Shown one piece after another: positions 1-64,000 of a stretch of 64,000 bases of DNA. Source of the stretch: Pseudomonas sp. B6002 (GTDB lineage Bacteria; Pseudomonadota; Gammaproteobacteria; Pseudomonadales; Pseudomonadaceae); NCBI RefSeq assembly GCF_013385985.1, contig NZ_JACAOY010000012.1, positions 474,064-538,063 on the forward strand. Direction: 5' to 3'. The position numbers and the translations under genes were made by a program. The notes below the pieces were generated by a model. The model saw only the letters and a program-made list of their open reading frames with translations, did no database searches and was not told the DNA's origin. Numbering within the stretch: the first letter of the stretch is position 1; every line of letters starts with the position of its first letter.

Positions 1-206
1 GCCTGGCCGCCCTGGAATACGCCAAGAAAGCCCCGGACACTGCCACTGCCGGCGACGCCTTCTCCCGCCAGGAAGCCGGTATCGCCCTGCGCAAAGGCGA
101 GCCTGAGCTGCTCGACGCGGTGAACAAGGCCCTCGACAAACTGCGCGCCGACGGCACCTTGAAGAAGCTGTCCGAGAAGTACTTCAACGCTGACGTCACT
201 GAATAA
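1..206 (+). CDS. tcyJ: Cystine/amino-acid ABC transporter substrate-binding protein, C-terminal part
   Basis: Only the last 67 residues are inside the window; the open frame begins at base 3 and ends ...YFNADVTE. The tail pattern (a lysine-rich helix with ALDKLRADGTLKKLSEKYF) is that of periplasmic polar amino-acid binding proteins of the FliY/TcyJ family. The stop codon overlaps the ATG of the permease gene by one base (TAATG), and the permease and ATPase that follow closely match E. coli TcyL and TcyN, so cystine binding is the natural inference. The ligand cannot be read from this fragment. Confidence 0.8.
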   Translation, partial: LAALEYAKKAPDTATAGDAFSRQEAGIALRKGEPELLDAVNKALDKLRADGTLKKLSEKYFNADVTE

Positions 207-871
207 TGGAAGCAGGTTTCCAACTCGCGCTGGACTCCGCGCCCTTTCTGCTCAAGGGCGCGTACTACACAGTGATTCTTAGCCTCGGCGGAATGTTTTT
301 CGGCTTGCTGCTGGGCTTCGGCCTGGCCTTGATGCGCCTGTCGCGCTTCAAGCTGGCAAGCTGGATCGCCCGGGTCTATGTGTCGTTCTTTCGCGGCACG
401 CCCTTGCTGGTGCAGCTGTTCCTGATCTACTACGGCTTACCGCAAGTGGGCATCGAGCTGGATCCGATCCCGGCGGCCTTGATCGGCTTCTCGCTGAACA
501 TGGCCGCTTACGCCTGTGAAATCCTGCGGGCCGCCATCGCTTCCATCGAGCGTGGCCAGTGGGAAGCCGCTGCGAGTATCGGCATGACTCGCGCGCAGAC
601 CCTGCGCCGGGCCATCCTGCCGCAAGCTATGCGCACGGCGTTGCCGCCGTTGGGCAACAGCTTTATTTCGCTGGTCAAGGACACGGCGCTGGCCGCTACC
701 ATCCAGGTGCCCGAGCTGTTCCGCCAGGCCCAATTGGTGTCTGCGCGAACCTTCGAAATCTTCACCATGTACCTGTCCGCCGCCTTGATCTACTGGATTC
801 TGGCGAGCATCCTGGCGCACTTCCAAAACCGCCTGGAAGACCGGGTCAACCGGCATGACCTGGAGTCTTGA
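206..871 (+). CDS. tcyL: L-cystine ABC transporter permease TcyL (YecS family)
   Basis: This 221-residue inner-membrane permease of the polar amino-acid family matches E. coli TcyL (YecS) along its whole length as I recall it, including GGMFFGLLLGF, FRGTPL, YYGLPQ.GIELDPIP and the cytoplasmic EAA loop (GQWEAAASIGM, residues about 117-127) that contacts the ATPase. It should form a homodimeric channel for cystine. The start is fixed by the TAATG overlap with the binding-protein gene. The ATPase gene follows after three bases, so the three genes form one operon whose promoter lies outside the window. Confidence 0.93.
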   Translation: MEAGFQLALDSAPFLLKGAYYTVILSLGGMFFGLLLGFGLALMRLSRFKLASWIARVYVSFFRGTPLLVQLFLIYYGLPQVGIELDPIPAALIGFSLNMAAYACEILRAAIASIERGQWEAAASIGMTRAQTLRRAILPQAMRTALPPLGNSFISLVKDTALAATIQVPELFRQAQLVSARTFEIFTMYLSAALIYWILASILAHFQNRLEDRVNRHDLES

Positions 872-874
872 AGC

Positions 875-1621
875 ATGATCGTGGTTGAAAAACTGACCAA
901 ACAATTCAAGGGCCAGGTGGTACTCAACGGCATCGACCTTGAGGTCAAGGAAGGCGAAGTCGTCGCCATCATTGGCCCCAGCGGTTCCGGCAAGACCACC
1001 TTGCTGCGCTGCCTGAATTTCCTCGAAGAACCCACCAGTGGCCGCATCAAGGTGGGTGACATCGAGATTGACACCGGCAAGCCGCTCAACCAGCAACAAG
1101 GCCTGGTGCGACGCTTACGCCAGCACGTGGGCTTCGTGTTCCAGAACTTCAACCTGTTCCCCCACCGCACCGCGCTGGAAAACGTCATCGAAGGCCCGAT
1201 CGTGGTCAAGAAGATGCCACGCGACGCGGCGGTCGCCCTCGGTCGCAAGCTGCTGGCCAGGGTTGGCCTGGCGGGCAAGGAAGCGTCATACCCGCGGCGC
1301 CTGTCGGGCGGCCAGCAACAGCGCGTGGCGATTGCCCGTGCGCTGGCCATGGAGCCGGAGGTGATCCTGTTCGACGAACCCACCTCGGCCCTCGACCCGG
1401 AGTTGGTGGGTGAAGTGCTGGCGACCATCCGCAGCCTCGCCGAAGAAAACCGCACCATGGTCATCGTCACCCACGAAATGAGTTTTGCCCGCGATGTGGC
1501 CAATCGGGTGATCTTCTTCGATAAGGGCGTGATCGTGGAGCAAGGCGAAGCCAAGGCGCTGTTCGCCAACCCCAAGGAAGAACGCACCAAGCAGTTCCTG
1601 AGCAAGTTTCTCGCCCACTGA
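875..1621 (+). CDS. tcyN: L-cystine ABC transporter ATP-binding protein TcyN (YecC family)
   Basis: 248-residue ABC ATPase with Walker [10 protein letters not shown] (residues about 33-41), Q-loop [10 protein letters not shown], signature LSGGQQQR, Walker [13 protein letters not shown] and switch histidine in VTHEMSF. Sequence and length match TcyN/YecC, which energises uptake of cystine and related sulfur amino acids (diaminopimelate in E. coli). Its ribosome-binding site (GGAG) lies inside the end of tcyL. It closes the operon; a REP doublet follows about 30 bases downstream. Confidence 0.93.
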
Positions 1622-1652
1622 AACATCCCCTGGGTCTATGGAAAATGGCTTG

Positions 1653-1739
1653 TGTGGAAGCTGGCTTGCCTGCGATGCAGACACCTGGGTGTATCCATCA
1701 CACCCAGGTGATGCTATCGCAGGCAAGCCAGCTCCTACA
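1653..1739. repeat. REP doublet (REPIN) after tcyN
   Basis: Two inverted REP units with GGCTTGCCTGCGAT cores flank a nested perfect hairpin, ACACCTGGGTGT / ACACCCAGGTG. The arms begin TGTGGAAGCTGG and end CCAGCTCCTACA. It sits just after the tcyN stop and could protect the 3' end of the transcript. Confidence 0.9.
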
Positions 1740-2017
1740 TGAAGCGCGGTCCCACAGGGAATGCTCATTCCAGCCTGTAAAACACCCCGCCGTCACCACC
1801 CGAATATCCCCGCGCGAGTCAGACCCTTCTGAATTTCCCCCTGCTCGCCGTTTAGCCCCGTGCCGCCATTGACGCTCCCCGGCCAACCCTCTTATCTAGG
1901 GCCTAGAGGATTGGATCCTATCCCGGCTACTCACTGAATCGTTCCCTTTCGGCCCCCTTGCGCACCCGCGCCAACGGTTCGGAACGATTGCTGCTGGCTG
2001 CATCAAGGAGATTACGT
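1740..2017. other. Intergenic region without a recognised gene
   Basis: I see no convincing coding frame, RNA gene or terminator here. There are short palindromic stretches near 1893-1921 (CTAGGGCCTAG followed by GGATTGGATCC). The promoter of the gene starting at 2018 presumably lies here, but I cannot point to clear -35/-10 boxes. Confidence 0.4.
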
Positions 2018-2803
2018 ATGACGCGCACTGCAACCCCGCCCCTGCTCACCGCCCCGACCCTGCCCCAGGCGCATCGGGAAGGCATCAACGCCCTGGCCGC
2101 CACCCAGCTGCAAGTCGACATTGCGCCCTACCCCGGCATGGACGAGGGCGACTTGATCGAACTGTTCTGGAACAACTGCTTCGCCGCCTCACGGAGGATC
2201 ACGGCCTGCAAGATCGGCATGCCGACCCAGCTGCGCGTACCGGAAAGCTTTGTGCAGGATGGCTTGGCGCGAGTGCACTACCAGGTGATGCAAGTGGGCT
2301 ACGGCCCGGTCCGTTCCGCCCCGACGCGGGTAAAGGTGAAGACCAATTACCCCGGCGGCGAGCCTTCGCCCCTGTTCAGCGATGAAAACCAGAACCTCGC
2401 CCCGGTGGGCCTGCCCGAAACGATCCGTCGCCATGGCGTCAATGGTCATCAGGTGCGGCGTGGCATCCCACTGACCATCGAGCCCTACCTGAACATGAGC
2501 AGCGGCGACGCCATCACCCTGCGCTGGGGCGATGTGCGCCTGGACCTGCCGCCAATCCAACCGTCGGACGTCGGCCTGACGGTCCACCTGTGGGTGCCCC
2601 CGGCGGTGATTGTCGAGGCCGGCGACGACAGCCGTCTGGACGTGACGTACTGCATCCTTGATCGCGTGGGCAATAATTCACGCTGGGCACCGACCCGCAC
2701 GCTGAACATCGCCGCCTGCTCACCCCAGGCGCCAGCCCGGCCCGCCAGGGCCGCGTCGACCTACCAACCGCATCACCCTGGTTCACCCTGCGAACCGGGG
2801 TGA
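2018..2803 (+). CDS. Hypothetical protein with two similar Ig-like repeat units
   Basis: I do not recognise a characterised family. The ATG at 2018 is preferred over the longer frame from 1958 because AAGGAG lies 7 bases upstream. The 261-residue product has no signal peptide or membrane segment and appears to contain two related units of about 110 residues. Each starts with a G[DE]..-L-x-W pattern (EGDLIELFWNN, then SGDAITLRWGD) and each ends with a Y.V/Y.I..VGY/VGNNSRWAPTRT beta-strand pattern, typical of Ig-like or fibronectin-like folds repeated in large Pseudomonas surface proteins. The C-terminal 25 residues are Pro/Ala-rich and low complexity. No neighbour indicates a role. Confidence 0.65.
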   Translation: MTRTATPPLLTAPTLPQAHREGINALAATQLQVDIAPYPGMDEGDLIELFWNNCFAASRRITACKIGMPTQLRVPESFVQDGLARVHYQVMQVGYGPVRSAPTRVKVKTNYPGGEPSPLFSDENQNLAPVGLPETIRRHGVNGHQVRRGIPLTIEPYLNMSSGDAITLRWGDVRLDLPPIQPSDVGLTVHLWVPPAVIVEAGDDSRLDVTYCILDRVGNNSRWAPTRTLNIAACSPQAPARPARAASTYQPHHPGSPCEPG

Positions 2804-2928
2804 CAGCCCTTCTATGCATATTCCTAGAAGTTAGTTTATTTAAAGATTTAACACGCTTAGGGTATATGCACCGGACCACCGGACATCTCTGATTTTTTTG
2901 TTTTTATTTCATTGAATGCGAGGTCGGT

Positions 2929-2991
2929 ATGGTCAGAATTACCCCGGTGCATAACGCCAGGGCATTACGTGCAGCCAAGGAGCGGCGCTGA
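2929..2991 (+). CDS. Short leader ORF coupled to the sulfur oxidoreductase gene
   Basis: A 20-codon frame, MVRITPVHNARALRAAKERR, has a plausible ribosome-binding site (GCGAGG) five bases before its ATG. Its TGA overlaps the ATG of the next gene (TGATG at 2989-2993). The peptide is basic (five Arg, one Lys) and has no Cys and no internal Met. This arrangement suggests translational coupling or a regulatory leader peptide. It could also be chance; conservation in related genomes would decide. Confidence 0.45.
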   Translation: MVRITPVHNARALRAAKERR

Positions 2992-4244
2992 TGTCTAACT
3001 TGGCTCAAACACCCCCCCAGAGTGGTCTGGACAATGATCGCGATATAGCCCCCCTGCTGTTGCCGGCCGCTGTGCTGCGCAACGACGCAGAGGCGCTGGA
3101 CGCGGCCCACGAGCTTGCCAAGGCCGCACGCCTGCAAGCCGCCAAGCGCGATCAGCAACGCAAACTGCCGTGGGCACAGATCGAACAGTTCACTCGCAGC
3201 GGGCTGGGCAGTATTTCCATTCCCCGCGAATACGGCGGCCCGCAGGTCTCGTTCGTGACCCTGGCCGAGGTGTTCGCAATCATCAGTGCGGCCGACCCGG
3301 CCCTTGGGCAGATCCCGCAGAACCATTTCGGCATCCTGCACCTGGTGCAGGGCGCGGCCACCGAGCGTCAGAAAAAGCAGCTGTTCCAGAGCGTCCTCGA
3401 CGGCTGGCGCATCGGCAATGGCGGCCCGGAACGCGGCACCAAAAACACCCTGGAACTCAAGGCGCGCATCACCGCCAAGGGTGACGGGCATGTGATCAGC
3501 GGCCAGAAGTTCTATTCCACCGGCGCACTGTTTGCCCATTGGGTCGCGGTCAAGGCGCTGAACGATGACGGCAAGCAGGTCATGGCGTTCGTGCGCCGTG
3601 GCACTGAAGGGCTGCGCATCGTGGATGACTGGTCGGGCTTCGGCCAACGCACCACCGCCAGCGGCACGGTACTGCTGGACCAGGTGCCGGTGGACGCAGA
3701 GCTGGTGGTCGAAAACTGGCGCATCGGCGAAACCCCGAATATCCAGGGCGCCGTCTCCCAGTTGATCCAGGCCGCCATTGACGCGGGCATTGCACGCGGT
3801 GCGCTGGACGACACCATCGCCTTCGTGCGTGAACGTTCGCGCCCGTGGGTCGATGCCAACGTCGAACGCGCCAGCGATGACCTGTATGTGATCGCCGACA
3901 TCGGCAAGCTCAAGATCGAGCTGCACGCCGCCGAAGCGCTGCTGCGCAAGGCCGGCCAGGTGCTGGACCAAGTGAGCGCCGCACCGATCACCGCGCAGTC
4001 TGCCGCCCGCGCCTCGATTGCCGTGGCCGAAGCAAAGGTACTGACCACTGAAGTGTCGCTGCAAGTCAGCGAAAAGCTCTTCGAACTGGCCGGCAGCCGC
4101 GCGACCCTCGCCGAGTTCAACCTCGACCGGCATTGGCGCAACGCCCGGGTGCACACCCTGCACGACCCGGTGCGCTGGAAGTATCACGCCATCGGCGCCT
4201 TTCGATTGAACGGCACGCTGCCGGCTCGCCACTCCTGGATTTGA
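2991..4244 (+). CDS. SfnB-family sulfur acquisition oxidoreductase (acyl-CoA dehydrogenase-like), copy 1
   Basis: 417-residue flavoprotein of the acyl-CoA dehydrogenase fold, in the branch that includes SfnB and DszC. Members use reduced flavin to oxidise organosulfur compounds (sulfones, sulfides) during sulfur starvation. Recognisable elements are GQIPQNHFG, the flavin-binding YSTGALFAHW segment, DDWSGFGQRTTASGT and the C-terminal RHWRNARVHTLHDPVRWKYH. AAGGAG upstream supports the ATG, which overlaps the stop of a 20-codon leader frame. The next gene is a paralogue, then a DszA-type monooxygenase, so the operon probably releases sulfite from an organosulfur compound. The substrate cannot be assigned. 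Confidence 0.85.
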   Translation: MSNLAQTPPQSGLDNDRDIAPLLLPAAVLRNDAEALDAAHELAKAARLQAAKRDQQRKLPWAQIEQFTRSGLGSISIPREYGGPQVSFVTLAEVFAIISAADPALGQIPQNHFGILHLVQGAATERQKKQLFQSVLDGWRIGNGGPERGTKNTLELKARITAKGDGHVISGQKFYSTGALFAHWVAVKALNDDGKQVMAFVRRGTEGLRIVDDWSGFGQRTTASGTVLLDQVPVDAELVVENWRIGETPNIQGAVSQLIQAAIDAGIARGALDDTIAFVRERSRPWVDANVERASDDLYVIADIGKLKIELHAAEALLRKAGQVLDQVSAAPITAQSAARASIAVAEAKVLTTEVSLQVSEKLFELAGSRATLAEFNLDRHWRNARVHTLHDPVRWKYHAIGAFRLNGTLPARHSWI

Positions 4245-4270
4245 CCGACCAGACCTCTGGAGAAATACGC

Positions 4271-5464
4271 ATGACCCTTTCTCATCACGTCGCGGTCATC
4301 ACCAGCGACGAACAAGCCCTTATTGTCGCCAGCGACCTGGCCGAAGATTTCCGCCGCGACAGCGCCCAGCGTGACCGCGAACGCCGCCTGCCCCTGCCCG
4401 AACTGGACGTGTTCTCGCGCTCCGGCCTGTGGGGCATCAGCGTGCCCAAGGAGTACGGCGGCGCCGGTGTGTCCAACGTCACCCTGGCCAAGGTCATTGC
4501 ACTGATCGCCCAGGCGGATGCCTCGTTGGGCCAGATCCCGCAGAACCATTTCTACGCCCTTGAAGTGCTGCGGGTGAACGGCACCCCGGCGCAACAACAA
4601 CGCCTGTACGCCGAAGTGCTCGCGGGCCAGCGCTTTGGTAACGCCCTGGCGGAACTGGGCACCAAGACTGCCCATGACCGCGTTACATCGATCACCCGCG
4701 ACGGCGATGGTTTTCGCGTCAGCGGCCGCAAGTTCTATTCCACCGGCGCGATCTACGCCCAGCGCATCCCCACCTCCGTGGTGGATGAGCACGGCGTGCA
4801 GCAACTGGCGTTTGTCCCGCGTGGCAGCGAAGGCCTGACCGTGATCGACGACTGGAGCGGCTTTGGCCAGCGCACCACCGGCAGCGGTTCGGTGGTGTTC
4901 GACAACGTGTGGGTGGCGGCGCAGGACGTGATTGCGTTCCAGAGCGCGTTCGAGCGCCCGACCACCGTCGGCCCGCTGGCACAGATTCTTCACGCAGCCA
5001 TCGACACCGGCATCGCCCGCGCGGCGTTTGAAGATGCGCTGCATTTTGTGCGCACCAAGACCCGCCCGTGGATCGACTCGGGCAACGACAAGGCCACCGA
5101 GGACCCGCTGACCCTGAAAAGCTTCGGCCACCTGAGCGTGCGCCTGCATGCCGCAGAAGCGCTGCTGGAACGCTCGGGTGAATTTCTCGACCGCGCCCAG
5201 GCTGACAGCAACGCCGAGACCGTCGCCGCCGCCTCGATTGCCGTGGCTGAAGTGCGCGCCCTGAGCACCGAGATTTCCCTGGCGGCGGGCAGCACGCTGT
5301 TCGAACTGTCCGGCAGCCAGGCGACCCTGGCCGAGCACGGCCTGGATCGTCACTGGCGCAACGCCCGCGTGCACACCCTGCACGACCCGGTGCGCTGGAA
5401 GTACCACGCGGTGGGCAATTACTACCTCAACGATGCAAACCCGCCACTGCGGGGGACCATCTGA
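4271..5464 (+). CDS. SfnB-family sulfur acquisition oxidoreductase, copy 2
   Basis: 397-residue paralogue of the preceding gene, sharing GQIPQNHF, KFYSTGAIYA, DDWSGFGQRTTGSG and an almost identical C-terminus (RHWRNARVHTLHDPVRWKYH). The start at 4271 follows a GGAG motif; the frame stays open further upstream but that part lies inside copy 1. The TGA overlaps the ATG of the monooxygenase gene (TGATG). Tandem SfnB/DszC-like enzymes next to a DszA-like enzyme are typical of Pseudomonas organosulfur operons. The two copies are divergent enough to suggest different substrates or steps rather than a recent duplication. Confidence 0.85.
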   Translation: MTLSHHVAVITSDEQALIVASDLAEDFRRDSAQRDRERRLPLPELDVFSRSGLWGISVPKEYGGAGVSNVTLAKVIALIAQADASLGQIPQNHFYALEVLRVNGTPAQQQRLYAEVLAGQRFGNALAELGTKTAHDRVTSITRDGDGFRVSGRKFYSTGAIYAQRIPTSVVDEHGVQQLAFVPRGSEGLTVIDDWSGFGQRTTGSGSVVFDNVWVAAQDVIAFQSAFERPTTVGPLAQILHAAIDTGIARAAFEDALHFVRTKTRPWIDSGNDKATEDPLTLKSFGHLSVRLHAAEALLERSGEFLDRAQADSNAETVAAASIAVAEVRALSTEISLAAGSTLFELSGSQATLAEHGLDRHWRNARVHTLHDPVRWKYHAVGNYYLNDANPPLRGTI

Positions 5465-6825
5465 TGGCCAAGAAAAAGATCCTGCTCAATGCCTTCAACA
5501 TGAACTGCATCGGGCACATCAACCACGGTCTGTGGACGCACCCACGGGACACGTCCACCCAGTATAAAACCATCGAATACTGGACCGACCTGGCCAAGAC
5601 CCTGGAGCGCGGGTTGTTCGATGGGCTGTTCATCGCCGACATCGTCGGCGTGTACGACGTCTATCAGAACTCCATCGACGTGCCGCTCAAAGAGTCGATC
5701 CAGCTGCCGGTGAATGACCCGCTGCTGCTGGTCTCGGCCATGGCCGCCGTCACTCAGAACCTTGGTTTCGGTCTCACCGCCAACCTCACCTACGAACCGC
5801 CGTACCTGTTCGCCCGGCGCATGTCCACCCTCGATCACCTGAGCCGTGGCCGCGTGGGCTGGAACATTGTCACCGGCTACCTCGACAGCGCGGCCAAGGC
5901 CATGGGCCTGACCGAGCAGGTCGAGCATGACCGCCGTTATGACCAGGCCGATGAGTACCTGGAGGTGCTCTACAAACTCTGGGAAGGCAGCTGGGAAGAC
6001 GACGCGGTGCTCAACGATCCGCAGGCGCGGGTGTATGCCCAGCCCGGCAAGGTGCACAAGGTCGAGCACCACGGCGAGTTCTACCAGGTGGAGGGTTATC
6101 ACCTGTGCGAACCCTCGCCGCAGCGCACGCCGGTGCTGTTCCAGGCCGGCAGTTCGGATCGCGGTTTGCTGTTCGCCGGGCGTCACGCCGAGTGCGTGTT
6201 CATCAGCGGGCAGAACAAGGCCTCGACCAAAGTGCAGGTGGACAAGGTGCGCGCCAGCGCCGTCGAAGCGGGCCGCAACCCGGACGACATCAAGGTGTTC
6301 ATGGGCCTCAATGTGATCGTGGGCGCCACCGAAGCGCTGGCCTGGGCCAAGCACGCCGAATACCTGAGCTATGCCAGCGCGGAAGCCGGCGTGGCGCACT
6401 TCTCGGCGTCCACGGCCATCGACTTTGCCCAATACGAACTGGACGAACCGATCCAGTACGTGAAGAGCAACGCGATCCAGTCGGCGACCAAGAACCTGCA
6501 GAACAATGACTGGACCCGACGCAAGTTGCTCGAGCAGCACGCCCTGGGCGGGCGCTACATCACCCTGGTCGGTTCGCCGGAACAGGTGGCGGATGAACTG
6601 GAGTCGTGGATCGCGGAGACCGGGCTGGATGGTTTCAACCTGACGCGCATCGTCACGCCGGAAAGCTATGTGGACTTCATCGACCTGGTGGTGCCGGAGC
6701 TGCAGAAGCGTGGGTCGTACAAGACCGCCTACGAGGCCGGCACGCTGCGTGAAAAAGTCTTTCACAACAGCGCGCGCCTGCCCGAACAACACACCGGTTC
6801 TACCTACCGCCACTCCCCCCTGTAG
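5464..6825 (+). CDS. FMN-dependent sulfur monooxygenase of the NtaA/SnaA/DszA family
   Basis: 453-residue bacterial-luciferase-fold monooxygenase. The N-terminus LLNAFNMNCIGHINHGLW, the HDRRYDQADEYLEVLYKLWEGSW block and PVLFQAGSSDRG are hallmarks of the DszA/NtaA/SnaA branch, which uses FMNH2 supplied by a separate reductase to break C-S or C-N bonds. It is the last gene of the sfnB-type operon. Its TAG stop lies inside the first bases of a REP element (TGTAGGAGCC), so the last residues (HSPL) come from sequence abutting the repeat. No flavin reductase gene lies next to it. Confidence 0.87.
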   Translation: MAKKKILLNAFNMNCIGHINHGLWTHPRDTSTQYKTIEYWTDLAKTLERGLFDGLFIADIVGVYDVYQNSIDVPLKESIQLPVNDPLLLVSAMAAVTQNLGFGLTANLTYEPPYLFARRMSTLDHLSRGRVGWNIVTGYLDSAAKAMGLTEQVEHDRRYDQADEYLEVLYKLWEGSWEDDAVLNDPQARVYAQPGKVHKVEHHGEFYQVEGYHLCEPSPQRTPVLFQAGSSDRGLLFAGRHAECVFISGQNKASTKVQVDKVRASAVEAGRNPDDIKVFMGLNVIVGATEALAWAKHAEYLSYASAEAGVAHFSASTAIDFAQYELDEPIQYVKSNAIQSATKNLQNNDWTRRKLLEQHALGGRYITLVGSPEQVADELESWIAETGLDGFNLTRIVTPESYVDFIDLVVPELQKRGSYKTAYEAGTLREKVFHNSARLPEQHTGSTYRHSPL

Positions 6826-6904
6826 GAGCCGGCTTGCCGGCGATAGCGCCCTTGAGATCACTGCAGTATTCAAGGGCCTCATCGCCGGCAAGCCGGCTCC
6901 TACA
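6821..6904. repeat. REP doublet between monooxygenase and metQ
   Basis: Inverted pair with GGAGCCGGCTTGCCGGCGAT cores, ending in GGCTCCTACA. The left unit overlaps and supplies the TAG stop of the monooxygenase gene. It separates the oxidoreductase genes from metQNI. Confidence 0.92.
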
Positions 6905-6935
6905 GGGATCTGTGTAAACACCTTATGACTGGAAA

Positions 6936-7757
6936 ATGATGATGAAAAAAACACTGCTCACCCACCCAGTCAAAGCACTGGCCCTGGCGTTTGGTTTGTT
7001 CAGCTCGGCCGTCTTCGCCGCCGATGCGCCGCTGAAAATCGGCACCACCGCCGCCTTCGCGATCCCGCTGGAAGCTGCCGTGGCCGAGGCGGGCAAGCAA
7101 GGCCTTAAAGTCGAGTTGGTGGAATTCACCGACTGGATTGCCCCCAACGTCAGCCTGGCAGCCGGCGATATCGATGTGAACTACTTCCAGCACATCCCGT
7201 TCCTGGAAAATGCAAAGGCTGCCGCAGGCTTTGACCTGGTGCCCTACGCCCCGGGCATCATCAACAACGTCGGCCTGTACTCGAAGAAATACAAAAGCAT
7301 CAACGACCTGCCACAGGGCGCCAGCGTGGCCATCGCCAACGATCCGATCAACAGCGGTCGCGGCCTGCAATTGCTGGCCAAGGCCGGGCTGATCACGCTC
7401 AAGCCGGGCGTGGGCTACAAGGCCACCGAAGAAGACATCGTGACCAACCCGAAGAAGATCAAGATCCTGCAAGTCGAGGCCGTGCAGCTGGTGCGCGCCT
7501 ATGACGACGCCGACCTGGTGCAGGGCTACCCGGCGTACATCCGCCTGTCCAAGACCTTCGACGCGGAGTCGGCGCTGCTGTTCGACGGCCTTGATCACCC
7601 GGAATACGTGATCCAGTTCGTGATCCAGCCGAAAAGCAAAACCGACCCGCGTGTGATCAAGTTTGTCGACATCTACCAGCATTCGCCGGTGGTACGTGCT
7701 GCACTGGACAAGTCCCTGGGCAAGCTCTACCAGGTCGGCTGGGAAGATAAAAAATGA
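6936..7757 (+). CDS. metQ: MetQ/NlpA-family substrate-binding protein
   Basis: 273-residue periplasmic binding protein of the MetQ family, with a signal peptide ending AVFA-AD and no lipobox cysteine, so a soluble rather than lipid-anchored form. Family features are [10 protein letters not shown], the glycine-rich hinge and [15 protein letters not shown]. Three ATGs in a row (6936, 6939, 6942) make the exact start uncertain by two residues. The stop overlaps the metN start by four bases. MetQ proteins bind methionine, but those in sulfur-starvation operons may bind other thio-compounds; the ligand here is open. Confidence 0.88.
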
Positions 7758-8869
7758 CCGCCGCCCATGCCCAACTGCGCGACCTGGGCTTACCGCCCAG
7801 GGACGCCGAGCAGACCGAACTGCACCCCGACCTGAACCGCGCCCATGTGCGCTTTATCAACCTGGGCAAGACCTACGACGGCGCCGTACACGCCTTGCAA
7901 GGCATCGACCTGGCGATCCAGCGCGGTGAAGTGTTTGGCATCATCGGCCGCAGCGGCGCCGGCAAGTCGTCGCTGATCCGCACCATCAACCGCCTGGAAC
8001 AGCCCAGCAGCGGGCGTGTGCTGATCGACCAGGTGGACATCGGCGACTTCGACGAAGACCGCCTGGTGGCGCTACGCCGGCGCATCGGCATGATTTTCCA
8101 GCACTTCAACCTGATGTCGGCCAAGACCGTGTGGCAGAACGTCGAGCTGCCGCTGAAAGTGGCCGGCGTACCGAAACTGCAGCGCGAGCAGAAGGTGCGT
8201 GAGCTGCTGGAACTGGTGGGTTTGCAGGATAAGCACAGGTCCTATCCGGCGCAGCTGTCCGGAGGGCAGAAACAACGCGTGGGCATCGCCCGCTCGCTGG
8301 TACACGACCCCGAAATTTTGCTGTGCGACGAGGCCACCTCGGCCCTCGACCCGGAGACTACCCAGTCGATTCTCGGCCTGCTGCGCGAGATCAACAAACG
8401 CCTGGGTTTGACCATCGTGCTGATCACTCATGAGATGGCAGTGATCCGCGAGATTTGCGACCGCGTGGTGGTGCTCGAGCACGGGCGTATCGTCGAACAA
8501 GGCCCGGTGTGGCAAGTATTTGGCAACCCGCAGCACGAGGTCAGCAAAACCCTGTTGGCACCGTTGCAACATGGGCTGCCGGAAGAACTGCAAAGCCGTT
8601 TGCAAGCCAGCCCAACGTCGGCGGAGGCCGCGGTGGTACTGCGCTTGCAGTTCACCGGCAGCGACACCGATGAGCCGGACCTGGCCGCGCTGTTCGGCGC
8701 TCTGGGCGGGCGCGTGCGCTTACTGCAAGGCGGCGTGGAACGCATCCAGGGCCACGCCCTCGGGCAACTGCTGCTGGCGGTGAGCGGTTCGCCCCACACC
8801 CCCGAAGAACTGCGCACCCGCGCCGGCAATTGGGCACAACAGGCGGAGGTGCTGGGCTATGTGGTTTGA
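7754..8869 (+). CDS. metN: Methionine-type ABC transporter ATP-binding protein MetN
   Basis: 371-residue ABC ATPase: Walker [11 protein letters not shown]-loop FQHFNLMS, signature LSGGQKQR, Walker [13 protein letters not shown], switch His in THEMAV. Beyond about residue 290 it has a C-terminal extension matching the NIL (ACT-like) domain of MetN, where intracellular methionine binds and inhibits uptake. An N-terminal extension of about 30 residues precedes the ABC core ([11 protein letters not shown]). Coupled to metQ by an ATGA overlap and to metI by an 11-base overlap. Confidence 0.92.
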
Positions 8870-9503
8870 TCGTTTAGTGCAGGGCGCCATCGATACCTTG
8901 TTGATGGTGGGTGTGTCGTCACTGATCGCGTTGCTGGTGGGAATTCCCCTGGCGGTGTTCCTGGTGACCAGCGACAAGGGCGGCATCTACCAGGCCCCGG
9001 CGCTTAATCGCGTGCTGGGGGCGTTCGTGAATCTGTTCCGCTCGATTCCATTCCTGATCCTGATGGTGGCCTTGATCCCGTTTACCCGGCTGATCGTCGG
9101 CACCACCTATGGGGTATGGGCCGCCGTCGTGCCGCTGACCATTGCCGCCACACCGTTCTTTGCGCGGATCGCCGAAGTGAGCTTGCGCGAGGTCGATCAC
9201 GGCCTGATCGAAGCGGCGCAGGCCATGGGTTGCCGGCGCTGGCACATCATCTGGCATGTGCTGTTGCCCGAAGCACTGCCGGGGATTGTCGGCGGGTTCA
9301 CCATCACTCTGGTGACCATGATCAACTCGTCGGCGATGGCCGGGGCGATTGGTGCAGGTGGTTTGGGTGATATTGCCTACCGCTACGGCTATCAGCGCTT
9401 TGATACGCAGATCATGCTCACGGTGATCGTGCTGCTGGTGATTCTGGTGGCGGTGATCCAGTTGGGCGGTGATCGTTTGGCTCGGGTGTTGAACAAGCGG
9501 TGA
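8859..9503 (+). CDS. metI: Methionine-type ABC transporter permease MetI
   Basis: 214-residue integral membrane protein with five likely helices. The coupling loop ([18 protein letters not shown]) and the [18 protein letters not shown] segment are diagnostic of MetI. The gene overlaps the metN end and completes metQ-metN-metI, an unusual order with the binding protein first. No clear terminator follows; a methyltransferase gene starts 39 bases downstream and may be co-transcribed. Confidence 0.92.
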
Positions 9504-9542
9504 GGTATAGTCGGGACATCCCAGCGCCCGGTATCACTTGCC

Positions 9543-10169
9543 ATGTCCCTCAAGCCCGACGACCTCGACCAGATCACTTCCACCACCCTCGGCCACTACA
9601 ACAAGGTGGCCGAGGACTTCCGTGAAGGCACTCGCGATCACGATGTAAGCCAGAATATCGATGCCCTGCTGCGGCATATCCACGGCACCGCCCCTTTCAC
9701 CGTGCTGGATTTCGGCTGCGGGCCGGGGCGGGATCTACAGACGTTCACGCGCCTGGGGCACATCGCCGTGGGGCTGGACGGCTCGGAGCGCTTTGCGCAG
9801 ATGGCGCGTGAAGACAGCGGCTGTGAAGTGCTGCAACAGGACTTCCTGAAGCTGGACCTGCCGGCCGAACGCTTCGACGGGATTTTCGCCAACGCCGTGC
9901 TGTTTCATATTCCCAAGCAGGAACTGCCGCGTGTGCTCCAGCAGCTGCATGGGGCGTTGAAGCCTGGCGGCGTGTTGTTCAGCTCCAACCCCCGGGGTGA
10001 GAACCAGGAAGGCTGGAATGGGCCACGGTACGGGTCTTATCACGACCTTGAAGGGTGGCAGGCGTTGCTGACGGAGGCCGGCTTTGAAGAGTTGGAGCAT
10101 TACTACCGGCCGGCTGGGTTGCCTCGGGAGCAGCAGCCGTGGTTGGCCAGCGTCTGGCGAAAAATTTAG
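9543..10169 (+). CDS. Class I SAM-dependent methyltransferase
   Basis: 208 residues. Motif I VLDFGCGPGRDLQTF (about residues 54-68), an acidic residue after strand 2 (GLDGSERF), motif II around FDGIFANAVLFH and GALKPGGVLFSSNPRG mark a Rossmann-type methyltransferase of the UbiE/Methyltransf_11 group. The substrate is unknown. Position just after metI suggests co-transcription with a methionine importer, which could link it to SAM or sulfur economy, but that is only context. No strong ribosome-binding site precedes the ATG. Confidence 0.82.
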   Translation: MSLKPDDLDQITSTTLGHYNKVAEDFREGTRDHDVSQNIDALLRHIHGTAPFTVLDFGCGPGRDLQTFTRLGHIAVGLDGSERFAQMAREDSGCEVLQQDFLKLDLPAERFDGIFANAVLFHIPKQELPRVLQQLHGALKPGGVLFSSNPRGENQEGWNGPRYGSYHDLEGWQALLTEAGFEELEHYYRPAGLPREQQPWLASVWRKI

Positions 10170-10191
10170 ATTTTTTGCGTCTGGGCCGGCC

Positions 10192-10261
10192 CCATCGCAG
10201 GCAAGCCAGCTCCCACAGTTGGAATGCGTTCCCCTGTGGGAGCTGGCTTGCCTGCGATAGC
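10192..10261. repeat. REP doublet in the outward-facing arrangement
   Basis: Two units with GCAGGCAAGCCAGCTCCCACA then TGTGGGAGCTGGCTTGCCTGCGATAG arms, in the opposite relative orientation to most doublets here. The right end touches the TAG stop (reverse strand) of the glycoside hydrolase-like gene at 10261. Confidence 0.88.
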
Positions 10262-12417
10262 TATTCCACCTGGTACAACACTGGATCTTCGCCCACCACC
10301 AACGCCGTCACACTGCGCTCTGCAAAATTGGCGATCAACCGCGTGCCATCTGCAAAAGTGGTTTCCTGCACACGCCGATCGGCTGTCAGCCACCGAAAGC
10401 TCGTCATTTCCTGCGTGGCCAGGCGTTCATGCAACGGGCGGAAAAACGCGTCCTGGCGTTGAATGATGGGCAACCGCTGCTTAACGGTCCCGGCACTCAG
10501 GTGATACAGCGGCGGCACGTTGTAGAGCAGTTGGGTCAACTCGTTCTCTGCCCGCACATTGCTCAGCTTCAGGCTGTCGAACAGCCAGTGATGCGTCGTG
10601 ATGACCGAGCCGTGGAACACCGCCTGGTACAACGGCAGACGCATGCTCGGCTCGAAATACACGGTGCGAAACGGCTCTTTCAACGGCACCTGCTTGAAAA
10701 ACACCGCGGGTTGGTCCGGTGGGTACCAGTTGCCAACGTAATAGGGCGACTTTTTGTCTTTCGTCATGGCCTGATCGCCCCACCCCATCACCGGCGTCTG
10801 CATGCCATGGGCAAACAAAACGCCCTGGGCGGTGGTGGCGTTGCCGTCTTCGGAACCAGCCGGCAACTTGAGCACGGTGCTGAGCCAGCGGGAAGCATCC
10901 ACATTGCCTTCGGCGTTCTGCGCCTGGCTCATCGGGGCGCTGTCGCGGTAGCTGTCGAATACCATGCCTGTGGCGTAGGCGTCGAGGAACCAGGCGTTGA
11001 AACCGGACTTGGCCTGCACCGCTTGCACCCGCGCCTCCAACAAGGGCCGCACGCAGCGTGGGTCGGTGTAGTGGCCCGATTGCTGGAAACCGGTTTTCAG
11101 CTTGCCGTCCTTAAGCACGATGGCGCAGTTACGGTAGGCATTGTCGCCCAGATGAGCAGTGGTCCAATCCGGGTTTTCGGTGGCAGATAGCGCCGTTTCA
11201 TAGGAGTCGTAAGGCGCCATCAGGTAGCCGGCGTCGACACCGGCGCGAATCGCTTCCGGGTGCCAGAGGCCGCCCTCCCAACCTTCGCCCAACGTCACCA
11301 GCAAGCGTTCGAGCCCAGCGGCTTTCAGGGATGGAATGACCTTGCTACCCCAGTTTTCAGGGTTGTCGTTCAGGGCGCCGGCAAAGGTGACAGCCAGCTC
11401 ACGGCGCAACTCACCATATCGGGCGGCCAGCCGGGCCACATCCGGCGTTTCAACCTGCCACACCTGTCGTGCCTTCTTGTTGATTGCCGCATTGAGGCCG
11501 CGCAGCAACACGGTGTGTTCATAGCGATTCAGCGCAGTCGTCTGCGCCAGAACCTGCGTGCTCTCTTTATCCAACAGCCCCTTGAGCTCATTACCGCGCA
11601 GCAACGTGACCAGCTTTGGCCAGTCACGCACATCGTCCAATACCAGCAAGTCATTGCCCCACAGGTACACATGGCTGGCGCCCAGCAACTTCTGCGCCTC
11701 GGGCGTTTGCCGCAACTTGTCTGCCAACGATTCATAGCGGCCGTGTTCCACCAACCATTGACGATAGCGTTTGGCGCCCGCCAAAGGCTCGGCGTCGCCC
11801 AGGTGCAACAGCAGGGTCATCGGCGCAGAGGGATCGAGCGAGGTGAATTCATGGGCCAATGACAGGGCCATGCCTTCCTGCCAGTGCAGGCGGTTGTTGT
11901 AGGGGTTGGTCAGCAGCCAATTGAGGGTGAAACTGCCGTGGTCCAGGCCCCACAGCGGCAGGCTGAGGTCCTGGGTGGTATTGAGTTCGCCCTGATCCAG
12001 CAGGAAGGCCTTCCACACCGGGTTATCGGCCGGCACGTAATGCCCTTCGGCCAATGGCCACATCACGCCATGCCCCATGGCGCTGGCCGGTTGCTGGAGG
12101 ATCGCCAGCGCGCCCGGCTCCCGAGCATGGAGGGTCAGCAGCAGGTCATGCTGCTCAAGGCGGGCGCTGATACGGAAGGCGCCCTCATCCCACTGCCAGC
12201 TGGCCTGTTGATCCGTGTGCGAGAGTTGGCTGACAGCGCGCGCCTGCACCCCGCTGGAAGCCTGCACCGACGCCTGGCCGTTGGGCGTGACGCGGATGGC
12301 CAGGGTGGCGGGGTCGAGTTCGACCCGCCACTGGGGGTTTTCCAGGACCGTGGTGGCAGAGACCAGTGGTGAGAGGAGGAGCGTGCAGAGCAGTAAAAAG
12401 TGAAGTTGCAAGTTCAT
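10261..12417 (-). CDS. Secreted glycoside hydrolase-like protein (GH129/GH101-related)
   Basis: 718 residues with a clear signal peptide (MNLQLHFLLLCTLLLSPLVSA). The ATG at 12417 has AGGATGAG upstream; an ATG three codons earlier is possible. The central part resembles the barrel of proteins related to endo-alpha-N-acetylgalactosaminidases: a long N-terminal beta-rich region, LLVTLGEGWEGGLWHPEAI, MAPYDSYETAL, FNAWFLDAYATGMVFDSY (with a likely catalytic Asp) and a late beta domain. The family call comes from overall look and recall of Pseudomonas homologues, not from a search. It stands alone, with convergent or divergent neighbours and a REP pair at each end. Confidence 0.6.
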   Translation of the reverse strand: MNLQLHFLLLCTLLLSPLVSATTVLENPQWRVELDPATLAIRVTPNGQASVQASSGVQARAVSQLSHTDQQASWQWDEGAFRISARLEQHDLLLTLHAREPGALAILQQPASAMGHGVMWPLAEGHYVPADNPVWKAFLLDQGELNTTQDLSLPLWGLDHGSFTLNWLLTNPYNNRLHWQEGMALSLAHEFTSLDPSAPMTLLLHLGDAEPLAGAKRYRQWLVEHGRYESLADKLRQTPEAQKLLGASHVYLWGNDLLVLDDVRDWPKLVTLLRGNELKGLLDKESTQVLAQTTALNRYEHTVLLRGLNAAINKKARQVWQVETPDVARLAARYGELRRELAVTFAGALNDNPENWGSKVIPSLKAAGLERLLVTLGEGWEGGLWHPEAIRAGVDAGYLMAPYDSYETALSATENPDWTTAHLGDNAYRNCAIVLKDGKLKTGFQQSGHYTDPRCVRPLLEARVQAVQAKSGFNAWFLDAYATGMVFDSYRDSAPMSQAQNAEGNVDASRWLSTVLKLPAGSEDGNATTAQGVLFAHGMQTPVMGWGDQAMTKDKKSPYYVGNWYPPDQPAVFFKQVPLKEPFRTVYFEPSMRLPLYQAVFHGSVITTHHWLFDSLKLSNVRAENELTQLLYNVPPLYHLSAGTVKQRLPIIQRQDAFFRPLHERLATQEMTSFRWLTADRRVQETTFADGTRLIANFAERSVTALVVGEDPVLYQVE

Positions 12418-12520
12418 GCTGCTCATCCTGTGCCGAAGGGGGCCGAGGGTAAAACACCCGTAGACTTGCAGGCGGCACGAAAGGCATTTCGAGATATTTC
12501 ATACAGCATAAAAATCCAAC

Positions 12521-12622
12521 TGTGGGAGCTGCGGTGCGACGATTCGACTTGCCTGCGATAGCGGTGGGTCAGCCACTCATTCACTGACGGGCACCGCTAT
12601 CACAGGCAAGCCAGCTCCCACA
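12521..12622. repeat. REP doublet with an extended left arm
   Basis: The left arm reads TGTGGGAGCTG, then about 16 extra bases (CGGTGCGACGATTCGA), then CTTGCCTGCGATAG; the right arm is the ordinary CAGGCAAGCCAGCTCCCACA. It ends 3 bases before the TAA of triC. Confidence 0.85.
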
Positions 12623-12625
12623 GGT

Positions 12626-15600
12626 TTAACCGCGTTTTCCCTGTTGATCCTGCTTCGGTTCGCGGATCTTGTACCAGGCCACGTACAGCGCCGGCAGGAA
12701 CAACAGGGTCAGCAACGTGGCGATGATGATCCCACCAATCATCGCGTAGGCCATCGGCCCCCAGAACACTTCACGGGCGATGGGGATCATGCCCAGGCTC
12801 GCGGCCGCTGCGGTGAGCAGGATCGGCCTGCGCCGGTGCTCGGTGGCTTCCACCACCGCATCCCACGGCGTGTAGCCGGCCAATTCGTACTCGTGGATCT
12901 GCGTCACCAGGATCACCGAGTTGCGGATGATGATGCCGATCAGCGCCAGGATGCCCAGGATCGCCACGAAGCCCATGGGCGTGCCCGTGGGAATCAGCGC
13001 CAGCACCACGCCGATCAAGCCTAGCGGCGCAACGCTGGCTACCAGGAACATCTTCTGCACGCTGTGCAGCTGGATCATCAGGAAGGTCGCCATCAGGAAC
13101 AGCATCAGCGGCACCACCTTGGCAATCGGCCCCTGGGCCTTGCCGCTTTCTTCCACGGTGCCACCGGTGGCGACCTTGTAGCCCACCGGCAAGCCGGCGC
13201 TGAATTGCTCGATGGTCGGCGCCAGTTGCTTCACCAGGTCGGTCGGCTGCATCTCGTCGCGCACCGAGGCCTTGATGGTGATGGTCGGCTTGCGGTCGCG
13301 ACGCCACACCAGCGGCTGCTCCAGCTCGTACCGCACGGTGGCAAACGCCAGCAGCGGAATCGACGTGCCATTGGGCGTGACGATCTGCAGGTTCTGCAGG
13401 GTTTCCGGGGTGCCGCGCTCGGCATCTTCGGCGCGGCCGACCACGTTGATCAGGTAGATGTCGTCGTGCACCTGGGTCACCGAGGCGCCGCTGACCACGC
13501 TGTTCATCAACTGCGCCACGTCTTCCGACGACAATCCCAGTTGCCGCGCTTTGTCCTGGGCGATGTCCACGCGCAGCACTTTGCCCGGCTCGTTCCAGTC
13601 GTAGATGATCTCGCCCAAGTGGGTGTTTTTATCCAGCAGGGTCGCCAGCTCGATGGCGTGCTTGCGCACCTGATCGATGTCTTTGCCCGACACGCGATAC
13701 TGGATCGGCCGCCCCACAGGCGGGCCCATTTCCAGTGGCTGCACGTAACTGCCGATGCCGACGAAGTCATCACGCAGGCGTTTTTGCAGGCGCTTGATCA
13801 ACTCGCCGCGTTCTTCCAGGCCCTTGCTCACGATCACCAGCTGCGCGTAGTAAGGGTTTTCCAGTTGCTGGTCGAGGGGCAGGTAGAAACGGATCGCGCC
13901 CTGGCCTATGTAGGTGCTCCAGCGGGCAATGTCCGGGTCGTCCTTGATGATCGCTTCCAGGCGGTCGACGGCTTTGCGCGTCTCGTTGATCGAGGCATTT
14001 TGCGGCAGGTTCAGGTCGACGAGGATTTCCGGGCGGTCGGATGACGGGAAGAACTGGTTCTGCACGAACTGCATCGAGAACACCGACGCCACGAACAACG
14101 CCACCGTGATACCAATGGCCCACCAGCGGTTGCGCATCGCCCAGAGCATGCCGCCGTTGAACGCGCGGCCAATCCGCCCCGGCTCGGCATCGTGGGATTT
14201 CACATTGGCACTGAGGATGTGCACGCCGATCACCGGCGCGAACAGCACCGCCACCACCCAAGACACCAGCATCGCCACGGCAATCACCGCGAACAGGGTG
14301 AAGGTGTATTCGCCCGCCGAACTGGCGTTGAGGCCAATCGGCACAAAGCCGGCCACGGTCACCAGCGTACCGGTGAGCATCGGGAACGCCGTGGACGTGT
14401 AGGCGTAGGTCGCCGCCTGTTCCTTGGTTTCGCCTTTCTCCAGGCGCGTGATCATCATCTCCACGGTGATCATCGCGTCGTCCACCAACAGGCCGAGGGC
14501 GATGATCAACGCGCCGAGCGACACCCGCTGCATGGTGATGCCGCTGTACTCCATGAACACGAACACCAGCGCCAGCACCAGTGGGATCGAGCACGCCACC
14601 ACCAACCCTGCGCGCATGCCGAGGCTGATGAAGCTCACCACCAGCACGATGATCACCGCTTCAAACAGCGCGCTGGTAAAGCCACCGACGGCCTCTTCCA
14701 CCACTTCCGCCTGGTCGGACACCTTGTGCACGCCCACACCCACCGGCAGGTCGGCGGTCAGCTCGTCCATGCGTTCATGCAGGGCCTTGCCGAACGACTG
14801 GATATTGCCGCCCTTCTGCATGGCAATCGCCAGGCCGATGGCCGGTTTGCCGTTGAAACGGAACATCGGCCGCGCCGGGTCGACGTAGCCACGGCTGATC
14901 TCGGCGACGTCCGCCAGGCGATAGAAGCGATCGTTGAGCCGCAGGTTGACGTTGGCCAGGTCTTTCTCCGAGGCAAACTGCCCCGAGGTGCGCACCGAAA
15001 TCCGCTCCGGCCCGGCCTCGATCACCCCGGCCGGCGTGACCGCGTTCTGCGATTGCAGGCTCTGCACGACTTGGCGCTGGTCGATCCCCAAGGCGGCGAG
15101 TTTGCGCGTGGAGAAGTTCAGGTAAATCACTTCATCCTGCTGGCCGATCATCTCGACTTTGCCCAGCCCCGGCACCGAACGGATCTCGGCGCGCACCTGC
15201 TCCACGTAGTCGCGCAACTGGCGCATCGTCAGGCCGTCGCCGGTGAACGCGTACACCGAGCCGAATACGTCACCGAACTCATCGTTGAACGAAGGCCCCT
15301 GCAGACCCTGGGGGAAGGTGCCGCGAATGTCGTCGATTTTCTTGTGCACCAGGTACCAGATATGGGGGATGTCCTTGGCGCTGGTGGTGTCCTTCAAGAA
15401 CACGAACACCGTGGACTCACCCGGCCGGGTGTAGCTTTTCACGTAGTCGAGGGCGTCGAGTTCCTCGAGTTTTTTCTCGATGCGGTCGGTGACCTGCTTG
15501 AGGGTTTCTTCCTGGGTCGCGCCCGGCCAGCGGGTCTGGATCACCATGGTCTTGATGGTGAACGAGGGGTCTTCCTCGCGGCCCAGGTTCATGTAGGAGA

Positions 15601-15691
15601 ACACGCCCATCAGCAGCGCGACGAACATCAGGTACCAGACGAAGGACTGATGCTTGAGGGCCCAGTCGGATAAGTTGAAGCTCCCTTTCAT
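12626..15691 (-). CDS. triC: RND efflux transporter, TriC-like
   Basis: 1021-residue RND pump with the usual 12-helix, two-loop layout: helix 1 FVWYLMFVALLMGVFSY, a first periplasmic loop, then helices 2-6 including the proton-relay helix 4 motif GLLVDDAMITVE, and the mirror half ending FLPALYVAWYKI. The N-terminus (MKGSFNLSDWALKHQSFVWY) and the two adaptor genes upstream match the TriABC triclosan pump of P. aeruginosa as I remember it. The GREEDPSF segment is shared by this RND branch. It overlaps the second adaptor gene by four bases. No outer-membrane channel gene is present; TriABC uses an unlinked one (OpmH). Confidence 0.82.
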   Translation of the reverse strand: MKGSFNLSDWALKHQSFVWYLMFVALLMGVFSYMNLGREEDPSFTIKTMVIQTRWPGATQEETLKQVTDRIEKKLEELDALDYVKSYTRPGESTVFVFLKDTTSAKDIPHIWYLVHKKIDDIRGTFPQGLQGPSFNDEFGDVFGSVYAFTGDGLTMRQLRDYVEQVRAEIRSVPGLGKVEMIGQQDEVIYLNFSTRKLAALGIDQRQVVQSLQSQNAVTPAGVIEAGPERISVRTSGQFASEKDLANVNLRLNDRFYRLADVAEISRGYVDPARPMFRFNGKPAIGLAIAMQKGGNIQSFGKALHERMDELTADLPVGVGVHKVSDQAEVVEEAVGGFTSALFEAVIIVLVVSFISLGMRAGLVVACSIPLVLALVFVFMEYSGITMQRVSLGALIIALGLLVDDAMITVEMMITRLEKGETKEQAATYAYTSTAFPMLTGTLVTVAGFVPIGLNASSAGEYTFTLFAVIAVAMLVSWVVAVLFAPVIGVHILSANVKSHDAEPGRIGRAFNGGMLWAMRNRWWAIGITVALFVASVFSMQFVQNQFFPSSDRPEILVDLNLPQNASINETRKAVDRLEAIIKDDPDIARWSTYIGQGAIRFYLPLDQQLENPYYAQLVIVSKGLEERGELIKRLQKRLRDDFVGIGSYVQPLEMGPPVGRPIQYRVSGKDIDQVRKHAIELATLLDKNTHLGEIIYDWNEPGKVLRVDIAQDKARQLGLSSEDVAQLMNSVVSGASVTQVHDDIYLINVVGRAEDAERGTPETLQNLQIVTPNGTSIPLLAFATVRYELEQPLVWRRDRKPTITIKASVRDEMQPTDLVKQLAPTIEQFSAGLPVGYKVATGGTVEESGKAQGPIAKVVPLMLFLMATFLMIQLHSVQKMFLVASVAPLGLIGVVLALIPTGTPMGFVAILGILALIGIIIRNSVILVTQIHEYELAGYTPWDAVVEATEHRRRPILLTAAAASLGMIPIAREVFWGPMAYAMIGGIIIATLLTLLFLPALYVAWYKIREPKQDQQGKRG

Positions 15692-16758
15692 CGCGGGCTG
15701 TCCTCGTCGATTTTGACTTTTTGCCCGGGCCTCAGGCTGTTCACGCCAGCGGTGACAATGCGCTCGCCGGGTTTGACGCCGCCGTTGAGCACGGCGCTGG
15801 CGCTGTCGCGGCTGACGACGGTGACGTCACGCGGTTGCACGGTCTGGCTTTGGGTGTCGAGCAGCCAGATGCGCGTCTTGCCGTCGACCTCCTGCAAGGC
15901 GCTCAGGGGCAATTCGATTCGCGGCGCGATGGCGGTGCTCAGGGTCACGCTGATCGCCGTGCCCAGGCGGAACGCAGGCGGTGTCTCGGCCAGGGTCAAG
16001 CGCGCGCGACGGGTGCGCGTGGCGCTTTGGGCCTGGGGCTCGATCTCGCGCACGATGGCGGTGGTGTGCACGTTGGGGTCGAGCTGCTCGGCGACCATGA
16101 ACACCACGTCGGGCGGCAGGCGCTCAGCCAGCCCGGCCGGCAGGTCGATCACCGCTTCCTTGATGTCCGGACGGGCCAGGGTCACCACTTGCTGGCCGGC
16201 GCTGACCACCTGGCCGGCCTCGGCATTCCAGGCGGTGACGATACCGGCGTGATCGGTGCGCAGCTCGGCGTAATTCAGTTGGTCCTTGGCTTGGTTGACC
16301 GAGGCCTGGGCCTGATCGAGGGAGGCCTGGGTGGTTTTCAGGTCGGTCTGAGCTACGTCCAGCTGGGCCTGGGCGCCGACGCCACGGTTGAACAGCTCTT
16401 GCTGGCGACGGGCGTTGGCCTGGGCGTTGATGAACTGCGCCTGCACTCGGGCCAGGTCGCCCTGGGCGGCGCGCAACTGATTTTGCTGGTCGGTGGGGTC
16501 GAGCACCGCGAGCAAGGCGCCCTTCTCCACTTCGGCGCCCACATCCACGGCGCGGCGGGCGATACGGCCTGGCACACGGAAACCCAGGTTGCTCTCGTAG
16601 CGCGCCTGGATGGTACCGGCGAAGCGGCCGAGGTTTTCCTGGTCTTCGGCTTTCACTTCCATGGACAGCACCGGACGCACGGGCTCCGGTGGCGCCTCTT
16701 CCTTGGAGCACGCGGCCAGCAGCAGGCTGGCGGCGAGTACCGCCGTCAGGCGCTTCAT
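15688..16758 (-). CDS. triB: RND efflux adaptor lipoprotein, TriB-like
   Basis: 356-residue periplasmic membrane-fusion protein with a lipobox (LLLAAC, Cys17). The lipoyl halves are at VPGRIARRAVDVGAEVEKGALL and RTDHAGIVTAWNAEAGQVVS, separated by an Ala/Gln-rich alpha-hairpin, followed by beta-barrel and membrane-proximal domains. It overlaps both neighbours by four bases, so the three pump genes are translationally coupled. Two different adaptors serving one RND pump is the signature arrangement of TriABC, where both are needed. Confidence 0.82.
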   Translation of the reverse strand: MKRLTAVLAASLLLAACSKEEAPPEPVRPVLSMEVKAEDQENLGRFAGTIQARYESNLGFRVPGRIARRAVDVGAEVEKGALLAVLDPTDQQNQLRAAQGDLARVQAQFINAQANARRQQELFNRGVGAQAQLDVAQTDLKTTQASLDQAQASVNQAKDQLNYAELRTDHAGIVTAWNAEAGQVVSAGQQVVTLARPDIKEAVIDLPAGLAERLPPDVVFMVAEQLDPNVHTTAIVREIEPQAQSATRTRRARLTLAETPPAFRLGTAISVTLSTAIAPRIELPLSALQEVDGKTRIWLLDTQSQTVQPRDVTVVSRDSASAVLNGGVKPGERIVTAGVNSLRPGQKVKIDEDSPR

Positions 16759-17837
16759 GGCTGGACTCCTTGCTGCGCGATCTCAACCACCATGCCGGGG
16801 TGCAGCAACTGCCCGCCCGCCACCACGACCTTTTCGCCGCCTTTGAGCCCGTCGCCAATGATCACTTTGCCGGTGAGGTAGCGCGCTACCGTGACCTTGT
16901 GCAATTGCGCCTTGCCGTCGCCGTCGATCAGCCACACGGCAGGTTCGTTGAGGTCTTTGGTGAGCGCTGCCCAAGGCAGTTCGATGCTGGGTTTGGCCGG
17001 GCCATTGGCCGTGGCGCTGACCACCGAGCCCAGCTCCATGCCCTTGGGCAGCGCTTGCAGGGCAATCTTCACTTGCACGGTGCCGGTGTTGGCGGCCACG
17101 GCAGGCGTGACCTCACGCACTTTGCCCACGGCCTTGATGCTGGGGTTCTCCAGCAGGCTGACGGTGATCGGTGCGTCGGGTGGCGGCTCTACCAACAGCG
17201 ACTCATACACGTTGAACACCGCATCGCGCTCGCCGTCCTGGGCCAGGCTGAAAATTGGCACGGTGGCCTGCACCACCTGGCCCACTTCGGCCTGGCGCGC
17301 GGTAATCACACCGGGCGCATCGGCGATCAAGGCGGTGTAGCCGAGTTGTTCGCGGGCGTTGGCCAATTGGGCCTGGGCGGCGGCCAGCGCACTTTGGCTG
17401 CTGCGCAATGCAGCCTGGGCGGCGTCATATTCACTGCGGCTGGTGTAGCCCTTGGGCAGCAGTTTTTCCTGGCGCACAAAGGCGGCGGCCGTCTGTTTGA
17501 CCCGCGCCTGCTCGGCCACGACCTGGGCCTGGGCGGAGTCGACGTTGGTCTGCAAATCCTTGGGATCGAGCTTGGCCAGCACTTGCTTGGCGCTCACGCG
17601 GTCGCCCACGTCCACCATGCGCTGGATGATCTTGCCGCCAACGCGAAAGGACAGGTCGGTCTGTACCCGGGCCTGGACGTCACCCGTGAGGGTCACCGCC
17701 GCGGCAAAATCCGCCGGCTGCACGGTTTGCACAAACACCCGGGAATGGGCCTTGGGCTCGGCCTTTTCCTGGCCACAGCCGCTCAACAGCGTCAGTAGGC
17801 CAAGTCCGAAGATCAATGTGGAAGTACGACCGCCCAT
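16755..17837 (-). CDS. triA: RND efflux adaptor lipoprotein, TriA-like
   Basis: 360 residues; lipobox LLSGC (Cys21) after MGGRTSTLIFGLGLLT. Same adaptor architecture as the next gene: lipoyl motif FRVGGKIIQRMVDVGDRVS, a coiled-coil hairpin of about 90 residues rich in Gln/Ala, second lipoyl half IADAPGVITARQAEVGQVVQ, then beta-barrel. It is the first gene of the pump operon; AAGGAG precedes the ATG by six bases. The promoter must lie in the 120 bases shared with the divergent ATPase gene. No regulator gene is adjacent. Confidence 0.82.
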   Translation of the reverse strand: MGGRTSTLIFGLGLLTLLSGCGQEKAEPKAHSRVFVQTVQPADFAAAVTLTGDVQARVQTDLSFRVGGKIIQRMVDVGDRVSAKQVLAKLDPKDLQTNVDSAQAQVVAEQARVKQTAAAFVRQEKLLPKGYTSRSEYDAAQAALRSSQSALAAAQAQLANAREQLGYTALIADAPGVITARQAEVGQVVQATVPIFSLAQDGERDAVFNVYESLLVEPPPDAPITVSLLENPSIKAVGKVREVTPAVAANTGTVQVKIALQALPKGMELGSVVSATANGPAKPSIELPWAALTKDLNEPAVWLIDGDGKAQLHKVTVARYLTGKVIIGDGLKGGEKVVVAGGQLLHPGMVVEIAQQGVQP

Positions 17838-17958
17838 GCAGGCTCCTTATGCGTGATGCCGACGTGCCAGTGTGTATGCGACTGTGAGCTTAGATCAGGG
17901 TTCCTTATCTGCATGGAGGATCCCATACTCGGGGGGTTCCCAAACCGATTAAATCCCC

Positions 17959-19119
17959 ATGCTGAAAACCCTCGCGGTGGCCAATTACCGCTCGATCAAT
18001 AAATTGGTGGTACCCCTGGACCGGCTCAACCTGGTCACCGGCCCCAATGGCAGCGGCAAGTCCAACTTGTACCGTGCCCTGCGCCTGCTGGCCGAAACTG
18101 CCCAGGGCGGGGTGATCAATGCATTGGCCCGTGAGGGCGGGCTGGACTCCACCTTCTGGGCCGGGCCGGAAAACATCAGCCGGCGCATGCGCAACGGCGA
18201 GGTGCCGATCGAGTCCACCGTGCGCCAAGGCGTCAAACGCCTGCGGTTGGGGTTTGCCGGGGATGATTTCAGCTATGCGATATCGTTGGGGCTACCTGAA
18301 CCCAGCAGGTCATTTTTCTCCCTCGACCCGGAAGTGAAGAAGGAATGCATCTGGGCCGGCCACCTCTACCGGCCAGCCAGCCTGCTGGTGCAGCGTTCCG
18401 GCCCCATGGTGCGCGCGCGCGACGGTCGAAGTTGGGATGTGCTGGCCCAGCACACCCCCAACTATCACAGCCTGTTCGATCAGGTCGGCAGCCTGCGCGG
18501 CTCGCCGGAGGTGTTGCTGCTGCGCGAAAGCATCCGTGGCTGGCGTTTTTATGATCACTTTCGCAGCGATGCGGACGCCCCGGTACGCCAGCCACAACTG
18601 GGCACACGCACGCCGGTGTTGCATCACGACGGGCGCGACCTGGCGGCCGCCTTGCAGACGATCCGCGAGATTGGCGACCCCGAGGCGCTGCAGCGGGCCG
18701 TCAGCGATGCATTCCCCGGCGCGCGCTTGAACATCCAGCCGTTGCAGGGGGGGCGTTTTGCGATTGAGTTCTATCAGGAAGGCTTGCTGCGGCCGTTGTC
18801 GGCGGCGGAGTTGTCGGACGGGACCTTGCGTTACTTGCTGCTGATCGCGGCGCTGCTGACGCCGCGGCCGCCGACCATGATGGTGTTGAACGAGCCGGAA
18901 ACCAGCTTGCATCCGGACCTGCTGCCGGCGTTGGCGCGCCTGATCATCCAAGCCTCGAATCACTGCCAGGTGTGGGTGGTGTCCCATGCCAGTCGCCTGA
19001 TTGCGGCGCTGCAGCAGGATGAGGGGTGCAATTCGATAGTGTTGGAGAAGGTGTTGGGGGAGACCCAGATCGTTGGGCAGGGGATTCTGGATGCGCCGGC
19101 GTGGCATTGGCCGGAATAG
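17959..19119 (+). CDS. AAA/ABC-type ATPase of the RecF/OLD-like group
   Basis: 386 residues with the split ATPase of SMC-like proteins: Walker A GPNGSGKSN (about residues 28-36), ABC signature-like AAELSDGTLRYL, Walker B PTMMVLNEPETSLHPD and H-loop WVVSHASR. There is no coiled-coil arm long enough for a RecN/SMC and no TOPRIM domain, so it is a stand-alone AAA_21-type ATPase. Related proteins occur in defence systems, but nothing next to it (no nuclease, protease or toxin gene) supports that role here. No clear ribosome-binding site is visible before the ATG. Confidence 0.75.
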   Translation: MLKTLAVANYRSINKLVVPLDRLNLVTGPNGSGKSNLYRALRLLAETAQGGVINALAREGGLDSTFWAGPENISRRMRNGEVPIESTVRQGVKRLRLGFAGDDFSYAISLGLPEPSRSFFSLDPEVKKECIWAGHLYRPASLLVQRSGPMVRARDGRSWDVLAQHTPNYHSLFDQVGSLRGSPEVLLLRESIRGWRFYDHFRSDADAPVRQPQLGTRTPVLHHDGRDLAAALQTIREIGDPEALQRAVSDAFPGARLNIQPLQGGRFAIEFYQEGLLRPLSAAELSDGTLRYLLLIAALLTPRPPTMMVLNEPETSLHPDLLPALARLIIQASNHCQVWVVSHASRLIAALQQDEGCNSIVLEKVLGETQIVGQGILDAPAWHWPE

Positions 19120-19139
19120 TCATCGCCTGCAAGGGCCTC

Positions 19140-19224
19140 TTCGCGGGCAAGCCCGCTCCCACATTCGACCGTGTTCCACCTGCGGAATGCGAACAACTGT
19201 GGGAGCTGGCTTGCCTGCGATAGC
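19140..19224. repeat. REP pair of two sequence types
   Basis: Left unit TCGCGGGCAAGCCCGCTCCCACA and right unit TGTGGGAGCTGGCTTGCCTG belong to two REP variants (GGGCTTGCCC and GGCTTGCC cores). They lie between the ATPase gene and the end of the amino-acid ABC operon, where no other terminator is evident. Confidence 0.82.
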
Positions 19225-19253
19225 GGTAGATCAGCCACTCAATAACTGACTGA

Positions 19254-20108
19254 TCAACCCTGCCACTTACCGCCTTCAACAATCACACTCTCAGGCTTGG
19301 TGTCATCGCTCAGCTCTTTGCGCACATATTGGTCATACAGCTTGAGCAGGAACTTCTCTTCACCCAGCTTTGCCAACTCGGCATTCACCCAGTCACGCAG
19401 TTCGGTGTTGCCCTTCTTCACGGCTGGCGCGATCGGCGCTTCATCGCCGAGTTTCTGTTCCAGCACACGGTAGCCCGGGTTCTGCTTGGCCCAGCTGAAC
19501 AGCACCAGGTTGTCCTGGGCATAGGCATCGCCACGACCGGCCGACAGCGCTTGCAGCGATTCGGAGTTTTTCTCGAACTTCAGTAATTTCCAGTCCGGGT
19601 GGTTCTTGGTCAGCCAGATATCAGCGGTAGTGCCGGTGGTGACGATGGTGGTGCGGGTGGCCAGGTCATCCAGGCTTTTCACCGCGCTGTCGTTCGGCAC
19701 CAGGGCCTGCACCGCGACTTTCAGGTTGGGGTTGGTGAAGTCCACCGCTTCCTTGCGCTCGGGCGTCACAGTCATGTTGGCGAGGATCAAATCGACCTTG
19801 TCGCTCTGCAGGAACGGAATGCGGCTCGCCGGTTCCACCGCAACGAACTCGACCTTGTTCTCATCGCCCAGCAGGTCCTTGGCGAATTGGCGGCCGATGT
19901 CGGTATCAAACCCGACGTAGCGGCCCGCCTCGTTCACAAAACCGAACGGTGGTTTGTCCGTGAAGACGCCGACGATCAGTTTGTCGCGTGCCTTGATCTT
20001 GTCGAGGTAGCTCGCCGCAGCGGCAGCCGGTTTGGCAGGCTCTTCGGCCTTTTTATCGCAGCCGGCCAGCAGTGCGACGGCAAACAGTGGCAGCAGTAAC
20101 TTTTTCAT
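19254..20108 (-). CDS. Polar amino-acid ABC transporter substrate-binding lipoprotein
   Basis: 284-residue family-3 solute-binding protein with lipobox LLAGC (Cys17) and an Ala/Pro linker. Family marks are FTDKPPFGFVNEAGRYVGFDTDIGR, the conserved Arg in PASRIPFLQSDKVDLILANMTVTPERKEAVDFT and GTTADIWLT. The ligand is not readable. It is the last gene of a four-gene operon (permease, permease, ATPase, binding protein) with a 4-base overlap to the ATPase gene. In this sulfur-rich neighbourhood a sulfur-containing amino acid is possible. Confidence 0.87.
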   Translation of the reverse strand: MKKLLLPLFAVALLAGCDKKAEEPAKPAAAAASYLDKIKARDKLIVGVFTDKPPFGFVNEAGRYVGFDTDIGRQFAKDLLGDENKVEFVAVEPASRIPFLQSDKVDLILANMTVTPERKEAVDFTNPNLKVAVQALVPNDSAVKSLDDLATRTTIVTTGTTADIWLTKNHPDWKLLKFEKNSESLQALSAGRGDAYAQDNLVLFSWAKQNPGYRVLEQKLGDEAPIAPAVKKGNTELRDWVNAELAKLGEEKFLLKLYDQYVRKELSDDTKPESVIVEGGKWQG

Positions 20109-20881
20109 ATCAGCTCCAGTTCCTTGGTTTTCTTCGGCAGTGTTGAAACAAAGGAGAACTTCTCCAGGAACTGCTGCGCGCGTGCGGTCTGCGGGTTCGT
20201 AAAGAATGCCTCGGGGGTGTTGTGTTCGAGGATGCGCCCGGCCTCCATGAAGACCACGCGGTCGGCGACGGCGCGGGCAAAGGCCATTTCGTGGGTGACG
20301 ATCAGCAAGGTCATGCCATCGCGGGCCAGGCCCTGGATCACCTCCAGCACTTCCTTGACCATTTCCGGGTCGAGGGCGGCGGTGACCTCGTCAAACAGCA
20401 TGACCTGAGGGTTCATGCACAACGAACGCACGATGGCGATGCGTTGCTGCTGACCACCGGAGAGCTGGCGCGGGAAGGCGTCGCGCTTGTCGGCCAGGCC
20501 CACGCGCTCCAGCAGCTTTTCGGCCTGTTCACGGGCTTCGCGGGGGTCGCGCTTCTGCACTTTCAGCGGGCCGAGCAGGATGTTGTCGAGCACGCTCATG
20601 TGCGGGAACAGGTGGTAGCTCTGGAACACCATGCCGATGTCCTGGCGCACTTGGCGCCAGTCGGTTTTTTTATCCAGCAGCTCATTGCCGGCAAAGCGCA
20701 GGCTGCCGCTGTGGGCCACTTCCAGGCCGTTGAGGCAACGCAGCAGGGTGCTTTTGCCACAGCCGCTGGGGCCGAGGATCACCACCACTTCGCCGCTCTG
20801 CACGCGCAGGTCAATGCCCTTGAGCACCTGCGCCTCGCCGAAGAATTTGTTGAAACCCTGGAACTCGATCAATGCGCTCAT
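20105..20881 (-). CDS. Polar amino-acid ABC transporter ATP-binding protein (GlnQ type)
   Basis: 258 residues: Walker A GPSGCGKST, Q-loop FQSYHLFPHM, signature LSGGQQQR, Walker B VMLFDEVTAALDPEM (Val in place of the usual Pro-Thr pair), switch His VTHEMAF. It belongs with the two permeases upstream and the lipoprotein downstream; both junctions are 4-base overlaps. The C-terminal tail after FLEKF is about 17 residues longer than the GlnQ core. Confidence 0.9.
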   Translation of the reverse strand: MSALIEFQGFNKFFGEAQVLKGIDLRVQSGEVVVILGPSGCGKSTLLRCLNGLEVAHSGSLRFAGNELLDKKTDWRQVRQDIGMVFQSYHLFPHMSVLDNILLGPLKVQKRDPREAREQAEKLLERVGLADKRDAFPRQLSGGQQQRIAIVRSLCMNPQVMLFDEVTAALDPEMVKEVLEVIQGLARDGMTLLIVTHEMAFARAVADRVVFMEAGRILEHNTPEAFFTNPQTARAQQFLEKFSFVSTLPKKTKELELI

Positions 20882-21537
20882 GCTTGGGCCCAGCGCCGTT
20901 CCAGCACCTTGGAGGCGGCCGACAACGGGTAGCAGATAAAGAAGAAAAACAGGAACAGCACGCCGTAGATCAGGACCGACTCATAGGTGCGTTCGATGAT
21001 TTGCTGGCCAACCTTGATCACATCCACCACGCCGATCAGCACCGCCAGGGAGCTGGTCTTGATAATGCGCGTGTAGACGTTAATGGTCGGCGGGGTCATG
21101 CGCTTGAGGGCCTGGGGCAGCAGCACATAGCCGTAGAGTTGTGGGTCGGACAGGCCAATCGACAAGCCCGCCTCACGCTGGCCACGGGGCAGCGAATGCA
21201 ACGCGCCACGCACCACTTCACCGACTTCACTGGCGCCCCACAGCGACAGCACCAGCACTGCGCACCAGAAGCTCGGGATGCTCAACCCGAAGAAAATCGG
21301 CAGGCCAAAAAACAGCAGGTACAACCACACCAGTACCGGGATCGCACGGAACAGCTCCAGGTATACCCGCAACACGGCGTTGATCAGCCGGTTGTTCAAG
21401 GTGCGCAGCACGCCGTACAACACGCCGCCGACGGTGCTGAAGGCGATGCTCAGCAACGAAATCGACAGGGTTTGCGCAGCGCCCTTGCCCAGTTGTGGCA
21501 ACGACACCCACAGCAACTCAAGACCCGAACTGGCCAT
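20878..21537 (-). CDS. Polar amino-acid ABC transporter permease (second of two)
   Basis: 219-residue membrane protein of the HisM/GlnP type. It has the LNNRLINAVLRVYLELFRAIPVLVWL region, five hydrophobic helices and the EAA loop (LPRGQREAGLSIGLSDPQLY). AAAGGAGG precedes the ATG, which lies 20 bases inside the end of the first permease gene. With that gene it forms a heterodimeric channel. Confidence 0.88.
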   Translation of the reverse strand: MASSGLELLWVSLPQLGKGAAQTLSISLLSIAFSTVGGVLYGVLRTLNNRLINAVLRVYLELFRAIPVLVWLYLLFFGLPIFFGLSIPSFWCAVLVLSLWGASEVGEVVRGALHSLPRGQREAGLSIGLSDPQLYGYVLLPQALKRMTPPTINVYTRIIKTSSLAVLIGVVDVIKVGQQIIERTYESVLIYGVLFLFFFFICYPLSAASKVLERRWAQA

Positions 21538-22183
21538 GCTGGAGCCTCCTTTCCAGGCGGCTGAGCAGCAGCGACAACGGCAAGAACAGCAACACGCAAA
21601 TCAGCGTCAGCACGGCAAGCATTTCGTAAGTCTTGTAGTAGAGGGCGATGTAGCTTTTGGTGGTGTAGAGAATCTCGGGCACCGCCACGGCAGAGACCAC
21701 GGTGGTTTCCTTGAGCAGAAAGATGAAATTGGCGAAGAGGGCCGGCAGGCTGAGGATGCCGGCCTGGGGCAGGATCACGTGGCGCAGCAGTTGCCAGTCC
21801 GACAGGCCAATGGACTTGCCCGACTCGATCTGCGCCAGCGGCACCGCTTCCACGCCCGCGCGCAATACTTCGGTGAGGTAGGCGCCGCCGAGGAAAGTCA
21901 TGGTAATGATCGCCGCCCAGAACCCGGAAATATTGAACCCCAGGGCCGGCAGCGCGAAGTAGACGAAAAACAGTTGGATCAGCAGCGGCGTGTTACGCGC
22001 CAGCTCTACGTACAGCGCCACCAGGCGCGACACGTAGGGCGTGCGAAACACCAGCAGCGCGGCGTTGATCAGCGCCACCAGCAGGGAGGTGGCAATGGCG
22101 ATCAAGCCCACTTGCAGCGTCACCCCCACGGCTTTGAGAAACGCCGGCAAGGTGCTGAGGATAAAAGCGAAATCGAAGGTCAT
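21518..22183 (-). CDS. Polar amino-acid ABC transporter permease (first of two)
   Basis: 221-residue HisQ/GlnP-type permease: VFRTPYVSRLVALYVELARNTPLL, five hydrophobic helices and the coupling loop VPLAQIESGKSIGLSDWQLL. It is the first gene of the four-gene importer operon. The ribosome-binding site is weak (GGACTG). Upstream, 22184-22330 is AT-rich and carries a direct repeat likely to be an operator. Confidence 0.88.
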   Translation of the reverse strand: MTFDFAFILSTLPAFLKAVGVTLQVGLIAIATSLLVALINAALLVFRTPYVSRLVALYVELARNTPLLIQLFFVYFALPALGFNISGFWAAIITMTFLGGAYLTEVLRAGVEAVPLAQIESGKSIGLSDWQLLRHVILPQAGILSLPALFANFIFLLKETTVVSAVAVPEILYTTKSYIALYYKTYEMLAVLTLICVLLFLPLSLLLSRLERRLQHGQFGS

Positions 22184-22289
22184 TGGCAGTCCATGACGCC
22201 GCAGGGGTAATGCAGCGAGCGCAATCCAGGCCGACGTGGGTAACGTCGGGTAGCGCGAACTTTAAAGGTATAAAAATCAAAATTTAAAT

Positions 22290-22321
22290 ACCCAAAAAGC
22301 ATATTGATATCACCCAAAAAG
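22290..22321. promoter_or_regulatory. Direct repeat upstream of the amino-acid importer operon
   Basis: ACCCAAAAAG occurs at 22290-22299 and again at 22312-22321, spaced 22 bases start to start (about two helical turns), in an AT-rich stretch 107-138 bases before the first permease gene. Two half-sites on the same DNA face are typical of regulator binding. The protein is unknown. Confidence 0.4.
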
Positions 22322-22401
22322 ATAACCCCCGGATTCGCGGGTTTGACAGGTGGCAGCTATGGTCTTGGGGTCGCAGGAAAGCCGTTTCGAGGGAATGAAC
22401 C

Positions 22402-22488
22402 ATGAACGAAGCGAAACCGATTGATCCGCAGGAACTGGTGAAGTGGTTGGTGGCGCTACGCAGGGCCATCAACAGCCGTGTTGCATAA
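22402..22488 (+). CDS. Possible 28-residue small protein
   Basis: ATG at 22402 preceded by GAGGGAATG; reads MNEAKPIDPQELVKWLVALR and then RAINSRVA before TAA, six bases before a REP unit. The composition (amphipathic helix with Trp, Leu, Arg) is protein-like, but the frame is very short and has no recognisable family. It may be a genuine small protein, the remnant of a longer gene, or chance. Confidence 0.3.
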   Translation: MNEAKPIDPQELVKWLVALRRAINSRVA

Positions 22489-22493
22489 CCCCT

Positions 22494-22582
22494 TGTAGGA
22501 GCCGGCTTGCCGGCGATGGCGGCCTATCCGCTACAGATGTTTCAACTGACCGACCGCAATCGCCGGCAAGCCGGCTCCTACA
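22494..22582. repeat. REP doublet
   Basis: Inverted TGTAGGAGCCGGCTTGCCGG and CCGGCAAGCCGGCTCCTACA units around a 40-base centre. It lies between the amino-acid importer promoter region and the end of the second metQ gene. Confidence 0.92.
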
Positions 22583-22607
22583 GGGTTTGATTGCATTTCA
22601 AATGCCC

Positions 22608-22645
22608 AATAAAAAACGCCGACGCTGAAAAAGCCGTCGGCGTTG
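22608..22645 (-). terminator. Rho-independent terminator of the second metQ gene
   Basis: On the reverse strand a stem AACGCCGACG / CGTCGGCGTT is followed by a T-run (complement of AATAAAAAA at 22608-22616). It lies 28 bases after the metQ stop. Confidence 0.8.
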
Positions 22646-22672
22646 AAACCTTGAAGGGGGTTTTGGGTTACA

Positions 22673-23455
22673 TCAGAACGCCGGCACGACTGCGCCGTTG
22701 TACTTCTTCTCGATGAAGGCTTTGACTTCCGGGCTGGTCAGGGCCTTGGACAGTTTCTGGATAGCGTCGCTGTCCTTGTTGTCCGGGCGAGCCACCAGGA
22801 AGTTCACGTACGGCGACTTGGCGTCTTCGATGATCAGCGCGTCCTTGGCTGGGTTCAAACCGGCCTCCAGGGCGTAGTTGGTGTTGATCAGGTCCAGGTC
22901 AACCTGGTCCAGCACGCGTGGCAGCAGGGCCGATTCCAGCTCCTTGAATTTCAGGTGCTTGGGGTTGTCCTTGATGTCTTTTGGCGTAGCCAGAGCATTG
23001 CTCGGGTCTTTCAGGGTGATCACACCGGCCTTCTGCAGCAGCAACAGGGCACGGCCACTGTTGGAACCTTCGTTGGGAATGGCAACGGTGGCGCCGTCTT
23101 TGAGTTCAGAGATGTTCTTGATCTTTTTCGAGTAGCCGCCGAACGGTTCAACGTGCACGCCGACCACGGTCACCAGGTTGGTGCCTTTGCCCTTGTTGAA
23201 GTTTTCCAGGTACGGCAGGGTCTGGAAGTAGTTGGCGTCCAGACGCTTCTCGGCCACTTGCACGTTAGGCTGCACGTAGTCGGTGAAGACCTTGATTTCC
23301 AGGTCCACGCCTTCTTTGGCCAGGGTTGGCTTGACCAGCTCGAGGATCTCCGCGTGCGGGATCGGGGTGGCAGCCACCACCAGCTTCTCGTTGGCCTGGG
23401 CGAAGCTTGCAGTCAGGGCAGCCGCCAGTGCGGTAAACAACAGAACCTTTTTCAT
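22673..23455 (-). CDS. metQ: MetQ/NlpA-family substrate-binding protein, second copy
   Basis: 260 residues; signal peptide MKKVLLFTALAAALTASFAQA without lipobox. It carries the MetQ marks PHAEILELVKP, VFTDYVQPNVQVAEKRLDAN, NYFQTLPYLE and IPNEGSNSGRALLLLQ. It is single, with its own terminator and no metN or metI beside it, so it must feed an unlinked or the upstream MetNI pump. It is clearly different from the copy at 6.9 kb (different spacing and C-terminus), which suggests different ligands. AAGGACACTGC precedes the ATG. Confidence 0.88.
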   Translation of the reverse strand: MKKVLLFTALAAALTASFAQANEKLVVAATPIPHAEILELVKPTLAKEGVDLEIKVFTDYVQPNVQVAEKRLDANYFQTLPYLENFNKGKGTNLVTVVGVHVEPFGGYSKKIKNISELKDGATVAIPNEGSNSGRALLLLQKAGVITLKDPSNALATPKDIKDNPKHLKFKELESALLPRVLDQVDLDLINTNYALEAGLNPAKDALIIEDAKSPYVNFLVARPDNKDSDAIQKLSKALTSPEVKAFIEKKYNGAVVPAF

Positions 23456-23629
23456 GCAGTGTCCTTATCGAAATTCCGGGGCGTCTCTGACGACCGTTTT
23501 TATAGGGCGTGCCAGCGAAATGCTATCGCGGCGTGGGAGTGACAATACCTAGATTTTTTATTCCCGAACAATATCTTTTATTCACGTTGATATTCCATTT
23601 TGTTCATACACAACGTTCACACCAACCAC

Positions 23630-23695
23630 TGTAGGAGCCGGCTTGCCGGCGATGGGGCCCTCAAGACTGCTATCGCCGGCAAGCCGGCTCCTACA
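23630..23695. repeat. Compact REP doublet overlapping the end of the AAA+ regulator gene
   Basis: TGTAGGAGCCGGCTTGCCGG and CCGGCAAGCCGGCTCCTACA with a centre of about 25 bases. The right edge (CTACA, 23691-23695) encodes, on the reverse strand, the TAG stop of the regulator gene. Confidence 0.92.
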
Positions 23696-24602
23696 AGGAA
23701 GCGAGGTAGGATTTGAGGGCCTGGAGGTCAGCGGGGCTCGCTGCCTCGACAATCCGCTGCACCTGTTCCAAAGGTGAGCCCGCCGCCGGCAAGTTCAAAT
23801 GCTCGGGCAAGATCTCGTCGCCACTGCTCACCAGCAACGCAAAGTGAATAACGTTTTCCAGCTCACGGGTATTGCCCGGCCAGCTGTGGTGTTCCAGCAC
23901 GCGCTGGGCGGCTTCGCTGATCAGCGGCACCGGCAGGTCCAGGCGCTGGCTGTAGATGCCGAGGAAGTATTCGGCCAGGGACAGGATGTCACCAATGCGC
24001 TCACGCAAGGCCGGCAGTTCCAGCTGGCCCTCGCTCAGGTAATGGAACAACCGCTCATGAAACTTGCCCGCCGCCACGGCCTGGGCCAGGTCGATGCTGG
24101 TGGCGGCCACCAGGCGCACGTCCACCGGGCTGGGCTGATGGGCGCCGACGCGGGTGACTTCGTGGTTCTCAAGCGCGGCGAGCAACTTGACCTGGATCGG
24201 CAACGGCAAGTCGCCGATCTCATCCAGGTATAGGGTGCCGCCATTGGCCGAACCAAACCACCCAGCGCGGCTGCTGGCCGCGCCACTGTGGCTGCCGGCG
24301 GCATAGCCGAACAACTCGGCGTCCGCATAAGTGGGGCTGATCGCACCGCAATTGACCGACACAAACAAACCGCCGCGATCACTGCCACGGTGGATATGCC
24401 GTGCCAGCAGTTCTTTACCACTGCCGGTCTCGCCACGAATCAACACAGGCAAGGCGCGTGGGGCGAGGCTTTCGAGGTCTTCGCGCAGTTGGCGCGAGCG
24501 TGGGTCGACAAACACCAAGGCCTTGGCGCGGATGCTCAGCGGGCTTTTTTCGGCGTCGGGGAAGGTCAGCAAGGGCTGGCCGTAGGTTTCATGCAGACTC
24601 AT
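23691..24602 (-). CDS. SfnR-like sigma54-type AAA+ regulator lacking the GAFTGA loop and HTH
   Basis: 303 residues from the ATG at 24602 (GGGAG six bases upstream); a GTG at 24626 is a weaker alternative. The AAA+ core shows Walker A GETGSGKE, Walker B GGTLYLDEI, LPALRERIGDI and HHSWPGNTRELENVI. The sigma54-contact loop, normally ELFGYEKGAFTGA, reads ELFGYAAGSHSGA. The FRxDLYYRL segment is also altered (FHERLFHYLSE), and no Fis-type helix-turn-helix follows: the protein ends about 50 residues after the AAA+ domain at a TAG inside a REP element. There is no N-terminal sensor domain, as in SfnR. It may be a co-regulator or a truncated activator. Confidence 0.8.
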   Translation of the reverse strand: MSLHETYGQPLLTFPDAEKSPLSIRAKALVFVDPRSRQLREDLESLAPRALPVLIRGETGSGKELLARHIHRGSDRGGLFVSVNCGAISPTYADAELFGYAAGSHSGAASSRAGWFGSANGGTLYLDEIGDLPLPIQVKLLAALENHEVTRVGAHQPSPVDVRLVAATSIDLAQAVAAGKFHERLFHYLSEGQLELPALRERIGDILSLAEYFLGIYSQRLDLPVPLISEAAQRVLEHHSWPGNTRELENVIHFALLVSSGDEILPEHLNLPAAGSPLEQVQRIVEAASPADLQALKSYLASL

Positions 24603-24652
24603 GGCAGGCTCCCGCCCCAGATCCACTCAAGGGACGGGGCGTTGAAAAATGT

Positions 24653-25234
24653 TCAGGCAGTACGCCGGGCGTGGTGCTCAAGGCGGTGTTGCAGGCGATA
24701 GAGGTAGGCGAAGCCCTGCTCCCAGCGCTGGTGGCCGGATTTCACATTGATGTGGCCAGCACCCGAGAGGATGCCGGCTTCGGCGCCCCAGTTACGCGCC
24801 AGCTCCAGGGCCCGGGGGGCACTGACGGCGCTGTCGTTGTCGGAACTGACCACTTGGCTGGGGAACGGCAACAGGTCGGTGGGAATCGGCGCAAAGTTGC
24901 GCAGGGCGGGAGCACAGGCCGGGCGTTCGACATCGGCGGGCGCCACCAGCAAGGCGCCGCGCACCTGACGCAGAAACTGCACCGGCGCGGTAGCGGCCCA
25001 ATGCGCCACGGTGATGCAACCCAGGCTATGGGCGATGAGGATCACCGGCGTGCTGTCAGCCGCGATGGCCTCGGCCAGCGCCGCCACCCAGTCTTCGCGA
25101 CGGGGCGTCAGCCAATCGGCCTGCTCCACGCGCGCACTGTTGGGCAGGCTGTTCTGCCAATGGCTTTGCCAATGATCTTCTGGCGATCCTTGCCAGCCCG
25201 GCACGATCAGGTAACGAATCAACTCGCTGTGCAT
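24653..25234 (-). CDS. RBBP9/YdeN-family alpha/beta hydrolase
   Basis: 193 residues. The start YLIVPGWQGSPEDHWQSHWQ is diagnostic of the RBBP9/YdeN group. The nucleophile elbow is IAHSLGC (Ser about residue 70); a late Asp (SDNDSAV) and His (GAGHINVKSGH) complete a serine-hydrolase triad. The substrate is unknown. GGAGGG precedes the ATG. It lies 50 bases upstream of the SfnR-like gene on the same strand, so the two are probably co-transcribed, a pairing I recall from other Pseudomonas sulfur regions. Confidence 0.83.
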   Translation of the reverse strand: MHSELIRYLIVPGWQGSPEDHWQSHWQNSLPNSARVEQADWLTPRREDWVAALAEAIAADSTPVILIAHSLGCITVAHWAATAPVQFLRQVRGALLVAPADVERPACAPALRNFAPIPTDLLPFPSQVVSSDNDSAVSAPRALELARNWGAEAGILSGAGHINVKSGHQRWEQGFAYLYRLQHRLEHHARRTA

Positions 25235-25289
25235 GGGTGTGCCCTCCTGCAGCGTTTAACGTTGCTGACCAGTATAGGGACGAGGTTTA

Positions 25290-25305
25290 TATTCGTTAAG
25301 GAATA
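25290..25305. promoter_or_regulatory. Short inverted repeat upstream of the hydrolase-regulator pair
   Basis: TATTC-N6-GAATA in an AT-rich stretch 56-71 bases before the hydrolase ATG. A related TATTCC core recurs upstream of sfnB (near 2818), metQ2 (near 23570 and 23594) and, as TATTCT, oscA, so it may be part of a shared sulfur-starvation operator. Inference only. Confidence 0.3.
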
Positions 25306-25429
25306 AGAAGCTATTTATTAATAACCAAAGTGCAGATTATTCGCTCGAACTCACCCTCGCGGGTCAATTCATCAACCCCCCGATACATCGCGTCGGGGGG
25401 CGAGAACGTGGTCGGCTATGTGCGCTCAC

Positions 25430-28291
25430 TCAGCGGGAATGGCGCATAGAATGCTCCGCGCCAATGTCGGCCCGAAATTTCTCCCACATTGACTGGTAGT
25501 ACTCTTGCGCCTGTTTCAACTGCTGGCTGTAGGCATCGGGCGCTATCAAACTTCCTTTGAGCACGTCGGCTAAATCGTCAAGAACAGGAAAAAGGCCATA
25601 CTTTTCTTTTTTCATGACGTCATTAAAAGCCACCGGGCCTGTCACCTCAAAGACTTTCTTCTCGTAAACCTTGTACACATCCAAGTCGGATGCGCTGGAA
25701 TGTTCTCCGATAAAAGGTCGGTTTGCATCCAACCACTCTTTGTTGTTCCTAAAGCGTCGATGCATTTCTTCCAACACCTTGTCGAACACCGGATTATCCG
25801 CGTGGCTTGCAAAATTACTGGTATTAAAACCGTAAAAGTCCGCCGCCGCGTACGTGACGGGAGAGTTCATCAATACATCATTTGACGCCGCCTTCAGGGA
25901 AACTTCGCCCACCGGGACAGTAAGCGCGTCATCCGTGTCCATATAAATGCCGCCGTAACGCTTCATTAACGCCACACGCATCACATCCGACGAGGCGGCA
26001 AGGTTCTGTGTTTTACCTGATCGAAAGTATTGGTACATCTCGCCATATTGACCGGCATTAAACTCACGAAAACCCTCATCGGCGTTCAGGTCCTGAACTT
26101 CCAGGCCACCTACTTTGTGATCCAGCGCTTCTTTCACCTTGAGGAAAGTTGCTTGATCATTGGCATCGACATGCACAATTGATTTATAACCCGGACTCTT
26201 TCGAGCATTTTCAGCAATATTGTTTACGAGGTGCTCGGGCATTTCATTGCCTGCCCAAAAATAATGGATCGTCTTGGGCACTTCTGTTGGGTTCAATGGC
26301 AACAGGGGTAGTTCCGGTAACTTTACGACCCGGTGACTCACCGAAGCCACTCTCTTTGCACTGTTGGCTATCAGTTGCTCTCGCGTACCTGACAACCATG
26401 GCCCTGTACCCTCACGCCAATGAAAGACATCAGTGACTTCTCCGTGGAAGGTCAGGCCACGCCATGCCTCGGCTTGCAAATCATAAACAACGGGTGATGA
26501 GTACCCATTCAAATCTATGGAGCCCGTTGTCCCTTTAGCGCTAATGACACCATCCAGGGGAATCTTAAACTCTCGAAACGGCGCGGGCGGCGAGACCGGA
26601 CTCATTGGGTATCCAATCTGACCATTAATACGTTGAGGCAACTTAAAGAAGGGTCGGACTTGCTCACTGGCTTGCCCGGTATGTTCCGCAACTTCACCTT
26701 CCGGTTTCAACGCTCTTGCAAGCGAACCTGCGCCATGGGTAACCAACGGCGGCACAGCATTCAATACGCCAAATACAATGCGATCCGTTCCCTTGGATTT
26801 TCCTCTGGCCACATCAACAATGCCGATTCCCATCTCAGTAGCTCCCGCAGCCAGGTAGAACGCGTCCAGCGCCAGCGCTACCTCTGGCATGACAAGCGCC
26901 AGGGGGGTCATAAACAGCGCGACTTTAGCGGCCTCCTCAATGCCTTCGGTTATTTTGGTCTTTGTATAATCACGATCACTGACAATCGCACTATCTGCAT
27001 CCGAAAAGGACCTAGCCTTTTGACGGGTCATGATTTGCTGAAACGGATCTCCGCTCAACGGATCGACCGTGATGTATCGCCCAGGTGACCAATCATTGAG
27101 TTTGGAGAGGCTAAAGCCCTGCTTGCCCTGGGCATCGGACCAAGCGCCCAACCCCTGCAGGGATTGATACACGCCATCGGAAAAAGACTTGTCCGCTTGG
27201 TCTTCAAGAGAAAAATGCGTCATAAGCGCTGCACGTTTTACCGGGTCAGCCGCCTGTTTGGCCAGCCACCGCCGCATTTGCTCCGGGTTATCAAAACGAT
27301 GCAGGGGGGAAGAGTTACCGGGTATATGTAACAACGTCAACTGGGTTTTCTTGTCCGTCACACTCATCAAATCAGTAGACGTCATACCGTTTACGCTAAG
27401 CAGGCCGACATTAAGGTTCGGGTCCTGCAACGTACACCGAGTAAAATCCTGAGCGCTCAGTTCAGTCCATGGTTTTTGCGCAAACGGCCCGATAACGCGC
27501 AGGGCCAGCTTTGTCTCTTCCTCGCCCAGTGTTCCTTCAAGGCTCTGCAGCTTAACGGCTTTGACAAACGAAATTTTGCTCAAGGCCGCATAGGACTCGG
27601 TCTGCTTGCCCCAAAAAGCGGTGAGTGTATTTTTGTATAATTGGGTCCGATCAGTATCCCAAACAAGTGCCTTAAAGTCTGCTACAGGTATGTCGAGCCG
27701 TGTCGAAGCACTGTAAGGCGAGTCAGTGTAAGACGCAGGCTGGCGATAAATACCTTGCTCAGCGTGCGATGACTCAATAGCCTCTGCTACTTTATTGTAA
27801 GAAAACACCAGAGGTGAGAAGTACTGACCCACTTTTTGAAACCAGCTATTATTATTTTCAATAGGCACGCCCTGGCTATTATTTAGAGCTGCCTGAGTCA
27901 ACGTGACTTTTTCTACCACACTCTTTTCATTGCGCTCACCGTCTTTAAAGGTGACCAAGAATGTCTTATCCGGATCTACCTCCATCTTCCAACGGTGCTT
28001 TAACTCACTCGATAATATTTTCGCCATCTCTTTTTCGGGCGTCATGAAGTCCGAGGCATGCGCGTTGAGGTAGCGATCTATGCGATCATTTTTTCCTAAC
28101 ACCGACCGGTCGATGAGCGGATTACTGTCGAGTGGGGATTTTTCACCGCTTGCACTCACTGAGTCGTTGGAGGATTCACCAGAATATATTGCGCAGGCAG
28201 GCGGAGTTGAAGCAGAGCCTTCAGGATTTTTACTATTCGGCAATGAATGCGTCACGAAACTTACAACGTCAACAGGAAAACGAATTGCCAT
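25430..28291 (-). CDS. Large toxin with dermonecrotic-type N-terminus and C-terminal DxD glycosyltransferase
   Basis: 953 residues from the ATG at 28291, which has GGAGAGG four bases upstream; a longer frame has no such signal. Residues about 65-425 resemble the N-terminal region of the large dermonecrotic-toxin-like proteins common in Pseudomonas (LPVADFKALV-like helix, AFWGKQTESYAAL). Residues about 457-494 form a hydrophobic segment (VALFMTPLALVMPEVALALD) suited to membrane insertion. Residues about 675-930 match glycosyltransferases of the sugar-binding DxD family: IHYFWAGNEMP, SSDVMRVALMKRYGGIYMDTDD, with the metal-binding DTD near 784. This layout parallels clostridial glucosylating toxins. 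There is no signal peptide and no secretion gene nearby. The gene is visibly AT-richer than its surroundings, suggesting horizontal transfer. Confidence 0.75.
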   Translation of the reverse strand: MAIRFPVDVVSFVTHSLPNSKNPEGSASTPPACAIYSGESSNDSVSASGEKSPLDSNPLIDRSVLGKNDRIDRYLNAHASDFMTPEKEMAKILSSELKHRWKMEVDPDKTFLVTFKDGERNEKSVVEKVTLTQAALNNSQGVPIENNNSWFQKVGQYFSPLVFSYNKVAEAIESSHAEQGIYRQPASYTDSPYSASTRLDIPVADFKALVWDTDRTQLYKNTLTAFWGKQTESYAALSKISFVKAVKLQSLEGTLGEEETKLALRVIGPFAQKPWTELSAQDFTRCTLQDPNLNVGLLSVNGMTSTDLMSVTDKKTQLTLLHIPGNSSPLHRFDNPEQMRRWLAKQAADPVKRAALMTHFSLEDQADKSFSDGVYQSLQGLGAWSDAQGKQGFSLSKLNDWSPGRYITVDPLSGDPFQQIMTRQKARSFSDADSAIVSDRDYTKTKITEGIEEAAKVALFMTPLALVMPEVALALDAFYLAAGATEMGIGIVDVARGKSKGTDRIVFGVLNAVPPLVTHGAGSLARALKPEGEVAEHTGQASEQVRPFFKLPQRINGQIGYPMSPVSPPAPFREFKIPLDGVISAKGTTGSIDLNGYSSPVVYDLQAEAWRGLTFHGEVTDVFHWREGTGPWLSGTREQLIANSAKRVASVSHRVVKLPELPLLPLNPTEVPKTIHYFWAGNEMPEHLVNNIAENARKSPGYKSIVHVDANDQATFLKVKEALDHKVGGLEVQDLNADEGFREFNAGQYGEMYQYFRSGKTQNLAASSDVMRVALMKRYGGIYMDTDDALTVPVGEVSLKAASNDVLMNSPVTYAAADFYGFNTSNFASHADNPVFDKVLEEMHRRFRNNKEWLDANRPFIGEHSSASDLDVYKVYEKKVFEVTGPVAFNDVMKKEKYGLFPVLDDLADVLKGSLIAPDAYSQQLKQAQEYYQSMWEKFRADIGAEHSMRHSR

Positions 28292-28437
28292 AAACCTCTC
28301 CGTCAGTTCAATAGTTTGTACCCCACTAGAAATAATTAAACTACGCACATATTGCACGCCCGGAAACATTAGAAAACAAGAGCAAATTTTACAACAGGAT
28401 TATTTTACAACGAGACACTTATATACCTCTATACACC

Positions 28438-28475
28438 AAAAAAAAGGCCGCACCCTGCCAAGGAGACGGCCAAAA
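28438..28475 (-). terminator. Rho-independent terminator of the tonB-exbB-exbD operon
   Basis: On the reverse strand the stem GGCCG...CGGCC (loop about 16) is followed by eight T residues (complement of the A-run at 28438-28446). It lies about 20 bases past the exbD stop. Confidence 0.7.
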
Positions 28476-28496
28476 AAGTGTCGAGGCTTTTGCAAA

Positions 28497-28898
28497 TCAA
28501 CGCGCGGTAATCACCGACAGCTTGGTAATGCCCGCGCGTTCGATCGACGCCATGGCTCGCGCCACTTCGCCGTAGTTCACTCCATCGTCAGCCTGCAGTT
28601 GCACCCGCACATCGGGGTCCTTGGCCTTGGCCGCCTGCAGGTTGAATTCCAGCAGGTCCGGCTGGATTTCGTCCTTGTTGATAAACAGTTTGCCGGCGCC
28701 GTCGATGCTCACCACCAGCGGGTCTTTCTGCTCCACCGGGGCCACGGCCTGGGTCTTGGGCAGGTTGATCGGAATCGCGTTGGTCAACAGCGGCGCGGTG
28801 ACGATAAACACCACCAGCAGCACCAGCATCACGTCCACCAGGGGCGTCACGTTGATCTCGCTCAGCACCTCATCACTGTCTTGCGTGGAGAAGGCCAT
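28497..28898 (-). CDS. exbD: Biopolymer transport protein ExbD
   Basis: 133 residues: a short cytoplasmic N-terminus, one transmembrane helix (VDVMLVLLVVFIVTAPLLT) with the essential Asp (LVDVML), and a periplasmic domain. It works with ExbB to drive TonB by the proton gradient. The start is one base after the exbB stop, with AAGGAGG inside the end of exbB. Last gene of tonB-exbB-exbD. Confidence 0.92.
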   Translation of the reverse strand: MAFSTQDSDEVLSEINVTPLVDVMLVLLVVFIVTAPLLTNAIPINLPKTQAVAPVEQKDPLVVSIDGAGKLFINKDEIQPDLLEFNLQAAKAKDPDVRVQLQADDGVNYGEVARAMASIERAGITKLSVITAR

Positions 28899-28899
28899 C

Positions 28900-29619
28900 T
28901 CAGGACGCCTCCTTCACTTTTTGCGGGTTGCCGGCCGCCGCTTTGTTCAGCGTTGGGTGCAGCAGCACGCGGAAGGAATTCTTCTGCGCCAGGCTGTAGA
29001 AGTCGTGGGCAAAGTCGTCCAGGTCGGCGGCGGTCAGCTTCAGGCGACGCAGGAAGTAGTTGTAGACCAGCACCGCAGGCACCGCGACGGCGATCCCCAC
29101 ACCCGTTGCAACCAGTGCGGCACCAATCGGGCCAGCCACGGTTTCCAGGCTAGCGGAACCGGCGGCGCTGATCCCTTTCAACGCTTCCATGATGCCCCAC
29201 ACGGTGCCGAACAGGCCGATGAACGGCGAGGTGCTGCCGATACTGGCGACCACGGCCAGGCCGGTTTCCAGGGAGCGGCGTTCACGCACGATCTGCTGGC
29301 GCAGGGCGCGTTCGAGGCGGTCCTGGTGGTTGATGGCCTGGCTCAAATCGGCGGCGTGTGGCGCATCGCCCACCTGGATCGCGGCATAACCGGCCTGGGC
29401 GACACGGGCCGCCGCACCGGGCTGGGTTTCGGCAAGTTCTGCCGCAGAGTCGAGACTCGACGCCGCCCAGAACTGTTTGTGGAACTTGCGATCCTGCGCC
29501 TTGAGGCGGCCGAACTGCACGCCCTTGAGCAGGGCCAGGCCCCAGGTGGCAACCGAAAAGACCACCAGCAGCCAGATCACCGCGCTTTCGATGGATTCAA
29601 GTGGAGATGCTAATGCCAT
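28900..29619 (-). CDS. exbB: ExbB/TolQ/MotA-family proton channel
   Basis: 239 residues from the ATG at 29619 (GAGGGA upstream); the frame is open 13 codons further. Three membrane segments: VIWLLVVFSVATWGLALL near the N-terminus, then TSPFIGLFGTVWGIMEALKGI and AALVATGVGIAVAVPAVLVYNYF, which carry the MotA/TolQ/ExbB signature. The position between tonB and exbD fixes it as ExbB rather than TolQ. Confidence 0.92.
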   Translation of the reverse strand: MALASPLESIESAVIWLLVVFSVATWGLALLKGVQFGRLKAQDRKFHKQFWAASSLDSAAELAETQPGAAARVAQAGYAAIQVGDAPHAADLSQAINHQDRLERALRQQIVRERRSLETGLAVVASIGSTSPFIGLFGTVWGIMEALKGISAAGSASLETVAGPIGAALVATGVGIAVAVPAVLVYNYFLRRLKLTAADLDDFAHDFYSLAQKNSFRVLLHPTLNKAAAGNPQKVKEAS

Positions 29620-29673
29620 GATGTTTTCCCTCTGTGCAGGTCGCGGCGTGTCCAACACACCGCAGCCGAATAG

Positions 29674-30477
29674 TTAGTGAATCTTGAAGTCGATCGGTAC
29701 GCTGACCCAGCCGTCCTGTGCCACGTCGCCCTGCTTGGCCGGCACGAAACTCCAGCGCTTCACGGCGGCCAATGCGGCGTCGTCGAGTTGCTGGCGACCG
29801 CTGCTCTTCTGGACCTGGATCTCACCCGGCTTACCGCTGGCCAACACATGCACCCTGAGCAACACCGTGCCTTCCCAACCCCGGCGCTGGGCCAACGAGG
29901 GGTATTCGGGCGCCGGGTTCTTCAAGTACGCGGCGTTGGCCGAAGCGGGTGTCACGGGTGCCGGCGACGGCGGCGCGGCCGGCGCAGGGGGAGCCGGTGG
30001 CGCAGGTGGCTGCTCAACCGGTTTAGGCGCGGGCTTGGGCTCAGGTTTTGGCACTGGCTTGGGCTTGGGTTTTGGAATCGGTTTGGGTGGCGCCGGCTTG
30101 GCGGCCAATTCATCCACCACCGGCGGCGGTGGCTCGACCACAGGCGGCGGTGGTGGTGGAACCGGTGGAGGCGGCTCGACCACAGGCGGCGCCGGTTGGG
30201 AAAACTCGATGGTCATCGGCGGAATTTCCGGCGGCACAATTGGCAACACCGGGGTCGGCTTCTGGCTCACCCAATAGATCACCGCGCCATGCAGGGCCAG
30301 CACCAGCAAGCCCAGCAACAGGCCTTCGCGGCGGCTCGAAAAGCGTTTCGGGGCTTGCTGCAAACGCTGTTGCCCCAACGGCGCACGGTGCGGCCGGCCA
30401 AGGTCAACCAACTCACCACCTGGTGCCTGGCGCCACTGCGCCCCTTGTGCACTGGCGGCGGTCTGGACATTGCCCAT
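29674..30477 (-). CDS. tonB: TonB energy transducer
   Basis: 267 residues from the ATG at 30477 (GGGAG upstream). A cytoplasmic N-terminal extension of about 50 residues precedes the anchor helix (LLLGLLVLALHGAVIYWVS), as in P. aeruginosa TonB1 but unlike E. coli TonB. A long Pro/Lys/Glu-rich periplasmic rod follows (poly-Pro with Val-Glu, then KP/EP repeats), then the receptor-binding C-terminal domain (NPAPEYPSLAQRRGWEGTVLLRVHV... LDDAALAAVKRW). No clear Fur box was found upstream, though the region is AT-rich. Confidence 0.92.
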   Translation of the reverse strand: MGNVQTAASAQGAQWRQAPGGELVDLGRPHRAPLGQQRLQQAPKRFSSRREGLLLGLLVLALHGAVIYWVSQKPTPVLPIVPPEIPPMTIEFSQPAPPVVEPPPPVPPPPPPVVEPPPPVVDELAAKPAPPKPIPKPKPKPVPKPEPKPAPKPVEQPPAPPAPPAPAAPPSPAPVTPASANAAYLKNPAPEYPSLAQRRGWEGTVLLRVHVLASGKPGEIQVQKSSGRQQLDDAALAAVKRWSFVPAKQGDVAQDGWVSVPIDFKIH

Positions 30478-30717
30478 TGATTCACTCCCTACGGTTTTGA
30501 AACAAAAAAACCGACAGGCCTGCATGAGAGGCCGTCGAGGGCTGAATCATCGGGGCCAGACGCTTATCTCTTAAAGTAATCTTTAAAGTTATACATAGAT
30601 CTAAAATGAATAAATGAAACATCCCGAAACGCCAAAGCCTTGTGCTGCGCGGCCTGGCGCGCAGTCCGCGTTTTTCGATGCTTTTGAGGCATAAAAAATA
30701 TTCAGCAAAGGCATGGC

Positions 30718-31569
30718 TCAGGCAGGGCTGTTTGCGCACAAATCGAGCAATTGGCGCTGCAAGGTCTGCCCTGCCGGGCCTAAACCACTGCGGGCATACA
30801 GGGCCAGTCGAACGCCCTGCACCGCAGGCAGTCCGCTGTCCTGCCCCAGCACCACGTGCCCTGCCTGCACGACACGTTTGGGCAACAGGCTGATGCCCAA
30901 CCCCGCCGCCACGGCCGAACACACGCTGGCCAGGCTGGCGCTGGAATAGCCGATGCGCCAACGCCAGCCGCCGACTTCCAGGTGCTGCAGCATTTCGTTG
31001 CGGTACAGGCCACCCACCGGAAACGCCACCAAGGGCAGCGGGTCACGCCCCAGGGATGGCGTGCTGCGGCTGTCGACCCAACACAAAGGCTCCGGCCAGG
31101 AAGCCAGGCAGTCATCGCTGTCACCCATCTGTTTGACCAGCAGCACATCAAACTCACCGCTGCGGTATTGACGCTGCAGTTCCGGGCCGAGGCCGCTGGT
31201 GACTTCCAAGCGAACACGGGGGTACGCCACCACAAACGCCGACAGCAACGGCATCAGGCGTTCGGCCGCAAAGTCTTCCGGCATGCCCAGGCGCAACACG
31301 CCGTCGCTTTGCTGGTTGATCAAGACGTCGGCGGCCTCTTCATGCAGCGCGAGGATGCGCCGCGCGTAAGCCAGCAAGCGCTCACCTTCGGCAGTGGCGA
31401 CTACCCGGCGCTGGTCGCGGTCGAGCAGTTGGCACGCCACGGCGTCCTCCAGGCGGCGGATCTGCTGGCTGACGGTGGACTGGGTCACATGCAGGCGCTC
31501 GGCGGCGCGGGTGAAATTGCCGCAGTCCACCACGGCGACAAAGCTGCGCAGCAACACGGGATCGAACAT
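30718..31569 (-). CDS. LysR-family transcriptional regulator (divergent to a deaminase and MFS gene)
   Basis: 283 residues from the ATG at 31569. The N-terminal winged helix (FDPVLLRSFVAVVDCGNFTRAAERLHVTQSTVSQQIRRLE) is canonical LysR; the rest is a type-2 periplasmic-binding-like effector domain. It is divergent from, and 105 bases away from, a nucleoside deaminase gene and an MFS transporter gene, so it probably controls those two. The intergenic region carries a short AT-rich stretch (GGTTATATTTAATTTCAGAATACC) suited to a LysR site. Confidence 0.87.
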   Translation of the reverse strand: MFDPVLLRSFVAVVDCGNFTRAAERLHVTQSTVSQQIRRLEDAVACQLLDRDQRRVVATAEGERLLAYARRILALHEEAADVLINQQSDGVLRLGMPEDFAAERLMPLLSAFVVAYPRVRLEVTSGLGPELQRQYRSGEFDVLLVKQMGDSDDCLASWPEPLCWVDSRSTPSLGRDPLPLVAFPVGGLYRNEMLQHLEVGGWRWRIGYSSASLASVCSAVAAGLGISLLPKRVVQAGHVVLGQDSGLPAVQGVRLALYARSGLGPAGQTLQRQLLDLCANSPA

Positions 31570-31674
31570 GGCGTCACCATTCTCTTTGCCACTGGTTGGC
31601 ATGGTTATATTTAATTTCAGAATACCAAGGCCGCTGCCCATACTTCACCCTCCATTCCTCCCCGAGGTAGCGCC

Positions 31675-32136
31675 ATGAGCGACGACCACCCGCACCTGCA
31701 ACGCGCCATCGCCCTGGCCCGGGCCAATGTGAGTCAAGGCGGCCGGCCGTTTGGCGCGGTCCTGACGCACAACGGCGCGGTGCTGGTGGAAGCGGTGAAC
31801 GAGATCCACCTGACCCGGGACCCCACCGCCCACGCCGAGCTGCTGGCGATCCGTGCAGCCAGCCGTCAACTCGGTGCACGCCTGGAAGGCTGCGTGATCT
31901 ACGCCAGCGGCCAGCCCTGCCCGATGTGCCTGAGCGCCATGTACCTGTGCGGCGTGGAACGGGTGGTGTTTGCGGCCAGCAACGCGATGGCCGAGCCCTT
32001 CGGCTTGTCGACGGCGGCGATTGGGCAACAGGTCGGCTTGCCCCTGGGCGAACAACGCTTGCCGATCCAGCACCTGCCCGACGCGGCCATGACCACCCTG
32101 TACCAGCAATGGAAAACCCTGCATGACCCTCAATAA
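31675..32136 (+). CDS. Cytidine/deoxycytidylate-type nucleoside deaminase
   Basis: 153 residues with the zinc-deaminase signature HAE (DPTAHAELLAIRAA, His and catalytic Glu about residues 53-55) and PCPMCLSAMY (two zinc Cys). This type includes guanine deaminases and tRNA adenosine deaminases. Genomic pairing with a LysR regulator and a CynX/NimT-type transporter rather than tRNA genes favours metabolism of a free purine or related amine. GAGGTAG precedes the ATG. The stop overlaps the transporter start by 14 bases. Confidence 0.85.
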   Translation: MSDDHPHLQRAIALARANVSQGGRPFGAVLTHNGAVLVEAVNEIHLTRDPTAHAELLAIRAASRQLGARLEGCVIYASGQPCPMCLSAMYLCGVERVVFAASNAMAEPFGLSTAAIGQQVGLPLGEQRLPIQHLPDAAMTTLYQQWKTLHDPQ

Positions 32137-33292
32137 ATCCCTCGCCGGCTGGGGGCTGCTGGTGGTGTTGGGCCTGAACCTGCGGCCGATCCTCAGCTCC
32201 ATCAGCCCGCTGCTGGGCGAGATCCGCCAGGCCACTGGCCTGAGCTTCCAGAGCAGTGCCCTGCTCACCAGCTTGCCCGTGGTGTGCATGGGCCTGGTGG
32301 CGTTGATCGGCGTACGGGTGGAAGCAAGGCTGGGCGAGCGACGCGGCATCGCCCTGGGCTTGATGATGATTCTGCTGGCGTGCCTGGCGCGCTGGCTGAT
32401 GGGCCAGGCCTCGGCACTGCTGGTCACGGCCTTGCTCGGTGGTGCCGGGGTGGCGCTGATCCAGGCGTTGGTGCCGGCGATGATCAAGCGCGAATTCCAT
32501 CACCGCGTACCGGTGGCAATGGGCGTGTATTCGGCCTCGCTGATGGCCGGTGGCGGGCTGGCCGCGTTGCTCAGCCCGGTGGTGGCCACGCACTTCCAGC
32601 AGTGGCAGGCGGGGCTCGGGATCTGGCTGTTGCCGGCGCTGGCCGCCTTGTTGCTGTGGGCATTTGTGCCGCTGGGAGCGCCCAGAAGCGCGCTGGTGAT
32701 TCCCGCCTTCAAAGGCCTGCGCAACCGCCGTGCCTGGTTGCTGGCGCTGTATTTCGGCCTGGTGAACTGCGGCTACATGAGCATGGTGGCGTGGCTGCCG
32801 GCGTACTACCAGCAACTGGGCTGGGGCGTGTTGCCGAGCGGTTCGCTGCTGGCATTCATGACCATTTTCCAGGTGATCGCGGCGTTGTTGATGCCGGTAC
32901 TGGCCCAACGCGGGATCGACCGTCGGCCCTTGCTCGGCGTCAGCCTGCTGGCGCAGACCGTGGGTTACCTCGGCTTGCTGATGGCGCCGCAGCAGTTTCC
33001 CCACCTGTGGGTCGCGCTGATCGGCTTTGGCCTGGGCGCGTGTTTCGCCCTGAGCCTGCTGCTGACCCTCGACCACCACCGCGACCCGCGCCAGGCCGGG
33101 CAACTGGCGGCCTTCGTGCAGGGCGTGGGCTTCTTGATCAATGCAATTTCGCCCTGGTTGACCGGCTGGCTGCGTGAGCTGACTGGCACCTTTGTCAGCG
33201 CCTGGGTAGTACTGACAGTGACCGTGGTGGCGATGCTGGTGGTGACGCGGGTCTTCAGCCCGGCCACCTACCGCACGGTGCCTGCTCTATAG
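32123..33292 (+). CDS. MFS transporter of the CynX/NimT family
   Basis: 389 residues with about 12 hydrophobic helices. The beginning (WGLLVVLGLNLRPILSSISPLLGEIRQATGLSFQSSALLTSLPV) is the typical CynX/NimT N-terminus. Members move small anions or aromatic and nitro compounds (cyanate, 2-nitroimidazole). It overlaps the deaminase gene by 14 bases, so the two are one unit: import or export of the deaminase substrate or product is a reasonable guess. Confidence 0.85.
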   Translation: MTLNKSLAGWGLLVVLGLNLRPILSSISPLLGEIRQATGLSFQSSALLTSLPVVCMGLVALIGVRVEARLGERRGIALGLMMILLACLARWLMGQASALLVTALLGGAGVALIQALVPAMIKREFHHRVPVAMGVYSASLMAGGGLAALLSPVVATHFQQWQAGLGIWLLPALAALLLWAFVPLGAPRSALVIPAFKGLRNRRAWLLALYFGLVNCGYMSMVAWLPAYYQQLGWGVLPSGSLLAFMTIFQVIAALLMPVLAQRGIDRRPLLGVSLLAQTVGYLGLLMAPQQFPHLWVALIGFGLGACFALSLLLTLDHHRDPRQAGQLAAFVQGVGFLINAISPWLTGWLRELTGTFVSAWVVLTVTVVAMLVVTRVFSPATYRTVPAL

Positions 33293-33389
33293 ATATGCAT
33301 TTAAGATCTAGATAAAACAAACGTGCTTCATTGACGGAATAAGCAAGCCCCTTAAAATCCCGGTTCCCCTCTTGGACGCCGGGCGCCCC

Positions 33390-34325
33390 ATGGATCTCCG
33401 TCAGCTGCGCTACTTCATCGCGCTCAACGAGCACCGCAGTTTTGTGCGCGCCGCCGACGCCATGGGCATCACACAGCCGGCGTTCAGCCGCAGCATCCAG
33501 GGCCTGGAACAGGAGTTCGGCTGCGTGCTGGTGGACCGCGCTCACAAGGACCTGCGCCCCACACCCGAAGGTCAGGTGGTGCTGCAGCATGCCCTGAGCC
33601 TGGTCCAGGGCGCCGCGCTGCTCAGCCATGAAGTCACGCGCATGACCAAGCTCGACGCCGGTGAAGTGCGCCTGGGCAGCGACGCCGTGGCGGCCGTGAA
33701 CCTGGTGCCCCAGGCCATGGCGCGGTTTATCACCACCTACCCCAAGGTCCGCACCGCATTGCAGGTGGATAACTGGGAAAAGCTCGGGCGCAGCCTGAGC
33801 CGCGAGGAGATCGAATTCTTTATCGCCGATGTCCGCCACTTCGAGGCTGACCCCAACTTCCAGATCCAGGCCCTCACGCCCCGGCGCAGCGTGTTTTTCT
33901 GCCGGGCCGGTCACCCGCTATTGGCCAAGGACAGTCTGTCGACCAACGACCTGTTTGGTTTCCCGCTGGCTACGCCGTTGATTGCACCGGGTATTCGCAA
34001 ACTGCTCGCTAACCTCAGCGGGCGCATCGATTTTGCGCCCGCTATCGAACTTGAACAGTTCTCGGCGCTGGCCACCATCGTGCGCCAGTCCGACGCCATT
34101 GGCCTGGGCGCCGAAGAGGCGTTCGTCGATGAATTGGCCAGCGGCGCACTGAAGGTGCTGCACTGGCGCAACCTGCCTCACAACCTCGACAGCCTGAGCA
34201 ACCGTTGCGGCGTGATCAGCCGCGCTGGGGTGCGTTTGTCGCCTGCGGCGAAGGCGCTGATCGAAACCCTGCTGGCGGTGGAAAGCCAAGCCGATTGGCC
34301 CGGGCAAACGTCCCGAAATCATTGA
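33390..34325 (+). CDS. LysR-family transcriptional regulator
   Basis: 311 residues from the ATG at 33390 (a TTG six codons earlier is unlikely). N-terminal HTH MDLRQLRYFIALNEHRSFVRAADAMGITQPAFSRSIQGLEQEFG. Effector-binding domain with FFCRAGHPLLAKDSLSTNDLFGFPLATPL. The target is unknown; the gene points towards the desaturase gene and its last 110 bases overlap the end of that gene on the opposite strand. Expression of each could hinder the other. Confidence 0.86.
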   Translation: MDLRQLRYFIALNEHRSFVRAADAMGITQPAFSRSIQGLEQEFGCVLVDRAHKDLRPTPEGQVVLQHALSLVQGAALLSHEVTRMTKLDAGEVRLGSDAVAAVNLVPQAMARFITTYPKVRTALQVDNWEKLGRSLSREEIEFFIADVRHFEADPNFQIQALTPRRSVFFCRAGHPLLAKDSLSTNDLFGFPLATPLIAPGIRKLLANLSGRIDFAPAIELEQFSALATIVRQSDAIGLGAEEAFVDELASGALKVLHWRNLPHNLDSLSNRCGVISRAGVRLSPAAKALIETLLAVESQADWPGQTSRNH

Positions 34326-35310
34326 AGCGCACGCCCATCTCGGCCATGACTTTGTGCGCCACCTTGGCGGTCATCTGACGGATGTAGAACGGCTCCTTCA
34401 CCACGAAATGATGAATGCCATGGGTGCTGCCGAAGTTGAAGCAGAACGCCTGCAACGGCCACATCCACCAGGGGTTGAGCACCTGGGTTTGCTGGATCAC
34501 GTTGCCCAACTCCACGTCACCGTAGTAGTGCATGTTCGAGCTGACAAAGTGCAGGCAAAAGGTGCGCAGCACGTTGGGGCCGATGATCACGACGGCGGCG
34601 ATGTCGATCACCTGCATCATGTGCAGTGTGCTGGCTGACCAGTCGATAGGCGCGCCCAGCAGGCTGGCGATGCCATTTGCCGCGTGAAAACCGAGGAACA
34701 CGTACCACGCGCCCCAATGCAGCAGCGCCAACGGCGCGTACACCAGCAGCGAGCGTTTGAGGATGCTGAGTTTGTGCTTCCAGGTCTTGGCCCGCAGGAT
34801 ACGGATAAACGCTGACATCACGTTATCGCCGACCATCAGCAACCGCGCAAAACCCCACGGTTCGCCGTTGGTGATGGCGCGCTCTTCCATGTCGGTTTCA
34901 GTGCCGGAAACCTTGTGGTGGTTGAGGTGCAGATGCCGGCGCACCCACGGGTTGATCGTGCTCGGCCGCGCCAGCCACACCAGGCCCATCATCAGGTTGT
35001 GCGGCAGGCGCTGCTTGCGAAAGTACATGCTGTGGATCAGGTCGTGTTCCAGCTCGTGGGTCAGCGAAGCGAGGAACGCATTGAGCAGCAGGCATACCCA
35101 CCAGGCCATATGGCCCGTGAAATAGAGCGCCGCCGAGCCGACCATGCCCACCAACGCAAACGCCAGGATGCCCGCGCCCAGTGCGTCCTGATGCAGCAGC
35201 CAGGGGTGGCTCTGGCGCAAGCGCACGCCTTCGGCCAGCACCACGTCACGGATATGCGCCGAACGCTGTTGCGCGTTCATCTGCTGGGGACTTGCAGAAG
35301 TACCGTCCAT
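34216..35310 (-). CDS. Membrane fatty-acid desaturase/hydroxylase family protein
   Basis: 364 residues from the ATG at 35310 (GAGG eight bases upstream). The three histidine clusters of the di-iron membrane desaturase family are present: HELEHDLIH, HLHLNHH and HGIHHF, between pairs of hydrophobic helices. It could be an acyl desaturase, hydroxylase or ketolase-like enzyme; the substrate is not readable. Its 3' end overlaps the convergent LysR gene by 110 bases. A divergent AraC-type gene 101 bases upstream is the likely regulator. Confidence 0.82.
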   Translation of the reverse strand: MDGTSASPQQMNAQQRSAHIRDVVLAEGVRLRQSHPWLLHQDALGAGILAFALVGMVGSAALYFTGHMAWWVCLLLNAFLASLTHELEHDLIHSMYFRKQRLPHNLMMGLVWLARPSTINPWVRRHLHLNHHKVSGTETDMEERAITNGEPWGFARLLMVGDNVMSAFIRILRAKTWKHKLSILKRSLLVYAPLALLHWGAWYVFLGFHAANGIASLLGAPIDWSASTLHMMQVIDIAAVVIIGPNVLRTFCLHFVSSNMHYYGDVELGNVIQQTQVLNPWWMWPLQAFCFNFGSTHGIHHFVVKEPFYIRQMTAKVAHKVMAEMGVRFNDFGTFARANRLGFPPPAGFRSAPSPQATNAPQRG

Positions 35311-35411
35311 GCTTCCATCCTCTTGCTTATTGATGCGCCCATCCTGCCCCAAGCGATCTCGCAGGACGCTAGCCCCGGACGCCAACCTGTTGACCGCAAG
35401 CGCCAATCGCC

Positions 35412-36416
35412 ATGACCGAACCCACCTCACTCGCCAGCTGGACCCGCGCCCTGCGCAAGCAGCTCGATGCCTTGGGCCTCGACAGTGCCGCGCTGTGCGC
35501 CCAGGCCGGGCTCGACCCGCAACACATGGACGACCCGAATGCGCGCTACCCGCTGTCGGCCACCACACGCTTGTGGGCGCTGGCCGTGCAGGCCAGCGGG
35601 GACCCGGCAATCGGCTTGCGCGTGTCGCGGTTTGTCAGCCCCACCACCTTTCATGCGCTGGGCTATGCGCTGGTGGCCAGCGGCAGCCTGCGCGAGGTGT
35701 TCGAGCGCATCGTGCGCTATCACCAGGTGGTCAGCGATGCCCTGGCCCTGGAGCTTAGCCGAGACGGTGAGCGTTACCGTTTCCGCCTGCTGCAGCCGGA
35801 GGGCAGCCCGGCGCCGGCGTTCGAGGCCATCGATGCGTTTGCGGCGATTTACGTGCGCACGTGTCGCAACCGGCTGGGCCGTGAGTACGCACCGCTGGCG
35901 GTGTACCTGCGCCGGCCTGAACCGGCCGATCCCCAGCCGTGGCACACGGTGTTTCGCGCTCCGGTGTTTTTTGCCGCCGAGGAAGACCGCCTGGAGTTCG
36001 CCGCCCACGACTTCGACAGCCACCTGGACGATGCCAACCCGGAGCTGGCCGAGCACAACGAGACCGTGCTCAAGCGCACCCTCGCCCAACTGCAACCGCT
36101 GACCTGGGAGCGCAAGGTACGCCGGGTGATCGAAGCGCAGCTGCCCGATGGCGAGCCGAGTGCCGAACGCGTCGCCCAGGCGCTGCACCTGAGTTTGCGC
36201 AGCCTGCAGCGGCATCTGGCGGACGAGGGGTGCAGGTTTGATGCGTTGCTCAATGAGTGCCGGGAGAACCTCGCGTTGCTGCATTTGCGCGACCCGCAGT
36301 GTTCATTGGCAGAGATCAGTCACTTATTGGGGTTTGCCGATACCAGCAGTTTCAACCGCGCGTTCAAGCGTTGGACGGGGCTGACGCCGGGGCAGTTTCG
36401 GGATGGGTTGCGGTAG
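35412..36416 (+). CDS. AraC-family transcriptional regulator
   Basis: 334 residues. The N-terminal ligand domain is of the Arabinose_bd/OruR type (YPLSATTRLWALAVQASGDPAIGLRVSRFVSPTTFHALGYAL). The C-terminal AraC HTH pair is at RVAQALHLSLRSLQRHLADEG and LAEISHLLGFADTSSFNRAFKRWTGLTPGQFR. It is divergent from the desaturase gene with a 101-base gap, the usual position for a dedicated activator. The ribosome-binding site is weak. Confidence 0.88.
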   Translation: MTEPTSLASWTRALRKQLDALGLDSAALCAQAGLDPQHMDDPNARYPLSATTRLWALAVQASGDPAIGLRVSRFVSPTTFHALGYALVASGSLREVFERIVRYHQVVSDALALELSRDGERYRFRLLQPEGSPAPAFEAIDAFAAIYVRTCRNRLGREYAPLAVYLRRPEPADPQPWHTVFRAPVFFAAEEDRLEFAAHDFDSHLDDANPELAEHNETVLKRTLAQLQPLTWERKVRRVIEAQLPDGEPSAERVAQALHLSLRSLQRHLADEGCRFDALLNECRENLALLHLRDPQCSLAEISHLLGFADTSSFNRAFKRWTGLTPGQFRDGLR

Positions 36417-36442
36417 CGGGCTCTGTAGTGTTTTTGAGGGCC

Positions 36443-36510
36443 TCATCGCAGGCAAGCCAGCTCCCACAGGGGTACGCATTCCAATTGTGGGAGCGGGCTT
36501 GCCCGCGATG
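36443..36510. repeat. REP pair of two variants
   Basis: Outward-facing units CATCGCAGGCAAGCCAGCTC and TGTGGGAGCGGGCTTGCCCG lie between two convergent genes, 8 bases from the stop of the Crp-family gene. Confidence 0.85.
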
Positions 36511-36518
36511 GGGCCCCC

Positions 36519-37205
36519 TCAGGTATGTGCAACCTCCCGCAGCCGCTGCACATCCAGCACTTCAATTTCGCCATAGCCCAAACGCACCACGCCCTGGGCC
36601 TGCAGGTCCTTGAGCAACGCATTGGTGGTCTGGCGCGACAGGCTCAACATGGCCGCCAGGTCTTCCTGGGGCAGTTGCAGCACGCGCCTGGAGTGTTCGA
36701 TGTCGCCATACCCTTCAACGATCATCAACAAGCGGTGGGCCAGGCGCACCGGGGCCGGCATCAGGCTGAGCTGTTCGAGGCCGATAAAACTCAGGCGCAG
36801 TTTCTGGCTCATCAACAGCGCCAGGTTGCGCCAGTAGTGCGGGGCTTCATCAAGGATATTCAACAACGCCTGCTGCGGCACCTGCAACAAAGTGCACGGC
36901 CCGGCGGCGCAGGCGTCGTGGGTGCGTGGCAATCCGTCGAACAGGCAGATTTCGCCGAACCAGTAAGGCGGTTCCACCAGGCTCAATATCGCTTCCTTGC
37001 CCTGCTCGTTCACCGCGCTGATGCGCAAGGTGCCTTCGAGCACGGCATACAAACCACACGGCGGATCGCCGCGCTTGAACAGGGTTTGCCCCGCCACCAG
37101 CGAGCGCAGCCGGGCCTGGGCCAGCAGGCTATGCTGAAAAGATGACGGCAGGTGGCTGAACCAATGACCGATGGCCAGCCGCGCGTGCCATTGCTCTGCG
37201 TCCAT
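36519..37205 (-). CDS. Crp/Fnr-family transcriptional regulator
   Basis: 228 residues: cyclic-nucleotide-binding-type beta barrel (GLYAVLEGTLRISAVNEQGKEAILSLVEPPYWFGEICLFDG), dimer helix, and C-terminal HTH (LPQEDLAAMLSLSRQTTNALLKDLQAQGVVRLGYGEIEV). It lacks Fnr-type N-terminal cysteines. In the phosphate-binding cassette the usual R-S/T pair is replaced (FGEICLFDGLPRTHDA keeps R-T), so cAMP binding is possible but not certain. CGGAG precedes the ATG. The divergent neighbour is a DUF962 membrane protein; no target is evident. Confidence 0.85.
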   Translation of the reverse strand: MDAEQWHARLAIGHWFSHLPSSFQHSLLAQARLRSLVAGQTLFKRGDPPCGLYAVLEGTLRISAVNEQGKEAILSLVEPPYWFGEICLFDGLPRTHDACAAGPCTLLQVPQQALLNILDEAPHYWRNLALLMSQKLRLSFIGLEQLSLMPAPVRLAHRLLMIVEGYGDIEHSRRVLQLPQEDLAAMLSLSRQTTNALLKDLQAQGVVRLGYGEIEVLDVQRLREVAHT

Positions 37206-37288
37206 GAGAACTCCGAAGATTGTCGCCCAGCTGACAGTCAGGCAAAGGCTGACAGGGCATGATCCAGCATCCTACAGGAGGAACAACA

Positions 37289-37816
37289 ATGAAAAGCCTC
37301 GTCGACCACCTCAGTCAATATGCTGCCTACCACCGTGACCCACGCAATATCGCCAGCCACTTTATCGGCATTCCGCTGATCGTCGTCGCAGTGGCGGTGC
37401 TGTTATCCCGCCCCGAATGGACCGTAGGCGGGCTCTGGCTCTCACCCGCCGTTCTGCTCGCGCTGTTTTCCGCGTGGTTTTACCTGCGCCTGGAATTGGC
37501 CTTGGGCGTGCTGATGACGGTGCTGATGGGCTTGTCGGTGTGGGCCGGGCACGTGCTGGCCGCGCAGAGCACACTGGTGTGGCTGAGCAGCGGTATCGGG
37601 ATGTTTGTGGTGGGCTGGGTGATCCAGTTTGTCGGGCACTACTACGAAGGGCGCAAGCCAGCGTTCGTCGACGATGTGTCGGGGCTGATCGTCGGGCCGC
37701 TGTTTGTGGTGGCGGAGTTGGCGTTTCTGGTGGGGTTGCGGGGTGACCTCAAGCAGCAGATCGAAGAGCGATCGGGGCCTGTAACCCGCCGCGATCTGGA
37801 GCCGAGAAAGGTCTGA
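37289..37816 (+). CDS. Mpo1-like (DUF962/YGL010w) membrane protein
   Basis: 175 residues with a perfect AGGAGG seven bases before the ATG. The start (SLVDHLSQYAAYHRDPRNIASHFIGIPLIVVAV) carries the conserved His residues of the DUF962 family, and four hydrophobic segments follow, including VGHYYEGRKPAFVDDVSGLIVGPLFV. The yeast homologue Mpo1 is an iron-dependent 2-hydroxy fatty acid dioxygenase of the ER; the bacterial role is not established. A REP doublet starts two bases after the stop. Confidence 0.83.
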   Translation: MKSLVDHLSQYAAYHRDPRNIASHFIGIPLIVVAVAVLLSRPEWTVGGLWLSPAVLLALFSAWFYLRLELALGVLMTVLMGLSVWAGHVLAAQSTLVWLSSGIGMFVVGWVIQFVGHYYEGRKPAFVDDVSGLIVGPLFVVAELAFLVGLRGDLKQQIEERSGPVTRRDLEPRKV

Positions 37817-37817
37817 A

Positions 37818-37904
37818 TGTGGGAGCTGGCTTGCCTGCGATAGCATCACCTCGGTGTGTCAGTCACACCGCAGTGATGCTATCGCAGGCAAGCCAGCTCC
37901 CACA
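37818..37904. repeat. REP doublet
   Basis: Inverted TGTGGGAGCTGGCTTGCCTG and CAGGCAAGCCAGCTCCCACA units with an inner hairpin (TCACCTCGGTGTGT / ACACCGCAGTGA). It is placed between the convergent DUF962 and cysA genes. Confidence 0.92.
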
Positions 37905-37938
37905 AAAGCCCGGTTCCCACAGGGGGGGATGGGTGGGC

Positions 37939-38919
37939 TTAGGCTTTTTGCCAGACCTTGGGCTTGAAGAACAGCGTTTCGCCACGGGCCAAACCGGTGA
38001 GGCTGTCGTGGTCTTTCACCACTTCGGCTTCGATCAGTTCGCTCTGGCCTTCCACTTTCAAGGTCACGCGGGTGGTCGCGCCCAATGGGCGGATGTCGCG
38101 CACTTCGGCCGCGTGGTGGTCTTCCAGCTCGTGGCGCGACAGCGACACTTCGTGCGGGCGGAACAGCACGTGCTGGTCTTCACCCAAGTGCAGGCGGTTG
38201 GAGTCGCCGAGGAAGTGATAGACGAAATCGCTGGCCGGGTTTTCGTAGACTTCGCCCGGTGAGCCGATCTGTTCGATCACGCCCTTGTTCATCACCACAA
38301 TGCGGTCGGCGACTTCCATGGCCTCTTCCTGGTCGTGGGTCACGAACACCGAGGTCAGGTTGATGTCTTCGTGCAGGCGCGCCAGCCAGCGGCGCAGTTC
38401 TTTACGCACCTTGGCATCCAAGGCGCCGAAGGGCTCGTCCAGCAGCAGCACTTTCGGTTCAACCGCCAGGGCGCGGGCCAGGGCGATACGCTGACGCTGG
38501 CCGCCAGAGAGTTGTTCCGGATAGCGATCCGACAGCCAGTCGAGCTGCACCATGTTCAGCAGTTCGTGCACTTTGCTGGCGATCTGGCTTTCGGTCGGGC
38601 GCTGGTTCTTCGGCTTCATGCGCAGGCCGAAGGCGACGTTATCGAACACGGTCATGTGGCGGAACAACGCATAGTGCTGGAACACAAACCCGACGTTGCG
38701 ATCACGCACATCGTGGCCGGAGACGTCTTCACCGTGGAACACGATGTTGCCGTCATCGGGCGTTTCCAGGCCTGCGATGATGCGCAGCAAGGTGGTCTTG
38801 CCGCAGCCGGACGGGCCCAGCAAAGCCACCAGCTCGCCACTCTGGATGTCCAGATTGATGCTGTTCAGGGCCTTGAAGGCGTTGAAGTTCTTGCTGACAT
38901 TACGGACTTCGATCGACAT
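37939..38919 (-). CDS. cysA: Sulfate/thiosulfate ABC transporter ATP-binding protein CysA
   Basis: 326 residues: Walker [11 protein letters not shown]-loop [10 protein letters not shown], signature LSGGQRQR, Walker [13 protein letters not shown], switch His VTHDQEEA, and a TOBE-type C-terminal domain (FRPHEVSL). The start [18 protein letters not shown] is typical of CysA. It couples ATP hydrolysis to sulfate import with CysT and CysW. GAGGAATAAG lies before the ATG. Last gene of the oscA-sbp-cysT-cysW-cysA operon. Confidence 0.95.
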
Positions 38920-38922
38920 GAC

Positions 38923-39795
38923 TTATTCCTCACCGGCGCTTTTGCGCAGGCGGTTGATACGGTTCTCGCTCCACTGCTTGAGCAGCAGGATGAAGAGCGC
39001 CAGGATCAGCAGCAGGCTGGCCACCGCAAACGCGGCAACGTGGTTGTATTCGTTATAGAGAATCTCGACGTGCAGCGGCAGGGTGTTGGTGACGCCACGG
39101 ATATGGCCGGACACCACCGACACCGCGCCGAACTCGCCCATGGCCCGTGCGGTACACAGCACCACGCCGTAGATCAGGCCCCACTTGATGTTCGGCACGG
39201 TCACGTGCCAGAACATCTGCCAGCCGTTGGCGCCCAGCAGCCGCGCGGCTTCTTCTTCCTGGGTGCCCTGCTCTTGCATCAGCGGGATCAGTTCACGAGC
39301 CACGAACGGCACAGTGACGAAGATGGTCGCCAACACGATGCCGGGCAAGGCGAACACGATCTGGATGTCGTGGTCGGCCAGCCAAGGGCCAAAGAAGCCC
39401 TGGGCGCCGAACATCAATACGTAGACCAGGCCCGCGATTACCGGCGACACCGAGAACGGCAGGTCGATGAGCGTGACCAGGATGCTTTTGCCACGGAACG
39501 AGTACTTGCTCACGCACCAGGCGGCGCTGACGCCGAACACCACGTTGAGCGGTACCGAGATCACCACGGCGATCACCGTGAGTTTCAGTGCCGACAGCGC
39601 GTCGGGTTCCAGGATCGCGGTGAAGAATGCGCCGAGGCCGTTCTTCAAGCCTTGGGTCACCACGATCAGCAATGGCAACAGCAGGAACAACGCGAACACC
39701 AGCCAGCCAAGGCTGATCAGGATACGTCGCGACGCAGCACTGCCACGGCGGGCAGCGTTGGCCGAGGACGCAGCGGAAATAGACGATTGGGACAT
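38923..39795 (-). CDS. cysW: Sulfate ABC transporter permease CysW
   Basis: 290-residue permease with six helices. The coupling loop is [17 protein letters not shown], and [22 protein letters not shown] is conserved in CysW. AAGGAGG precedes the ATG. It forms the channel with CysT. The N-terminus has a Ser/Ala/Arg-rich cytoplasmic stretch of about 25 residues. Confidence 0.95.
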
Positions 39796-39808
39796 GTTCC
39801 GCGCCTCC

Positions 39809-40627
39809 TTATGGACGTTCGATGCGCCGCTGCAACAAGTTGATCAGCAGCAGCAGGACAAAGGAAACCACCAGCATCAGCACACCGATGGAGGTGGCGC
39901 CGCGGTAGTCGTACTGGTCGAGCTTGACCATGATCAGCAACGGCAGGATCTCGGTCTTCATCGGCATGTTGCCGGCGATGAAGATCACCGAGCCGTACTC
40001 ACCCACGCCACGGGCAAACGCCAGGGCGAAGCCGGTGAGCCAAGCAGGCAGCAGCGCGGGCACGAGGATGTAGCGGAACACCTGCAACGGCTTGGCGCCC
40101 AGGCAGGCGGCGGCCTCTTCGACTTCCCGGGGGATGTCGGCGAGTACCGGCTGCACCGTGCGCACCACGAACGGCAGGGTGACGAAGGTCAGCGCCAGGG
40201 TGATACCCAATGGGGTGTAGGCGATCTTGAAGCCGAGGTCGGCGGCGAACTGGCCGACCAGGCCGTTAGGCGTGTATAGCGCAGTCAGCGCGATACCGGC
40301 CACGGCGGTGGGCAGGGCGAACGGCAGGTCGATCATCGCGTCGATGATCTTGCGGCCGGGGAAGGTGTAGCGCACCAGCACCCAGGCCAGCAGTGTGCCG
40401 ATCACGCCGTTGATCAGCGCCGCGTACAGCGCGGTGCTGAAGCTCAGTTGCAACGCCGCCAGCACGCGCGGTGCGGAGATGATGTTCCAGAACTGATCCC
40501 AGGTGAGTTGAGCGGCGTGTACAAACATCGCCGCAAGGGGGATGAGTACGATCAGGCTGAGGTACACCACGGTGTAGCCCAGCGTCAGCCCGAAGCCGGG
40601 TATGACGGGGGAGATACGACGCGACAT
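39809..40627 (-). CDS. cysT: Sulfate ABC transporter permease CysT (CysU)
   Basis: 272 residues from the ATG at 40627 (AAGGA upstream). The beginning [27 protein letters not shown] and the loop [18 protein letters not shown], with [19 protein letters not shown], identify CysT. It is separated from sbp by about 150 bases containing a REP doublet, whereas cysT, cysW and cysA are tightly packed. Confidence 0.95.
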
Positions 40628-40686
40628 AAGAGTCCTTGAGTAAGGGGACAAACATACAAAACCCGCAAATGAATGCGGGCTCTAAC

Positions 40687-40769
40687 TGTAGGAGCCGGCT
40701 TGCCGGCGATGGGGCCTTGAGGCTTGCAGTGTTCTCTCTGGCCTCATCGCTGGCAAGCCGGCGCCTACA
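40687..40769. repeat. REP doublet inside the sulfate operon (between sbp and cysT)
   Basis: TGTAGGAGCCGGCTTGCCGG and GGCAAGCCGGCGCCTACA units. It begins 12 bases past the sbp stop and 60 bases before cysT. An intra-operon position after the binding-protein gene parallels the REP element between malE and malF in E. coli, which stabilises the upstream mRNA. Confidence 0.9.
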
Positions 40770-40780
40770 AGGGCATGCGT

Positions 40781-41791
40781 TTACTGTGCGGTGTAGATCT
40801 GGTCGAACACGCCGCCGTCGTTAAAGAATTTCGGTTGGGCAGTCTTCCAGCCGCCGAAGTCTTTGTCGATAGTCACCAGGTCCAGTTTCGGGAACTGCTG
40901 GGCGTATTTGGCGGCTACTTTCGCATCGCGTGGGCGGTAGAAGTTTTTCGCCGCAATCTCCTGGCCAGCCGGGCTGTACAGGTGCTTCAGGTATTCAGTG
41001 GCGATCTCGGTGTTGCCCTTTTTCTCGGCGTTCTTGTCGACCACGGCCACCGGTGGCTCCGCGAGGATCGACAGGGAAGGCACGACGATGTCGAACTTGT
41101 CGGCGCCGCCGTCTTCTTTCAGGGCCAGGAAGGCTTCGTTTTCCCAGGCCAGCAACACGTCACCCTGACCGTTGTTGACGAAGGTGATCGTCGAACCGCG
41201 AGCACCGGTGTCCAGCACAGGCACGTGTTTGAACAGCTCTTTCACGTATTCCTGGGCCTTGGCTTCGCTGCCACCGGCTTTCAGGCCGTAGGCCCAGGCG
41301 GCGAGGAAGTTCCAGCGCGCACCGCCAGAGGTTTTCGGGTTCGGCGTGATCACCGAGACGTCTTTCTTGATCAGGTCGCCCCAATCCTTGATGCCTTTAG
41401 GGTTGCCCTTGCGTACCAGGAACACGATGGTCGAGGTATACGGGGTGCTGGCGTCCGGCAGGCGGGTCTGCCAGTTTTCCGGCAGGGTCTTGCCCAGCTT
41501 GGCGATTTCGTCGATGTCGCCGGCCAGGGCCAGGGTCACGACGTCGGCACGCAGGCCGTCGATCACGGCACGGCCTTGTTTGCCCGAGCCGCCGTGGGAT
41601 TGCTGGATCTTGACGTTGTCACCAGGGTGGGACTGTTTCCAGAAGTTGGTGAACTCAGCGTTGTAGTCCTGGTACAGCTCACGGGTAGGGTCGTACGAGA
41701 CGTTGAGCAACTCGTAGTCCTTGGCAACGGCGGAACCTGCAAACACGGCGCTGGCCAGGGCGGCCAGGGCGTAACGGCGAATCGACGACAT
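40781..41791 (-). CDS. sbp: Periplasmic sulfate-binding protein Sbp
   Basis: 336 residues with signal peptide ending [22 protein letters not shown]. Family features include [30 protein letters not shown], and [18 protein letters not shown]. It captures sulfate for CysTWA. AGGAG precedes the ATG. It follows oscA by 74 bases and is probably transcribed with it under sulfur limitation. Confidence 0.95.
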
Positions 41792-41865
41792 AGAAGCTCC
41801 TGAAAATTCTGGGTGTTGGCTTTTTCTTATAGTTGCGGGTCTAGCATGCGAATCGCCGTGGTTGC

Positions 41866-42048
41866 TTACGCCGGTTTGTTGCCCGGGTTCTGCAGACGGA
41901 ATTTTTCTTTGCGTTCGATCTGTACCACTTGGGCGTTGTGCACCGTGATTTCCACCGCGCCAAACCGCAGGTCGCGCAACGCGCTCTGGATCTCACGCAA
42001 AATGGCTGCTTCGTCCTGGCCGTCGACGCTACGTAGAGATGCGCTCAT
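41866..42048 (-). CDS. oscA: Sulfur-starvation response protein OscA (YezD family)
   Basis: 60 residues from the ATG at 42048 (AGGAG upstream). [39 protein letters not shown] is the typical DUF2292/YezD/OscA sequence. OscA was described in Pseudomonas upstream of sbp as a small protein induced by sulfur starvation and needed for growth under chromate stress, where sulfate uptake is impaired. Its exact biochemical role is unknown. The gene heads the sulfate operon, with a perfect palindrome about 80 bases upstream. Confidence 0.9.
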
Positions 42049-42128
42049 GGTCTCGCTCCTGAAATGAATAGTGCCTCGCAGTGGCGGCACTGCTTGTGGC
42101 GTGAGGGCGATAGTAGATAAGCGCGGAT

Positions 42129-42153
42129 ATTCTTAAAAATACTATTTAAGAAT
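42129..42153. promoter_or_regulatory. Perfect inverted repeat upstream of oscA-sbp-cysTWA
   Basis: ATTCTTAAA-N7-TTTAAGAAT (9-base perfect arms, 42129-42137 and 42145-42153) lies 81 bases before the oscA ATG. A LysR-type regulator such as CysB is the obvious candidate for a sulfate operon, but the binding protein is inferred. Confidence 0.55.
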
Positions 42154-42244
42154 GTTTATATAACCAGAAAGAATTTTCTGGCGGGACGTGGGGTTGCGAG
42201 AGTTTTCGGCTTCGAAATACTGCTTCAAGGGCGCTACAGAACCC

Positions 42245-42336
42245 TGTGGGAGCCGGGCTTGCCCGCGATGACGGTGTGTCAGCCACCCACTATTTTGAAT
42301 GTAAGACCGCCATCGCGGGCAAGCCCGGCTCCCACA
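42245..42336. repeat. REP doublet (GGGCTTGCCCGCG variant)
   Basis: TGTGGGAGCCGGGCTTGCCC and GGGCAAGCCCGGCTCCCACA inverted units around a short centre. It ends 9 bases before the stop of the GGDEF-EAL gene. Confidence 0.9.
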
Positions 42337-42345
42337 TTGACGGCG

Positions 42346-44262
42346 TTATGCCTGTCGGATCGGGGGAGCCCTGTCCCAATCAATTTCACCTGCCGGCACC
42401 GGCCTGCCAAACCAATACCCCTGGCCCATGTCGCAGTCATGCTCCAACAGGAACCGTGCCTGCTCCATTTGTTCGATCCCTTCGGCATGCACCTGCATGC
42501 CCATGCTTTTGGCCAAGGCAATGACCACGCGCACGATGGCGGCGTCGTCTTCGTCCCATGGCAATCCGGCGACAAAACCCTGGTCGATCTTGAGCTTCTG
42601 CACGGGCAGGCGCTTGAGGCGCAACAGCGAGGAATAGCCGGTGCCGAAGTCGTCGATGGCCAGGCGCAGGCCCAGTTCACGCAAGCGGTGCAGTTGCTCC
42701 AGGGCTTCTTCGGGGTCATCCATGACGGCGCTTTCGGTCACTTCCAGCTCCAGGAAAGCCGGGTCCAGGCCGGTGTCGTGCAACACCTGGGCGACCTGTT
42801 CATACAGCTCGCGCCGGGCAAACAGTCGGCTGGAGACATTCACCGCGATGAAGCTCAACGGCACGCCGTCAGCCAGCCATTGGCACATCTGGCGGCAGGC
42901 CTGGTCCATCACCCAGGCATCGATGTCGGCAATCAGTCCGGTGCGCTCGGCAATCGGGATGAAGTCGCCCGGGGGCACCAGGCCGCGCTCCGGGTGTTGC
43001 CAGCGCACCAGCGCCTCTACGCCGATCAGGCGACTGCCGTGAAGGTCGTGCACGGGCTGGTAAAACACCCGTAACTCCTGCTGGTCGAGGGCGCGGCGCA
43101 ATTCGCTGGCGATCTCGACGCGGTGCTGGGCATGGGCGGTCAGTTCTTCGGTGTACAAGGCGTAGCCTTCGCGCCCTGCACTCTTGGCCTTGAACAGCGC
43201 CGAGTCGGCGTTACGCAGCAACTGTTCGGCGCTCAGGGCATCGCTGGGGAACAGGCTGATGCCAATACTCGCGCTGATAAACAGTTGGTGCCCGTCGAAG
43301 ATGAACGGCTGCTTCATCGCATCCAATATGCGCTGGGCCAGTGCCGCCGCCTGCACCACCTGTGGACAACTTTCGGCGAGCACCGCGAACTCGTCACCGC
43401 CCAGGCGCGCCAGGGTCACGCCGGGGCCGAACAGCCCCTTGAGGCGCTCACCGACCACCTTGAGCAACTGGTCGCCGACATTGTGGCCAAGGCTGTCGTT
43501 GATGATCTTGAAGTGGTCCAGGTCCAGCAACAACAGGGCGCAGCCGCGTTTGTGAGCCTGGGCGGAGGCCAGCGCCTGTTCGGCGCGGTCGGTGAACAGC
43601 AGGCGGTTGGGCAGGTCGGTGAGTGGATCGTGGTGGGCCAGGTGAGCCAGTTCGTGCTCGGAGTCCTTGATGGCGCTGATGTCGGAAAACACCGCGACAT
43701 AATGGCTGACCTGGCCCAGGTCATCGTGGATCACGCGGATGGTCTGCCACTGTGGATAAATCTCGCCGCTTTTGCGCCGGTTCCAGATTTCACCGCTCCA
43801 TTCACCGTTGCGCGCCAGGGTCTGGAACATCTGTTGATAAAAATTCGACGAATGGCGCCCCGACTTGAAGAGGCTCGGTTGCTGGCCCATGACGTCTTCG
43901 CGGCTGTAGCCGGTGATCTCCATGAACGCCCGGTTGACGTGCACGATCTGTCCCTTGGCGTCGGTGACCAGCACACCTTCGCGGGTGCAGTCGAACACGG
44001 CGGCGGCCTGGCGCAGGCGCTCGCGGTTCTCTTTCAAGGGCTGCTGCAGTTGGTGGGTACGGGCAAATCGCACGCAAATCAGGTAGATAGCCAGCGCGCT
44101 GAAGGCCACCCACACATAGCCGCGCACCTGCAGCCAGCGCCCCAACTCCCCAGGCTCATCGAGAAAGTTGATCAATAGATGGTTGCTGAGCTGGAGCCAC
44201 GCAATGGACACCAACAGGTATACCAGCCCCGCACGCAGGGCACCTCGGTATGAAAACAGCAT
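42346..44262 (-). CDS. Membrane PAS-GGDEF-EAL cyclic-di-GMP signalling protein
   Basis: 638 residues. Two N-terminal membrane helices (about 8-30 and 45-70), a PAS domain (VFDCTREGVLVTDAKGQIVHVNRAFMEITGYSRED) with PAC tail, then GGDEF (RLGGDEFAVL, intact active site) and EAL (LIGVEALVRWQHPERG, ELEVTESAVMDD, IDDFGTGYSSL, HAEGIE all intact). There is no RxxD inhibitory site before GGDEF (GPGVTLARLGGDEF). It could make or degrade c-di-GMP; the complete EAL set points to phosphodiesterase activity. The start is taken at the ATG at 44262; an earlier TTG is less likely. Confidence 0.88.
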   Translation of the reverse strand: MLFSYRGALRAGLVYLLVSIAWLQLSNHLLINFLDEPGELGRWLQVRGYVWVAFSALAIYLICVRFARTHQLQQPLKENRERLRQAAAVFDCTREGVLVTDAKGQIVHVNRAFMEITGYSREDVMGQQPSLFKSGRHSSNFYQQMFQTLARNGEWSGEIWNRRKSGEIYPQWQTIRVIHDDLGQVSHYVAVFSDISAIKDSEHELAHLAHHDPLTDLPNRLLFTDRAEQALASAQAHKRGCALLLLDLDHFKIINDSLGHNVGDQLLKVVGERLKGLFGPGVTLARLGGDEFAVLAESCPQVVQAAALAQRILDAMKQPFIFDGHQLFISASIGISLFPSDALSAEQLLRNADSALFKAKSAGREGYALYTEELTAHAQHRVEIASELRRALDQQELRVFYQPVHDLHGSRLIGVEALVRWQHPERGLVPPGDFIPIAERTGLIADIDAWVMDQACRQMCQWLADGVPLSFIAVNVSSRLFARRELYEQVAQVLHDTGLDPAFLELEVTESAVMDDPEEALEQLHRLRELGLRLAIDDFGTGYSSLLRLKRLPVQKLKIDQGFVAGLPWDEDDAAIVRVVIALAKSMGMQVHAEGIEQMEQARFLLEHDCDMGQGYWFGRPVPAGEIDWDRAPPIRQA

Positions 44263-44428
44263 ATGGTCAGTAATCCTTACCAAAAAAACAGAATCGCCCT
44301 ACAAAGGCTGCGGATTATAGAATAAGAAACATCCAGTCACTCCTATCTGAAAGGGCGGCTGGTTTTCTCTGTAGGCTTAGTGATAATGCGTGAGCTGTTT
44401 TTTTCTTTATCTGAGGGCCATACAGCCT

Positions 44429-45613
44429 ATGTGGTACAACGGTTTTCTTGACCTGTCAGCCTGGCAACTGGTGGCAGTCACGCTGTTGATGACCCACGTG
44501 ACCATTGTTGGGGTCACGGTCTATCTGCACCGTTATTCAGCGCACCGCTCCCTGGAGCTCAATGGTGGCCTGAAACACTTCTTCCGCTTCTGGCTGTGGC
44601 TGACCACGGCGCAGAACACCCGCGAGTGGACCGCCATCCACCGCAAGCACCACGCCAAATGCGAAACCGTCGATGACCCGCACAGCCCGGTCATCAAGGG
44701 CCTGTCCACGGTGTTGCGCAAAGGCGCCGAGCTGTACCGCGCCGAAGCCGAGAACCCCGAGACCCTGCGCATCTACGGCAAGAACTGCCCGGATGACTGG
44801 ATCGAACGCAAAATCTACACGCCTTACCCGTTGCTGGGCGTGGCGATCATGGGCGTGATCGACCTGCTGCTGTTCGGCACCATCGGCATCACCATCTGGG
44901 CGATCCAGATGATGTGGATCCCGTTCTGGGCCGCCGGCGTGATCAACGGCCTCGGCCATGCCGTGGGCTACCGCAACTTCGAATGCCGTGACGCCGCCAC
45001 CAACCTGGTGCCATGGGGCATCATCGTCGGCGGCGAAGAGCTGCATAACAACCACCACACTTATCCCAACTCCGCCAAGCTGTCGGTGAAGAAGTGGGAG
45101 TTCGACCTGGGTTGGGCGTGGATCAAGGTGTTCAGCTTCCTGCGTTTGGCCAAGGTGCAACGTGTTGCGCCCATTGCCCACCGCGTGGAAGGCAAGGGTC
45201 ACCTGGACATGGACACTGCCATGGCGATCCTCAACAACCGCTTCCAGATCATGGCCCAGTACCGCAAGCTGGTGATCGGCCCGCTGGTCAAGCAGGAGCT
45301 GGAGAAGGTCGATCATTCGGTACGCCACCAGTTCCACCGGGCCAAGCGGTTGCTGTCGCGTGAAACCAGCTTGCTGGATGACCGCCATCACGTGCGCATC
45401 CAGAGCATGCTGGAACACAGCCAGGCCCTGAAAGTGATCTACGAGAAGCGCCTGGCGCTGCAGCAGATCTGGCTCAAGACCAGCTCCAATGGCCACGATA
45501 TGCTGGCGGCGATGAAGGAATGGGTACACGAGGCCGAGGCCAGCGGTATCCAGTCGTTGCGCGATTTCGCTCACCAGTTGAAGACCTACTCCCTGCGTCC
45601 AGCAGCGGTGTAA
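44429..45613 (+). CDS. Acyl delta-9-type fatty-acid desaturase (DesA-like)
   Basis: 394 residues from the ATG at 44429. Histidine boxes of the stearoyl-CoA/acyl-lipid delta-9 family: HRYSAHR, HRKHHAKCE and HNNHHTYP, with hydrophobic pairs between them. It introduces a double bond into membrane acyl chains, useful for cold adaptation. It is not a copy of the desaturase at 34.2 kb, which has a different box pattern. The C-terminal 130 residues form a charged helical tail beyond the third box. A strong terminator follows. Confidence 0.87.
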   Translation: MWYNGFLDLSAWQLVAVTLLMTHVTIVGVTVYLHRYSAHRSLELNGGLKHFFRFWLWLTTAQNTREWTAIHRKHHAKCETVDDPHSPVIKGLSTVLRKGAELYRAEAENPETLRIYGKNCPDDWIERKIYTPYPLLGVAIMGVIDLLLFGTIGITIWAIQMMWIPFWAAGVINGLGHAVGYRNFECRDAATNLVPWGIIVGGEELHNNHHTYPNSAKLSVKKWEFDLGWAWIKVFSFLRLAKVQRVAPIAHRVEGKGHLDMDTAMAILNNRFQIMAQYRKLVIGPLVKQELEKVDHSVRHQFHRAKRLLSRETSLLDDRHHVRIQSMLEHSQALKVIYEKRLALQQIWLKTSSNGHDMLAAMKEWVHEAEASGIQSLRDFAHQLKTYSLRPAAV

Positions 45614-45619
45614 GCGCGA

Positions 45620-45655
45620 TGTGGGAGGGCTCGCCCTCCCACACCTCCTCTTTTT
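45620..45655 (+). terminator. Rho-independent terminator of the desaturase gene
   Basis: Eleven-base perfect stem TGTGGGAGGGC / GCCCTCCCACA followed by CCTCCTCTTTTT. It starts 6 bases past the stop. Confidence 0.8.
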
Positions 45656-45801
45656 GGCGTCATTTTCCGGGCACGGGCAATCCATGCCAATCACGGAACT
45701 TCACCGCAATTCCCCTCTCTCAAAGAACACTTCGCCATCATGGTGGCCCCTTGTAGTGACCGCTGTTCAATCCTGCGGCGCGCCCAGAGAGAGTTGTGCC
45801 G

Positions 45802-46803
45802 ATGGTCCCCGAAAAGCCCTACCTGCCCGACACCCCCACCGCCGAGCACCCGCGCCCGGCCGCGGCGGCGACCCTGCTGGCCTTGATGCATGCCCAAGGC
45901 GAGGTCGAGCGCCTGAGCGAGCGCGAGCAACTGCTCAGCTCTCTGCTGGTTAGCGTAAACGCGGTGCTGTGGGCCATCGATTGGGAGACGCGTCGCGTGC
46001 TGTATGTGAGCCCGGCCTATGAACGGGTGTTTGGCCGTTCGGCGGGTTTGCTGCTGGCCGACCATCGGGAATGGCGCAACAGCATTCACCCCGAAGACCT
46101 CGACTACGCCGAACACAGCCTGGCCCGCGTGCTGGAGCACGGCGCCGTGGAAGACCGCGAATACCGTATCATCACCGCCGACGGGCAGATCCGCTGGCTG
46201 AGTGACAAGTGCTACATCAACCAGCAAGTAGAGCCCGGCGAGGCGGTGATCGTGGTCGGGATGGCCGAAGACATCACCGAAAAGAAACAGCTCGAACTTG
46301 AGCTGCACCGCCTGGCCACCACCGATGTGCTGACCCAAAGCAGTAACCGTCGACACTTCTTCGAATGTGCCAACCAGGCGTTCGACAGTGCCTGTGCCCA
46401 GGGCGCCCCGCTGGCCTTTTTGCTGCTGGACATTGATGACTTCAAGGACGTCAACGACTCCTACGGCCATCTGGAAGGCGATCAGGTACTGCGCCGTATC
46501 GCCGAGAGCGGCCGAAGTGTGTTGCGCCGTGGTGACCTGTTCGGGCGTATTGGCGGCGAAGAATTCGCTGCGGTGCTGCCCGGTTGTGCGCCGGACATGG
46601 CATTGCAGGTGGCCGAGCGGTTGGGCAACGAGATCCAGGCGCTGAGTTTCAGCTACGAAGGCCAGGCGTTTACCGTGACCGTCAGCCAGGGCCTGGCCAG
46701 CCTCAGCGAAGAGGACTCGACCCTCGACAGCCTGTTCGCACGAGCCGATGCGGCCATGTACGAGGCCAAGCGCCTGGGCAAGAACCGCGTGATCGCTGGC
46801 TAA
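45802..46803 (+). CDS. PAS-GGDEF diguanylate cyclase
   Basis: 333 residues. A PAS fold of the PAS_3 type (VLWAIDWETRRVLYVSPAYERVFGRSAGLL... WRNSIHPEDLDYAEHSL) is followed by a GGDEF domain with the active form GGEEF (RIGGEEFAAVLPG) and the product-inhibition site RRGD five residues before it. It should make c-di-GMP and be feedback-inhibited. There is no membrane segment, so it is cytoplasmic. The ATG at 45802 is preferred; the ribosome-binding site is weak (GAGAGAG). Confidence 0.88.
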   Translation: MVPEKPYLPDTPTAEHPRPAAAATLLALMHAQGEVERLSEREQLLSSLLVSVNAVLWAIDWETRRVLYVSPAYERVFGRSAGLLLADHREWRNSIHPEDLDYAEHSLARVLEHGAVEDREYRIITADGQIRWLSDKCYINQQVEPGEAVIVVGMAEDITEKKQLELELHRLATTDVLTQSSNRRHFFECANQAFDSACAQGAPLAFLLLDIDDFKDVNDSYGHLEGDQVLRRIAESGRSVLRRGDLFGRIGGEEFAAVLPGCAPDMALQVAERLGNEIQALSFSYEGQAFTVTVSQGLASLSEEDSTLDSLFARADAAMYEAKRLGKNRVIAG

Positions 46804-46838
46804 AGCCGAGCACATTCATCGGCCACACTAAAAACCAC

Positions 46839-46970
46839 TGTGGGAGCGGCGATGACGATGCTGCGCCATCGCAGGCTTCCCTGTAGGAGCCGGCTTGCCG
46901 GCGATAGCGGTGGGTCAGTGCCAAATGTTTTGTCTGATCGATTGCGATCGCTGGCAAGCCAGCTCCTACA
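46839..46970. repeat. Composite REP cluster
   Basis: A degenerate unit starting TGTGGGAGCGGCGATGACGA is followed by a regular doublet (TGTAGGAGCCGGCTTGCCGG ... GGCAAGCCAGCTCCTACA). Three units in total, between two convergent genes. Confidence 0.82.
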
Positions 46971-46986
46971 GGGGGCTGTTTGTTTT

Positions 46987-48195
46987 TCAGGCGTTGCGTA
47001 CGCGGGTGAGTTCCGACAAGCCCACCTTGAGCAACCGCGCGGTCTTGCTCTTGGCCAGCTCTTCCAGCCCCTCGTGCTCGGTCAAGCGCGCCATCTGCGC
47101 CGCCAGGTTCACCACCAGCGCATCCCGGGCGTACACGCCGCCTTCCAATGAGTAAATCGCCGCGATCAGCTGACGCAACTCCAGCGGCAGGCGCCAACGC
47201 GCTCGCAGCGCCGAACCGTAGGCTGCACCGAAGGTGTAGAGAGACTCGCCAATCGTCTCGTCATCCAGCGCCCCCCCACCCTGGCGCCAGTCTTCCAGGC
47301 AGCGCAGCAGCGCCAAGTCACCCAGCCGATGCAGGATTCCCGCGCTGTAGCAGCGCTCGTGGTCCAGCTCCAGCATGCGCGCCAGGCGACGGGCGTAGTC
47401 GGCGGTGTCCTGGGACAATTGCCAGTGACGCTCGGCGTAGGCCACCAAAGCCGGATCGCCCAGCACCACGTTGTGCTTGAACGCAAGGCCCAGGATCAGG
47501 TTCATGCTCTGCCCAGCCACCAGCTTGTGCAGGGCGGCGGGCAGGGTCTGCACCGGTGTGCCGTGATGGCCGGCGCTGTTAGCGGCGGCGATCAACACGG
47601 CGGTGATCTGCGGGTCCATGCGCACTCGGTCTTCCAGGCGCTTGAGGTCCAGGCCATCAGCGCCCAGGCTGTGCTGCACGGCGGCTTTCACATCGACCCG
47701 CAGTGGCGCGCCGTCGCAGGTTTCGCGGCGGCGCTCCAGGAACACTGGCAAGGTCATGCCCGGCGCCAGCGGGGGGATCTCGCAGTACACGCTCTCGCCT
47801 TCATTGAGCAGCAGGTCCTGCAGGCGCTGGGTCAGGCCTTCCATGTTCAGGGGTTTGGTCAGGTAGGCAGTCGGCGCCAGGGGCAGGGCTTCACGCACGC
47901 TGGCACTGTCATTGCGACTGCTCAGCAGAATGAACGGCAGCAGGGGCGAGCGGCGCTTCTGGCGCACGTTGCGCAGCAGGCTCAGGCCGTCGATGCCCGG
48001 CAACTCCCAATCCGCCAGGATCAGGTCGTAGGGTTTGTCTCGCAACAACGTGGCGGCCTCGTGCCCATCGGCACACACATCCAGCCGCGCGTCACAGCGC
48101 ACATTCAATAACACTTGCTTGAGCAGATCCCGCGACCAAGGGTCCGCCTCGGCAATCAACACTCGGGGTACAGCTGGCAAATCAACAGCAGTCAT
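46987..48195 (-). CDS. Response regulator with C-terminal HDOD domain
   Basis: 402 residues from the ATG at 48195 (GGAG upstream). The receiver domain has the acidic pair (IAEAD), phospho-acceptor Asp in LILADWELPG, and Lys in YLTKPLN. A linker and an HDOD domain follow (VRMDPQITAVLIAAANSAGHH... YSAGILHRLGDLALL). HDOD proteins in gammaproteobacteria act in c-di-GMP and stress signalling without phosphodiesterase activity. No partner kinase gene is adjacent; the convergent neighbour is the PAS-GGDEF cyclase. Confidence 0.85.
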   Translation of the reverse strand: MTAVDLPAVPRVLIAEADPWSRDLLKQVLLNVRCDARLDVCADGHEAATLLRDKPYDLILADWELPGIDGLSLLRNVRQKRRSPLLPFILLSSRNDSASVREALPLAPTAYLTKPLNMEGLTQRLQDLLLNEGESVYCEIPPLAPGMTLPVFLERRRETCDGAPLRVDVKAAVQHSLGADGLDLKRLEDRVRMDPQITAVLIAAANSAGHHGTPVQTLPAALHKLVAGQSMNLILGLAFKHNVVLGDPALVAYAERHWQLSQDTADYARRLARMLELDHERCYSAGILHRLGDLALLRCLEDWRQGGGALDDETIGESLYTFGAAYGSALRARWRLPLELRQLIAAIYSLEGGVYARDALVVNLAAQMARLTEHEGLEELAKSKTARLLKVGLSELTRVRNA

Positions 48196-48283
48196 CCGCA
48201 CGCTCCATCGGCAATGCTTGCACCTTAGACAATCAAGGCGCCTACGTACAATGAACACGGCCTGAATGTGCGGCAATGGGCAT

Positions 48284-48310
48284 AAAAAAACCCGCCGAAG
48301 CGGGTTTTTT
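48284..48310 (-). terminator. Rho-independent terminator of gabT
   Basis: CCCGC-CGAA-GCGGG with A7 on one side and T6 on the other, so it can work in both directions. It lies 24 bases after the gabT stop. Confidence 0.85.
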
Positions 48311-48333
48311 CTGTCGATCAGGTCAACTTCGGC

Positions 48334-49611
48334 TTACAGCTCGGAGAAGCACTCTTCGATGATCGCCAAGCCTTTGTCCAGTTGCTCGTCCGGCGAGGTC
48401 AGCGGAACCAGTACGCGCAACACGTTGCCGTAGGTGCCGCAGCTCAGCAGGATCAGGCCCTTGTCACGCGCCTTGGCCACCACCGAGGCAACGGCAGCAG
48501 CGTTTGGCTTGTGGGTGTCGCCGTCGTCGAACAGCTCGACCGCGATCATCGCGCCCAGGGCACGCACTTCGCCGATGACCGGGTACTTGGCCTGGATCGC
48601 TTTCAGACCGGTGACCAGGCGCTCGCCGACAGCCTTGCAGCGGTCCAGCAGGTGCTCTTCTTCGAATACTTCCATCACGGCCAGGGCCGCGGCGCAAGCG
48701 ATCGGGCTACCGGCGTAGGTGCCGCCCAGGCCGCCTGGTGCGATGGCGTCCATGTATTCAGCCTTGCCGCACACACCGGCCAACGGGAAGCCGCCGGCGA
48801 TGGATTTGGCGAAGGTGGTCAGGTCGGCAGCAACGCCCATCTGTTCCATGGCGAAGAAGGTGCCAGTGCGGCCAGCGCCGGTTTGCACTTCGTCGGCGAT
48901 CAGCAGGATGCCGTGCTTGTCGCACAGTTCACGCAGGCGCTTCATGAAGGACTTTGGCGCGACGTAGAAACCGCCTTCACCCTGCACGGGCTCGATGATG
49001 ATGGCAGCGATATCGCGCGGCTCGGCATCGTTCTTGAAGATGCGTTCGATGCTGGCGATAGCGTCGTCGTCGCTCACACCGTGCAGCTCGTTCGGGTACA
49101 GCGCGCGGAACACGCCGCCCGGCATCAGGCCCATGCCGGCCGAGTACGGCACGACTTTACCGGTGAGGCCCAGGGTCATCATGGTGCGGCCGTGGTACGC
49201 GCCGGTGAACGCAATCACGCCAGCACGGCCGGTGGCGGCACGGGCGATTTTCACGGCGTTTTCAACGGCTTCGGAACCGGTGGTGACCAGCAGGGTTTTC
49301 TTGGCGAAATCACCTGGGACCTTGGCGTTCACTTTTTCGCACAGTTCCACGTAAGGCTCGTAGGCCAGTACCTGGAAGCAGGTGTGAGTCAGCTTGTTCA
49401 GTTGCTCGGTCACAGCCGCGATGATTTTCGGGTGCACGTGGCCGGTGTTCAGCACGGCGATGCCGCCGGCGAAGTCGATGAACTCGCGACCTTCAACGTC
49501 GGTCACGGTGGCGTTCTTCGCGGATTCGGCGAAGATCGGGTGAATCTGGCCAACACCGCGTGGTACAGCGGATTCGCGGCGTTTCATCAGGGATGCGTTG
49601 GTCTTGCTCAT
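48334..49611 (-). CDS. gabT: 4-aminobutyrate aminotransferase GabT
   Basis: 425-residue class-III PLP aminotransferase. The start MSKTNASLMKRRESAVPRGVGQIHPIFAE is typical of GabT. PLP elements are GSEAVENAVKIARAATGR, AYHGRTMMTLGLTG, IADEVQTGAGRTGTFFAME and the PLP lysine in TTFAKSIAGGFPLAG. It transfers the GABA amino group to 2-oxoglutarate, giving succinate semialdehyde. GAGGAC precedes the ATG. gabD lies 185 bases upstream on the same strand. Confidence 0.94.
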   Translation of the reverse strand: MSKTNASLMKRRESAVPRGVGQIHPIFAESAKNATVTDVEGREFIDFAGGIAVLNTGHVHPKIIAAVTEQLNKLTHTCFQVLAYEPYVELCEKVNAKVPGDFAKKTLLVTTGSEAVENAVKIARAATGRAGVIAFTGAYHGRTMMTLGLTGKVVPYSAGMGLMPGGVFRALYPNELHGVSDDDAIASIERIFKNDAEPRDIAAIIIEPVQGEGGFYVAPKSFMKRLRELCDKHGILLIADEVQTGAGRTGTFFAMEQMGVAADLTTFAKSIAGGFPLAGVCGKAEYMDAIAPGGLGGTYAGSPIACAAALAVMEVFEEEHLLDRCKAVGERLVTGLKAIQAKYPVIGEVRALGAMIAVELFDDGDTHKPNAAAVASVVAKARDKGLILLSCGTYGNVLRVLVPLTSPDEQLDKGLAIIEECFSEL

Positions 49612-49796
49612 AAAGTCCTCATTCGCCACTCATCGGGTGGCGTGGTCCAAGGAATACGTGGCGGGGAGGCAACTACGGCAGCATGCGATGATCGACTGCC
49701 ACAGCTTTCCCGGCCACTACGAATAACGGGGTGAAACACGCAAAGGGTCAGCGCTCTCGTGCCCTCTGCGTTTACTGCAAGCTCTTGCCGGGCCGA

Positions 49797-51239
49797 TTAG
49801 ATGCCCAGGCAGAGGTATTTGATTTCCAGGTAGTCCTCGATCCCGTACTTGGACCCTTCACGGCCCAGGCCCGAAGCCTTGATGCCGCCGAACGGCGCCA
49901 CTTCGTTGGAGATCAACCCGGTATTCACGCCGACCATGCCGTATTCCAGGGCTTCCGCCACACGGAACACACGGCCCAGGTCGCGGGCATAGAAGTAGGA
50001 AGCCAGGCCAAACTCGGTGTCGTTGGACATCGCGATCACTTCGGCTTCGTCTTTGAAACGGAACAGCGGTGCCAGTGGGCCGAAGGTTTCTTCCTTCGCG
50101 ACAGCGGCATCTTTCGGCACGTTGGTGAGGATGGTCGGCTCGAAGAAATTGCCTTCCATCACCTTGCCACCGGCCAGCAGCGTGGCGCCTTTTTTCAGCG
50201 CGTCGGCGATGTGCTCCTGCACCTTGGCCACGGCTTTTTCGTCGATCAGCGGGCCAGTGGTGGTGCCTTCTTCCAGACCGTTGCCGATCTTGAGCTTGGC
50301 CACCGCAACCTTGAGCTTTTCAGCGAAGGCGTCGTACACCGAATCCTGGATGTACAGACGGTTGGCGCAGACGCAGGTCTGGCCGTTGTTGCGGTACTTG
50401 GAAATGATTGCGCCCTCGACAGCCTTATCCAGGTCGGCGTCGTCGAACACGATGAACGGCGCGTTGCCGCCCAGTTCCAGGGAGACTTTCTTGATGTCCT
50501 TGGCACATTCGGCCATCAGCTGGCGGCCGATTTCGGTCGAGCCGGTGAAGGACAACTTACGCACGATCGGGTTGCCTGTCAGCTCACCGCCGATGTCGCC
50601 GGCGCTGCCGGTCACCACGCTCAGCACGCCTTTCGGGATACCGGCACGGTGCGCCAGTTCAACCAGGGCCAGCGCCGAGAACGGGGTTTGCGAAGCCGGC
50701 TTGATGACCATGGTGCAACCGGCGGCCAGGGCCGGGCCGGCTTTACGGGTGATCATCGCAGCCGGGAAGTTCCATGGGGTGATGGCCGCGGTCACGCCGA
50801 TCGGCTGCTTGATCACGATCAGACGCTTGTCGGGCTGGTGGCCGGGGATCACGTCGCCGTAGATGCGCTTGGCTTCTTCGGCGAACCACTCGATGAAAGA
50901 GGCAGCGTAGGCAATTTCGCCCTTGGCTTCGGCCAGCGGCTTACCTTGTTCGAGGGTCATCAGGCGACCGAGGTCATCCTGGTTTTCGATCAGCAGTTCG
51001 AACCAACGGCGCAGCTTGTTGGCGCGCTCCTTGGCGGTCAGTGCACGCCAGGCCGGCAGGGCCTTGTCGGCGGCTTCGATGGCGCGGCGGGTTTCAGCGG
51101 CGCCCATCTTCGGCACGGTGCCGAGAATCTCACCTGTGGCAGGGTTGTTGACCTTGATGGTCTGGCCATTGTCCGCATCGACCCAAGCGCCATCGATAAA
51201 GGCTTGCTGGCGGAACAACTGGGCATCTTTAAGCTGCAT
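49797..51239 (-). CDS. gabD: Succinate-semialdehyde dehydrogenase GabD (NADP+)
   Basis: 480-residue aldehyde dehydrogenase from the ATG at 51239 (AAGGAAAG upstream). It has the nucleotide-binding region FTGSTEIGRQLM, catalytic Glu in LELGGNAPFIVFDDAD, and catalytic Cys in NNGQTCVCANR (two cysteines, as in GabD). It oxidises the GabT product to succinate, completing the GABA shunt into the TCA cycle. Confidence 0.94.
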   Translation of the reverse strand: MQLKDAQLFRQQAFIDGAWVDADNGQTIKVNNPATGEILGTVPKMGAAETRRAIEAADKALPAWRALTAKERANKLRRWFELLIENQDDLGRLMTLEQGKPLAEAKGEIAYAASFIEWFAEEAKRIYGDVIPGHQPDKRLIVIKQPIGVTAAITPWNFPAAMITRKAGPALAAGCTMVIKPASQTPFSALALVELAHRAGIPKGVLSVVTGSAGDIGGELTGNPIVRKLSFTGSTEIGRQLMAECAKDIKKVSLELGGNAPFIVFDDADLDKAVEGAIISKYRNNGQTCVCANRLYIQDSVYDAFAEKLKVAVAKLKIGNGLEEGTTTGPLIDEKAVAKVQEHIADALKKGATLLAGGKVMEGNFFEPTILTNVPKDAAVAKEETFGPLAPLFRFKDEAEVIAMSNDTEFGLASYFYARDLGRVFRVAEALEYGMVGVNTGLISNEVAPFGGIKASGLGREGSKYGIEDYLEIKYLCLGI

Positions 51240-51367
51240 GTCGGCTTTCCTTAACAGCACCGCGCGCACGCGGAGCGAATTAGAGTTGTTGAAAGGCGCC
51301 TTGTGGGCTGCCGTCAGGGAAATCAGCCCCAGCACGCGAAAAAGTGAAAGGCGCACGGGAGACAGAG

Positions 51368-51385
51368 CGTTTGAAATCTCAAACG
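51368..51385. promoter_or_regulatory. Inverted repeat upstream of gabD
   Basis: CGTTTGA-AATC-TCAAACG, seven-base perfect arms, about 130 bases before the gabD ATG. A possible operator for a GABA-responsive regulator; no regulator gene is adjacent. Confidence 0.4.
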
Positions 51386-51481
51386 AATCCTAGGATCAAT
51401 GGGGGTGCAGGGCAATAGTCTGTTCGAAAAAAAGAACGAAAACGGCGCATTTGTCCAAGCTTTCGGATCAACGTACAAACG

Positions 51482-51523
51482 ACAACACCCCCGGCGCCGG
51501 GTGGGCGACGGGGGTGCTGGGGG
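51482..51523 (-). terminator. Hairpin at the end of the R-body operon
   Basis: CACCCCCG (51486-51493) pairs with CGGGGGTG (51509-51516), with a GC-rich loop, about 17 bases past the last rebB stop. The following T-run on the reverse strand is poor, so termination may be weak. Confidence 0.5.
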
Positions 51524-51532
51524 ACCTGCGGA

Positions 51533-51847
51533 TTACGACTGGAACGATTTGAGGATGGTCAACAGGCTGGTGAGGTTGTCGGCCACGCCGCCCTGGGCGA
51601 CTTTCTCGGTAGCGGCGGCACCCGCGGTGGTGTCGACGCTGTAGATCTGCATCACGCCCTGGTTGGTCGCGGCCTGGGCCAGGGTATTTTGCTGTTGCTG
51701 GGCCGACACCGCGTTCTGGAACAGAATCGCCGTGGCCTGGCCCATGGACTGATAAATCGTGCTCATGGCCATCGCTGGCGATTCGGCGACGACCTTGACG
51801 TTGGTCTGGGTGACGGCATCGGTGATTTGCTGACTGACTGCACTCAT
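51533..51847 (-). CDS. RebB-family R-body protein, copy 1
   Basis: 104 residues from the ATG at 51847 (AGGAG upstream). QITDAVTQTNVKVVAESPAMAMSTIYQSMGQ, then LFQNAVSAQQQQNTLAQAATNQGVMQIY is the RebB family signature. RebB proteins polymerise into R-bodies, ribbons rolled in the cytoplasm that can unroll into long tubes and were first known as the killing agent of Caedibacter. The downstream paralogue-to-be in transcription order is this one, and it is identical to copy 2 except for five residues, so the pair is a recent duplication or is kept alike by gene conversion. Last gene of the operon. Confidence 0.88.
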   Translation of the reverse strand: MSAVSQQITDAVTQTNVKVVAESPAMAMSTIYQSMGQATAILFQNAVSAQQQQNTLAQAATNQGVMQIYSVDTTAGAAATEKVAQGGVADNLTSLLTILKSFQS

Positions 51848-51897
51848 GGTTGGAACTCCTGGGTTGAGAAAGAACAACATCCGTTAGTGCTCAGGGA

Positions 51898-52212
51898 TCA
51901 AGACTGGAATGACTTGAGCACCGTCAGCAGGCTGGTGAGGTTGTCCGAGACACCGCCCTGGGCGACTTTCTCGGTAGCGGCGGCGCCGGCAGTGGTGTCG
52001 ACGCTGTAGATCTGCATCACGCCCTGGTTGGTCGCGGCCTGGGCCAGGGTATTTTGCTGCTGCTGCGCTGAAACGGCGTTCTGGAACAGGATCGCGGTGG
52101 CCTGGCCCATCGACTGGTAGATGGTGCTCATCGCCATCGCTGGCGATTCGGCCACCACTTTGACGTTGGTCTGGGTAACGGCGTCGGTAATTTGCTCGTT
52201 GACGAATGACAT
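51898..52212 (-). CDS. RebB-family R-body protein, copy 2
   Basis: 104 residues from the ATG at 52212 (AAGGAAA upstream). It differs from copy 1 only at residues 3, 5 and 6 and at two C-terminal positions (GGVSDN for GGVADN, LLTVLKS for LLTILKS). R-body assembly in Caedibacter and in Pseudomonas needs more than one Reb polypeptide; having two near-identical subunits could tune the ratio or the ribbon properties. 50 bases separate it from copy 1. Confidence 0.88.
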   Translation of the reverse strand: MSFVNEQITDAVTQTNVKVVAESPAMAMSTIYQSMGQATAILFQNAVSAQQQQNTLAQAATNQGVMQIYSVDTTAGAAATEKVAQGGVSDNLTSLLTVLKSFQS

Positions 52213-52294
52213 GGTCAATTTCCTTATTTAATACACGGCGCATTCCGTGTTCATGAATGAACGTTGTAAAACAATCGCTGTGAAGCCTTGCAGG

Positions 52295-52630
52295 CTAGGG
52301 TTTCGTCGCAGGGTCCAGGATCGCCTCGATCTGCACGATCAGCCCCTGGATCAGCGTCTGCACTTCCTGACGCTTGCGCGCGATCTGTGTCTCACTGTCC
52401 GCCACCGCGCCATCAAGCACCTGGCGCACCGCCGCTTCACGTTGCTCGGCGGCCACCCTTAACGCTTGCTCGTTGGCCTTGGACTGCTCAAGCACCAGGG
52501 CTGCACGCTTGAGCGTTTCATCCACGACGGCCTGGGGTGCGCCGGCGAAGGTTTGCGGGTTGCGAATCAACGCTTCTAGCCGCTGCCGATCGGCAGCGGA
52601 CAGTACCGGTGGTTGCATAGGGGGAGCCAT
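52295..52630 (-). CDS. Small coiled-coil protein of the R-body locus
   Basis: 111 residues from the ATG at 52630 with an ideal AGGAGG. I do not recognise a named family. A Pro-rich start (MAPPMQPPVLSAADRQRLEALIRNP) is followed by an almost continuous helix rich in Ala, Gln, Glu and Arg (about residues 40-105), which reads as a coiled coil, and it ends ILDPATKP. It has no signal peptide, membrane segment or enzyme motif. Its place between the peptidase-like gene and the rebB pair suggests an assembly or chaperone role; this is inference from context. Confidence 0.6.
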   Translation of the reverse strand: MAPPMQPPVLSAADRQRLEALIRNPQTFAGAPQAVVDETLKRAALVLEQSKANEQALRVAAEQREAAVRQVLDGAVADSETQIARKRQEVQTLIQGLIVQIEAILDPATKP

Positions 52631-52670
52631 GTGAACCTCCTGGTTCGATGCTTTACCGGCAACGGGGCCG

Positions 52671-53297
52671 CTAAAGCCGCACCTCGACGTTGTCTTGCCA
52701 GAAGCCGGCGAAGTAGAACAGTGATGAGGCATCGCAGAACGTCGCCAATTCTGCTGGCGTGATGGCTGAAGGCTGCTGATTGAAGATAGCCGACGGCGGT
52801 GGGACTAGATTGGCAGCGTTGTAAAGATTGCCCACTTCATAGCAGTTGGCTGCGAATTGTGAGCAAAACGAGCTACTGCCAATGTCGACCGACTCGTTGA
52901 TTCGCGTCACCAGATTGGTATCGGAACTCCAGCGCCGAAAAGCCGAGATCATGGCCGTCCACACGCTATAGCGACCGCGAATATCGCCGCCGATCTTGTC
53001 GAAGTAGAACTGCTTGGCGGCCAACGCGGCGGCTTCGCCCAATGCTTCGTCCACACAGGAAAAAACCATGGCCGAACGCGGAGGTTTTTCCAGGCTCAAA
53101 TCGGTCAAAGTCAGACCACTGCCGACACTTTCAATCACCAGTGTGTCACTCACCGCAATCGCAGGATGGACGACATTCAAGTAGCACGTGTCTTGGGAAA
53201 ACACCGTGGCCTTGACCAGTTGGCCAGCTTTGATAAATGCACGTGTGGCGCTGTCGTCGTCTTGTTTCACCGAGAAAATGATATCTCCAGGCTGCAT
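52671..53297 (-). CDS. Permuted NlpC/P60 (YiiX-like) cysteine-peptidase-fold protein of the R-body locus
   Basis: 208 residues from the ATG at 53297 (GAGGAG upstream; a GTG five codons earlier is less likely). The order of motifs is that of permuted papain-like NlpC/P60 proteins (YiiX/YebB type): PGDIIF at residues 3-8, His44 in VVHPAIAV, Glu56 in VIESVGSGL, and late Cys145 in SSSFCSQFAANCYE. Such proteins cut or transfer acyl/amide bonds in cell wall or lipids. It has no signal peptide, so it would act in the cytoplasm or be carried by the R-body. The assignment rests on motif order only; no search was possible. Confidence 0.55.
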   Translation of the reverse strand: MQPGDIIFSVKQDDDSATRAFIKAGQLVKATVFSQDTCYLNVVHPAIAVSDTLVIESVGSGLTLTDLSLEKPPRSAMVFSCVDEALGEAAALAAKQFYFDKIGGDIRGRYSVWTAMISAFRRWSSDTNLVTRINESVDIGSSSFCSQFAANCYEVGNLYNAANLVPPPSAIFNQQPSAITPAELATFCDASSLFYFAGFWQDNVEVRL

Positions 53298-53379
53298 GAT
53301 GTCGCTCCTCACTCAAGAAAAGTTACGTTCAGGTTGCTGTTGCCGCGTTCCAGAAGGGCTCTGGAACGTCGTGCTCGGT

Positions 53380-53952
53380 TCAGGCCGCTGGCGCAGCCCG
53401 GTTGGCCAAGGTGTCGGCGTACTTGGCGATGCTCTGGTCGATCTTGTCGATGGCCACACTGGCGGCCTCGGCCTCCATCGCCCCGGCAGCGGCAGCCACA
53501 GCGGCGGCGGCGCCCACCAGCAGATCGGTCGCCAGCGCACCCAGCGCATCCTCGGCAGCGGCCGGCAGGTTTTCCTTGACGATGTTTTCGGTCATTTGCT
53601 GGAGCAGCACGGCCTGGGCCGCCAACGCGATCTTGCTGACGCCGTCGAAATACCCCGCCGCCGACTGCGCCACCAACCCGGCGGCCTGGCTGATCATCAT
53701 GTCGGCGGGGACGGCGATCTGCGCCGGGGCATAGGCCACGTTCTGCGCATTGGTGAACTGCACGGCCTGCACAATCTGACTATTGAGCGCCGCAGTGCTG
53801 TCCGTGGAAGGCGTGCTGGCTTGGTTGAGCAAATGTTCGTTCATGCGCGCCATGACCGAGCGCGAAGGCGATGCCGCTGGAGCGGGTGCAGGGGTTTCGG
53901 CGGCGGGTGTTGCAGGTGCGGCAGCAGGTTTCTTCTTGCTGAACCATGACAT
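53380..53952 (-). CDS. Long RebB-family protein with N- and C-terminal extensions
   Basis: 190 residues; GGGGAG seven bases before the ATG. The first 35 residues are Lys/Ala/Pro-rich and disordered-looking (MSWFSKKKPAAAPATPAAET). A RebB-like helix pair follows (LNSQIVQAVQFTNAQNVAYAPAQ... AAGLVAQSAAGYFDGVSKIALAAQAVLLQQM). The C-terminal 75 residues are Ala-rich helices. The core is clearly related to the short Reb proteins but diverged (QFTNAQN in place of TQTNVK). It may be a scaffold, cap or nucleation subunit. Confidence 0.75.
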   Translation of the reverse strand: MSWFSKKKPAAAPATPAAETPAPAPAASPSRSVMARMNEHLLNQASTPSTDSTAALNSQIVQAVQFTNAQNVAYAPAQIAVPADMMISQAAGLVAQSAAGYFDGVSKIALAAQAVLLQQMTENIVKENLPAAAEDALGALATDLLVGAAAAVAAAAGAMEAEAASVAIDKIDQSIAKYADTLANRAAPAA

Positions 53953-53970
53953 GATCTGACTCCCCAGGGC

Positions 53971-54198
53971 TTAACCCTTCTCGCCAATCTGCATGATCAG
54001 CGCGACCGCCTTGGAGACCACCGCATTGGAGATCTGGTTCATGGCCTGCTGGCTGTTGACCGCATTCTGCAAGGACAAGCCCGCCGCGCTGCTGGCAACC
54101 TGGTACAGCGACGCGATGGCTTGGGCTGGCGCCTCCGCAACCACCTTGACGTTGGTTTGGGTGACCGCGTCGGTGATCTGACTGTTGACCTCTGTCAT
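53971..54198 (-). CDS. Short RebB-family protein
   Basis: 75 residues from the ATG at 54198 (AAGGAGAG upstream). Begins NSQITDAVTQTNVKVVAEAPAQAIASLYQ, matching the N-terminal half of the RebB copies almost exactly, but ends after LIMQIGEKG, lacking their C-terminal 35 residues. It is the first structural gene after the sigma factor gene. The different length suggests a distinct subunit, comparable to the multiple sizes of Reb proteins elsewhere. Confidence 0.83.
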   Translation of the reverse strand: MTEVNSQITDAVTQTNVKVVAEAPAQAIASLYQVASSAAGLSLQNAVNSQQAMNQISNAVVSKAVALIMQIGEKG

Positions 54199-54301
54199 AC
54201 ATCTCTCCTTGATGAAATGCACCCGGACATGGGCGTATTGAATGGCGGCGTGGTGTGCTCATAGAACTTGAACGCCCCCCGCCGACCGTTGTGAATAAAG
54301 T

Positions 54302-54844
54302 TCAGCGCAAGGCAATCCGCAGCAGTTGCACACGCTTGCGGACCAGCGGCAGTTTCACCTGCAACTCGGCAGCGATTTGCGGGTAAGGCAACTCATCCAC
54401 GAAACGCATTTCGAACAGGCGCTGCTGTGAAACCGGTAACTGCGCCAGGTGCGCCTCGATCCGTTCCAGGCGTTCGTAACATTCCACGCGCTCTAGCACC
54501 GAGGCACAGGGGGCGGCGAGTTCGGCCAGGTGATCGTGTTCAAGCACCACCGAATCATCGAACACTCGCCCCTCACGCTTACTGCGCCGCAGGCTGTCAA
54601 AGAACACGTGGTCGAGCACCAGGAACAGAAACCCCTGGGGATCGCGAATACGCTCCGGTGAACGCCGAAAAAACAGCAAGGCCTTGATGGCCGTCGCTGA
54701 CAGCCATTCCTGGCCCTGATCCTGATTGCCTTTAGCCCGGCGCAAGGCCCGGCGCTTGAGTTCCCCCTGTACCGAACGCCAACTCGCTTCGAACAACCGG
54801 TCGTCAGCCACGGCTGCTTTGTTCAACTCAAAAGTCATCCCCAT
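54302..54844 (-). CDS. RNA polymerase sigma factor (ECF-like) of the R-body locus
   Basis: 180 residues from the ATG at 54844 (GGGAG upstream; another ATG two codons on). A region-2-like helix set (ATAIKALLFFRRSPERIRDPQGFLFLVLDHVFFDSLRRSKREG) and region 4 (LERIEAHLAQLPVSQQRLFEMRFVDELPYPQIAAELQVKLPLVRKRVQ) are visible. No anti-sigma gene is adjacent. It lies directly upstream of the structural genes and probably transcribes them. The 103 bases to the next gene are the likely place for its target promoter. Confidence 0.82.
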   Translation of the reverse strand: MGMTFELNKAAVADDRLFEASWRSVQGELKRRALRRAKGNQDQGQEWLSATAIKALLFFRRSPERIRDPQGFLFLVLDHVFFDSLRRSKREGRVFDDSVVLEHDHLAELAAPCASVLERVECYERLERIEAHLAQLPVSQQRLFEMRFVDELPYPQIAAELQVKLPLVRKRVQLLRIALR

Positions 54845-54931
54845 CACGCGCACTCCCTTGCATTTTTGATGAAGGATCAGTCTGAGAGGATTCAACGAAG
54901 CAACGCTGTTACCTGGGGAACACAGCACCGA

Positions 54932-55627
54932 CTAATTCAACGAAAAAGCCTTGCGCCGCAGGTGGTCGAGGTCATTAATCACCATTCGCTCCAAGTTGCC
55001 GCTGATCAGGCCACTGCGGCGCCAAAGCTGCAGTTGCACGTTCAGTTTGGGGCGACTGGTGTTAAGCATGGACGCCAGCACTCCTTGGTTGGCCGGCAAG
55101 GACACGCTGGGCATGGCCAGGGCCAGGTCGATGTCATCCATGTTCGCCAGCAGAAAGCGCGCCAGCCGCGACTCCAGCCGATGCAGGCTCACCAGCTCCA
55201 GCAACTCGATGACATGCAGCAGCCGCATCATCATCAACATCAGCAGGCGCCGCAGAAATACCGGTTCCTCGAACAGCACAGCAAAATGCCGGCTGCCCAA
55301 TTGCAACATGCGCGTCTGGCCACTGGCGAAGGTCGACGATTCGCGCCCATGTCCCTTGATCAAGGCGGTCTCCCCCACGACCTGCCCGGCACCGACGCTG
55401 CCGATGATCTGCTCCCGACCATCAGGGCCCTGCATCACCGAATAAATCCGCCCCTCCACCACCAACGCGATGAATTCGAGGGTGTCGTCCTTGAAATAGA
55501 GCACTTCGCGATCATCCAGCGTGCGCTCCACCATATGGGTCGCGACGTGGTGCAACAGGTGTTCCGGCATACCCCGAAACAAATCGGAACGGGCCAGCAG
55601 GGCTTGTCGCAACGGGAGATCGAGCAT
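54932..55627 (-). CDS. Crp/Fnr-family regulator of the R-body locus
   Basis: 231 residues from the ATG at 55627 (AAAGGA six bases upstream). Cyclic-nucleotide-binding-like barrel (VLYFKDDTLEFIALVVEGRIYSVMQGPDGREQIIGSVGAGQVVGETALI), long dimer helix, and C-terminal HTH (LPANQGVLASMLNTSRPKLNVQLQLWRRSGLI). No Fnr cysteines near the start. It differs from the Crp-type protein at 36.5 kb. First gene of the cluster, 88 bases before the sigma gene; together they suggest two-step control of R-body production. Confidence 0.83.
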   Translation of the reverse strand: MLDLPLRQALLARSDLFRGMPEHLLHHVATHMVERTLDDREVLYFKDDTLEFIALVVEGRIYSVMQGPDGREQIIGSVGAGQVVGETALIKGHGRESSTFASGQTRMLQLGSRHFAVLFEEPVFLRRLLMLMMMRLLHVIELLELVSLHRLESRLARFLLANMDDIDLALAMPSVSLPANQGVLASMLNTSRPKLNVQLQLWRRSGLISGNLERMVINDLDHLRRKAFSLN

Positions 55628-55797
55628 CACGGTTCCTTTGGAATGCATGCGTTCACCTGGTCTGACGGGAAAATGCTGCGCGCACGGCGCAGAGAGGTGC
55701 TTTAAAGCCAACGGGGCAAAGCAAACAAAGGGACGTCCGGCCGGCGGACTTGTGAATGCATGGAAAACGCCAGCATTGGCGACAAAAAACACCGGCG

Positions 55798-55826
55798 TGG
55801 ACGCCTTGAACCGACATGGGTATGAT
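55798..55826 (+). promoter_or_regulatory. Probable sigma70 promoter of the tRNA-Arg gene
   Basis: TGGACG (-35, four of six matches) and TATGAT (-10, five of six) separated by 17 bases, 14 bases before the tRNA 5' end. Confidence 0.5.
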
Positions 55827-55839
55827 GTCGCCCGCACAA

Positions 55840-55916
55840 GCATCCGTAGCTCAGCTGGATAGAGTACTGCCCTCCGAAGGCAGGGGTCGTGGGTTCGAAT
55901 CCCGCCGGGTGCACCA
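55840..55916 (+). tRNA. tRNA-Arg (anticodon CCG)
   Basis: A 77-base cloverleaf: acceptor stem GCATCCG / CGGGTGC (one T-G pair), D-loop AGCTCAGCTGGATAGAG, anticodon stem CTGCC / GGCAG with loop CTCCGAA (anticodon CCG at 55874-55876), T-loop GGTTCGAATC, and encoded CCA end. It reads CGG codons. tRNA-Arg genes often serve as integration sites; no integrase or duplicated 3' end was seen here. Confidence 0.97.
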
Positions 55917-55930
55917 GATACAAACGAAAA

Positions 55931-55961
55931 AGCCCCAGGCCGAAAGACCTGGGGCTTTTTT
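55931..55961 (+). terminator. Rho-independent terminator after tRNA-Arg
   Basis: AGCCCCAGG / CCTGGGGCT stem with an 8-base loop followed by TTTTTT, 15 bases past the tRNA. It can also serve the convergent anti-sigma gene. Confidence 0.9.
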
Positions 55962-55973
55962 GTGGGTGCTGAT

Positions 55974-56567
55974 TCACCGCTTCTGCAATGCCTCCAACCT
56001 TGCCGGCAAATCCTCCCCAGGGAAGCGCTCATGCAGCGCCAGCAGCTTCTCATCCGCCGCCCTCGCCTGCCCTGCTTCACGCAGTCTCATAATTTCCCGC
56101 AAACCCTCCTCCAACGAAGGCAACGCCACCGGCGCGCGTTTGCTAAGCCTGGCGCTGGACTCATCCGCCATCGAGCCCATGACTTGTGCACTGTCGGCCT
56201 TGGGTGCAACGGCAAGGCGTGCCACGGGCGCAGGGGCGGACATCGGGGGCGGCGCCGGGCGGGCGGCTTCTTCGTGGAGCGCAGAGAAGGTCGCCGTGGA
56301 GATTTCCGGCTGTGGCACGGGCGAGCGCATCACCACGCCGATCATCAGCGCCAAGCCCGCCACAGTGGCGAATGCCATCTGCCAGCGCGGGCGTTGGCAA
56401 GCCTGCAGCCAGCGCTGCCACAGGTTCGGCTGTGGGGCCGGGGCTTCGCGGCGGGCGGTGGCGAGGATGAAGGCGTCGAGGGACGCAGGCGGTTCGCCGG
56501 TGCTGTGTTGACGATAGTGCTGGAGCAGCACGTCGTCGGGGTCCGGGGTGTGTCGGGAGTCGGTCAT
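55974..56567 (-). CDS. Probable anti-sigma factor, single-span membrane protein
   Basis: 197 residues: a cytoplasmic N-terminus of about 60 residues ([31 protein letters not shown]), one membrane helix ([17 protein letters not shown]), then a Pro/Ala-rich periplasmic stretch and a C-terminal helical unit ([39 protein letters not shown]). It overlaps the ECF sigma gene by four bases (ATGA), the usual sign of a cognate anti-sigma. No zinc-binding HxxxCxxC motif is present. Confidence 0.7.
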
Positions 56568-57136
56568 GCGGATATCTCCTCGGCCAGCAGGCGGCGCAGT
56601 TTCTGCTGGGCGTAACGCAGGCGGCTTTTTACGGTTTCCAGCGGGGCATTGGTGAGCGCGGCGATTTGCGGCACTTCGAGGTCGCCGTGCAGGCGCAGCA
56701 GGAAGACTTCTCGCTGGTCTTCGGGCAAGTCTTGCAGGGCAGCGTTGAGGCGCGCCTGGTCGCGACTCAAGCTGAGTTGCTGCTCGGGGCCGGCACTGTC
56801 GTCGGCCTGGGCATGCAGTTGCTCGTCGTAGCTGTCGTGCAAAGGATTGTGAATGCCGTGCTTGCGCCAGTAGTCGATCAGGCGGTTGCGGGCAATCTGG
56901 AACAACCAGGTGCGAAAGCTCGCCCTGCCCTGTGGCTGGGTATTGCTGCGGATCAGGCTGAGCCAGGTCTCCTGGTAGATTTCCTCGGCCAGTTCGGCTT
57001 TGTTGCTCAGGGACACCAGGAACCGGTACAAGCTCTGGCGATGCCGCGCGTACAGAACCTCGAACGCGGCCCCCTCACCGGTTCGGTAGCGGGCCAGCAG
57101 CGCTTCATCGCTGGGTGAATCGTCTGGGACGGCCAT
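56564..57136 (-). CDS. ECF RNA polymerase sigma factor
   Basis: 190 residues. Region 2 (FEVLYARHRQSLYRFLVSLSNKAELAEEIYQETWLSLI... FRTWLFQIARNRLIDYWRK) and region 4 (LNAALQDLPEDQREVFLLRLHGDLEVPQIAALTNAPLETVKSRLRYAQQKLR) are textbook ECF. It forms an operon with the membrane anti-sigma protein and sits next to a von Willebrand lipoprotein gene that may be its target. AAGGAG lies 12 bases before the ATG. Confidence 0.9.
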   Translation of the reverse strand: MAVPDDSPSDEALLARYRTGEGAAFEVLYARHRQSLYRFLVSLSNKAELAEEIYQETWLSLIRSNTQPQGRASFRTWLFQIARNRLIDYWRKHGIHNPLHDSYDEQLHAQADDSAGPEQQLSLSRDQARLNAALQDLPEDQREVFLLRLHGDLEVPQIAALTNAPLETVKSRLRYAQQKLRRLLAEEISA

Positions 57137-57166
57137 GCGGGTGGCGAACTCCTTTCGGTATTCCTT

Positions 57167-57254
57167 CTAGGAGCCGGCTTGCCGGCGATTGCGGTGTGTC
57201 GGGTGACGCATGCGCCACAGAGAGTCCGCTATCGCCGGCAAGCCGGCTCCTACA
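57167..57254. repeat. REP doublet
   Basis: Inverted TCTAGGAGCCGGCTTGCCGG and CCGGCAAGCCGGCTCCTACA units. It lies between the vWA lipoprotein gene (20 bases past its stop) and the ECF sigma gene. Confidence 0.9.
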
Positions 57255-57274
57255 GGTGGGCGGTGTGGTGGAAA

Positions 57275-58927
57275 TCAGTGTTTGAGGGCCAGGGCCATTT
57301 CGACCAGTTGCACGAATTCGTTGCGCAGGCCAAAGGGGTCATCGCCCCGGGCCGAGCGTGCCAGTGCGGCCGTGTCACTCAAACTCATGGACCCAGTGTA
57401 GCGGCCATCGCCCTTGAGCTGTTGGGCAAAGGCGGCCACGGCCGCCGAGAAGCGCAGGTCGTCGCTGGCCTTGTTTGATGCGTTGCTGATCGGGCGCTTG
57501 ATCAAGCGGCTCTCGCCCCCCGCAGCGGGCTTGTAGCGCACGCGCAACATGGCCAGTTCAGCGGAGTTGCCTGCCAACGAGGGCTCACTGGCGTAGCGCA
57601 ATGGTTCTATCCAGCCTCTCTTGCCCTTCGGCACGATTTCGTACAGCGCAGTTACCGTATGCCCTGCGCCGATTTCACCGGCGTCGACCTTGTCGTTGTT
57701 GAAATCCTCACGCTTGAGCGCACGGTTTTCATAGCCGAGCAAACGGTACTCGCTGACCTGGGCCGGGTTGAACTCCACCTGCAACTTCACGTCCCGCGCG
57801 ACGATCGCCAGGGTCGAGCTGAGCTGGTCCACCAGCACCTTGCGGGCTTCGCGCAGGTTGTCGATATACGCATAGTTGCCATCGCCTGCATCGGCCAGCT
57901 GTTCCATCAGGTGCTCGTTGTAGTTATCCACACCAAACCCCAGGGTGGTGAGGGAGACACCACTTTTGCGCTGGTCCACGGCCATCTGCTTGAGGCTGTC
58001 GAAGTCGCTGACACCCACATTGAAGTCACCGTCGGTCGCCAGCAGAATGCGGTTGATACCCTTGTCGATAAAGCCTTCGCGGGCCATCTGGTAGGCCAGT
58101 TCAATACCCGAGGCCCCTGCGGTGGAGCCGCCTGCGGTGAGCTGGTCGATGACATTGCGGATTTTCGCCTTGTCGCGGCCGGAAGTAGGCTTGAGCACCA
58201 CGCGCGACTCACCGGCGTACACCACCAGCGACACATGGTCTTGCTCACGCAGTTGATCCACCAGCAACTTCAAGGTGCTTTTCACCAGCGGCAGGCCTTC
58301 CGGGCGGTCCATGGAACCGGACACGTCCACCAGGAACACCAGGTTGGCCGGCGCCAGCTGCGCCACGGCGCGGTCGGACGCCTTGATGCCGATGCGCAGC
58401 AATTGCGTGTCTGGATTCCACGGCGTGGCCACCACCTCGGTGGTCACGCCAAAGGGTGAGCCATCCGTGGGCAACGCGTAGCTGTAGGGGAAGTAGTTGA
58501 CCATTTCTTCCAATCGCACGGCACCGTCAGGCGGCAAACGGCCTCCGTTGAGGAATCGTCGCACGTTGGCGTAGCTGCCGGTGTCGACGTCGACACTGAA
58601 GGTCGAGACCGGTGTCTCGACCACGCGGTGCACCGGGTTGTCCGGCAGGTTGGCGTATTGCTCACGGGGTTCGCTGCGGTACGCCATTGCCGTCGAGTCT
58701 TGCTCCATCAACCGCGCAGTTATCGGGGCTGGCAGCGCCATGCGTTTGACCAGTGCGCCCTGCGCAGGCTCGCTGTTCAACTCGGAAAGGGGCGCTGCGA
58801 CGGTGGCTAATTCAGGCTTGGCCTCCTCGCGGGAAGAAGAGAGCCCGCACCCGGCAAGGGCGAGCAACGAGACGACGGCAAAGCCCTGGAAGAAAGGGCG
58901 CAGGTACAGTTTGGGAAGAGAAAACAT
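57275..58927 (-). CDS. von Willebrand factor type A lipoprotein (YfbK-like)
   Basis: 550 residues with lipobox LALAGC (Cys27). An N-terminal vWF-type domain (TFSVDVDTGSYANVRRFLNGGRLPPDGAVRLEEMVNYFPYSY) precedes the vWA domain, whose MIDAS DVSGS starts at residue 201 (LVFLVDVSGSMDRPEG) with Thr and Asp partners (ATDGDFNVGVSDF). A DUF3520-type C-terminal domain follows (LGYENRALKREDFNNDKVDAGEIGAGHTVTALYEI). The order is that of E. coli YfbK, whose function is unknown. Same strand and upstream of the ECF sigma/anti-sigma pair, separated by a REP doublet. Confidence 0.87.
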   Translation of the reverse strand: MFSLPKLYLRPFFQGFAVVSLLALAGCGLSSSREEAKPELATVAAPLSELNSEPAQGALVKRMALPAPITARLMEQDSTAMAYRSEPREQYANLPDNPVHRVVETPVSTFSVDVDTGSYANVRRFLNGGRLPPDGAVRLEEMVNYFPYSYALPTDGSPFGVTTEVVATPWNPDTQLLRIGIKASDRAVAQLAPANLVFLVDVSGSMDRPEGLPLVKSTLKLLVDQLREQDHVSLVVYAGESRVVLKPTSGRDKAKIRNVIDQLTAGGSTAGASGIELAYQMAREGFIDKGINRILLATDGDFNVGVSDFDSLKQMAVDQRKSGVSLTTLGFGVDNYNEHLMEQLADAGDGNYAYIDNLREARKVLVDQLSSTLAIVARDVKLQVEFNPAQVSEYRLLGYENRALKREDFNNDKVDAGEIGAGHTVTALYEIVPKGKRGWIEPLRYASEPSLAGNSAELAMLRVRYKPAAGGESRLIKRPISNASNKASDDLRFSAAVAAFAQQLKGDGRYTGSMSLSDTAALARSARGDDPFGLRNEFVQLVEMALALKH

Positions 58928-59348
58928 GGCGACAGGACCTCGCGGATAAATGATGCCTACACAGCATCAGACGCAAGGTACCTTCGGTTCGGGTTACGCC
59001 TCGGCATTTTCCATTCAGTACATTGGCGCTCTACCAGTGCAGGGATGAATCAGGGCGATTCTGTAAGCCTATGTATATGTAATTTATTTTCCAGGGACCA
59101 ACTTTCGAAAAGCCCGCGAATACAAATATAGGGAACCCGTTCCAATCCGGAACCTACGACACGCCACCGTATTTACTTTTAAACAGCACATTTGCAACAA
59201 CATGCGACCCCGCTCCGCAGCAGCCTTTCAGAAACATATAAATGATTGGCCCACGGGCTTAGCGCTGCCAACTTAGCCTTTGCAATAGGAGATTGCTCGA
59301 AGTCAATTAGCAAGGATAAAAACAAGCACCACTTGGAACATTCTTCAC
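58928..59348. other. Intergenic region upstream of the protease gene
   Basis: 421 bases, AT-richer than the surroundings. I see no gene or RNA. It contains an inverted repeat GGAAC-CC-GTTCC near 59133-59144 and several AT stretches that may hold the two divergent promoters. No clear -35/-10 pair could be assigned. Confidence 0.4.
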
Positions 59349-60905
59349 ATGAGAATACCGCCTGGATCCGCCGGATTCGTTATGCCGTTCGTCCGCCCTT
59401 CGAGACCACAGCACTTCTTCCAACCCTTCAATTTGCCCATGATTTTTCGCCCGTTTATACAACCCTTCATCAGCCATCCATTCCTGAGGCCTTTCATCCA
59501 ACCCCTTTTTCGCCCAATGCTCAGTCCAGATCACCAGCCCCTGACACGTGATTACGCCGACCACGCCCTAAATTTGGATAAGCCTACGGAACGCACCCGG
59601 GATGGGCAGGACCCGACCCGGCGCCCGGACGACCCTTATGTCTCCAAGGTAAACAAGCGCGCCTTCAACGAACAACAACGCGTCACACAACTCATCCGGG
59701 GTATCCCAAAATGGCAAGATCGAAATAAAAACAACGTCACTGAAATTGCCTATTCATTCAATAACGTCGGATTCAACGAAACACAGAAACGCGAGGCACG
59801 GCGTTCGATAGAGTCCTGGAGCGACGTGGCCAACCTGGCATTCACCGAAAATGGAGGCGCAGCCGAAGGCCGGCTGACATTTGGCATCTCGCCTTTTATC
59901 CCCACCGCAAACGCTACCTTCCCAACGCCCAACGGACATGGAGGTGGCGACACCGTCTATAACCCGTTCAGGGTCAGTCGCATCATCATGACCCATGAAA
60001 TAGGTCATGCCCTCGGGCTCCGTCACCCCGGCGACTATGACGGCCACGCAACCGAAAACCAGCGCGTCTATGCGCAAGACTCCACGGCCCACACGGTCAT
60101 GAGCTACTTCTATGATCGCAGCAGTGGCAAGACCCTGGGCGCCAAACCCAAGGCGCCCATGATGGATGATATCGCGGCCATCCAGAAGCATTACGGTGCC
60201 AACCATCGAACCCGCAAGGAAGACAATACCTACGGCTTCAATTCAAACACGCGAAGGGACTATTACACGTTGAAATCCGCGCAGGACCGCTTCGTCGCCT
60301 GCATATGGGACGGGGCGGGCAACGACACCCTGGACTTTTCCGGCTACCGCTCCAACCAGACCCTCAACCTTAAGGAGGGTTCGTTTTCCGACGTAGGCGG
60401 CCTGCAAGGCAACCTTTCGATTGCCAGAGGCTGCACGATCGAAAACGCCCTAGGTGGCTCCGGCCACGACGCGTTGATTGGTAATACGGCCGATAACCGG
60501 CTCACTGGCAACGGCGGTTCGGACCAACTACGCGGTGGCGACGGTGCTGATACGTTTGTCTACAACCACGCCAGCGACTCTACGCCCGATCAGCCCGACA
60601 CCTTGATGGACTTCACTACCGGCACCGACAAGATCGATATCAGCGCTGCCATGCAACAAGCCAATACGCCAGCATTGGTCTTTACCCAAACCTTCAGTGG
60701 CAAGGCCGGTGAAAGCGTTCTTGCGTATGACGAAAAAACCGGGCGCGGCAGCGTTTCCATCGACCTCTCGGGCAACGGTCGCGCCGACCTGCTGATCAAC
60801 ACCCACGGGCGGGTCAACCCCGAAGACTTCGTCCAGGCCAAGCTTCGCCCGCCATTACCGCAGAGCAGTTATCGCCTCAGAAGGCCGTGGTTACGAACAC
60901 GTTGA
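59349..60905 (+). CDS. Serralysin-type RTX metalloprotease (M10B) with Pro/Phe-rich N-terminus
   Basis: 518 residues. The zinc site HEIGHALGLRHP (216-227) and Met-turn SYF (Met251 in MSYFYDRSSG) are those of serralysins such as AprA, followed by a beta-roll region (about 365-405) with only a few GGxGxD-type repeats. The first 65 residues are unlike family members: near-repeats of RPFIQPF/HPFLRPF. The C-terminus ends in a basic tail (LRRPWLRTR) instead of the usual DxxV-type secretion end. Cys318 and Cys362 are unusual in a class normally free of cysteine. No aprDEF-type secretion or inhibitor gene is adjacent. The start is uncertain (weak RBS; later ATGs at 59382 and 59439). Confidence 0.83.
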   Translation: MRIPPGSAGFVMPFVRPSRPQHFFQPFNLPMIFRPFIQPFISHPFLRPFIQPLFRPMLSPDHQPLTRDYADHALNLDKPTERTRDGQDPTRRPDDPYVSKVNKRAFNEQQRVTQLIRGIPKWQDRNKNNVTEIAYSFNNVGFNETQKREARRSIESWSDVANLAFTENGGAAEGRLTFGISPFIPTANATFPTPNGHGGGDTVYNPFRVSRIIMTHEIGHALGLRHPGDYDGHATENQRVYAQDSTAHTVMSYFYDRSSGKTLGAKPKAPMMDDIAAIQKHYGANHRTRKEDNTYGFNSNTRRDYYTLKSAQDRFVACIWDGAGNDTLDFSGYRSNQTLNLKEGSFSDVGGLQGNLSIARGCTIENALGGSGHDALIGNTADNRLTGNGGSDQLRGGDGADTFVYNHASDSTPDQPDTLMDFTTGTDKIDISAAMQQANTPALVFTQTFSGKAGESVLAYDEKTGRGSVSIDLSGNGRADLLINTHGRVNPEDFVQAKLRPPLPQSSYRLRRPWLRTR

Positions 60906-60916
60906 TGGCCACAGGC

Positions 60917-63478
60917 TCAAAAGGCATACCGCGCCTTGAGCAACAGGCCATCCGCGTCGAACCCACTGCGGGCCTGGCGGGTGTAGCTCGCCCCAACACT
61001 GAAGGCCGATAGCTGATAGGTCAGGCCCAGGCAGGCCTCGACACTGTCACGAGCAACCGATGCCCCCGTGACAGTGAAGGTCGATCCTCCCAGTACAAAG
61101 GCAGAGGTCTGCGCCACGCGGTCGCCCATCAGGTCGTGATACGCCATCAGGGTTGCTTCCGGTTGAAGGTGGCCTGCGCTCAACGGAAAGTCGACCGCCA
61201 CGCGCAAGCCCGCCCCCAGCTCACCCACTTCATAGCGCTGGGCGCCGGTGCGCAGTGCGGCCGAGGAGCCTTTTTCACTGAACCCGTCCATGCGCACATG
61301 GGAATAACGCGCCGCGACACGAGGCTCAAGCAGCAGCGCCTGCGATACGTTGAGGCGGTAGCCACCCAACACACTGGCGGAATAGACGTCACTGCCGTAA
61401 TTGCCTTTGGCGGTGGTGCCGGCGATGTGGCGACGGCTGTCGTTGTCGTTGTGCCCGTAACCTAATGCGGCCTCGACGAACGCGTAGTCCTGCACCCAGT
61501 TGCCATACAACGACAACGCGTTGCCCTGTATCTGAGTCTTGTTGCCTTGGTCAGAGCGCACATTGGCATTCAAGTAGCTGTAGGCCACGCCCAGGGTGGT
61601 GGTGTCATTCAGCCGGCCGTCCACGCCGACTGCCATGCCGCTGGTGTTGGCAGAATAACCGTCGACGCCCTGGCGCTGGTCCTGGTCCAGGTTGTTGCTC
61701 AGGCCTTGCACCCACACGCCTGTCGCCTCGCGGCTAAACCGTTGTGCCGTCAAACGGTTGGAGATCACGCCGTTGACGGCTGCCTGCCCGGACAACGAAA
61801 CGTCCAGCGCACCCCGGCTCACCTCGGGCTTGAGCTGCTCACCCAGTTGCGCCAGTTGCTGCGCGCTGGCATTGGCTGATGCCTGGAACACCGGGTCGTC
61901 CTGACCCAACCGTGCGAGCACACTGTTTTTCAGTTCATTGACGGCGCTGATGGCGGCGCGGCTGGCACCGGCACGTGTCAGCTCGTCGTCGACTTGCGGG
62001 TTGCTTTTGACCGCTACCAGCGCCTTGACCGTCTGTGCATCCGTCGAATAGCTCAACACGTCCAAAAGTGCCGAATGACTCACCACCATCAGGTTATTGT
62101 CCACCACGCTGGTGGCTTGCAGCAGGGTGTACTCCGTACCACTGGACACTGCGTTGAAGTCACCGGGCTTGGCGCTCACGGTCAACCTGGAGTCAGGGGC
62201 GAAACTCGCCACGCCGTTCACGCTCAGGTAAGGCGATGTGGGTACGACGCCGCTGCCCAGACGCATATCAACCCCCGCGCCAGAGCCGACGGTGAGGCCG
62301 CCATTCACGGTGGTGCCAGGGGCCGACAGGTTGAGCGAGCCTGCGCTGATCGATACCGGCCCGTCTAGGCGGCTGCCAAAAAAGTCGGCGTTGCCCGTGA
62401 CATTCACGGCTGAGACGTTGCGCACGTCCCCCACAATGCTGCCGCCGCTCCAGTTCAACGTCACCAGGTGCGCCCCATCAATGGCAACGCCCGAGGCGCT
62501 GCGAATTTCACCGGCCTGCTGGTTGATTTCAAAAGGCGAAGTCTGGTCGACCGCGTCAACTTGAATGGCCGTGCCACCCGCATTGATGGTGCCGCGGTTG
62601 ATGATGCCCCGGGCACCTGATGCCAAATGGGTGGTGAAGGTCGCGCCGCGCAGGCTGAAGGCTGTGGCATTGCTGCCCTTGGCTTCGACGGTGCCGGTGT
62701 TGAGCAAATAATCGAAATTGCCCTCGTAAATTTTGATGCCGAAGGCCTGGTCACCCTTGGCGGATATCAGCCCACTGTTCTCCACCCTCAAGTCACTGGT
62801 CGGGGCCTCGAAATCAAGGGCAACCGCTTCCTCACCGGTGACACGGATCGTGCCCGAATTGAGGAGCTTGCCGCCGATTTTCACCACCAGGTTGTTGTGC
62901 CGATCAATGACCAGTCCCGTCCCATCGTGGGCAGTAACATCGATCAACCCGGTATTCGACACGTCACCGTCGATGCTGGTGCCGTTGAGGTACAGGCCCT
63001 CCCCTTCACCAAAAGATACGCCCGACGCGTCGATGATGATGTTGCCGGAGTTGATGACACTGCCACCGATGGTCGTGGCGCCGATCTCAAACCCTTCGGC
63101 GCTGGGCAACCCGGTCATGCGTATCGTGCCGGCCTGGATCACATCTCCGGAAATCGTGCCACCTGCGGGCATGCCACCGCTGGTGAAGGCGCCGTCGATG
63201 GCCATCCCGCCCACTGAACGAGCGGTGCCGTCCATGGAAACAGTGGCGCGGTTGATCAACGAGCCGTTGATCGTGGTGTCGCTGATACTCACCCCATAAG
63301 TGAGGTTCTGCGTAGCCGTCACCGAACGGGTGCCGGCCAGGGTCAACGATGAGTTGAGGGTCTGGTTGGCCCAAGTGTTCTGACCGCTGCCAATGTCGGT
63401 ATCAGCGGCATTTGCGGGTGCGACGGCCGCCCCCACCATGATTGCCAATACGGTCTTGTGAATTCCCTTGTACTGCAT
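60917..63478 (-). CDS. Autotransporter (type Va) with beta-helix passenger
   Basis: 853 residues from the ATG at 63478 (GGAG six bases upstream; an ATG four codons earlier is possible). Signal peptide MQYKGIHKTVLAIMVGAAVAPANA. The passenger of about 550 residues has repeating short strands with N-x-G-x-I/V patterns (INRATVSMDG, NSGNIIIDASG, NTGLIDVTAHDG, NSGTIRVTG, NRGTINAGG), a right-handed beta-helix. The C-terminal barrel of about 280 residues (ATGVWVQGLSNNLDQDQ... to a terminal aromatic in ARYAF) inserts into the outer membrane. No RGD or protease triad is evident, so the role is unknown (adhesion likely). Convergent with the protease gene, 11 bases apart. Confidence 0.88.
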   Translation of the reverse strand: MQYKGIHKTVLAIMVGAAVAPANAADTDIGSGQNTWANQTLNSSLTLAGTRSVTATQNLTYGVSISDTTINGSLINRATVSMDGTARSVGGMAIDGAFTSGGMPAGGTISGDVIQAGTIRMTGLPSAEGFEIGATTIGGSVINSGNIIIDASGVSFGEGEGLYLNGTSIDGDVSNTGLIDVTAHDGTGLVIDRHNNLVVKIGGKLLNSGTIRVTGEEAVALDFEAPTSDLRVENSGLISAKGDQAFGIKIYEGNFDYLLNTGTVEAKGSNATAFSLRGATFTTHLASGARGIINRGTINAGGTAIQVDAVDQTSPFEINQQAGEIRSASGVAIDGAHLVTLNWSGGSIVGDVRNVSAVNVTGNADFFGSRLDGPVSISAGSLNLSAPGTTVNGGLTVGSGAGVDMRLGSGVVPTSPYLSVNGVASFAPDSRLTVSAKPGDFNAVSSGTEYTLLQATSVVDNNLMVVSHSALLDVLSYSTDAQTVKALVAVKSNPQVDDELTRAGASRAAISAVNELKNSVLARLGQDDPVFQASANASAQQLAQLGEQLKPEVSRGALDVSLSGQAAVNGVISNRLTAQRFSREATGVWVQGLSNNLDQDQRQGVDGYSANTSGMAVGVDGRLNDTTTLGVAYSYLNANVRSDQGNKTQIQGNALSLYGNWVQDYAFVEAALGYGHNDNDSRRHIAGTTAKGNYGSDVYSASVLGGYRLNVSQALLLEPRVAARYSHVRMDGFSEKGSSAALRTGAQRYEVGELGAGLRVAVDFPLSAGHLQPEATLMAYHDLMGDRVAQTSAFVLGGSTFTVTGASVARDSVEACLGLTYQLSAFSVGASYTRQARSGFDADGLLLKARYAF

Positions 63479-63554
63479 CTGTAGCTCCATGGACGACAGC
63501 CCGCCTCGCCATCAAGAATGGCGGGGGCAGGCTTGGCAATAGGGTAAAAAGGGC

Positions 63555-64000
63555 TTAACGGCAGGGACGGTCGGTGGCTGGCATCGCGTCCAGCATCTTC
63601 GGCATGGCTTGCTTCTGCGCGTGCAACTCATACACAAAAAACGGGCAACGTACGCCCCGCTTTCCGTTGATATCGCCGCCGTAGACCATCCCGATATAGG
63701 CCTCGTACTGCTTGCCCTTTTCAAAGGTGAACACCGCCGAGAGGGCCGGGCATTTGCTGTAGGTGCTGCCGTAGCTGCCCACCACCAGCTCGTCACGGGA
63801 CAGCAGGAACGGCCTGCCCGCTGGCACTGGGTACTCAGCAACGATCTCGCTGTACGAGCCCTCAGCCATGCTGATCATGCCCAGGTACTCGGCCATTTTT
63901 GGCAGTGCGCGCGGCGGCATGCCCAATACCGGAGGCACCAGGGGCGACTGCGGGTAGTTGATGCTCGGCTTGTCACCGTCATAAAAGCGCCCCGCCTTCG
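63555..64000 (-). CDS. Hypothetical protein, C-terminal part (runs off the window)
   Basis: The frame is open to the window edge and reads KAGRFYDGDKPSINYPQSPL, then continues to ...ATDRPCR. The visible 148 residues contain strand-like segments (RPFLLSRDELVVGSYGS, KGKQYEAYIGMVYGGDINGKRG) and three cysteines. I do not recognise a family. It is on the same strand as, and upstream of, the autotransporter gene with a 76-base gap, so the two may be co-transcribed. Confidence 0.6.
   Translation of the reverse strand, partial: KAGRFYDGDKPSINYPQSPLVPPVLGMPPRALPKMAEYLGMISMAEGSYSEIVAEYPVPAGRPFLLSRDELVVGSYGSTYSKCPALSAVFTFEKGKQYEAYIGMVYGGDINGKRGVRCPFFVYELHAQKQAMPKMLDAMPATDRPCR

Follow-up and report, generated by a model that had tools for sequence, protein, structure and literature searches.

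R-bodies are coiled protein ribbons that spring open. Among the systems closest to the one described here, the cluster of Pseudomonas aeruginosa PA14 (rcgA, fecI2, rebD, rapA and rebP1P2) produces R-bodies, with which RapA is associated, and a rebP1 reporter is on in 0.26% of liquid-culture cells, both regulators, RcgA and FecI2, being required (PMC8322103). According to the same report, conservation of PA14_27650, 27660 and 27675 does not extend to other pseudomonads. The group 2 reb synteny includes HP2.1, HP2.2, the sigma factor HP2.3 and the cyclic-nucleotide-binding regulator HP2.4, and two hypothetical proteins of this group are given there without putative conserved domains (PMC3583457).

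We analysed a stretch of 64,000 nucleotides from Pseudomonas sp. B6002 (the window), which holds a complete Pseudomonas-type reb cluster at 51533..55627 on the minus strand. This is a further example of an already known cluster type. It shares with the PA14 cluster, compared by its published description, the two regulators, rebD, rapA and two rebP genes (PMC8322103), so that the likeness to P. aeruginosa proposed in the preliminary description held.

The reb genes, their regulators and their chromosomal site

The eight same-strand genes claimed beforehand were all present on the minus strand with every frame open, in the order rcgA, fecI2, rebD, rapA, the gene for a 208-aa putative papain-fold protein, a putative coiled-coil gene, rebP1 and rebP2. 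A genus-wide search of 399 genomes detected RebB in 29, and the identical eight-gene order was found in 12 of these 29 reb-bearing Pseudomonas genomes, one of the 12 being split over two contigs. Since the same genes recur in the same order in other Pseudomonas genomes, the cluster is not a chance arrangement. Three of its proteins clearly exceeded the Pfam RebB (PF11747) cut-off of 24 bits, namely RebD (53971..54198, 75 aa, 91.8 bits) and the two 104-aa proteins RebP1 (51898..52212, 97.1 bits) and RebP2 (51533..51847, 97.2 bits), which share 95.2% identity, and their assignment to the RebB family was thus borne out. The preliminary description had counted four RebB-type proteins; the remaining one, the 190-aa "long Reb" RapA (53380..53952), had no Pfam match and hence falls outside PF11747. 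Named by synteny and size, this diverged Reb-like protein weakly resembled RebD in a profile-profile analysis (probability 64.7, E 6e-5 for one comparison), while five other targets gave probabilities of 0.1–2.2, the 2.2 being RebP1. The Reb content accordingly reads, as far as the sequences suggest, as three clear RebB proteins and one probable diverged relative. The window combines these RebB proteins with the group 2 set, as rebD, two rebP genes, rapA, a sigma factor and a Crp-type regulator occur together.

The dedicated regulators were likewise confirmed. The rcgA-type Crp/Fnr regulator (54932..55627, 231 aa; named by synteny) exceeded the Pfam cut-offs for both cNMP_binding (48.5 bits) and HTH_Crp_2 (46.2 bits). 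The fecI2-type (ECF-like) sigma factor (54302..54844, 180 aa) exceeded that for region 4 (Sigma70_r4_2, 38.7 bits), with no region-2 match in the Pfam search and with 38.9 bits against the 42.9 of TIGR02937 over residues 28-179. The names rapA, rcgA and fecI2 follow from family, synteny and size as compared with the published descriptions of PA14. The sigma gene was present in 19 of the 29 reb-bearing genomes, and rcgA in 13 of these 19; in the six sigma-gene genomes without an rcgA orthologue, the best matches reached 25–28% identity, the same as in two reb-less genomes.

In all 29 reb-bearing Pseudomonas genomes sampled, the reb genes were located between gabD (succinate-semialdehyde dehydrogenase; 49797..51239, minus strand; NF008415, 1019.6 bits) and tRNA-Arg(ccg) (55840..55916, plus strand), the two edges of the island site. 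At this same site, ten of the 29 genomes keep a partial set (four rebD-rapA-rebP and six rebP alone), indicating that decay or reduction happens. The cluster of the window might therefore be intact in sequence yet silent or decaying, in a strain that produces no R-bodies, but this is unlikely, because its eight frames are open, its regulatory elements are conserved and such genes are expressed in relatives. An rsmYZ mutant of P. fluorescens SS101 showed more than 44- and 93-fold lower expression of two rebB genes (PMC4353343), and iron limitation raised the expression of two reb genes in strain Pf-5 (PMC3377617). We rejected a phage or plasmid origin, since RebP1 had no match in 50,697 phage records and the 208-aa protein none in 72,556 plasmid records, and also a role in anti-phage defence, as PADLOC gave no more than a weak match (E 0.00066), confined to the regulator's nucleotide-binding part.

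A shared promoter-like element

A promoter-like element was found on the minus strand before rcgA (TTCACA-N15-CGTCC, 55731..55756), before rebD (TTCACA-N15-CGTTC, 54270..54295) and before rebP1 (TTCACA-N15-CGTTC, 52259..52284). Within the window alone, with one mismatch allowed, three elements against 1.1 expected are not significant (13 of 100 shuffles reach three), and the case rests on conservation. The element lies upstream of both rebD and rebP1 in 19/19 sigma-gene genomes (with CGTTT at the end of one rebD site) and upstream of rcgA in all 13 genomes having rcgA; it is retained in each of the six sigma-gene genomes that lack an rcgA orthologue, and it occurs in none of the 11 reb loci, from 10 genomes, that lack the sigma gene. 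This distribution suggests that TTCACA-N15-CGT(T/C)C is probably the promoter of the sigma factor FecI2. TTCACA contains TCACA, half of a CRP site, and 13 of the 19 sigma-gene clusters contain both regulators, so that the element might instead be a binding site of the Crp-type regulator. This is quite unlikely, however, as the element persists without rcgA and is missing where fecI2 is missing, its two blocks do not form an inverted repeat, and the spacing of 15 between them suits an ECF -35/-10 pair.

In the whole genome of the strain, we detected six TTCACA-N15-CGTYC sites, three of them in the reb cluster, against one for the reversed-pattern control. The three sites outside the cluster are in L119, L122 and L154. 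Judged by eye, the L119 site lies inside a urease-subunit-like reading frame and the L122 site inside a phage-like frame, and both are probably due to chance because these frames look like real genes. G099 carries an identical copy of the L122 site and G108 a copy with two substitutions, the kind of recurrence expected of coding sequence. The L154 site adjoins a frame that looks LysR-like by eye, and G350 has the same letters apart from the Y position. In PA14, 28 genes are counted in the primary FecI2 regulon (PMC4362757), more than one cluster, so that either the pattern written here demands too much or this strain has a smaller regulon.

With the element read as a sigma promoter, the sigma factor would recognise TTCACA-N15-CGT(T/C)C and, together with the Crp-type regulator, would drive two separate units, rebD-rapA-C92-coiled coil and rebP1-rebP2. 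With this element also standing before rcgA-fecI2, the sigma switch would feed back on itself and be self-reinforcing, which would account for the reports from PA14 of expression that is rare and either on or off. The preliminary idea of a tight, possibly stochastic control would fit, by analogy, the reporter active in 0.26% of PA14 cells (PMC8322103). However, no such element was found before fecI2 in the six clusters with the sigma gene but without rcgA, and thus neither the need for both regulators nor the feedback loop is general. The ribbon itself would be a polymer of RebP1 and RebP2 with RapA associated, and would extend once a grazer or host cell has taken up the bacterium.

The rebP1 leader also carries a conserved palindrome (52233..52250, minus strand), which as RNA would give a 6-bp stem and a 6-nt loop. 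We rejected it as proof of RNA structure, since Burkholderia L081 provides the only compensatory pair difference and the fold does not stand out (z -1.61, with 12 of 200 shuffles folding equally well).

The C92-like protein and its coiled-coil neighbour

Hhalign and alignment identified the 208-aa protein (52671..53297) as a C92-like (YiiX/YaeF-type) putative papain-fold enzyme. It had been called peptidase-like beforehand; its 12.5 bits against Pfam Peptidase_C92 (PF05708) fell below the curated cut-off of 27, so that membership by score did not stand, whereas the profile comparison supported the likeness, with a probability of 94.4 against the C92 alignment and at most 4.4 for five decoys. 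Nine of the 17 members of the 208-aa family matched PF05708 with E values of 1 or below (0.0038 for the best). As in YiiX/YaeF, the motif order read by eye was GDI(I/L)F, His, E-(S/A)-x-G and (F/Y)CS(Q/E), a permuted papain order with conserved His and Cys (the Cys motif by eye). The protein may thus work like Peptidase_C92 while not being filed as a PF05708 member, and its gene probably encodes a papain-like enzyme. A degenerate protein with a structural or regulatory but no catalytic role seems less likely: the low Pfam score would suit this, as would the sequence search of solved structures, which matched none (the best hit, at E 0.8, being an unrelated Kelch protein), but H44, E56 and C145 are invariant in all 17 rows of the alignment, which includes two Burkholderia and reaches down to 51% identity.

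The C92-like gene was seen only next to reb genes in the genomes examined. A genus-wide search of 399 genomes found it in 12, each belonging to the 29 that have RebB, and a phylum-wide search gave two matches in 398, the genome of the strain itself and one taken as noise (weak, E 7.6e-4, two stops inside). Between its types, the protein shares 59% identity, whereas the other cluster genes, the coiled coil apart, average above 90%; the RebP model also matches RebD, and rebD, rebP1 and rebP2 were used as separated genes in this comparison. The sequences indicate that the C92-like gene is swapped alone between related bacteria, its neighbours staying put. The trees included 19 Pseudomonas clusters (the window, L040, L055 and L063-L079 without L070, an incomplete locus), with Burkholderia L080 and L081 added as outgroup to the C92 tree alone. 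We left out the apparent duplicates L048, L050-L054, L056 and L058 (of L074, L064, L072, L079, L073, L065, L070 and L066), and also L049, which is not a duplicate and has a type-B C92 gene.

The adjacent gene encodes a small, fast-evolving protein of 111 aa (52295..52630), a putative coiled coil with a mean identity of about 75%, and its homologue sits between rapA and rebP1 in all 19 sigma-gene genomes. Being adjacent and both variable, the two genes could form a cognate pair, e.g. a toxin and its immunity protein. This is highly improbable, however, because the C92 types are swapped without the coiled coil, whose identity is 75.4% where the C92 types agree and 74.9% where they differ; on the flank tree, the coiled-coil length class changes once and the C92 type four times, and seven genomes have a coiled-coil homologue but no C92 gene. 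We therefore regard a toxin-immunity pair as unsupported. The C92-like protein would most likely be an accessory enzyme, which modifies the R-body proteins or is released together with them. More tentatively, its gene might represent variable enzymatic cargo or an R-body-modifying enzyme exchanged as a single cassette between conserved clusters, as expected if the target of the enzyme in grazers or hosts keeps changing; if true, the protein would be a candidate for the killing factor of R-body systems.

Relation to known R-body systems

The best overall explanation, which we consider very likely, is a complete Pseudomonas-type R-body cluster with proposed sigma/Crp control, known here from its genes. 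Some Pseudomonas probably build R-bodies via such gene sets, and we infer that this strain may do the same. The shared promoter element and the putative enzyme gene swapped alone offer two testable leads on the rarity of R-bodies and on R-body killing. Furthermore, the constant gabD/tRNA-Arg site suggests that, in the Pseudomonas sampled, the clusters come and go by presence or absence at one site, not by scattered insertion.

Compared with PA14 by its description, the window has the C92-like and coiled-coil genes between rapA and rebP1. The group 2 report describes a similar synteny, with two proteins of ~205-220 aa, a sigma factor and a Crp-type regulator around the reb genes (PMC3583457); by size only, its two hypothetical proteins are probably RapA and the C92-like protein, and in one of these we found the C92-like motif set. 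Caedibacter taeniospiralis rebABCD likewise has RebB-family structural proteins and a RebD relative (PMC8322103). In contrast to that locus, whose gene roles are taken as in the group 2 report, no rebC was seen in the window cluster, which has the sigma and Crp-type regulators, rapA and the C92-like gene; the difference from rebABCD noted beforehand is real, yet it follows the already described group 2 pattern (PMC3583457). While the cluster type is already known, the shared element, the constant gabD/tRNA-Arg site, the C92-like identity with its apparent lone swap and the rebP1-leader palindrome are new here.

Gene content and chromosomal site of the reb cluster

The eight ORFs announced in the preliminary description are indeed present on the minus strand (51533-55627) in the order proposed there. 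We named them rcgA, fecI2, rebD, rapA, the C92-like gene, the coiled-coil gene, rebP1 and rebP2 by family matches, size and order, set against published descriptions of PA14 and not against the PA14 sequence. Four RebB-type proteins had been expected; the 75-aa protein and both 104-aa proteins scored well above the Pfam cut-off for RebB (PF11747), whereas RapA, like the 208-aa and 111-aa proteins, reached no Pfam cut-off. The Crp-type regulator passed its cut-off, as did the sigma factor for region 4. The three RebB matches in the strain's own genome all lie in this cluster, and RebB was absent from 14 control genomes (0/14). RebP1 and RebP2 are 95.2% identical in the window (51533-52212, minus strand) and 90-93% identical in the 13 other clusters of its clade, a likeness that possibly reflects recent gene conversion.

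RebB was found in 29 of the 399 sampled Pseudomonas genomes, including that of this strain. The eight-gene set is carried by 12 of the 29 (split across contigs L056 and L057 in genome G206); seven combine the sigma gene with a coiled-coil homologue but carry no C92-like gene, six of these also lacking rcgA, while four have rebD-rapA-rebP and six rebP alone. Lone rebP genes sit at the gabD/tRNA-Arg site in loci L038, L039, L047, L059, L060 and L061, where no other reb genes were detected, and are either remnants or a minimal form. At L037:7830-8469 and L045:8495-9185, rapA appears as two overlapping frames, owing to either a frameshift or a sequencing error.

In all 29 genomes the reb genes are flanked by gabD on one side and tRNA-Arg on the other (tRNA matches counted at at least 90% identity), the two edges being on separate contigs in G206. 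The distance from the gabD start to tRNA-Arg is 349-444 bases in 10 of 12 reb-less genomes, compared with 4,601 for the window; for the remaining two, no tRNA was detected within the 1.5 kb examined. Across the sampled Pseudomonas, then, a single site either holds the cluster or lacks it, a pattern that descent with loss or recombination within the flanking sequence could each produce. Beside the two Burkholderia clusters, gabD and tRNA-Arg are both missing. In the window, the tRNA is adjoined by a minus-strand gene group (55974-58927), in which we recognized by eye a gene possibly for an anti-sigma factor (55974-56567), another sigma-like gene (56564-57136) and a gene for a 550-aa von Willebrand-type protein. 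On the plus strand, a 518-aa frame (59349-60905) in a local GC dip (0.51) combines the zinc-protease motif HEIGHALGLRHP with RTX-like glycine-rich repeats, and these motifs make it a putative secreted serralysin-type protease.

Exchange of the C92-like gene

The C92-like gene of the window belongs to the type named A; genes outside that type were named B. In the C92 tree, type A is a starred group (11 of 19 Pseudomonas rows); rooted on Burkholderia, the other eight rows are not one clade, and a weakly supported branching (80/66) puts L074 and L075 closer to type A. When the DNA of clusters L055 and L058 was compared in 150-base windows, identity was 88-99% from rcgA through rapA, fell to 53-63% in the C92 gene, was 70 and 85% in the windows over the coiled-coil start and returned to 91-99% beyond. 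The C92 gene of L055 is 80-89% identical to that of L052.

A flank tree of six flanking proteins from 19 clusters placed the type-B clusters L055, L077 and L078 inside the clade that contains the 11 type-A clusters (98/96), L077 firmly as sister to L073 (100/99) and L055 and L078 with moderate support (84-91 bootstrap). Separation of the eight type-B from the 11 type-A rows was rejected (log-likelihood 155 lower, p-AU 1.4e-9, a value weakened by the type groups having been named after the identities were seen), and the tree holds at least four changes of C92 type. Within the resulting 14-cluster clade, C92 identity is 90.3% in same-type pairs (58) versus 58.8% in different-type pairs (33), a difference that none of the seven other genes shows. 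The C92-like gene was thus exchanged on its own, and the best tree puts the number of such events at three. The coiled coil stayed when the C92-like gene was exchanged, which argues against an obligate pair of the two.

The match of the 208-aa protein to Peptidase_C92 falls below the Pfam cut-off. A 17-sequence profile, in a single comparison, matched the alignment of YiiX/YaeF and relatives with an hhalign probability of 94.4 (E 8.5e-8) over the N-terminal GDIIF...His...E-S/A-x-G part only. Against a broader C92 alignment the probability was 74.7 over columns 46-157, which span the His and Cys columns as a range and not as a known residue pairing; five decoys from other families of this cluster gave at most 4.4. 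His44, Glu56 and Cys145 are invariant in 17/17 aligned rows, and the start, MQPGDIIFSV, is unlike a signal peptide in appearance. Homologues occur at 19 loci of the named genome collection, of which 17 are from Pseudomonas and two from Burkholderia, every one with reb genes alongside, and in 12 of the 399 Pseudomonas genomes, all 12 with RebB. This company, together with the exchange, suggests that the putative enzyme may matter on the target side; a role in modifying the ribbon would account just as well for its occurrence beside reb genes.

Promoter-like element and control of expression

The aligned rebD and rebP1 leaders have TTCACA-N15-CGTTC in common. Scanning up to 250 bases before gene starts, with T or C allowed as the last two letters, we found the element before both rebD (one site ending CGTTT) and rebP1 in 19/19 genomes with the sigma gene, and TTCACA-N15-CGTCC before rcgA in 13/13 rcgA-bearing genomes. 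Where the sigma gene is missing (11 reb loci from 10 genomes), no locus has it; both Burkholderia clusters have it before rcgA only. The strain's own genome has six TTCACA-N15-CGTYC sites, three in this cluster, against one for the reversed control pattern; since the control is sometimes as frequent as the pattern in other genomes, single sites elsewhere mean little. Because the element tracks the sigma gene and not rcgA, we read it as a putative FecI2-type promoter. A further TTCACA-N15-CGTCC site, a possible extra sigma-factor target, lies beside a LysR-like frame on own-genome contig C34 (L154:1501-1526), and its spacer letters recur identically in genome G350.

The position of the element before rcgA-fecI2 predicts positive feedback and hence two-state expression. 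Against this count the six rcgA-less clusters, which have no such element before fecI2, and the primary FecI2 regulon of 28 genes described in PA14 (PMC4362757). These six Pseudomonas clusters (L041-L046) keep the sigma gene, directly adjoining tRNA-Arg, and both reb promoter elements. RcgA searches of their genomes gave best matches at 25-28% identity, a level also reached in two genomes that lack reb genes (27 and 28%), so an rcgA orthologue is missing there; this absence qualifies the published claim of strong conservation of the regulators alongside rebP.

The rebP1 leader also contains a palindrome, ACACGG-N6-CCGTGT, 8 bases past the -10-like block of the element. Exact copies precede rebP1 in 19/19 sampled genomes that carry the sigma gene; among the 17 named Pseudomonas loci, 16 have one (exception L063), and many genomes belong to both sets. 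As RNA it gives a 6-bp hairpin, unexceptional against shuffles (z -1.61), and in the variant found in Burkholderia L081 one outer pair is changed in a compensatory way; the palindrome could be a 5'-end stabiliser of an abundant message, or an operator. A-N-GGA motifs in leaders would fit Rsm control. On published grounds, Rsm control of the cluster is likely; when rsmYZ was mutated in P. fluorescens SS101, rebB_1 and rebB_2 were down >44- and >93-fold (PMC4353343). Two reb genes of strain Pf-5 were modestly up under iron limitation (log2 0.91-1.31; PMC3377617).

Comparison with known reb clusters

For the window cluster, the analysis shows sequence anatomy and evolution; that the strain makes R-bodies, that the element works as a promoter with feedback, and any part played by the C92-like enzyme are inferred. 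In the likeliest account, the cluster would be turned on rarely, by a switch that reinforces itself, RebP1 and RebP2, with RapA, would form the ribbon, and its extension would be triggered when a grazer or host cell takes up the bacterium, as proposed for PA14.

Within open-licence PubMed Central, supplements excluded, no paper joined R-body, papain-like and reb, or R-bodies, reb and gabD; rcgA and R-body met in PMC8322103 only. For the promoter element and the gabD/tRNA-Arg site, we do not claim absence from print. A 2026 survey, which by its own statement set non-Reb neighbours aside, places RapA in secondary Reb group S4 (PMC13430693). The PA14 study isolated R-bodies and imaged them, saw rebP1 on in 0.26% of cells in liquid culture, and reported a requirement for both RcgA and FecI2 (PMC8322103); host effects of the PA14 system have likewise been demonstrated by others. 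The likeness to the P. aeruginosa reb cluster suggested in the preliminary description is borne out, as the window cluster agrees in order and composition with the PA14 cluster as described (PMC8322103) and with the group 2 reb synteny (PMC3583457). It is a further member of an already known cluster type.
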